Origin: Curvibacter delicatus NBRC 14919
GTDB taxonomy: Bacteria > Pseudomonadota > Gammaproteobacteria > Burkholderiales > Burkholderiaceae_C
Reading direction: 5' to 3'
Length of the DNA stretch: 33,952 nt
NCBI RefSeq assembly: GCF_001592265.1
Contig: NZ_BCWP01000034.1
Span: 1-33,952, forward strand
The notes below the pieces were generated by a model, which did no database searches, was not told the origin of the DNA, and was given only the letters and a program-made list of their open reading frames with translations. The translations under genes were made by a program, and so were the position numbers. Positions within the stretch are counted from its first letter, which is position 1. Every line of letters begins with the position of its first letter. Positions 1 through 33,952 of the stretch are shown here, in pieces.

Positions 1-26
1 CCTTAGGTCAATTAAAAGAAACGCAG

Positions 27-54
27 TATACATACAAGCGTGAATGTATGTATA
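27..54. promoter_or_regulatory. AcrR-like operator (perfect inverted repeat)
   Basis: Two 10-bp arms, TATACATACA at 27-36 and TGTATGTATA at 45-54, are exact reverse complements separated by 8 bp. The core arms TACATACA/TGTATGTA and the 8-bp spacing match, as I recall it, the AcrR operator of E. coli acrAB. The site lies 36 bp upstream of the TetR-family start at 90. It probably serves both autorepression and control of a divergent efflux operon lying left of the window. The repeat is seen directly; its role is inferred from the family. Confidence 0.85.
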
Positions 55-89
55 GTCGGGTCATTACAAATACGTTGGAGGGTACCCAC

Positions 90-737
90 ATGGTTCGTCG
101 CACCAAGGCGGATGCGCAGGCCACGCGCTGCAGCCTGCTCGATGCCGCCGAACAGCTGTTCCAGGCGCGCGGTGTCTCACGCACATCGCTCAACGACATT
201 GCGGTGGCGGCCGGTACCACACGCGGTGCCATCTACTGGCACTTCAAGGACAAGGCCGATCTGTTCAACGCCATGATGGAGCGTGTGTCCTTGCCTCTGG
301 AGGAGTCGTTGCAATGTGCGGCGTCGCCCCATGCCCAGTGTCCGGTGCTGGAGCTGCGCAGGGCCATGCTGGAAGCCTTGCGCAAGACGGCGACCGATGC
401 CCAGACCCAACGTGTGTTCGACATCGCCACGCACAAGGTGGAGTACGTGGCCGAGTTGCTGGGGGTGAAGGAGCGCCACCTGCGGGTGCGCAACGAGTGC
501 CTGGCGCGCACCCGGCAGGCGATGCAGCAGGTGACTGAATTGCGCGGGCGCCCCCTGTCCGTGGATGTGAACACCGCGGCGCTGGGGCTGCACGTGATGA
601 TCGACGGCCTGATCCAGAACTGGCTGCTGGACCCCCAGGCATTTGATCTGGTGGCCACCGGCAGCCAGATCTTTGATACCTACCTGGCGGGCTTGGGGCT
701 GCAGCCGGATCAGGTGACGGGCGAAAAGGCAGCCTGA
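90..737 (+). CDS. TetR/AcrR-family repressor of a multidrug efflux operon
   Basis: A 215-residue repressor of the AcrR/TtgR/MexR-like TetR branch, which binds operator DNA as a dimer and releases it when a drug-like ligand binds. The N-terminus (MVRRTKADAQATR) has the usual AcrR opening. It is followed by the helix-turn-helix near residues 30-52 (SLNDIAVAAGTTRGAIYWHF), a strongly conserved TetR signature, and then a helical ligand-binding domain. The start at 90 is preferred over an in-frame ATG at 48 because GGAGG at 78-82 sits 7 nt upstream and because the family N-terminus begins there; the ATG at 48 falls inside the operator. The gene is convergent with recQ, 24 bp away. The regulated pump is presumed divergent and outside the window, so the exact target is inferred. 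Confidence 0.9.
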   Translation: MVRRTKADAQATRCSLLDAAEQLFQARGVSRTSLNDIAVAAGTTRGAIYWHFKDKADLFNAMMERVSLPLEESLQCAASPHAQCPVLELRRAMLEALRKTATDAQTQRVFDIATHKVEYVAELLGVKERHLRVRNECLARTRQAMQQVTELRGRPLSVDVNTAALGLHVMIDGLIQNWLLDPQAFDLVATGSQIFDTYLAGLGLQPDQVTGEKAA

Positions 738-761
738 GGCCCGTCAAACAAGCGCAGGTCG

Positions 762-780
<19 letters not shown>
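738..780. repeat. Degenerate interspersed repeat, copy A
   Basis: On the minus strand it reads GCTATCAAATTCATAGCGAC then CTGCGC, with an inverted repeat CGCTAT (760-765) / ATAGCG (773-778). It resembles an intergenic element I know from Comamonadaceae genomes and recurs at 2612-2680 and 12982-13030. Here it supplies the last codons and the TAG stop of recQ and fills the gap to the convergent tetR. It may act as a bidirectional terminator, though there is no T-tract. Confidence 0.6.
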
Positions 781-2606
<1,826 letters not shown>

Positions 2607-2611
2607 GATGG

Positions 2612-2680
2612 ATGCTATCGAAATAGGAGCAGCTGGCGCATATTCCAAAAGGGCTGAAGCCCGATTTGGCTTGAAATTTA
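2612..2680. repeat. Degenerate interspersed repeat, copy B
   Basis: Begins GATGCTATCGAAATAGGAGC, followed by AGCTGGCGC and a GGGCT-GA-AGCCC palindrome at 2651-2662. The order CTATC, an A/T-rich loop, GC-rich CTGGCGC and then a hairpin matches the copies at 738-780 and 12982-13030. It lies between the rhodanese stop and the RecQ core and would encode the optional N-terminal extension of RecQ. Confidence 0.55.
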
Positions 2681-3073
2681 CATTTGTTCCCAGGGTAGGC
2701 CGTCAAAGCGCCAGCCGTTCAGCGTGGAGCGGCGGAAGCTGTCGTCCAGATCGCCCTCGAAGCCATGCAGCACGTTGATCAGGTTGGTGAAGCCAGCAGC
2801 TTCCAGTGCCAGGCCGGCGTCGAGCGTGCGCTTGCCGCTGCGGCACAGCAGGATCACGGGGCGGCTCTTGTTGCCGGCGGCTTCGCGCTCCACGGCCGCA
2901 ACGAAGCCGGCCGGGTCGGGCGTGAGGTCCGGGTACTCGTACCAGGGGATGTTGTGCACGCCCGGCGGGCGGCCCACGTAGAGCGATTCGATTTCCATGC
3001 GCACATCAATGAACAGCGCATCCGGTTCTTGCTGCAGCAAAGCCCAGGTTTCTTTGGGAAGCAGGTGTTTCAT
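2678..3073 (-). CDS. Rhodanese-like domain protein
   Basis: A 131-residue single-domain sulfurtransferase-fold protein. The active-site loop is CRSGKRT with the catalytic Cys at residue 77 ([11 protein letters not shown]), and the first conserved block is [11 protein letters not shown] near residues 19-29. It keeps the C-terminal GFEGDLD region. There is no signal peptide, so it is probably cytoplasmic. Single-domain rhodaneses carry sulfur as a Cys persulfide; the physiological donor and acceptor cannot be told from sequence. It starts at ATG 3073, divergent from metH1 with a 71-bp gap, and is followed by recQ on the same strand. Confidence 0.85.
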
Positions 3074-3144
3074 ACCCGCTATTGTCCCGGGTTTTGCGGT
3101 GGCGGCTTTCGCCAGCCGGCCAGGCTTTCTACAATGGACGGTCT

Positions 3145-4191
3145 ATGAAGCCCATCCACTACACCCGCGCCCAGGCCCTGCCGGGCATCCTGGCCCACCG
3201 CATTGCCATTCTGGACGGCGCCATGGGCACCATGATCCAGCGTTTCAAGCTTGGCGAAGCGCAGTACCGCGGCGAGCGCTTCAAGGACTTCCACAAGGAC
3301 GTCAAGGGCAACAACGAACTGCTGTCGCTCACGCGCCCCGACGTCATCCGCGACATTCACGAGGGCTACCTGGCCGCCGGTGCCGACCTGATCGAGACCA
3401 ACACCTTCGGCGCCACCAGCGTGGCCCAGGCCGACTACGACATGGCGCACCTGGCGCGCGAGATGAACCTGGCTTCCGCCAAACTGGCGCGCGAAGCCTG
3501 CGACAAGTTCAGCACACCCGACCATCCGCGTTTCGTTGCTGGCGCCCTGGGCCCCACGCCCAAGACCGCCAGCATCAGCCCGGACGTGAACGACCCCGGT
3601 GCGCGCAACATCACCTTCGAGGAACTGCGCGCCGCCTACTACGAGCAGGTCGAAGCGCTGGTCGAAGGCGGTGCCGACGTGCTGCTGGTGGAAACCATCT
3701 TCGACACGCTCAACGCCAAGGCGGCGCTGTTTGCCATCGACGAGTATTTCGAAAAGTCGGGCGAACGCCTGCCCCTCATCATCAGCGGCACCGTGACCGA
3801 CGCCTCCGGCCGCATCCTGAGCGGCCAGACCGTCACCGCCTTCTGGCACAGCGTGCGCCACGCGCAGCCCTTGGCCATTGGCCTGAACTGCGCCCTGGGC
3901 GCGGCACTGATGCGACCCTACATCCAGGAGCTGGCGCGTGTCGCACCCGACACCTTCATCAGCTGCTACCCGAACGCCGGCCTGCCCAACCCGATGAGCG
4001 AAACCGGCTTCGACGAAACCCCCGAGGTGACCAGCCGCCTGGTGCGCGAGTTTGCGGCCGAGGGCCTGGTCAACATCGTCGGCGGCTGCTGCGGCACCAC
4101 GCCGGAGCACATCGGCGCCATCCACAGCGCCGTGGCACCGCTGGCCGCGCGGGCCTTGCACAGCGGCCCGTTCTACCGCGAAGCGGCCTGA
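3145..4191 (+). CDS. metH1: Methionine synthase, homocysteine-binding subunit (split MetH, part 1)
   Basis: A 348-residue protein equal to the N-terminal homocysteine S-methyltransferase module of cobalamin-dependent MetH. It binds homocysteine through zinc and accepts the methyl group from methylcobalamin. It opens with [13 protein letters not shown]. The zinc ligands are Cys249 (GLNCALG) and Cys315-Cys316 ([10 protein letters not shown]), aligning with Cys247, 310 and 311 of E. coli MetH. It ends after the module with its own stop and carries no pterin or B12 domain. The missing modules are encoded at 8066-10786, so the enzyme is probably assembled from two chains. The start is ATG 3145; an earlier in-frame start would put extra, non-conserved residues ahead of [17 protein letters not shown] hairpin CCCCAGC-CTT-GCTGGGG follows at 4225-4241. 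Confidence 0.93.
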
Positions 4192-4224
4192 GGGCAGTTG
4201 GCCCTCAAGTCGCGGCGGGCCATT

Positions 4225-4241
4225 CCCCAGCCTTGCTGGGG
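4225..4241 (+). terminator. Possible terminator hairpin after metH1
   Basis: Perfect 7-bp stem CCCCAGC/GCTGGGG with a CTT loop, 33 bp after the metH1 stop. It is followed by a G-rich stretch rather than T residues, so it is at best a Rho-type or RNA-stabilising hairpin. Confidence 0.35.
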
Positions 4242-4250
4242 GGTGGGGGC

Positions 4251-4450
4251 TGGTTGCTGTTGCGGTTCCACAGCGTACTGCACCTCTTCGTCGCCTTCCT
4301 CGTTCTCGCCGGCGTCAAGATGTGGTGGGCAGCCGGCAAGGAAAGCAGCCTGGACCACACTCGACCCTTAAGCAGCGGCGCAGCGTGATGCCGGTCAGTC
4401 GTGACTGGGACGGCGAGAAGTTCTGGACCTGGGAGAACGGCCGGGTCGGG
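4251..4450 (+). pseudogene. Remnant of a TerC/Alx-family membrane protein
   Basis: Two reading frames joined by a frameshift near 4386 encode a recognisable internal slice of the TerC/Alx metal-homeostasis family. The first frame gives FHSVLHLFVAFLVLAGVKMW followed by WAAGKE, the conserved membrane segment with the KMWWAAGKE motif. The next frame, from 4388, gives MPVSRDWDGEKFWTWENGR, matching the family's loop with GEKF and ENG. The flanking halves of a roughly 320-residue TerC protein are absent, and the match stops where the 3' end of the neighbouring minus-strand gene begins. The call rests on recalled family motifs. Confidence 0.6.
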
Positions 4451-4454
4451 CGCC

Positions 4455-4808
4455 TCAGCCCAGCAGCAGAACGGCTGCCATGGCGGCGGCGGCCGGCACG
4501 GTCTGGATCAACAGGATCTTGCGGCTGGCGGTAGCGGCGCCATAGAGGCCGGCCACGGCCACGCAGCCGAGAACGAACAACAGCGCGTCGCGCTGGCCGA
4601 CGACCAAGGCCCAGGCGATGCCTGCAGCGAGGAAGCCGTTGTAAAGGCCCTGGTTGGCCGCCAGTACCTTGGTGGCCTTGGCGAAGTCGGGGCTGAGGCC
4701 GAACGCCTTCATGCCCCGAGGCTGGTCCCAGAGGAACATCTCCAGTACCAGGATGTAGACATGGATGACGCAGACCACAAGGGCCAGGGTGATGGCAATG
4801 ATGTGCAT
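4455..4808 (-). CDS. DUF1304 small integral membrane protein
   Basis: A 117-residue protein with about four transmembrane helices. The DUF1304 signature is clear: the N-terminal helix with HVYILVLEMFLW, then the F-x-ANQGLYNGFLAAG block, and a C-terminal helical pair. Function of the family is unknown. It is the last gene of a three-gene minus-strand set (5502-6035, 4838-5476, 4455-4808) with gaps of 25 and 29 bp, so co-transcription is likely. The start is ATG 4808; the Shine-Dalgarno is weak. Confidence 0.8.
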   Translation of the reverse strand: MHIIAITLALVVCVIHVYILVLEMFLWDQPRGMKAFGLSPDFAKATKVLAANQGLYNGFLAAGIAWALVVGQRDALLFVLGCVAVAGLYGAATASRKILLIQTVPAAAAMAAVLLLG

Positions 4809-4837
4809 GGGGCGAGCCTGTTGCTGAGTTGTGGACC

Positions 4838-5476
4838 TTAAACAGTAGTACGCGCACGGCGACGTGCCAGCCAGGCAATGAGCCCGGCGGCCACCACCAC
4901 GGCCATGAACCAGCCCAGCGCCCGTGATGCTGCCAGTTCGCCTTCACGCGCGGCGCCCATGAAGAACAGCACGAAGGCCAGCAGGTGCACGCCCAGGCGC
5001 TGCAGGCGCAGCCAGACGGCTTCGGTGCGGGTGGTCCATGCCAGTACGACGTCGACCACCCACCAAAGCGCGAACACGGTGTCGAGCCGCGGCGCACTCA
5101 CGCGCGGTGTGTTCAGGATGCGCTGCCAGTCGTTGCCGAAGATGACCACGGTGGCCCAGTAGAAGTGCACCGCAAACACCAACAGCGACGCGGTCCAGAA
5201 GATGCGCCAGGTCTGGTAGACGCGCGCCGATTGCCGGATGGTCGGGAACAGAGCCAGAGCCGGCGTCGCCAGCAGCAGCGACGCCCAGATGGTGAAGAAG
5301 GTGAGGTGCAGGTCCTGGCGCAACGCTTCGACCATGTCGGCTGTGCCACCGCCGGGTGGCGTGAGCGAAAACAGCACCAGGTCGCGGCTCCACCAGGCGG
5401 CGGCAAAGCACACGGCCAGCGACAGGCCGGACAAGGCCAGCGTGATGCCGGCGGAACGGGAAGTGGAGGTGGTCAT
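4838..5476 (-). CDS. Uncharacterised multi-pass membrane protein
   Basis: I do not recognise this 212-residue protein. It has about five to six hydrophobic segments (near residues 10-28, 60-77, 90-112, 130-146, 160-175 and 185-203) and an Arg-rich C-terminal tail (ARRRARTTV), which suggests a cytoplasmic C-terminus. No catalytic motif is visible. Its position between an Mpo1-like gene and a DUF1304 gene, with short gaps, suggests a shared membrane-related job. The coding signal (strong third-position GC, no competing frame) supports it as a real gene. Confidence 0.7.
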   Translation of the reverse strand: MTTSTSRSAGITLALSGLSLAVCFAAAWWSRDLVLFSLTPPGGGTADMVEALRQDLHLTFFTIWASLLLATPALALFPTIRQSARVYQTWRIFWTASLLVFAVHFYWATVVIFGNDWQRILNTPRVSAPRLDTVFALWWVVDVVLAWTTRTEAVWLRLQRLGVHLLAFVLFFMGAAREGELAASRALGWFMAVVVAAGLIAWLARRRARTTV

Positions 5477-5501
5477 GATGAAAACGAGGTCAGGTGTGAG
5501 T

Positions 5502-6035
5502 TCATGCGTTGCGGGTTGTCCGGGGTGTCTGCCGCGCTACCGGGCCAGTTTGCTGCACGATGTGCCGGTGCAGGGCCTGGGCCAGGCCCAGCGCGAACCC
5601 GGCTTCGGCCACGACGAACATCGGCCCGACCAGCAGGCCGCGCAGATCGTCCACGAAGGCCGGCTTGCGGCCCTCCCAGTAATGGCCGACGAACTGGAAC
5701 ACCCAGCCCACCACGAAGCTGCCCAGTGCGACGGACAGCCAGATTGCCAGCGGCGCCCCTGCCAATGGGTGCGCCAGCATGAGCAGCGTGCCGATGAGCA
5801 CCAGGGTGGTCAGGACAAGTGGCCGTTGTCCCTGCTGCAGGTACCACTGGGCGGCCAGCAGGTAGGCCACGACGTCGAGGCTGACGACCAGGCCGGCGAC
5901 GCTGAATTGCGCGCGCGCCAGCAGCGCGCCAATGGCGAAGACGATGAGCGGAATGCCCACGTAGTGGGTGGTGATGTTGCGCGGATCGCGGTGGTAGCGG
6001 GCGTACTGCACCAGCAGGCGGGTGGCTTGGTCCAT
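5502..6035 (-). CDS. Mpo1-like (DUF962/YGL010w) membrane protein
   Basis: A 177-residue polytopic membrane protein of the DUF962 family. Its yeast member Mpo1 is an Fe(II)-dependent dioxygenase for fatty-acid alpha-oxidation. Visible family marks are the N-terminal YARYHRDPRNITTHYVGIPL, with conserved His residues, and the later GHYWEGRKPA motif, both expected to face the metal centre. The start at 6035 is set by AAGGAG 5-10 nt upstream (plus-strand CTCCTT at 6041-6046); a longer frame to 6143 would run into the divergent regulator. It heads a three-gene operon. Dioxygenase activity of the bacterial protein is inferred only from homology. Confidence 0.82.
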   Translation of the reverse strand: MDQATRLLVQYARYHRDPRNITTHYVGIPLIVFAIGALLARAQFSVAGLVVSLDVVAYLLAAQWYLQQGQRPLVLTTLVLIGTLLMLAHPLAGAPLAIWLSVALGSFVVGWVFQFVGHYWEGRKPAFVDDLRGLLVGPMFVVAEAGFALGLAQALHRHIVQQTGPVARQTPRTTRNA

Positions 6036-6117
6036 GAAGTCTCCTTGGTGGGGTGCCCAAGGATGCCGCGTCTGATGCAAGACGTCTGTCAGAATTTGGA
6101 CAAAGCCGGCAGCGGCC

Positions 6118-6813
6118 ATGATTTCAACCCTGCCACCCACCATGGACCTGACTACTCACGACCCTGCCGCCTTGCAGTCTGCCTTGCAGACCGATGACTG
6201 GTTTGCTGCCAGCCCGCCGGTGCTGCAACAGCAACTGCTGGCGCTCGCCCGTAGGCGGCATCTGGCGCCGGGCGAGTCGCTGTTCGCACGCGGAGGGGAT
6301 GCCGACGGCCTATGCTGCGTTGTGGCGGGGGCCCTGCACATAGGCGCTCATGACGTACAGGGTCAGGCCGCGGTACTGGCCTATCTGGAGCCGTACCAGT
6401 GGTTTGGTGAGATCTCGATGATCGACGGTTTGCCGCGCACCCACGATGCTGTGGCCGATGTGGCCAGCCAGGTGCTGGTGGTGCCGCGCACCGATCTGCT
6501 GGTCTGGCTGGCTGACCACCCCGTCCACTGGCGCGACATGGCACGGCTGGCGTGCCGCAAGTTGCGGGTGGCCTTTGTTGTTCTGGAGGAACTGGCCCTG
6601 TTGCCGCTGGAGGAGCGGGTGTTGCGACGCTTGCAGCTGCTGGCCCAAGGCTACGGCAGCCGTGATGTGATGCGACGCCGTATTCGCGTGGCGCAGGAGG
6701 TGCTGGCGCGCATGTTGGGGGTGAGCCGTCAGAGCGTCAACAAGGCCCTGAAGCAACTGGAGGCACGCGGGGCCTTGCGCCTGCATTACGGCGAGATCGA
6801 ACTGTTGACCTGA
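6118..6813 (+). CDS. Crp/Fnr-family transcriptional regulator
   Basis: A protein of about 231 residues with an N-terminal cyclic-nucleotide-binding-type beta-roll (LAPGESLFARGGDADGLCCV, then LAYLEPYQWFGEISMIDGLPRTH). A long dimerisation helix (FVVLEELALLPLEERVLRRL) and a C-terminal winged helix-turn-helix (RVAQEVLARMLGVSRQSVNK) follow. It lacks the N-terminal Cys cluster of Fnr, so it is not an oxygen-sensing Fe-S type. The cAMP-contacting Arg-Ser pair of Crp is not evident, so the effector is unknown. Two in-frame starts (6118 and 6142) are possible and neither has a good Shine-Dalgarno. It is divergent from the Mpo1-like operon with an 82-bp gap and may regulate it. Confidence 0.85.
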   Translation: MISTLPPTMDLTTHDPAALQSALQTDDWFAASPPVLQQQLLALARRRHLAPGESLFARGGDADGLCCVVAGALHIGAHDVQGQAAVLAYLEPYQWFGEISMIDGLPRTHDAVADVASQVLVVPRTDLLVWLADHPVHWRDMARLACRKLRVAFVVLEELALLPLEERVLRRLQLLAQGYGSRDVMRRRIRVAQEVLARMLGVSRQSVNKALKQLEARGALRLHYGEIELLT

Positions 6814-6850
6814 GCCACGACTGGGCAGGCCCAGAGGACAATCACGCACC

Positions 6851-7918
6851 ATGCACATCGAAGATCTGCGCCAGCGCCTGCATGAACTGGGCGCCAATCC
6901 CCGCCACCAGCACCGCGTGCTGCGCCTGTGGTCGCAGGCGTTGCCGCAGAACCATGGCAGCCGGCCGATTGAGGCCTTTCTGCCGACCACGCTGCGCAAC
7001 GCCTTGCCTGAGATCGAACGCGAGCTGGCTGCGCTGGCCACGGTCCATTCGGAGCATCTGGGTGAGGATGGTTCGCTGCGCCGCGTGGTGGCGCTGGCCG
7101 ATGGGCAGCTGGTCGAGAGCGTGCACATGCCGCCGGGTCGCATTCCGGCGCTGTGCGTGTCGACCCAGGTCGGCTGCGCCGTGGGCTGTACTTTCTGCAT
7201 GACCGGCACTACCGGCCTGATTCGCCAGCTCGGCAGTGCCGAGATCGTGGCCCAGGTGGCGCTGGCGCGGCAGCAGCGGCCGGTGAAGCGTGTGGTGTTC
7301 ATGGGCATGGGCGAGCCGGCGCACAACCTGGACAACGTGCTGGAGGCGATTGACCTGCTGGGCACGGCCGGCAATATCGGGCACAAGAACCTGGTGTTTT
7401 CCACCGTGGGTGACCCGCGTGTGTTCGAGGCCTTGATGGCGCGAAACGAAGGCCAGGTGCGACCGGCGCTGGCGCTCTCGCTGCACACCACCCGGGCTGA
7501 CTTGCGCGAACAACTGCTGCCGCGGGCGCCGCGCCTGACGCCGGACGAGTTGGTGGAAGCGGGTGAGCGATATGCACGCCACAGTGCCTATCCGATCCAG
7601 TACCAGTGGACGCTGCTGGAAGGCATCAACGACACGGACGAGGAAGTCGACGGCCTGGTGCGCCTGCTGCACGGCAAGTACGCCATCCTGAACCTGATTC
7701 CTTACAACGAGGGGGAGGGCATGCCCTACCGCCGGCCGTCGTGGGAAGCAGCGGCCGCGCTTGCGCGCCGGCTGCACCAGCGCGGCATCCTGACCAAGCT
7801 GCGGCAGTCGGCCGGGCAGGACGTTGACGGCGGCTGCGGCCAGCTGCGCGCGCGGGCCGTGCAGGAAAAGGGTGGGCCAGGGCGGCGCGTGATCCCGGTG
7901 CAGGCGGCGCCGGTCTGA
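6851..7918 (+). CDS. RlmN-family radical-SAM RNA methyltransferase (probable paralogue)
   Basis: A 355-residue radical-SAM enzyme of the RlmN/Cfr family, which methylates adenine C2 or C8 in RNA through a methyl-cysteine intermediate. The Fe-S cluster ligands are Cys109, Cys113 and Cys116 (CAVGCTFC). Cys102 (ALCVSTQVGC) and Cys329 (DVDGGCGQL) align with the two mechanistic cysteines 118 and 355 of E. coli RlmN. The GMGEP motif binds AdoMet. The N-terminal domain is shorter and unlike that of housekeeping RlmN, and the neighbours are not the usual ndk-pilF-ispG set, so I think this is a second family member. Substrate (rRNA, tRNA or other) is not predictable. It is followed by the metH2 riboswitch. 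Confidence 0.85.
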   Translation: MHIEDLRQRLHELGANPRHQHRVLRLWSQALPQNHGSRPIEAFLPTTLRNALPEIERELAALATVHSEHLGEDGSLRRVVALADGQLVESVHMPPGRIPALCVSTQVGCAVGCTFCMTGTTGLIRQLGSAEIVAQVALARQQRPVKRVVFMGMGEPAHNLDNVLEAIDLLGTAGNIGHKNLVFSTVGDPRVFEALMARNEGQVRPALALSLHTTRADLREQLLPRAPRLTPDELVEAGERYARHSAYPIQYQWTLLEGINDTDEEVDGLVRLLHGKYAILNLIPYNEGEGMPYRRPSWEAAAALARRLHQRGILTKLRQSAGQDVDGGCGQLRARAVQEKGGPGRRVIPVQAAPV

Positions 7919-7975
7919 GGCTCATTCAGTACACGTACCCAGCAGGCCTGCCGCAAAGCCTTTAAAATCGTAGAC

Positions 7976-8061
7976 TGTCCAAGGAGCGTTGCAGCGGCAT
8001 TCGATGTCGTCAGGCTTGGATGTCCCAACGACGCTCACCTGTTTTGAATACCCCAGGTGAG
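7976..8061 (+). promoter_or_regulatory. S-adenosylhomocysteine (SAH) riboswitch for metH2
   Basis: Matches the ahcY/SAH riboswitch architecture. P1 pairs TCCAAG (7978-7983) with CTTGGA (8015-8020). The conserved AGGAGCGTTGC and GTCAGGCTTGGA segments are present. P2 is 7994-8000 with 8004-8010 and a TCG loop. The pseudoknot helix pairs GAGCGT (7984-7989) with ACGCTC (8031-8036). A competing helix is also possible between CTCACCT (8034-8040) and AGGTGAG (8055-8061), which contains the metH2 Shine-Dalgarno. Ligand binding would capture ACGCTC and free the ribosome site, giving an ON switch, in line with known SAH riboswitches upstream of ahcY, metH and metF. Pairings are read from the sequence; the switching model is inference. 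Confidence 0.9.
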
Positions 8062-8065
8062 TCGC

Positions 8066-10786
<2,721 letters not shown>

Positions 10787-10844
10787 GGTGGTGACGCGAT
10801 GGCCCTGGCGTGTTCAGGGGCATCGTCCTGCCTGCTGTCGGTGG

Positions 10845-10868
10845 CTGTGCGTCTTGCCAGACGCACAG
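10845..10868 (+). terminator. Perfect hairpin downstream of metH2
   Basis: A 10-bp perfect stem, CTGTGCGTCT (10845-10854) and AGACGCACAG (10859-10868), with a TGCC loop, 58 bp after the metH2 stop. Only ATTTA follows, so it is a weak intrinsic terminator or an mRNA 3'-end hairpin. The rest of 10787-11001 holds no recognisable gene; it presumably includes the promoter of the next gene. Confidence 0.5.
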
Positions 10869-11001
10869 ATTTACCTAAGCTTACAAAGCAGACACGTGAA
10901 TCGTGTCCGTTCCTGTTTACCGTAGCGTTCCCAGCGCGTTACAGAAGGCGTGGTGTCAGAGACCTCCAGTTTCCTGACCGTATTCGCAAGAGGAACTCAA
11001 A

Positions 11002-11703
11002 ATGAACGATATGACGCAAACTGCTTCCCGTCCGGTCCGCAACCAGACCCTGTGGGCTGCCATTGGCGTGCTCGGTGTGGCGGTGGTGGCCCTGGGCTCG
11101 GCCCTGTATTTCGTGCAGACGCGCCAGGAGACGCTGCACACGGCCGCGGTGAGTCCGGTCCCCGTGCCGGTGGCGGTGCCGGCACCAAGTGCCGCCGAGC
11201 CCGTGCCGGCGGCAGAACCGAAAACCGCAGTGCCTGAGAAAAAAGCCGGCACCGGCAAGGCGGTGGCCAGCCGGCCGGCCAAGTCGGCGACCAGCCACAG
11301 CGGATCGACTGCAACAGCGCCAGCCGACACGGCGGCGGGCAAATCCAGCACGGTGTTGCCGGCCAAGGAGGTCTGCATGAACTGCGCCACGGTGACCGCC
11401 GTGACGCCGGTGGAGCGCGAGGGCGCAGCCAGCGGTGCCGGTGCCGTGGCCGGTGGTGTGCTGGGGGCGTTGGTCGGCAACCAGTTTGGCGGCGGCGACG
11501 GCAAGACGCTGGCCACCATTGCCGGTGCGGTGGGCGGCGGCATGGCAGGCAATGCGGTCGAGAAAAAAATGAAGAAGGTCACGGCCTATCGCGTGGACCT
11601 GCGCATGGATGACGGCAGTGTCCACAGCATCGAGCAGGCCGCACCGGCCAGCGTCGGTGCGCGTGTGCGGCTTGAGGGCAACACCCTGCAGCCGCTCAAC
11701 TGA
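11002..11703 (+). CDS. Glycine-zipper 2TM-domain envelope protein
   Basis: A 233-residue protein in four parts: a short cytoplasmic N-terminus, one transmembrane helix (~residues 17-40), a long Pro/Ala/Val-rich spacer (~45-120), and a C-terminal glycine zipper. The zipper is GAASGAGAVAGGVLGALVGN, then GGGDGKTLATIAGAVGGGMAGN, typical of the 17-kDa antigen/SlyB-like family. A small beta-domain with basic residues follows. No lipobox is seen, so it is probably anchored by the N-terminal helix in the inner membrane with its zipper in the periplasm or outer membrane. Role unknown; family members affect envelope integrity. AGAGGAA about 7 nt upstream supports the ATG at 11002. Confidence 0.8.
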   Translation: MNDMTQTASRPVRNQTLWAAIGVLGVAVVALGSALYFVQTRQETLHTAAVSPVPVPVAVPAPSAAEPVPAAEPKTAVPEKKAGTGKAVASRPAKSATSHSGSTATAPADTAAGKSSTVLPAKEVCMNCATVTAVTPVEREGAASGAGAVAGGVLGALVGNQFGGGDGKTLATIAGAVGGGMAGNAVEKKMKKVTAYRVDLRMDDGSVHSIEQAAPASVGARVRLEGNTLQPLN

Positions 11704-11737
11704 AGCGCCGGGCCGGGACGGCTGCGCCGGTGACGCT

Positions 11738-12946
11738 TCAGCGTCGCTGTCGCGCCAGCTGCTGGGCCCTGGCCAGGGCCACCACGCCGATCAGGCTCAG
11801 GCCCAGCATCAACCACAGACCAGCCGCATAACCGCCTGACGGGGCCCACAGCAGTCCCAACAGCCACGGTGCCGTTGCCCGGCCCAGGGCCATTGGCACG
11901 CCGAGCGCCCCGTTGAGCGAGGCGACCTGGCTGCGGTCCACGTACTCGGCAACCGCCGTGCCCTTGACGATGGTGAGCATGCCGTTGCCCATGCCGTACA
12001 ACAGCACGAACAGCAGCACCAGCGTCACCTGCGCGCTGCCGAACCAGGGGGCGGCCAGCAACGCCAGCAAACCGAGCGGAATCAGGCCGGGAATGAGCCG
12101 GTTGGCCAGGTGCAGGTCGAGGTGCTGCTCAAAAAAATAGAGCAACAGCCGGCCCAGCACCTGCAGCACGCCGATGGCGGCCGGCACCGCGATGACCCAG
12201 GTCTCGGCCAGTCCGTTCTCACGCAACAGGCTCACCATGTGCGCCGGCAAGGCCGCCGTGACCGCCATGAGCAGCACGATGAAGAGGCCGACCAGCAGAA
12301 AGGGTGCGCTCAGCAGGTGATGCTTGAGCGGGACGGACGCCGCGGCCTGGTTCGCGACATGGGTTTGGCCAGGCGGCGCATGGCGCAGCACGAGCGCATG
12401 CAGCGGCGCGCACACCAGCAGCTGCAGGGCGGCCAGCACCAGCAGGGCCTGGCGCCAGCCCAGCGCCTGGATCAGCCAGGCGGTCAGCGGGATGAACACC
12501 GTGCTGGCCAGCCCGCCGAGAAAGGTGATGGTGATGATGGCGCGGCGGAAGTCGTTGGGAAAACGCCGGATGACCACCGCAAACACCGGTGGGTAGAGCG
12601 TGGCTGCCAGCCCGGCACCGAGGCCGAGCCAGACGGCATAAAAGCCCGCCATGCTGTGGATGCCGCTGTGCAGTGCCAGGCACAAGGCCAGGAGCAGCGA
12701 GCCGCCCGTCATCACGGCGCGTTCATGGCCGCGGTCGATCAGGCGGCCCACCGGGTAGGCCAGCAGCCCTTCGGCCAGCAGTGCCAGGCTGAAACCCAAA
12801 GAGGACTGGGCACGGCTCAAGCCCAGTTCGCGCTCCACCGGTTCGAGCAACAAGGAGAAGGCGTAGAACACGCTGCCCCAGCTGATGAGTTGCGCCAGCG
12901 ACAGCCAGCCGATCAGCTGCGGGTGGTTGCGGGCGGTAGCGTGCAT
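11738..12946 (-). CDS. MFS transporter
   Basis: A 402-residue major facilitator with about 12 hydrophobic helices. The loop 2-3 signature is degenerate but visible (YPVGRLIDRGHERAVMTGGS). Helix 1 is GWLSLAQLISWGSVFYAFSL, and the second half begins near SAPFLLVGLFIVLLMAVTAA. The substrate cannot be predicted. ATG 12946 is taken as the start since MHATARNHPQLIGW fits the usual short N-terminus; the frame stays open far upstream (to 13924) only because it runs antisense to the next gene. It is convergent with the glycine-zipper gene (34-bp gap) and divergent from the second MFS gene. Confidence 0.87.
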   Translation of the reverse strand: MHATARNHPQLIGWLSLAQLISWGSVFYAFSLLLEPVERELGLSRAQSSLGFSLALLAEGLLAYPVGRLIDRGHERAVMTGGSLLLALCLALHSGIHSMAGFYAVWLGLGAGLAATLYPPVFAVVIRRFPNDFRRAIITITFLGGLASTVFIPLTAWLIQALGWRQALLVLAALQLLVCAPLHALVLRHAPPGQTHVANQAAASVPLKHHLLSAPFLLVGLFIVLLMAVTAALPAHMVSLLRENGLAETWVIAVPAAIGVLQVLGRLLLYFFEQHLDLHLANRLIPGLIPLGLLALLAAPWFGSAQVTLVLLFVLLYGMGNGMLTIVKGTAVAEYVDRSQVASLNGALGVPMALGRATAPWLLGLLWAPSGGYAAGLWLMLGLSLIGVVALARAQQLARQRR

Positions 12947-12981
12947 GGGTGGATTATGGCAAATCCATATGACATTTCGAT

Positions 12982-13030
12982 GGGTGGGCCTTGTCATTGT
13001 TGTGCGGGCAGTTATCAATTTGATAGTGTT
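12982..13030. repeat. Degenerate interspersed repeat, copy C
   Basis: On the minus strand it reads CACTATCAAATTGATAACTG, then CCCGCACA and a GACAAGGCCC block. The order and spacing match copies at 738-780 and 2612-2680. It sits in the 228-bp gap between two divergent MFS genes, a stretch that should also hold both promoters. Confidence 0.5.
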
Positions 13031-13174
13031 TGAGGTGCAGTGACAAGTCCGGGCAGAACGCGAGGGCAAGTCGCAGAGGCGCAGCAGGCCTGGCAGCGTC
13101 TGCCTAGAATGGCGTGTTGTGTGCATCAGGCGTCGGCCGGTGACGCGCTGACCTGATTGACTTTCCCTTCGCAC

Positions 13175-14395
13175 ATGACCTCTGGTAACGCCTCCATTTC
13201 CGCGGCCACGCGACGCTCTGTTCTGCTGCTGTCGTTTGCCACCTTCGCCAGCATGACGGCACAGCGCCTGTGCGATGCCATGTTGCCCGAGCTGTCGCGC
13301 GAGTTCTCCGCCACCCTGGCGCAGGCGGCACAGGTGGTGTCGATGTTCGCTGTGGTCTATGGCCTGGCGCAGCTGTTCTACGGTCCGCTGGGCGACCGCC
13401 TGGGCAAGTACCGTGTCGTGACCCTGGCCACGCTGGGCTGCAGTGTGGGCAGCATCGCGACGGTTTTTGCCACCAGCCTGGACTGGCTGGTGCTGGCACG
13501 TATGGGCGTGGCGCTCGGGGCGGCCGCCGTCATTCCGCTCTCGCTGGCCTGGATCGGCGATGCGGTGGCCTATGAGATGCGGCAGGAAACGCTGGCACGC
13601 GTCGGCCTGGGCACCACACTGGGCATCGCTGGCGGCCAGTTGCTGGGCGGTGTGTTTTCGGACAGCCTGGGCTGGCGCTGGGCTTTCGGCTTCATGACCT
13701 TGCTGTTCGGCGTCGTGGGCCTGCTGCTGCTGGCCGACCTGCGGCGCCAGCGGCTGGCGCCACAGGTGGCGCATAGCACCCAACCGGTGGTGCGCCCCGG
13801 TTTTGTGGCGCAGGTCCTGCTCATCGTCACCGGGCGCTGGTCGCGCGTCGTGCTGGGGGTGGCCTTTGTTGAAGGAGCGACCGGTTTCGGTGTGATGGCG
13901 ATCTGGGCCTCGCACCTGCACCACGCGCTGGGTCTGTCGCTGTCGGTCTCAGGTGCCATCGTGGCGCTGTTCGGCCTGGGCGGCATGTTCTACATGGCGG
14001 TGGCGCGCTTCCTGATCCGCCGCCTCGGTGAGCGGGGGCTGGTGCGGCTGGGTGTGGGGCTGCTGGGCGCTTCGGCCTGGGTGATTGCCCTCACACCGCA
14101 CTGGGCACCGGCCATTCCGGCCAGCCTGCTGGGCGGTTTCGGCTTCTTCATGTTCCACAACACGATGCAGGCCAATGCCACGCAGATGGCGCCAACCGCA
14201 CGCGGCACGGCGGTCTCGCTGTTCGCCTCGGCATTGTTCATGGGCCAGTCGGTCGGTGTGCTGCTGGCCGCAGCCCTGGTGACCCGCCTCGGCTCTGCGG
14301 CGGTCATCGGTGCCGGCGGCACGGTGCTGGTGCTGGTGGGCCTCTTTTTCGCGCATGCGCTCAAGCAGCGCGATGCCATCATGGACCTGGCGTGA
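13175..14395 (+). CDS. MFS transporter (DHA1/Bcr-CflA-like)
   Basis: A 406-residue, 12-helix major facilitator. The conserved loop after helix 2 reads YGPLGDRLGKYRVVTLATLG, the drug/H+ antiporter-1 signature, and helix 5 has the motif-C-like GLGTTLGIAGGQLLGG. It is thus a probable proton-driven exporter of a small molecule; the substrate is unknown. The start is ATG 13175 (MTSGNASISAATRRS); an in-frame TTG at 13157 is less likely. It is divergent from the other MFS gene and about 90 bp before the cache-CheW gene on the same strand. Confidence 0.87.
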   Translation: MTSGNASISAATRRSVLLLSFATFASMTAQRLCDAMLPELSREFSATLAQAAQVVSMFAVVYGLAQLFYGPLGDRLGKYRVVTLATLGCSVGSIATVFATSLDWLVLARMGVALGAAAVIPLSLAWIGDAVAYEMRQETLARVGLGTTLGIAGGQLLGGVFSDSLGWRWAFGFMTLLFGVVGLLLLADLRRQRLAPQVAHSTQPVVRPGFVAQVLLIVTGRWSRVVLGVAFVEGATGFGVMAIWASHLHHALGLSLSVSGAIVALFGLGGMFYMAVARFLIRRLGERGLVRLGVGLLGASAWVIALTPHWAPAIPASLLGGFGFFMFHNTMQANATQMAPTARGTAVSLFASALFMGQSVGVLLAAALVTRLGSAAVIGAGGTVLVLVGLFFAHALKQRDAIMDLA

Positions 14396-14487
14396 CGATC
14401 GACGTTGTCGACTCGGTGTTGCCTGGTACGGGCCCGAAAATTGCTTTGGTTTCAAGGTGAGTCCATACCAAAGAATGCTAGGGATAC

Positions 14488-17058
14488 ATGCGTAAAACGA
14501 AAACCTCTGCCAGACTGCAAACCGACACCTTCCTGCCCTATATGCGTGACGTCATCCGTTGCGAGCAGGCCCTCCAAGAACTCAACCTGATGTGGCGCAT
14601 GATCGAGTCATCCGCCAAGATGAACTGCCCTGAAGAGGCGCGCGCCATTCTGCCGACCATGGCGGCCACGCGCGACGGCTTCAACCGCCTGGAAGAAGAG
14701 CTGGTGACCAGCCTGGTGGGCGAGAAGGTGGCCACCGTGCTGGCCGAGATCGGCACCAAGGCGCAGTACGTGATCGACATCGTGGTGCGCAACCTGTATG
14801 AGCGCACCGCCGACGTCGGCTTTCTGGCCACCGACAACGAACTGTGCGCCTTCGTTGCCGGCCTGAGCGACGATGCGCCGGCCATTCGCCAGCGCCTGCG
14901 CGCCTACCGCGACAAGTACACGGTGTACGACGAGATCATCCTGCTCGATGCCGCCGGCAATGTGCTGGTGCAGATCGACGAGGCTACGCCGCTGGAAGGC
15001 AGCAGCGACCCGCTGCTGGCGCAGACCCTGGCCAGCGACGGCTTCGTGGAGACCTTCCGTGCCAGCAGCCTGCGCCCGTCCAAACGCCAGGCCTTGATCT
15101 ATTCCAAACGCATGCTGCATCCGCAGACCGGTGCGGTGGTCGGTGTGCTCTGTCTGTGTTTCAACTTTGAACAGGAAATGGCGGGCATCTTCTGCTCGCA
15201 CGGCGACCCGGACGGCCGCGCCAACATGCTGCTGCTCGACGGCGACAACCGGGTCATCGAGAGTGCCGACCCGCTCTGGATTCCGGTCGGCGCGCTGGTG
15301 CCGGTCAACCAGAGCGCATCGCCGCAGTTGCTGATGTTCGCCGGGCGCGAGTACCTGGTGCGCACCTTCCGCGCCGAGGGTTACCAGGGTTATATGGGGC
15401 CGGCGGGCTGGCAGGGCCAGGTCATGATTCCGGTTGATGTGGCCTTCACCGGCGCGACCACCAACACGCTGGCCACGCTGGCGCCGGCAGTGCGTGAAGG
15501 TCTGCTGTCACATGCCCAGTCCTTTTCGGCGCCGCTGTACGAAATCATGACCGCAGCGGACACCATCCGGCGCGTGGTCTGGAACGGCCAGGTGATGACG
15601 GCCGGCCGGCGCGGCGAGCTGATGAAGCTGAAAACCATTCTGGACCAGATCAGCGAGACCGGTGCGCGCAGCAATGATCTGTTTTCCAAGTCGATCGGCG
15701 ACCTGTACGAAACGGTGCTGACCTCCAGCCTGCGCGATTCGGAATTCGTCTCGCACCTGCTGGTCGATCTGCTGGACCGCAACCTGTACGAACGCTCGGA
15801 CGACTGTCGCTGGTGGGCACTGACGCCCGAGCTGCGCGCGGCCCTTGCTGCGCCCGAACTGGGCGAGGCGGCGCGCAAGCAGATCAGCGACATCCTGGAC
15901 TACATCAACCGGCTGTACACCGTCTACACGCGGATCTTTGTGTACGACGCGGACGGTTGCATTGTGGCCAGCACCCAGCCCGGGCAGGCTGACAGCAGTG
16001 TGATCGGTCGCCATGTCGATGCGACCACGCTGGCGCGCGTGCAGGCCTTGCGCAGCGAGCAGGACTACCACGTCACACCGTTCGAGCCCTCGGCGCTGTA
16101 TGGTGGCCAGCCGACCTACATCTACCACGCAGCGATCCGCGACCCGCAGAACGAGTCCCGCGTCGTGGGCGGTATCGGCATCGTGTTCGATGCAGCACCG
16201 GAATTCGCGGCCATGCTCAAGGGCGGCCTGGGCGGCCAGGCGGACATGCAGGCCCTGTTTGTGGACCGGACGGGCCGTGTCATCGCCAGCACCGATCCGG
16301 CCCGTCCGGTCGGCAGCGTGCTGGAACTCGATGCGGGCTGGAGTCAGCTGCCCAATGGCCAAAGCGCCTCACGCATCGTGGTGCATGACGGGCAGTACGC
16401 CATCATGGGCTGCACGGTCTCCAGCGGTTACCGCGAGTTCAAGGTGTCGGACGGCTACAGCGAAGACGTGCTGGCCATCGTGTTCAAGTTCCTGGGCGAA
16501 GTGCGGGAGCGCACGGGCGCGGGTGCCAAGGCCCAGGCGATTGTCAAGACCGATCTGCTGGGTCAGGTCGGGCGCGAGTATGCGACCTTCACGATGGACG
16601 GTGCTTTGTTCGCCCTGCCCGCTGAAAACGCGCTCGAAGCGCTGCCGGCGAGCAAGATCACGACGGTCTCCACCGGGGAGCGTCGCGCCTGCGTCGGCCT
16701 GCTGGGTCTGCAGCATGAGGGGCGGGACAGTGCGCCAGTCTGGGTGTTCGACTTCGGCTACCTGATTCGCGGCACGCCGTCTTTCATCGACAAGAGCAGC
16801 CAGGTGATCATCGTGCGCCATGGCGAACAGACCCTGGGTCTGCTGGTGGACGAACTGCACGGCGTACCCGAGTTCAGCGAAGCGCAGATCATGTCCACGC
16901 CGTTTGGCAGCCAGGATGACCGTGCCCTCGTCAAACACTTCATCAAGGCCAATGGCGGGCAAGTGCTGATCCAGGCAGTCGACCCCCTCAGCCTGTTCGC
17001 TGCTTTGATGAAACGGGAGGCGCTGACTGCGCCGCGTGAGTCGGGCGTGCTGCTTTAG
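14488..17058 (+). CDS. Soluble tandem cache-like / CheW fusion protein
   Basis: An 856-residue protein with no signal peptide and no transmembrane helix. Two related sensory blocks, ~residues 85-320 and ~415-650, each start with the same motif: VVRNLYERTADVGFLATDNE at 99-118 and LLDRNLYERSDDCRWWALTP at 428-447. In each block YTVY and a beta-strand with DAxGxxxxx follow about 45 residues later (YTVYDEIILLDAAGNVL, YTVYTRIFVYDADGCIV), typical of cache/PAS-like folds. The C-terminus (~690-845) is a complete CheW domain (REYATFTMDGALFALPAENA; VIIVRHGEQTLGLLVDEL). CheW couples receptors to CheA, so it may plug a cytosolic ligand signal into a chemosensory array. No che gene is nearby. AGGGAT just upstream supports ATG 14488. 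Confidence 0.85.
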   Translation: MRKTKTSARLQTDTFLPYMRDVIRCEQALQELNLMWRMIESSAKMNCPEEARAILPTMAATRDGFNRLEEELVTSLVGEKVATVLAEIGTKAQYVIDIVVRNLYERTADVGFLATDNELCAFVAGLSDDAPAIRQRLRAYRDKYTVYDEIILLDAAGNVLVQIDEATPLEGSSDPLLAQTLASDGFVETFRASSLRPSKRQALIYSKRMLHPQTGAVVGVLCLCFNFEQEMAGIFCSHGDPDGRANMLLLDGDNRVIESADPLWIPVGALVPVNQSASPQLLMFAGREYLVRTFRAEGYQGYMGPAGWQGQVMIPVDVAFTGATTNTLATLAPAVREGLLSHAQSFSAPLYEIMTAADTIRRVVWNGQVMTAGRRGELMKLKTILDQISETGARSNDLFSKSIGDLYETVLTSSLRDSEFVSHLLVDLLDRNLYERSDDCRWWALTPELRAALAAPELGEAARKQISDILDYINRLYTVYTRIFVYDADGCIVASTQPGQADSSVIGRHVDATTLARVQALRSEQDYHVTPFEPSALYGGQPTYIYHAAIRDPQNESRVVGGIGIVFDAAPEFAAMLKGGLGGQADMQALFVDRTGRVIASTDPARPVGSVLELDAGWSQLPNGQSASRIVVHDGQYAIMGCTVSSGYREFKVSDGYSEDVLAIVFKFLGEVRERTGAGAKAQAIVKTDLLGQVGREYATFTMDGALFALPAENALEALPASKITTVSTGERRACVGLLGLQHEGRDSAPVWVFDFGYLIRGTPSFIDKSSQVIIVRHGEQTLGLLVDELHGVPEFSEAQIMSTPFGSQDDRALVKHFIKANGGQVLIQAVDPLSLFAALMKREALTAPRESGVLL

Positions 17059-17717
17059 CCGTGGGGCTGCAAGGCGGGCCGGTATTGCAGGGCCTCGGCC
17101 ACGTGCTCCAAGCTGGTGCATGTGGCGCCAGCCAGATCGGCAATGGTGCGTGCCACCTTGAGGGTTCGGTGCGTTCCGCGCGCCGACCAGCCCAGGCGTG
17201 CGGCGGCGGTATTGAGGAACTTGAGCGCGGTCTCATCCAGGCGGGTGTGGGCATCCAGGTCGGCGCCCGCCAAGGCCTGGTTGGGTTTGCCCTGACGGGC
17301 GAGCGCCCGTTCATGCGCGGCCAGGCAGCGCGCACGCACCTGCTGGGTTGATTCGCCTGCCGGTGTCTGCAGCAGTTCTCCTGCCGGCACGGCCGCGACG
17401 CTCACATGCAGGTCAATGCGGTCCAGAAAGGGGCCGCTCAGACGTCCCTGGTAGCGGGCGATCTGGTCGGGTGTGCACCGGCAGGCGCGTTGTGTGGAGC
17501 CGAGATAGCCGCAGGGGCAGGGGTTCATGGCGGCCACCAATTGAAAGCAAGCGGGAAACTCGGCGCGCCGCGCGGCGCGCGAGATGGTGATGTGACCGGT
17601 TTCCAGCGGTTCGCGCAGCGCTTCCAGGGCGCTGCGCGGGAACTCGGGCAGTTCATCCAGAAACAGCACCCCATGGTGCGCCATGGAGATTTCACCCGGG
17701 CGCGGTGGTGAACCGCC
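17055..17717 (-). pseudogene. comM: comM (YifB Mg-chelatase family), C-terminal fragment
   Basis: The 3' part of comM, a hexameric AAA+ helicase that promotes branch migration during natural transformation. It holds the Walker B segment (GVLFLDELPEF), the AMNPCPCG zinc/arginine-finger region, and the C-terminal Mg-chelatase domain ending LQYRPALQPHG. It lost its 5' part to the Tn7-like insertion at 17718. Its residues 5' of GGSPPRPGE now come from transposon DNA, and any internal start would give a protein without Walker A. Joined to 20229-21109 minus one 5-bp duplication, the gene is 1539 bp (512 residues), in frame. Confidence 0.95.
17713..17717. repeat. Target-site duplication, left copy
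   Basis: CCGCC (GGCGG on the comM strand) directly abuts the TGACAAAAA end. The same five bases follow the other end at 20229-20233. A sixth shared base (A) makes ACCGC an equally valid reading of the duplication. Confidence 0.9.
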
Positions 17718-17753
17718 TGACAAAAATCTAACTCGCTGCGATGATGGTCACAA

Positions 17754-18446
17754 ATGACCACATTACATGCGACTAATGACGACGAGTTCCCAAAAGGGCC
17801 AGTCAGAGCGATCGGCGTCCAAAGCCGAAGCATTACAGGAACGATGCCCGACGGGAATCGCTATGAGTCTTCCTTGGAACGGGATTTCATGTTCTTGCTG
17901 CAGTTCGACACATCTGTAGATGTTTACACACCACAGCCCCTCACGATGAAGTACAGAGGGCTTGATGGCGCTGTGCACAAATACACACCTGACGGATTGA
18001 TCGAGTGGCGAGCTGATCGTCATGTGGACGATCCTCGACCTCTTCTAGTTGAAATTAAATACCGCGAATCATTCCTGGGTGAGTGGCGTCATTGGCGAAA
18101 GCTTGCACGTGCAGCACAAGACTATGCCAATCACCGCGGTTGGAACTTCAGAATCTTCACAGAAAAAGACATTCGAACGCCCATTTTAGACAACGTTCGG
18201 TTCCTCTTGCCCTATCGGAAAAGGGCAAGTACTGCGGAAACAGAGCAATGGGTTCTCGATTTTCTTCATGAATTAGTCGAGAGCACACCTGAAACGCTTA
18301 TCTCGTTGCTCTACAGCGATAAATGGAATCAGGCAGCGCTACTGCCGGTTGTTTGGAAACTGATGGCAGAGCGGAGGATTGGCTTTCACATTGATCAGCC
18401 ACTGTCGATGCTCGCCCCGATTTGGTCTTCTAGGAGTAGTTCATAA
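17754..18446 (+). CDS. tnsA: TnsA-like transposase endonuclease subunit
   Basis: A 230-residue TnsA homologue, the restriction-enzyme-fold subunit that cuts the 5' ends of a Tn7-type element and makes transposition cut-and-paste. Catalytic residues are visible as Glu42 (ESSLERDF), Asp80 (YTPDGLIEW) and Glu100-x-Lys102 (LLVEIKYRE), followed by the C-terminal TnsA domain that contacts TnsC. The ATG at 17754 is 36 bp inside the left end; residues 15-30 still look TnsA-like, so a start at the later Met31 is unlikely. The stop at 18444-18446 is one base from the tnsB start, so they form one transcription unit. The sequence is complete, but its partner ATPase is missing here. Confidence 0.9.
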   Translation: MTTLHATNDDEFPKGPVRAIGVQSRSITGTMPDGNRYESSLERDFMFLLQFDTSVDVYTPQPLTMKYRGLDGAVHKYTPDGLIEWRADRHVDDPRPLLVEIKYRESFLGEWRHWRKLARAAQDYANHRGWNFRIFTEKDIRTPILDNVRFLLPYRKRASTAETEQWVLDFLHELVESTPETLISLLYSDKWNQAALLPVVWKLMAERRIGFHIDQPLSMLAPIWSSRSSS

Positions 18447-18447
18447 C

Positions 18448-19920
18448 ATGAGTCGATTGATACCGGGTCAGGCCGTTATATGGCAAGACCAAAAGTGGAT
18501 ACTGCTAGACATTCCGTCGATTGACCAGGCGCTTCTGCGTGATCCGACGACAGGCAAAGTGCAGTTGATCGCCTCAGATCAGATTCGAAATGGAAACCCT
18601 CAGTCCGGCCGCAATGGATTGATGGATATCGACGATGAAGACTGGAAGGAGGCATGGAAGCGGTTTGAAGCGCTTCGCCCCTTGCTAGAAAAAGGTAAGC
18701 GTGATCGTACGTACGCCGAAGTGGATGAAGTTGCACGGCAATTTGGAAGAGACAGGGCAACAATCTACCGATGGATATCGAAATGGAATACGACGAGAAC
18801 CGTCTCCAGTTTGATCCGAAATGGCCGCAGCGACTTGGGCAAGTCGCGATTGCCAGACGAGGTGGAGCGGATCATGAGCCACCAAGTAGAGGTCTTCTAC
18901 CTCACCAAAGAACGCCCCACGGTAGTTGAACTGTGGGAGCAAATTACCCTGGCTTGTCGGGAGCTCAAGATCCCAGGGCCAAATTTATCAACAGTCCGTC
19001 GGCGCGTTGCACGACTTGGTGATCGGACGGTGATGGCCAAGCGCTTTAGTCCAAAGAAAGCGCGCGAGACATTCGAGCCGCAACGAGGCTCATTTCCTGG
19101 GGCAGATGTGCCGCTGGCTGTGTACCAAATTGATCACACACCCATAGACGTAAGCTTGGTCGACGATGTTTATCGGCAACCTATTGGGCGTGCCTATCTG
19201 ACCATTGTGATTGACACCTGCACAAGAATGCTCGCGGGGTTTTGTGTAACGTTTGATCCTCCTGGCGCGTTGGCCACAGGTCTAGCAATGACACACGCCA
19301 TACTGCCCAAATCAGCCTGGCTAGCGGAATATGACTTGGGCGGTGCCTGGGCAATTCATGGGATTCCCGCAAAGATTTATGCAGACAATGCCAAAGAATT
19401 CCGAGGAACCATGTTGGAGCGCGCCAGCAATGAATACGGAATCGTGATAGAGAACCGGCCCAAAGGCCAGCCCAACTATGGCGGCCACGTGGAGCGTCTG
19501 TTTCGGACTTTCATGAAAAGAACCCAGAGCCTTCCCGGGAGCACGTTTTCTAACATAGAGGATCGAGGCGAATATGTGTCTGACGCCCGTGCGGTCATGA
19601 CACTGCGGGAATACACGCGTTGGTTTGCTACGTTCGTGACAAAGGTCTATCACCTAAGGCCCCATAGAGGCATAGGCAGATTGGCACCCGCAACTCTCTA
19701 TGAAAAGTTCATCCGCGGAGATGACACGCTCAAAGGTAGCGTTGAGGCCAATCCGCAATCCACGAGCTGGCAAAACAGGTTGCTGCAGTCCGTCTATGCG
19801 TATATGGCCGTCAAACCGAACGAACTCGATCTGAGTGTGGTTAAGTGCCAAATCCACTTCTTGCAGTTGCTTTCTCAGTGGACTGGGAACGCCATCCGTC
19901 CAGACCGAACCGATTTTTAG
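18448..19920 (+). CDS. tnsB: TnsB/TniA-like DDE transposase, C-terminally truncated
   Basis: The 490-residue reading frame holds an N-terminal helix-turn-helix DNA-binding region (~residues 80-190) and an rve-type catalytic core. Asp229 (QIDHTP), Asp313 (YADNAKEF) and Glu349 (GGHVERLF) give D-D-35-E spacing, so the chemistry residues are intact. Homology to TniA/TnsB runs to about residue 431 (IRGDDTLKGS). The remaining ~59 residues show no trace of the expected Mu-C-terminal beta-barrel and tail that binds TnsC, so the 3' end is probably replaced through a deletion. AGGAG at 18432-18436 precedes ATG 18448. It is shorter than typical TniA (about 560) or TnsB (about 700). Function is probably lost or impaired. 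Confidence 0.9.
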   Translation: MSRLIPGQAVIWQDQKWILLDIPSIDQALLRDPTTGKVQLIASDQIRNGNPQSGRNGLMDIDDEDWKEAWKRFEALRPLLEKGKRDRTYAEVDEVARQFGRDRATIYRWISKWNTTRTVSSLIRNGRSDLGKSRLPDEVERIMSHQVEVFYLTKERPTVVELWEQITLACRELKIPGPNLSTVRRRVARLGDRTVMAKRFSPKKARETFEPQRGSFPGADVPLAVYQIDHTPIDVSLVDDVYRQPIGRAYLTIVIDTCTRMLAGFCVTFDPPGALATGLAMTHAILPKSAWLAEYDLGGAWAIHGIPAKIYADNAKEFRGTMLERASNEYGIVIENRPKGQPNYGGHVERLFRTFMKRTQSLPGSTFSNIEDRGEYVSDARAVMTLREYTRWFATFVTKVYHLRPHRGIGRLAPATLYEKFIRGDDTLKGSVEANPQSTSWQNRLLQSVYAYMAVKPNELDLSVVKCQIHFLQLLSQWTGNAIRPDRTDF

Positions 19921-20190
19921 AAGGGGCAATTGACCTACTTTTACTTTCGCTACTCGATGCTGCAGTGGCTCGGCGAGGGCCTCGTTTGACAGGACATTGG
20001 TGTAATCAGACCGAAGTTGCGAAAGATAGACGAGGATGTCCGGTTCGCTTTGCAAACTTGGTGGATAGCTGAATCTACCTAGCCAATCGAGGCGCCAAGA
20101 ATGGCTGTCAAACTGTAGTTCTTTGATTTGTATGGGCACTTTGCACAACGTGAAAGGGTGGACGTCGCGCGAAATATGCCCTAATTGCAA
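19741..20190 (-). pseudogene. Unidentified right-end reading frame, truncated at deletion junction
   Basis: I do not recognise this frame. It opens from the right end of the transposon toward tnsB (TTG 20190, or GTG 20139 giving VPIQIKELQFDSHSW) and contains protein-like segments such as WRLDWLGRFSYPPS, EPDILVYLSQLRSDYTNVL and LLKIGSVWTDGVPSPL. The frame continues to 19654, but its last ~29 residues are simply antisense to the conserved part of tnsB. The genuine gene therefore seems cut off near 19740, where tnsB homology also ends. Most likely it is the 5' part of a cargo or accessory gene left by an internal deletion. Coding status is uncertain. Confidence 0.45.
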
Positions 20191-20201
20191 ACAATGTGAA
20201 A
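20140..20201 (-). repeat. Repeated motifs near right end, possible TnsB sites
   Basis: On the minus strand, TTTCACATTGTTTGCAA (20201-20185) and TTTCACGTTGTGCAAA (20155-20140) are similar and lie about 45 bp apart. A related CACATTACATGCGACTA occurs near the left end (17759-17775), with both sharing CACATT...TGC..., in the same orientation relative to the transposon ends. Multiple TnsB-binding repeats at asymmetric ends are typical of Tn7. The assignment is inferential. Confidence 0.45.
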
Positions 20202-20228
20202 CAGTTGCGGTTTGTTCGAGTTTTTACA

Positions 20229-20233
20229 CCGCC
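20229..20233. repeat. Target-site duplication, right copy
   Basis: CCGCC immediately after the TTTTTACA end; identical to 17713-17717. Deleting one copy with the element restores Val-Gly-Gly-Gly-Ser-Pro-Pro in ComM. Confidence 0.9.
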
Positions 20234-21109
20234 ACCGACCAGGGCTACGGCACTGGCGGAATGGTGCGGGCTGCGGGTCGGGCGCTGGCCCCAGCGCGCC
20301 AGCGAAAACTGCCCGCCCAGACTGGCGATGGCGGCGCTTTGCAGGGCTTGCGCGGTGGACATGGCGGGCAGCAGGCCGGCAAAACGCTGTGCCAACATCG
20401 ATTTGCCGGCACCCGGCGGGCCGCTGAGCAGCAGGCTGTGGCCGCCGGCGGCGGCAATTTCGAGCGCACGTTTGGCGCCAGCCTGTCCTTTGACGTCGGC
20501 CAGATCAGGCATGTCCAAGCTGGTGCAAGGGGGCGCCGATACGGTGCGTGACCAGCCTTCGCTGCTGTCCTCCGGACCGTCTCGCGTGCCGGGCGGCAGG
20601 AACTGCTGCACCACATCGAGCAGATGACGGGCCCGGTAGACCTGCGCTTCGGGCACCAGAGCCGCCTCTTCGGCACTGCCGGGGGGCAGTACCAGCCGGG
20701 TGACGACCCCGTCCTGGTGCAAGGCGAGCGCCATGGCCAGCGCACCACGCACCGGTCGCAGTTCGCCTGAGAGCGACAACTCGCCGGCGAATTCGTGGCC
20801 GGCGAGCTGGGCACTGTCGATCTGCCCGCTGGCGGCCAGAATGCCCAGGGCGATCGGCAGATCGAAGCGGCCCGAGTCCTTGGGCAGGTCGGCCGGGGCG
20901 AGGTTGACCGTGATGCGCTTGTTGTGGGGGAATTCCAGTCCGGCGTTCTGAATGGCAGAACGCACGCGTTCGCGCGCTTCCTTCACCTCGGTTTCCGCCA
21001 GACCAACCAGCGTGAAGCTGGGCAGGCCATTGGCCAGGTGCACCTCGACGGTGACGCTGGCCGCGTCCAGGCCGAGCAGGGCACGGCTTTGCACCAAAGA
21101 CAGGCTCAT
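20229..21109 (-). pseudogene. comM: comM (YifB Mg-chelatase family), N-terminal fragment
   Basis: The 5' part of comM, starting MSLSLVQSRALLGLDAASV, with the N-terminal Lon-substrate-like/ChlI domain (VNLAPADLPKDSGRFDLPIA) and Walker A GPPGAGKS at residues 230-237. The frame runs through HHSASAVALVGGG and then into transposon DNA, where a 333-residue read-through product ends with non-homologous residues. AAGGGAG 6-12 nt upstream (plus-strand 21115-21121) supports ATG 21109. Walker A and Walker B are now on separate fragments, so ATPase activity must be lost. ComM loss is expected to lower natural transformation with divergent DNA where the host is competent. Confidence 0.95.
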
Positions 21110-21163
21110 GAGAACTCCCTTCAGACCAGTGTGTGCGGGCCGCCCTTGGCTGACCGCCTACCA

Positions 21164-21180
21164 TGCACACGCAAGGTGCG
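21164..21180 (+). promoter_or_regulatory. NtrC-like enhancer site
   Basis: TGCACA-CGCAA-GGTGCG matches the NtrC consensus TGCACC-N5-GGTGCA at 10 of 12 positions. It lies about 82 bp upstream of the sigma-54 element, a normal enhancer distance, and in front of a glnK-amtB operon. Confidence 0.7.
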
Positions 21181-21261
21181 TACTGTTTGTTTATACAGTC
21201 ATCTTAACGCAAGCCTGCGGCTGCGGTGGACAAACAGGCGCCAGGGATTTAAAAACGGCGC

Positions 21262-21277
21262 TGGCACGGTCCGTGCT
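21262..21277 (+). promoter_or_regulatory. Sigma-54 (RpoN) promoter of the porin-glnK-amtB operon
   Basis: TGGCACGGTCCGTGCT carries the invariant GG and GC dinucleotides with exactly ten bases between them, the -24/-12 pattern. The start site would be about 12 bp downstream, leaving a short leader of roughly 30 nt before ATG 21317. Together with the upstream NtrC site this implies induction under nitrogen limitation. Confidence 0.85.
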
Positions 21278-21316
21278 TAACAGGTTCGTCCCTTTAACTC
21301 ATCTATGGAGTAAGCA

Positions 21317-22488
<1,172 letters not shown>

Positions 22489-22515
22489 GGCTCACACAAC
22501 CGAGAGAACACTGAC

Positions 22516-24066
22516 ATGAAAAAACTACTTGTCTCCTTCGCACTGGGTTTGAGCCTGTTGGCCGGCGGCACGGCCGCCTGGGCGCAAACCACCCCCGCGG
22601 CTGCCCCGGTGGCAGCTGCTCCGGCGGAAGCCAAACCGGCTGAGGCTGCTGCACCCGCAGCGGCCGCGGCGGCACCTGCCGCTGCAGCAACCGCGGCACC
22701 GGCTCCGGCCGAAGCCGCACCGGCTGCTCCGGTGCCCAACAAGGGCGATACCGCCTGGATGATGGTGTCCACCCTGCTCGTGATCCTGATGACCATCCCC
22801 GGCCTGGCCCTGTTCTACGGCGGCCTGGTTCGCAGCAAGAACATGCTGTCGGTGCTGATGCAGGTCATGGTCAGCTTCTCGCTGATCGTGGTGTTGTGGT
22901 TCATCTATGGCTACAGCCTTGCGTTCACGGAAGGCAGCGCCTTCATCGGCGGCTTCGACCGACTGTTCATGAAGGGCATCTGGGACAACGTCGCCGGCAC
23001 CTTTGCCAACGGCGCCACCTTCAGCAAGGGCGTGGTGATTCCCGAGATCGTGTTTGCCGCCTTCCAGGCTACCTTTGCCGGCATCACCGGCGCCCTGATC
23101 GTCGGCGCCTTCGCCGAGCGCATCAAGTTCTCTGCCGTGCTGATGTTCATGGTGCTGTGGTTCACCTTCAGCTATGCACCGATCGCGCACATGGTCTGGT
23201 TCTGGATGGGTCCGGACGCCTACACCGCCAAGGAAGTGGTCGACGCCATGAACGACAAGGCCGGTTTCATCTGGCAGTCTGGCGCGCTCGACTTCGCCGG
23301 CGGTACCGTGGTGCACATCAACGCTGCTGTGGCTGGCCTGGTGGGTGCCTACATGGTGGGCAAGCGCATCGGCTACGGCCGTGAGTCGATGGCCCCGCAC
23401 AGCCTGACACTGACCATGGTGGGTGCCTCCCTGCTGTGGGTGGGCTGGTTCGGTTTCAACGCCGGTTCCGCCCTGGAAGCCAACGGTTTCGCTGCCCTGG
23501 CCTTCATCAACACCTTCGGTGCCACGGCTGCCGCTGTGCTGGCCTGGTGTGTTGGTGAAGCGCTGATGCGCGGCAAGGCTTCCATGCTGGGTGCTGCCTC
23601 CGGCGCCGTCGCCGGCTTGGTGGCCATCACTCCGGCTGCTGGCAACGTCGGTGTCGGCGGTGCCTTGGCCATCGGCCTGATCGCCGGTTTCGCCTGCCTG
23701 TGGGGTGTCAACGGTCTCAAGAAGCTGCTGGGTGCCGACGACTCGCTCGACGTGTTCGGCGTGCACGGCGTGGGCGGCATCATCGGTGCCCTGCTGACCG
23801 GCGTGTTCAACTCGCCGGCCCTGGGCGGCCCCGGCTTCGTGGCTGACTGGGTGACGGCGACCGGCATCACCGCCGCCGACTACTCCATTGCTTCGCAAGT
23901 GTGGATCCAGGCCAAGGCTGTGCTGATCACCATCGTGTGGTCCGGTGTGGTCTCCTTCATCGCCTTCAAGCTGGTGGACCTCACCATCGGTCTGCGCGTC
24001 AGCGAAGAAGACGAGCGCCAAGGTCTGGACATTTCCTCCCACGGCGAGAGCGCCTACAACCGCTAA
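22516..24066 (+). CDS. amtB: Ammonium transporter AmtB
   Basis: A 516-residue Amt/Rh channel. It begins with a cleavable signal peptide (ending AAWAQ, ~residues 1-24), then ~50 residues of Ala/Pro/Glu low-complexity sequence, then 11 transmembrane helices starting GDTAWMMVSTLLVILMTIPG. Family motifs include the pore region FYGGLVRSKN, the first pore His in DFAGGTVVHINAA and the second in DVFGVHGVGGIIGAL. The cytoplasmic tail (SEEDERQGLDISSHGESAYNR) is the usual GlnK-binding end. AmtB moves ammonium/ammonia across the inner membrane and is inhibited by the co-encoded GlnK. The long Ala/Pro linker is characteristic of betaproteobacterial versions. Confidence 0.95.
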   Translation: MKKLLVSFALGLSLLAGGTAAWAQTTPAAAPVAAAPAEAKPAEAAAPAAAAAAPAAAATAAPAPAEAAPAAPVPNKGDTAWMMVSTLLVILMTIPGLALFYGGLVRSKNMLSVLMQVMVSFSLIVVLWFIYGYSLAFTEGSAFIGGFDRLFMKGIWDNVAGTFANGATFSKGVVIPEIVFAAFQATFAGITGALIVGAFAERIKFSAVLMFMVLWFTFSYAPIAHMVWFWMGPDAYTAKEVVDAMNDKAGFIWQSGALDFAGGTVVHINAAVAGLVGAYMVGKRIGYGRESMAPHSLTLTMVGASLLWVGWFGFNAGSALEANGFAALAFINTFGATAAAVLAWCVGEALMRGKASMLGAASGAVAGLVAITPAAGNVGVGGALAIGLIAGFACLWGVNGLKKLLGADDSLDVFGVHGVGGIIGALLTGVFNSPALGGPGFVADWVTATGITAADYSIASQVWIQAKAVLITIVWSGVVSFIAFKLVDLTIGLRVSEEDERQGLDISSHGESAYNR

Positions 24067-24129
24067 GCGCAACGGACGGCAGCAGGTTCGGTCAGCTGCC
24101 GTCCCATCGACAGTCTCCTCTGGTTCTTC

Positions 24130-24164
24130 AGCCCGCAAGAGCTTCGGCTCCGGCGGGCTTTTTT
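24130..24164 (+). terminator. Intrinsic terminator after amtB
   Basis: AGCCCGC (24130-24136) pairs with GCGGGCT (24153-24159), enclosing an inner GAGC-TTCG-GCTC stem, and is followed by six T residues. This is a textbook Rho-independent terminator ending the porin-glnK-amtB operon. Confidence 0.92.
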
Positions 24165-24206
24165 GTCGGTGGCCGGTGCACAATGCACGAAACTGGAGCA
24201 GCCACC

Positions 24207-25070
24207 ATGACGACTTCTCTCCAACTGCGCAGCGGCCTGCTGCGCTGCGATATCCGGCCCGATCTGGGCGGTTGCGTGGCCGGCCTGTGGCGGGGTGACC
24301 TGCCGGTGCTGCGCTCGACGCCGGCCGAGGCGTTGACCACGGTACGCCAGGCAGGGTGTTATCCGCTGGTGCCGTATTCGAACAGGGTGGGTCAGGCGCG
24401 CCTCAAGTGGGCCGGCACCAGCCACCCGCTGGTGCAGAACAATGCGGCAGAACCGCATGCCATCCATGGCGTGGGGTGGCAGCGGCCCTGGGAGGTGCTG
24501 GAGGCTGATGCGCAGTTCGCCCTGCTGTCCTACGAACACAAATCCGACGCCTCCTGGCCCTTTGCCTTTGACACCTCGCAGGCCTTTCGCCTGCGCGATG
24601 ACGAGCTTGAGCTGACCTTGAGCATCACCAACCAGTCGTCCCAGGCCGCGCCGGTGGGCTTGGGCTGGCACCCGTATTTCGTCAAGCGCCCGGCCAGCCA
24701 CCTGCGTTTTGCTGCCAGCGGGCGTTGGGAAATGGGCGCGGACAAGCTGCCGACGCATCGCCTGCCGTCTACGGGGCTGGACCAGCCCTGCACGACGCTG
24801 GATGTGGACCATTGCTTCGATGGCTGGAACGGCGAAGCCGTCCTGAGCGATACCGGCTTGCGCATCTGCCTCGCATCGAGCCTGAACCGGCTGGTGGTGT
24901 TCACCCACCCGGCGCGCGATACGGTGGCGATCGAACCGGTCAGTCACGTCAACAACGCCGTCAACCTGCTGGGGCAAGAGGGCATGACGGCCGAGGCGCT
25001 GGGGTTGACCGTGCTGCTGCCCGGCGCGTCGATGAGCGCGACTATGACGATCCGGGTCGAAGCTGTTTAA
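24207..25070 (+). CDS. Aldose 1-epimerase family protein
   Basis: A 287-residue beta-sandwich protein of the galactose-mutarotase family, interconverting alpha and beta anomers of aldoses. Family marks are LVPYSNRVGQARL, the His in AIHGVGWQRPW, the His in LGWHPYF, Asp in DHCFDGW and the putative catalytic Glu in VAIEPVSHVNNA. ATG 24207 is preferred over ATG 24183 because GGAG lies 8-11 nt before it and the family N-terminus begins there. The exact sugar substrate is unknown, and there is no sugar-catabolic gene beside it. Confidence 0.85.
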   Translation: MTTSLQLRSGLLRCDIRPDLGGCVAGLWRGDLPVLRSTPAEALTTVRQAGCYPLVPYSNRVGQARLKWAGTSHPLVQNNAAEPHAIHGVGWQRPWEVLEADAQFALLSYEHKSDASWPFAFDTSQAFRLRDDELELTLSITNQSSQAAPVGLGWHPYFVKRPASHLRFAASGRWEMGADKLPTHRLPSTGLDQPCTTLDVDHCFDGWNGEAVLSDTGLRICLASSLNRLVVFTHPARDTVAIEPVSHVNNAVNLLGQEGMTAEALGLTVLLPGASMSATMTIRVEAV

Positions 25071-25119
25071 TGCTCCCGGCGTGAATCCAGGGGCCGGGCC
25101 GGAGTTACCATCGCAGGCT

Positions 25120-26196
25120 ATGGATTCAGCTCTGCAACACATCACCGAACGCGTGCGCACCGCCGCTGCCGACGGCACCCCTTTGCGCATCCGCGGCGGC
25201 GGCAGCAAGGACTTCTATGGCCAGACGCTGCAGGGCGACCTGCTTGACACCCGGCCGCTGGCCGGCATCGTCAGTTATGAGCCGAGCGAGCTGGTGGTGA
25301 CGGTGCGTGCCGGCACGCCGCTGGCAGAGCTCGAAGCGGCACTGGCGGAAAAAGGCCAGTACCTGCCGTTCGAGCCGCCGCATTTCGCCAGCGGGGGCGC
25401 GGTTGCCACCGTCGGCGGCATGGTGGCAGCCGGCCTGAATGGTCCGGCACGTGCCAGTGTCGGTGCGGTGCGCGACTACGTGCTCGGCGTGCAAATGCTC
25501 AATGGCAAGGCCGAGTTGCTGACCTTCGGTGGCCAGGTCATGAAAAACGTGGCCGGCTACGACGTGTCGCGCCTGATGGCCGGTTCGCTCGGCACACTGG
25601 GCCTGCTGGTCGAAGTCTCGCTCAAGGTGCTGCCCAAGGCCGTGGCTGAGAGCACACTGGTGTTCGAACTCGATGAAGCACAGGCCCTGGCCCAGCTCAA
25701 CCGCTGGGGCGGCCAGCCGCTGCCGATCAACGCCTCCTGCTGGTTTGATGGCGCGCTCATGGTGCGCCTGCGCGGTGCCCAGGCGGCTGTCGCCGCTGCC
25801 CACAAGACCATGGGCGGCACGGTGATGGACGCACAAGCGGCTCCGCTGTGGAACGCCCTGCGCGAGCAGACCGCTCCCTTCTTCCAGCTGGCGCAAGGCG
25901 AGTCGCTGGTGCGCCTGAGCGTGCCCGACACCACGCCACCGCTGGACCTGGGCCCGACCCTGGTCGAATGGGGCGGCGCCCAGCGCTGGCTCAAGCTGCC
26001 GCTAAGCGCAGCCTCGGACCGAGGCGCCGTGCTGGCCAACCTGGCCGGCCATGCCACGCTGTTCCGCGCGGTGGACAAGAGCGCTGGCGTCTTCACGCCG
26101 CTGGCCGCACCGCTGGACCGCATCCACCGTGAACTGAAAAAGCAGTTCGACCCGGCCGGCATCTTCAACCGCGGCCGCCTGTACCCCGATTTCTGA
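25120..26196 (+). CDS. glcE: Glycolate oxidase FAD-binding subunit GlcE
   Basis: A 358-residue FAD_binding_4 protein matching GlcE, the smaller flavin-type subunit of the GlcDEF glycolate dehydrogenase that oxidises glycolate to glyoxylate. The PP-loop region appears as RIRGGGSKDFYG, followed by FEPPHFASGGAVATVGGMVA and GGQVMKNVAGYDVSRLMAGS, and the chain ends in LKKQFDPAGIFNRGRLYPDF. Start at ATG 25120; the frame is open to a GTG at 25081, but those residues are not conserved. glcF follows 20 bp later. The catalytic GlcD subunit is not encoded in the window. Confidence 0.92.
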   Translation: MDSALQHITERVRTAAADGTPLRIRGGGSKDFYGQTLQGDLLDTRPLAGIVSYEPSELVVTVRAGTPLAELEAALAEKGQYLPFEPPHFASGGAVATVGGMVAAGLNGPARASVGAVRDYVLGVQMLNGKAELLTFGGQVMKNVAGYDVSRLMAGSLGTLGLLVEVSLKVLPKAVAESTLVFELDEAQALAQLNRWGGQPLPINASCWFDGALMVRLRGAQAAVAAAHKTMGGTVMDAQAAPLWNALREQTAPFFQLAQGESLVRLSVPDTTPPLDLGPTLVEWGGAQRWLKLPLSAASDRGAVLANLAGHATLFRAVDKSAGVFTPLAAPLDRIHRELKKQFDPAGIFNRGRLYPDF

Positions 26197-26216
26197 GCCG
26201 GACTGGCGAACCTTTC

Positions 26217-27440
26217 ATGCAAACCAATCTCGCGCCCGAATTCAAGAACACGCCAGACGGCCTGGCCGCCGAAGCCATCCTGCGCAAGTGTGTGCACTGC
26301 GGCTTCTGCACTGCCACCTGCCCCACCTACCAACTGCTGGGCGACGAGCTCGACGGCCCGCGCGGCCGTATCTACCTGATGAAGCAGGTGCTCGAAGGCG
26401 AAACGCCGACGCGCAAGACGCAGCAGCACCTGGACCGCTGCCTCACCTGCCGCAACTGCGAAAGCACCTGCCCCAGCGGCGTGGACTACGGCCACCTGGT
26501 CGACATCGGCCGCAAGATCGTTGACGCCAAAGTGCCGCGCCCGACCGGCGAACGTTTTGTGCGCTGGGCACTGAAGGAGGGCCTGACCTCACCGCTGTTT
26601 GCGCCCGCCATGAAAATGGGCCAGTTGGTGCGCGGCCTGCTGCCGGAAACGCTCAAGGCCAAGGTGCCGGCCGCGCAAGATGCCGGCGCCTGGCCCACGC
26701 GTGAGCATGCACGCAAGGTGCTCATGCTGGCCGGCTGTGTGCAACCGGCCATGATGCCCAACATCAACAGCGCCACCGTCCGCGTGCTGGACGCCGCTGG
26801 CATCCAGACCGTGGTGGCCGCCAAGGCCGGCTGCTGCGGCGCCGTGAAGTTCCACCTGAACGACCAGGACGGCGGCACGGCCGAGATGCGCGCCAACATC
26901 GACGCCTGGTGGCCGCATGTGGAAGCCGGCGTGGAAGCCATCGTCATGAACGCGTCCGGCTGCGGTGTCACGGTCAAGGACTATGGCCACATCCTGCGCG
27001 ATGACCCGGCTTACGCCGCGAAGGCGAAGCGCATCAGTGAATTGACCAAGGACCTGAGCGAACTGCTGCCCCAGCTGGTGGACACGCTGCGCGGCAAGGT
27101 CGCGGCCAAGGCCGGCCAGATGACCTTCCACCCGCCTTGCACGCTACAGCACGGCCAGAAGCTGCGCGGTGGCGTGGAACAGTTCATGGGCGAACTCGGC
27201 TTCAAGATCAACACCTGCCGCGTCGAGCCACACCTGTGCTGCGGTTCGGCCGGTACCTACTCGGTGCTGAATCCGGAACTGGCCTACCAGTTGCGCGACC
27301 GCAAGCTGGCCAACCTGGCCGAGATGAAGCCGGAGGTGATCGTCTCCGCCAACATCGGCTGCATCACCCACCTGCAAAGCGGCACCGGTACGCCGGTGAA
27401 ACATTGGGTGGAGATGCTGGATGAGGCGTTGGCGGGCTGA
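26217..27440 (+). CDS. glcF: Glycolate oxidase iron-sulfur subunit GlcF
   Basis: A 407-residue iron-sulfur protein with two [4Fe-4S] motifs, Cys25/28/31/35 (CVHCGFCTATCP) and Cys75/78/81/85 (CLTCRNCESTCP). Two CCG-type cysteine domains follow (GCCGAVKFHLND and LCCGSAGTYSVLNP), likely binding a further cluster. It passes electrons from GlcD/GlcE to the quinone pool at the inner membrane. It is the last gene of the unit and is closed by a strong terminator at 27468. Length is normal for GlcF. Confidence 0.95.
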   Translation: MQTNLAPEFKNTPDGLAAEAILRKCVHCGFCTATCPTYQLLGDELDGPRGRIYLMKQVLEGETPTRKTQQHLDRCLTCRNCESTCPSGVDYGHLVDIGRKIVDAKVPRPTGERFVRWALKEGLTSPLFAPAMKMGQLVRGLLPETLKAKVPAAQDAGAWPTREHARKVLMLAGCVQPAMMPNINSATVRVLDAAGIQTVVAAKAGCCGAVKFHLNDQDGGTAEMRANIDAWWPHVEAGVEAIVMNASGCGVTVKDYGHILRDDPAYAAKAKRISELTKDLSELLPQLVDTLRGKVAAKAGQMTFHPPCTLQHGQKLRGGVEQFMGELGFKINTCRVEPHLCCGSAGTYSVLNPELAYQLRDRKLANLAEMKPEVIVSANIGCITHLQSGTGTPVKHWVEMLDEALAG

Positions 27441-27467
27441 ATTCGTCCATCTCGCTCAATGACAAGG

Positions 27468-27490
27468 CGCCGGGCTTGCCCGGCGTTTTT
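27468..27490 (+). terminator. Intrinsic terminator after glcF
   Basis: CGCCGGG (27468-27474), CTTG loop, CCCGGCG (27479-27485), then TTTTT. Strong Rho-independent terminator 27 bp past the glcF stop. Confidence 0.92.
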
Positions 27491-27842
27491 ATTGATGTGA
27501 TCCGTCGGCTAGCGGCCAAGAACTGTCTCTCGGATTCACGGGGCGGTTAACCGCTTCAGGCTGGTTGCAGCCGTTCGACTTTGGCGCCTCAGTGACTGGT
27601 GGCGCCGAAACCGGTCATTGCTGCCTTCTTCCCTTGAATGTCTGAACCGCTTCGGAAAGCGGACCTTCTAGTGGGGGGGGGGCAGGTCACGACATCCAAT
27701 GACCGCTGTTGTGCTCTACGAACTGGCGCTCCTGACCCAAAGCTGTCGGAGCAGTTACTAAAAAGCAGACATTCAATTTGCGCTCATCGGTGGCTACCCC
27801 TGCGCATCCACGGATAGCAAAAGGAACCCGGAAGAACCGCCA
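27491..27842. other. Gene-free boundary region with G10 tract
   Basis: No credible gene is seen here. It holds a perfect 12-bp palindrome GCGGTTAACCGC (27543-27554) and a run of ten G residues (27673-27682). The later part has irregular, remnant-like sequence that resembles the decayed edges of acquired DNA. Base composition falls from the high-GC glc genes to the less GC-rich metal-transport block that follows. It may mark an old integration boundary, but no terminal repeat, integrase or tRNA is present. Confidence 0.4.
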
Positions 27843-28832
27843 TCAAGAAGTGGCTGAATTTCCGCGTTCACGTGAGTCGTTTCGAAAATGGATTTCGATG
27901 GTTGAGTGAGCGATCTCCTCGTGGCTCGCAAGGCGCTTGCGTATGACATCTGGTGTCAGCGTGGCGTCATGTGTCACTACCGTGAGTGCGCAAGAATAGA
28001 CCTTCTTGCCCACACGCCAAACGTGCAGATCGGCGATTCGCGTCTCGCCCGCATCGGTCCCGGTTTCCACAACCTCCCGGATCTCATCGACCACAGGGTG
28101 GTCCATCTCCCGATCCAGCAGTACCTTTCCTGTGTCAATAATCAAGCCCTTGGCCCACACAGTCACCAAGATGCCGCCAACGATTCCCATTACCGGGTCG
28201 AGCCAGGACCAGCCGTAAATCCAGCCGCCGATCAGGGCGACGATGGCCAGCACTGATGTAGCGGCGTCGGCGATGACGTGCAGGTAGGCCGACTTCAGGT
28301 TCAGATCGTGATGGTGGTGCGCGTGGTCGTGCTGGTGATCGTTGCCATGGGCGTGACTGCCTCCGTGGTCATGGTGATGCGCCTTGCCGAGGATGAACGC
28401 ACAGATGAGATTGACCACCAAGCCGAGAACGGCCACGACGATGGCTTCCTGGTACTGGATGGGCTGCGGCGACAAGATTCGCTCCACCGAGCTGATGACC
28501 ATCATGACCGCCACGCCAAGGAGAAAGATGGCGCTGGCAAAGCCGCCCAAGATCTCGATTTTCCAGGTGCCAAAGGCAAAGCGCGCGTCTGAGGCATACC
28601 GGCGTGCGGTTGCGTAGGCCATAGCCGACAGGCCGATGGCTACCGCGTGGGAGCTCATGTGCCAGCCATCGGCCAACAGCGCCATCGAGTTGTACCACCA
28701 GCCTGCCGTGATCTCGACCACCATCATCACTGCGGTGATCCACATGACGATTAGCGTGCTTCGCTCGGCAGATTCGTCGCTGACGTGGAACACGTGATCG
28801 TGTATCCAGTTTGATAGGTCTTCAGTGTGCAT
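27843..28832 (-). CDS. dmeF: CDF-family metal efflux transporter, DmeF-like
   Basis: A 329-residue cation diffusion facilitator. Six transmembrane helices carry the metal-site motifs ALLADGWHMSSHA (helix 2, D-x2-H-x3-H) and HVIADAATSVLAIV (helix 5, H-x3-D). A His-rich loop (residues ~150-172, HHHDHGGSHAHGNDHQHDHAH) separates helices 4 and 5, and a C-terminal ferredoxin-like domain follows (IADLHVWRVGKKVYSCAL). The opening WIHDHVFHVSDESAERST is typical of DmeF, a Co/Ni exporter group. It lies 26 bp downstream of the GDT1 gene and probably shares its manganese-riboswitch transcript, so Mn2+ should be considered as substrate. Confidence 0.88.
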   Translation of the reverse strand: MHTEDLSNWIHDHVFHVSDESAERSTLIVMWITAVMMVVEITAGWWYNSMALLADGWHMSSHAVAIGLSAMAYATARRYASDARFAFGTWKIEILGGFASAIFLLGVAVMMVISSVERILSPQPIQYQEAIVVAVLGLVVNLICAFILGKAHHHDHGGSHAHGNDHQHDHAHHHHDLNLKSAYLHVIADAATSVLAIVALIGGWIYGWSWLDPVMGIVGGILVTVWAKGLIIDTGKVLLDREMDHPVVDEIREVVETGTDAGETRIADLHVWRVGKKVYSCALTVVTHDATLTPDVIRKRLASHEEIAHSTIEIHFRNDSRERGNSATS

Positions 28833-28858
28833 ATGTGGCCCTTACGAAAATTGTCACC

Positions 28859-29437
28859 TTAGAAGCCCAGCTTCGACCCTGCGCCCAGCAAGGTCGCAAG
28901 GCCGAGCATGGCGAAGACTCCCGCAGCTATCGAGTGGACCAGCTTCATCGGGATCTTGGCAGCCAGTTTGTCGCCCACAAACACGGCTGGTACGTCGGCA
29001 ATCAGCATGCCCAGCGTCGTACCTATCACCACCATCAGCGGCGAAGCGTAGTGCGCAGCCAGAGCCACGGTGGCGATTTGTGTCTTGTCACCCATCTCGG
29101 CGAGGAAAAAGGTAATCAGCGTCGCCCCGAAAACGCCAAAGCGCTTGGCAACCTTCGTCTCCTCTTCCTCGATTTCATCGGGAATCATGGTCCAGATCGC
29201 CATGCCGATGAAGGAGATGCCGAGCACCCAGCGCAGGACTTCGGGCGTGATGGTGGAGGTGATCCAGGCACCCAGCGCACCAGCGAGACCATGGTTTACG
29301 ACAGTGGCCGCCAAAATGCCCGCGATGATAGGGAGAGGCTTCTTGAAGCGCGCTGCAAGGATGAACGCGAGAAGCTGGGTCTTGTCGCCGATTTCAGCCA
29401 GGGCGACGACGCCGGTTGAGACGAGGAGGGATTCCAT
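28859..29437 (-). CDS. GDT1/UPF0016 (TMEM165) manganese exporter
   Basis: A 192-residue, six-helix membrane protein with the two E-x-G-D-K-T-Q repeats that define the family: VALAEIGDKTQLLAF near the N-terminus and FLAEMGDKTQIATV in the middle. Bacterial members such as MneA export Mn2+, and eukaryotic TMEM165 handles Mn2+/Ca2+. A yybP-ykoY manganese riboswitch lies directly upstream on the same strand, strongly supporting a Mn2+ export role. ATG 29437 is the first Met; the leader runs from about 29605. dmeF follows with a 26-bp gap. Confidence 0.93.
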   Translation of the reverse strand: MESLLVSTGVVALAEIGDKTQLLAFILAARFKKPLPIIAGILAATVVNHGLAGALGAWITSTITPEVLRWVLGISFIGMAIWTMIPDEIEEEETKVAKRFGVFGATLITFFLAEMGDKTQIATVALAAHYASPLMVVIGTTLGMLIADVPAVFVGDKLAAKIPMKLVHSIAAGVFAMLGLATLLGAGSKLGF

Positions 29438-29518
29438 GAGAGTTCCAAGGCCGGTTCAATGACGATTGACCACGACGCATCCCCGGCCAAATCGGAGGCG
29501 TTGTGGTCAAAGGTCTTG

Positions 29519-29606
29519 CCAGGCGTTGGAGCTGCTTACGCCATGACCGAAAGGTCAAGTGTGTTGACGTAAGCCTCTTCAGGGTGAAGAGCGGCTACTC
29601 CCCAAT
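29519..29606 (-). promoter_or_regulatory. yybP-ykoY manganese riboswitch
   Basis: On the minus strand the conserved GGGGAGTAGCC box is at 29603-29593. It is followed by a hairpin (CTCTTCACCCTGAAGAG), then TTACGTCAACACACTTGACC, and the second conserved limb CATGGCGTAAGCAGCTCC at 29545-29528. This is the two-legged yybP-ykoY architecture, in which the two internal loops dock and bind Mn2+. It stands about 80-90 nt before the GDT1 start. In Proteobacteria these switches turn on Mn exporters when Mn2+ is high. The match is by eye to remembered conserved blocks. Confidence 0.88.
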
Positions 29607-29616
29607 GACACGGCCA

Positions 29617-29622
29617 ATTATA
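29617..29622 (-). promoter_or_regulatory. -10 box for the Mn-riboswitch operon
   Basis: A perfect TATAAT on the minus strand lies about 14 bp upstream of the GGGGAGTAGCC box, placing the transcript start just ahead of the riboswitch. No good -35 is seen at 17 bp, so strength is uncertain. Confidence 0.55.
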
Positions 29623-29665
29623 TCGATCAATCTCATGCGGTGAGCACTACAGGCTTGCTACCGCG

Positions 29666-30382
29666 CTACTCTGTCGTACTCGGACTCCAGAAGGCCTGGC
29701 GTATGGTCGGCAAGGCGGCGAGACGCTCTACGAGCGCATCCAACTCATCCCCGTTGACGGAAGTCGCCGCAAGGGTTGCCTCAATTTCTACTTCATTCTG
29801 CCCAAAACTATGCAAATCCAAGTTTCTAACAGGATGATTGCTACGATCCAACTCGTCCTCAAGCTGTGACATCACTATCTTCTGATGGTTGCGCTCTGCG
29901 ATCACATAGACCGTATTCGTGACTTCCACAGATGCATCGTCAAGCGGCTTGCGATTTATCGCGTTAACAATTGGGCGCAGCAAGGTGTTTGCCGCCAATA
30001 CGAACAAGGTCGCCAATACAGCCTCCGGAATTAAATCTGCGCCGGCCGCCCCGCCAACTGCGGCGGAAGCCCAGAGCGTTGCCGCAGTGTTGAGACCACG
30101 TACATTGCCTTCCTCGCGCATGATCACTCCAGCTCCCAGGAAGCCGATACCGGAAACGACATACGCCAGCACGTGAACCCCACCAGCGTGGCCGTCAAGC
30201 CGATTGGCAAGGTCTACAAAGACTGCAGAGCCGACCGCGACGAGCACATTGGTTCTTAATCCCGCTGTGCGCTGGCGATATTGACGCTCCAGACCGATCA
30301 GCCCCCCCAAGAAGAACGCTGTGGTCAAACTTACCAGAGTATCAATCAGCGATGTCAGGTTGATGTTGTGAATTGCTTCCAC
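29666..30382 (-). CDS. mgtC: MgtC/SapB family membrane protein
   Basis: A 238-residue protein with four to five N-terminal transmembrane helices holding the MgtC signature. Visible motifs are FFLGGLIGLERQYRQRTAGL, the SGIGFLGAGVIMREEGNVRG block and LNTAATLWASAAVG. A soluble ACT-like C-terminal domain (~residues 150-235) is also present. MgtC proteins affect Mg2+ homeostasis and, in Salmonella, F1Fo ATP synthase during low-Mg2+ stress. It starts 10 bp after the mgtA stop, so the two are an operon. Whether this member acts in Mg2+ adaptation is inferred from mgtA linkage. Confidence 0.9.
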   Translation of the reverse strand: MEAIHNINLTSLIDTLVSLTTAFFLGGLIGLERQYRQRTAGLRTNVLVAVGSAVFVDLANRLDGHAGGVHVLAYVVSGIGFLGAGVIMREEGNVRGLNTAATLWASAAVGGAAGADLIPEAVLATLFVLAANTLLRPIVNAINRKPLDDASVEVTNTVYVIAERNHQKIVMSQLEDELDRSNHPVRNLDLHSFGQNEVEIEATLAATSVNGDELDALVERLAALPTIRQAFWSPSTTE

Positions 30383-30392
30383 ATCGATCTCC

Positions 30393-33158
30393 TTATTGCC
30401 ACCCGTAGCGGCGGGTGTATATCCCTTTCATGGCTTGAGTCAAGCCCATATACGCCAGCAAGATCAGCGGCAACAGCGCAAAGTACAGCGGCGGCAGAAC
30501 TTCCAGCTTGAAGTAATGTGCGAATGGCCCCATAGGCAAGAAGATCCCTATGGCCATGATGATGCCTGTCGTCAGCAAAAGCGGGGTGGTTGCCCGACTT
30601 TGAATGAACGGCAATTTGGGTGTACGGATCATGTGCACAATCAGCGTCTGTGTCAGCAGACCAACCACAAACCAGCCCGACTGAAACAGGGTTTGGTTCT
30701 CGGGACTATTGGCTCCGAAAACAAACCACATCATGGCGTAAGTTGTGATATCAAAGACCGAACTGATAGGTCCAAAGAACATCATGAAGCGCCCGATATC
30801 GTCGGGCTGCCAGCGCTGCGGCTTTTGCACCAGTTCTTCGTCCACGTGGTCGAACGGGATGGCAATTTGGGAGATGTCATAGAGCAGGTTCTGTACCAGC
30901 AAATGCATAGGAAGCATGGGCAGGAACGGAATGAATGCGCTGGCCACCAGTACGGAGAAGACATTCCCGAAGTTCGAGCTAGCCGTCATCTTGATGTACT
31001 TCAGCATATTGGCAAAGGTTCGACGCCCTTCGAGCACTCCTTCTTCCAGGACCATCAGACTCTTTTCCAGCAGGATGATGTCTGCCGCCTCCTTGGCAAT
31101 ATCAACCGCTGTGTCAACTGATATGCCAATATCCGCCGTCCGGAGCGCGGGGGCATCATTGATGCCGTCTCCCATGAAGCCGACGACATGGCCGTTGGCC
31201 TTCAACGTACGGACAATGCGTTCCTTCTGCGAAGGCGTCAGCTTGGCAAAAACGTTATTTTTCTCGACCGCGACAGCCAATTCCTGATCGCTCATGCGCT
31301 CGACATCACTACCGCGCAATACGCCGTGCTGCTGCAAGCCAACTTCGCGGCAGATCTTCGCCGTCACCAGTTCGTTGTCCCCGGTCAATATCTTGACCGC
31401 AACACCGTGCTCTTCTAACGCCTTGATGGCGGGGGCGGTGGATTCCTTCGGGGGGTCAAGGAAGGCAACGTAGCCGACCAACGTCAGGTCGCGCTCATCA
31501 GCAACACCATAGACCTCTTGCGTCGGCGGAATTTCCTTGGTGGCGACCGCCACCACCCGCAATCCTTCTTCGTTGAGATCCTCCGTAACGGCACGAATTT
31601 TTCGCAACAGCTCATCGCTGAGCGGCTCAAGGACTTCGCCATGCCGGACCCTGCTGCAGACTGCCAGGATTTCTTCCACAGCCCCCTTGCAGATTAACTC
31701 ATGGTGATCCTCCCGTTCACTCACTACCACCGACATGCGTCGGCGCGTGAAGTCAAAGGGGATCTCGTCCACCTTGCGGTAGTTGCTGGCCGGATTAAGT
31801 TCTTGGTGCACTTCAACGTGCTCCAGGACCGCAACATCCAGCAAATTCTTCAATCCTGTCTGGTAGTAGCTGTTGAGGTACGCCATCTCCAGCACTTCAT
31901 CAGATTCCTCGCCCCAGACATCAACGTGCCTGGTCAGGAAGATCTTGTCCTGCGTAAGCGTCCCTGTTTTATCGGTACACAGGACATCCATGGCACCGAA
32001 GTTCTGGATGGCATCCAAGCGTTTGACGATGACTTTTCGGCGCGACATCAGTACCGCCCCTTTCGCCAACGTCGACGTGACGATCATCGGCAGCATTTCC
32101 GGCGTCAGACCAACGGCAATCGAAAGCGCGAAAAGCAACGCCTCCATCCAGTCATGCTTGGTGAATCCATTGATCAGCAAAACCAGCGGCGCCATGATAA
32201 ACATGAACCGAATCAGAAGCCAGCTGACTTTGTTGACCCCTGCCTGAAAGGATGTTGGCGCACGATCTGTTGTGGTCAAGCGACCAGCCAAGGCACCGAA
32301 ATACGTACTTCCACCTGTGCTCAGCACAATGGCGGTGGCAGAACCGGAGACGACATTGGTCCCCATGAATAGGATATTGTCCAGTTCCAGAACGTTGACG
32401 TCTTCGCCATCGCTCAAGTTGGCAAATTTCTCGACCGGCATGGACTCACCCGTCATAGCCGCCTGGGAGACGAAAAGATCTTTCGCAGACAGGACACGGC
32501 AGTCTGCAGGGATCATGTCGCCTGCCGAGAGAACGATGGTGTCACCCGGCACCAGCAGCTTGATTGGCAACTCGAACCGATGCGTTGGTTTGACGCTAAG
32601 CTGGACACCAAAATATCGCCTCGCGTCAGACGCAGCGTTGGCGGAAATATCGCGGCGAAGCACGGTCGCTGTTGTACTGACCATGGCCTTCAACGCGTCC
32701 GCCGCCTTATTCGATTTCGCCTCTTGCCAGAAGCGCAGCAGGGTGGACAAGACCACCATCACGCTGATCACAACCGTCGCTTTCAGATCATCGGTGACGT
32801 AGGACACGCCAGCCAGCAGGGTCAGCAGGAGGTTGAAGGGGTTCTTGTAGCAATGCCACAAGTGAACCCACCAGGGCAGCGGCTTTTCATGGTCCACCTC
32901 GTTGAAACCGACTTGCTCCCGAATGGAATCGGCTTGTACGTCTGTCAAGCCCTCAGATGCGCTTGAAAAGCGTCTGTAGAGCGCATTGGAGTCGGCGAGC
33001 GACGATTCGATCAGCAGCTTGGTAACGTTGGCGGGAACATCTCGGCTGATTTCGGCTCGCGTGAGACCCTCGAACATGGCGAGTCGGCGGAAATGCCTGC
33101 CCATGTGCCGAGCTCGAATAAAGCCAGCGAAAAATTCTTTCAGAAAGCTGAAGTTCAT
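30393..33158 (-). CDS. mgtA: Magnesium-importing P-type ATPase MgtA/MgtB
   Basis: A 921-residue P3B-type ATPase that imports Mg2+. The phosphorylated residue is Asp396 in LCTDKTGTLTQDKIF. The dephosphorylation loop reads AAMTGESMPVEK, the nucleotide-binding loop contains LICKGAVEEIL, and the hinge is GFMGDGINDAPALR. Ten transmembrane segments are predicted, with the C-terminal set after FANMLKYIKMTASSNFGNVF. The N-terminus FAGFIRARHMGRHFRRLAMF is basic and typical of MgtA/B. GAGGGA 7-12 nt upstream supports ATG 33158. No proline-rich leader peptide gene is seen in the 122 bp before it. It is followed by mgtC. Confidence 0.95.
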   Translation of the reverse strand: MNFSFLKEFFAGFIRARHMGRHFRRLAMFEGLTRAEISRDVPANVTKLLIESSLADSNALYRRFSSASEGLTDVQADSIREQVGFNEVDHEKPLPWWVHLWHCYKNPFNLLLTLLAGVSYVTDDLKATVVISVMVVLSTLLRFWQEAKSNKAADALKAMVSTTATVLRRDISANAASDARRYFGVQLSVKPTHRFELPIKLLVPGDTIVLSAGDMIPADCRVLSAKDLFVSQAAMTGESMPVEKFANLSDGEDVNVLELDNILFMGTNVVSGSATAIVLSTGGSTYFGALAGRLTTTDRAPTSFQAGVNKVSWLLIRFMFIMAPLVLLINGFTKHDWMEALLFALSIAVGLTPEMLPMIVTSTLAKGAVLMSRRKVIVKRLDAIQNFGAMDVLCTDKTGTLTQDKIFLTRHVDVWGEESDEVLEMAYLNSYYQTGLKNLLDVAVLEHVEVHQELNPASNYRKVDEIPFDFTRRRMSVVVSEREDHHELICKGAVEEILAVCSRVRHGEVLEPLSDELLRKIRAVTEDLNEEGLRVVAVATKEIPPTQEVYGVADERDLTLVGYVAFLDPPKESTAPAIKALEEHGVAVKILTGDNELVTAKICREVGLQQHGVLRGSDVERMSDQELAVAVEKNNVFAKLTPSQKERIVRTLKANGHVVGFMGDGINDAPALRTADIGISVDTAVDIAKEAADIILLEKSLMVLEEGVLEGRRTFANMLKYIKMTASSNFGNVFSVLVASAFIPFLPMLPMHLLVQNLLYDISQIAIPFDHVDEELVQKPQRWQPDDIGRFMMFFGPISSVFDITTYAMMWFVFGANSPENQTLFQSGWFVVGLLTQTLIVHMIRTPKLPFIQSRATTPLLLTTGIIMAIGIFLPMGPFAHYFKLEVLPPLYFALLPLILLAYMGLTQAMKGIYTRRYGWQ

Positions 33159-33280
33159 CTTTTTTCCCTCGCGTATAAGGTGAACGCTATGTCAGTGGAT
33201 CAATTAAAGTTCCCAAAACCAAGTCGCAAAGCAAGTGTGCCCTGCGAATATGACGAAATCGCAGTCTGCGGATGACCTCA

Positions 33281-33952
33281 TTAAAACTCCGCGTGCAATC
33301 TCAGTCCCCACACGGTCACTGGGCCGCGATCCGGGTTGTAGGCCGGGTTTGTCAGGCGCTGCCAGTCCAGGGTCAGATGCGTCTGCCGGCTCAAGCCGAT
33401 CAGGTAGTAAGCCTCGACCACCTGCTCCACGCCGTAGCGCACCGGGCCATAGGGGTTAGGGCCGTCGCCAGTGAACAGCGCATACAGGCCACGCCCTAGA
33501 TAGTCACGCCGATCTGCGCTGGCATACTGGTTGGAGAAAGCCAGACCGGCTGCATCGAAGGGACGGCCCCAGACTGCACCTTGGGCCACGATGCCTGCGC
33601 TCAGGCTTGAATCCGCTTCGGTAAAGGCCATGGTCTCCCCATCGCTGTGCGTTGACATGCCCCGGGCAAACACACCCACCTGGGACGTCAGGGCCTGTTC
33701 CACATTGAAGCCCAGGCCTGTCTTGGTGCGGTCCACGCGCGGATTGGCACCGTTGTCGTCGAACCCGTTCTCGATGAGCGCAATGTTGGCGGTACTGGCA
33801 TAGGTGCTCAGCCGCATGCGGTTGTGAAAGGCCAGCAGTCGCACCGCGCCGGTATTCCAGCGTTTCTCCAGTTCCAGGTTGTAGCCCACCCGATTCTTGG
33901 ACCAGCCCTCGAAATCCAGATCCAGCTGGTTGGGCAGCACAGGCATCAGGTA
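33281..33952 (-). CDS. OprB-like carbohydrate porin, C-terminal part (runs off window)
   Basis: The C-terminal ~223 residues of an outer-membrane beta-barrel. Alternating hydrophobic strands are seen, with blocks such as YNLELEKRWNTGAVRLLAFH and YGVEQVVEAYYLIGLSRQTH. The expected end LTNPAYNPDRGP...LRLHAEF, with a terminal Phe, matches the carbohydrate-selective OprB family. The frame is open through the window edge (codons TAC CTG precede the first internal Met), so the gene is incomplete at its 5' end. Sugar specificity is unknown. Confidence 0.82.
   Translation of the reverse strand, partial: YLMPVLPNQLDLDFEGWSKNRVGYNLELEKRWNTGAVRLLAFHNRMRLSTYASTANIALIENGFDDNGANPRVDRTKTGLGFNVEQALTSQVGVFARGMSTHSDGETMAFTEADSSLSAGIVAQGAVWGRPFDAAGLAFSNQYASADRRDYLGRGLYALFTGDGPNPYGPVRYGVEQVVEAYYLIGLSRQTHLTLDWQRLTNPAYNPDRGPVTVWGLRLHAEF

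Follow-up and report, generated by a model that had tools for sequence, protein, structure and literature searches.

The comM gene in the window (the whole 33,952-nucleotide stretch of DNA that was analysed) is interrupted by a short Tn7-like element, and the locus raises the question of what this element is, how it came to hold so few transposition genes, and whether it belongs with the AbaR islands that also sit in comM. The evidence set out below makes it very probable that the element is the deletion remnant of a site-specific Tn7-like transposon in comM, which once carried tnsC, tniQ and a reversed tnsE-type gene.

A Tn7-like insertion inside comM

The element occupies positions 17718-20228 (2,511 bp), and has the TG...CA ends and 5-bp target duplication that characterize Tn7-like transposons, the duplicated sequence being CCGCC. 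On re-checking the sequence, the coordinates, repeats and ends reported in the initial annotation proved exact. The features of the locus are as follows.

17055-17717, minus strand: comM 3' half (Walker B and part of Mg_chelatase_C), one CCGCC copy included; Pfam Mg_chelatase 4.6e-52, Mg_chelatase_C 2e-27; TIGR00368 positions 281-499
17713-17717, no strand: target-site duplication copy 1, CCGCC, from the sequence
17718-17757, plus strand: left (tnsA-side) transposon end, TGACAAAAATC..., with a TGCGA box at position 20, from the end comparison
17754-18446, plus strand: tnsA, 230 aa, frame intact; Pfam TnsA N 2.2e-13, C 6.1e-07; 56% to the TnsA of L021
18448-19920, plus strand: tnsB, 3'-truncated, a 490-aa frame with an unrelated tail past codon ~430; homology to nt ~19737; PDB 7svw
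19738-19747, no strand: probable deletion junction between tnsB and the reversed tnsE, placed where TnsB homology ends (~19737) and TnsE homology reaches (~19747)
19747-20190, minus strand: 5' fragment of a tnsE-type gene, about 150 codons, matched part about 19747-20130, by its match to the G080 right-end gene
20189-20228, minus strand: right transposon end, TGTAAAAACTCG..., with the box CGCAA at position 20, from the sequence and the end comparison
20229-20233, no strand: target-site duplication copy 2, CCGCC, from the sequence
20229-21109, minus strand: comM 5' half (ChlI domain and Walker A); Pfam ChlI 2.2e-42, Mg_chelatase 8.8e-34

The insertion breaks comM between Walker A and Walker B, as had been annotated. 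When the flanks are joined, they form an open frame of 512 codons, in which the junction (codon 294) falls between Walker A (residue 230) and Walker B (residue 308). The comparison with an intact comM of a close relative, which the annotation had proposed, bears this out, with an identical 20 bases running unbroken across the insertion point in a genome of the same genus (G024). The joined 512-aa ComM and this uninterrupted site fix the boundaries independently of CCGCC, which was discarded as insertion evidence on its own, there being 224 occurrences on both strands of the window against 183 expected. The terminal base of the element is identical to the target base that follows, so that both copies sit within a longer match of 6 bp, ACCGCC, and the phase of the duplication could move by 1 base; given the TG...CA ends, we favour CCGCC. 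A box of the TGCGA, TGCAA, CGCAA or TTGCG type starts at position 19-20 in 9 of 12 transposon ends compared, with a motif set that was picked after the ends had been viewed. The tnsA end faces the comM 3' half, and the element is present once in its own genome.

The role ascribed to ComM is to aid recombination of incoming DNA (cited in the part of PMC10293859 available to us), and the broken protein should cease to support this, such that ComM function would be lost in the organism. Among 25 genomes of the same genus, comM gave one full-length match in 19 (1 of these with an internal TGA), was split in 3 (G004, G006, G013), was found as partial or overlapping pieces in 2 (G017, G019), and had no match in G014.

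The gene content only partly agrees with the description of an element encoding TnsA and TnsB. TnsA is complete, with both Pfam domains, and as in other Tn7-like elements this endonuclease adjoins a DDE transposase, TnsB, whose core extends to codon ~430; beyond it TnsB is cut short, and the right end is taken up by part of a tnsE-type gene in reverse orientation. TnsB matched a PDB chain named TnsB (7svw) at 9e-37, and its three motif blocks, at 227, 311 and 345, match the DDE positions by our reading. The best NCBIfam hit of TnsB, the IS481 family, was rejected at 73.5 bits against a cut-off of 224.

Relatives in the order and the ancestry of the element

To place the element, TnsB was searched against 399 genomes drawn from the order, with a match threshold of E <= 1e-30, giving matches in 43 genomes, its own included. 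In the 42 others, which were selected for TnsB, so that the counts are not prevalence, comM was full length in 23 (two with one stop codon), ended or began as a half near residue 295 in 16, was broken at another place in 1 (G065), and had no match in 2. Both halves were seen in 14 of the 16 split genomes, while G059 had the 5' half alone and G303 the 3' half plus a second, nearly complete copy. The arrangement of the window, with tnsA-tnsB adjoining the comM 3' half and tnsA closest and directed away, recurs in 15 of the 16; in G193 and G161, about 0.7 and 3 kb of other frames intervene between the 3' half and tnsA-tnsB. Where both junctions were read, the duplications were GGCGG (G080, G193), GGTGG (Rubrivivax, L022/L070), GTGGC (G061, G091) and GAGGC (G170). 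The Rubrivivax element is reversed relative to that of the window, its tnsA facing the comM 5' half, and the gene order beside comM, read by eye, is the same at both loci. Many elements of the same order occupy the same spot, and the reading of the locus as a site-specific Tn7-like insertion is supported.

The site is also that of the AbaR islands to within 1 bp, as judged from one A. baumannii junction (L141), where the island starts after GGGGGCGGT; the junctions read GGGGGCGGT^ in A. baumannii, with the intact site in L140, and GGTGGCGG^T in the window. Three A. baumannii records match comM up to position 841 only. The initial annotation gave the AbaR duplication as ACCGC, and this is the sequence reported in the available parts of PMC6496155 and PMC3691203, with which the L141 junction agrees. 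The equivalence of position claimed for the two sites is thus supported.

In contrast to the shared site, the phylogeny of TnsB separates the window from the AbaR branch, with which the initial annotation had expected it to group. The nearest TnsB, that of L021 (59%), adjoins a tldD-like gene (named by eye) and not comM. Two of the TnsB relatives have names, one being a Burkholderiales MAG and the other a Rubrivivax MAG; together with the gene order that the window shares with Rubrivivax beside comM, they make a betaproteobacterium of the order Burkholderiales the probable source of the window. In a tree of 36 rows, from which two duplicate loci were dropped, the window TnsB is sister to L021 (100/98) within a set of 13 rows (99/99), comprising 11 comM elements including the window, L021, and L065 from G013, whose comM 5' half bears the right end of such an element. 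A second tree of 30 rows, additionally without L059 (a distant comM element), L067, L074 and three Tn5053-like rows, parts the same 13 rows from the other 17 by a starred split (98/99). The opposite side of the tree holds the TnsF-type comM elements, the two from A. baumannii, and another seven whose surrounding stretch shows no comM. Constraining the 17 comM rows (11 + 6) to one clade was rejected (p-AU 1.8e-63), in a test whose groups were named after the first tree had been viewed. L127, whose contig ends at tniQ, was assigned to the TnsF-type rows purely from its tree position, and the test excluded L128, a comM element neighbouring L125 in the tree, and L132, whose comM is interrupted at another place. 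The window TnsB therefore does not belong to the branch whose members have TnsF-type neighbours, and neither tree supports a plain 'Tn6022 family' label. Of the proposal that one Tn7-like branch recognises comM across classes, the recognition across classes stands and is already published, in the part of PMC10293859 available, and the single branch is not supported by the TnsB tree.

By TnsF-type we mean a gene of 480-490 aa with many paired cysteines that follows tniQ in the A. baumannii loci L023 and L024, the latter a plasmid element taken as Tn6022-like from its gene order. The published TnsF has 498 aa and lies in an operon with a 369-aa TniQ (Faure 2023, PMC10293859, available part); the genes in L023 and L024 fit this description in size and place. 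The L024 gene had zero matches in Pfam, and with it as query, tblastn detected a TnsF-type gene beside tniQ in G061, G385, G217 and G095, and one cut by the contig end in G170. A profile of six TnsF-type sequences found no further such gene among the fetched loci, and none in the stretches read from 10 relatives in the window's set (L022, L106, L107, L109, L111, L113, L115, L121, L123, L129); L106 was read as a whole element, and in the other nine, reading covered some 2 to 7 kb past tniQ and, for some, a right-end stretch as well.

These data bear on the possibility of a Tn6022/AbaR-type ancestor guided to its target by TnsF. Such an ancestor would share the comM spot to within 1 bp, the orientation seen in elements with TnsF-type genes, and the reversed tnsE-type gene at the far end, here represented by the fragment at 19747-20190. 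However, the starred split parts the window TnsB from the rows with TnsF-type genes, a single comM clade is rejected, and a TnsF-type gene was seen in 0 of the 10 relatives on the window's side, making this ancestry unlikely.

A different selector is suggested by TniQ, which in 6 of the 10 relatives has 510-542 aa and a C-terminal extension. When these six C-terminal parts were combined into one profile, it hit E. coli XerD (1a0p) over residues 129-227 of 290, at E 1.3e-6. Searched singly against Pfam, the six extensions gave no recombinase, five matching no family and one an unrelated family at E 0.13. With the extension profile, L123 matches a third, L109 gave E 0.28, and L106 and L129 had zero match. 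No convincing match was obtained between the extension and the TnsF-type proteins (HHalign probability 0.3% and 24.5%), or by sequence between the TnsF-type profile and XerD, and an AlphaFold model of the L022 TniQ (2 sequences) was set aside at a mean pLDDT of 36.3. The apparent XerD likeness is thus reached solely by the joint profile of six, and shows neither selector homology nor a Pfam-level recombinase domain. In the available part of Faure 2023 (PMC10293859), one TniQ-TnsF fusion is reported, without the catalytic part, and such fusions are drawn as a step in selector evolution.

We propose that the TniQ extension may be another comM selector; in the window, the selector region is deleted. 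The TniQ of G080, at 366 aa, has no extension, though G080 is the nearest complete comM relative; its presence in comM all the same speaks against the fusion being the sole selector. A broader reading, which we hold tentatively and with somewhat more doubt than belief, is that this order contains a second, TnsF-independent lineage of comM-targeting Tn7-like elements, of which the window holds a decayed member; several members would aim through a TniQ fused to a degenerate XerD-like recombinase domain, and comM would have been reached at least twice through separately recruited tyrosine-recombinase relatives. Two points weaken it: the TnsF-type genes were labelled by position and length, and Pfam showed no recombinase in the extensions.

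Probable internal deletion of the element

TnsB homology to relatives ends at codon ~430 of ~630. Stop to stop, the TnsB frames of the other rows span 625-705 aa, apart from L021 (430, frameshifted), L128 (543), L074 (560) and the three Tn5053-like rows (577-593). Beyond this point, the reversed fragment aligns with the N-terminal region of the G080 right-end gene (36% over 133 columns, E 4e-19), a gene that adjoins the comM 5' half and holds Pfam TnsE_C (3.8e-12). The fragment itself had zero matches in Pfam or when searched against plasmids, and the G080 protein had a best E of 1.2, to an unrelated chain, among PDB sequences. Of 18 right-end stretches searched at E <= 0.01, 10 contain a tnsE-type gene, 2 of the 10 holding the queries and some stretches being cut by contig ends, and also in L022, beside tniQ.

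The window element contains no tnsC, tniQ or cargo. Accordingly, it is without the AAA+ regulator TnsC and the TniQ/TnsD protein of Tn7-like transposons, an absence that we read as secondary loss; tnsC was seen in 20 of 21 tnsB-bearing stretches of relatives, the exception (L128) stopping at tnsB. The complete G080 element (L106; 13,374 bp) resembles that of the window in its place in comM, its duplication (GGCGG), its orientation, its TnsB (49%) and its tnsE-type right-end gene, and differs in having tnsC, the short tniQ, and cargo including a DruA-type gene.

The history that we propose begins with a Tn7-like transposon that would have entered comM at a point between the codons for Walker A and Walker B, its tnsA end toward the 3' half, with a 5-bp duplication. 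This ancestor would have carried tnsA, tnsB, tnsC, a tniQ-type target selector and, at the far end, a reversed tnsE-type gene, probably with cargo between. From Tn7 biology and the published Tn6022 assays, its selector would recognise the Walker region of comM, TnsC would relay this, and TnsA-TnsB would insert in one orientation. A later internal deletion, presumably a single event, would have fused tnsB, cut at codon ~430, with the reversed tnsE-type gene near codon 150 of the latter, taking out tnsC, tniQ and everything between. The remnant should be unable to move alone, and has probably lost its mobility.

Several points weigh against this history: the deletion is seen in one assembly (contig C34), a draft genome of 108 contigs, the match that identifies the tnsE-type fragment covers just 133 columns at 36%, and the nearest TnsB (L021) is not in comM. 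The true locus might hold a longer element that was misassembled. This is very unlikely, since the locus is mid-contig with both ends and both duplications in place, and TnsC was unmatched in the genome (a search run without a positive control). That the element is instead a naturally minimal one, mobile with TnsA and TnsB but without TnsC and TniQ, agrees with its two open frames and its perfect ends and duplication, but deserves almost no credence, being rejected for the missing C-terminal part of TnsB, which nearer relatives have, and the tnsE-type fragment fused to it, and disfavoured by the single copy in the genome and the regular presence of tnsC beside tnsB.

Comparison with known systems

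The comM site, its recognition across classes, and decay in place are already known kinds of things. According to the available parts of Faure 2023 (PMC10293859) and a review (PMC11406308), comM is a recurrent target within the same few bases, used by TnsF elements, Tsy and an RNA-guided I-B1 CAST alike. A comM-targeting set without recognisable TnsF would allow the capture of a new selector, through TniQ fusion instead of as a separate protein, to be tested directly, and the window is an example of such an element decaying at its site, with comM left broken. We found no paper on a TnsF-less comM lineage, in a search thin on subscription journals and without bioRxiv preprints, and none that joined comM, Tn7-like elements and Burkholderiales; the whole word comM is absent from PMC8649781.

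In the available part of Faure 2023 (PMC10293859), Tn6022 enters comM using TnsF with TniQ, also targets E. coli comM through TnsF, depends on 10 bp within the Walker B codons, and has tnsE on the opposite strand. TnsE homologues are described as almost universal among comM-targeting elements (PMC11406308, available part), and internal deletion forms, the Tn6022 deltas, are known (PMC7253598, available part). As far as these sources go, Tn6022/AbaR and the window element are alike in being Tn7-like, in using the comM site to within 1 bp, and in their 5-bp duplication, reversed tnsE-type gene and internal deletion forms. In contrast, the window TnsB is about 35% identical to that of L024 and lies on the other side of the tree, no TnsF-type gene was found in the window's set, and the window element is without cargo. 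The Tsy tyrosine-recombinase transposon also splits comM (Faure 2023, PMC10293859, available part), but is of a different enzyme class and has no Tn7 components.

Tn7 and the window element share the TnsA + TnsB heteromeric transposase, a 5-bp duplication and tnsE. Tn7 is directed to its target, beyond glmS, via TnsD, whereas the window site is inside comM, and the two TnsB proteins are distantly related (PDB 7pik, 3.5e-14).

Tn7-like elements in Rubrivivax, G061 and G080

The TnsABC-TniQ element of a Rubrivivax MAG (loci L022/L070; TniQ of 540 aa) is inserted into comM at the identical base to that used in the window, in the opposite orientation, and its tniQ is followed directly by a tnsE-type gene. 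One MAG, G061, was the source of both L021 and L068/L069. The L021 TnsB, the nearest to that of the window, is frameshifted and adjoins a tldD-like gene, and comM of this MAG is also occupied, by an element with a TnsF-type gene, so labeled from its place after tniQ and its size (L068/L069).

In the complete G080 element (L106), the following gene was identified:

L106:8794-9987, DruA-like cargo gene, directly after tniQ (Pfam, 2.5e-67)

An AAA protein is encoded nearby, and the DruA-like gene looks like anti-phage defence cargo.

Interrupted comM genes in the genus of the window

In G004, comM (L059 on contig C400, L060 on C333) holds a distant Tn7-like element (TnsB 27%), which was inserted 17-18 bp farther downstream than the usual site between the Walker A and Walker B codons and is flanked by a CCCGG duplication. 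This is a separate comM insertion within the genus. On contig C17 of G013 (L064, L063, L065), the comM 5' half and a remnant of its 3' end lie ∼94 kb apart with a TnsABC-TniQ set between them, and the region is a large or rearranged island.

Tyrosine-recombinase-like genes at the G006 split

The G006 comM (L061, L062) is broken at approximately residue 316, directly past Walker B. On the 3' side of the split are three consecutive tyrosine-recombinase-like genes, of which one has a clear Pfam match and the other two have weak matches. A short gene on this side looks HTH-like by eye, and the set resembles a RIT element or Tsy, a tyrosine-recombinase transposon that also splits comM.
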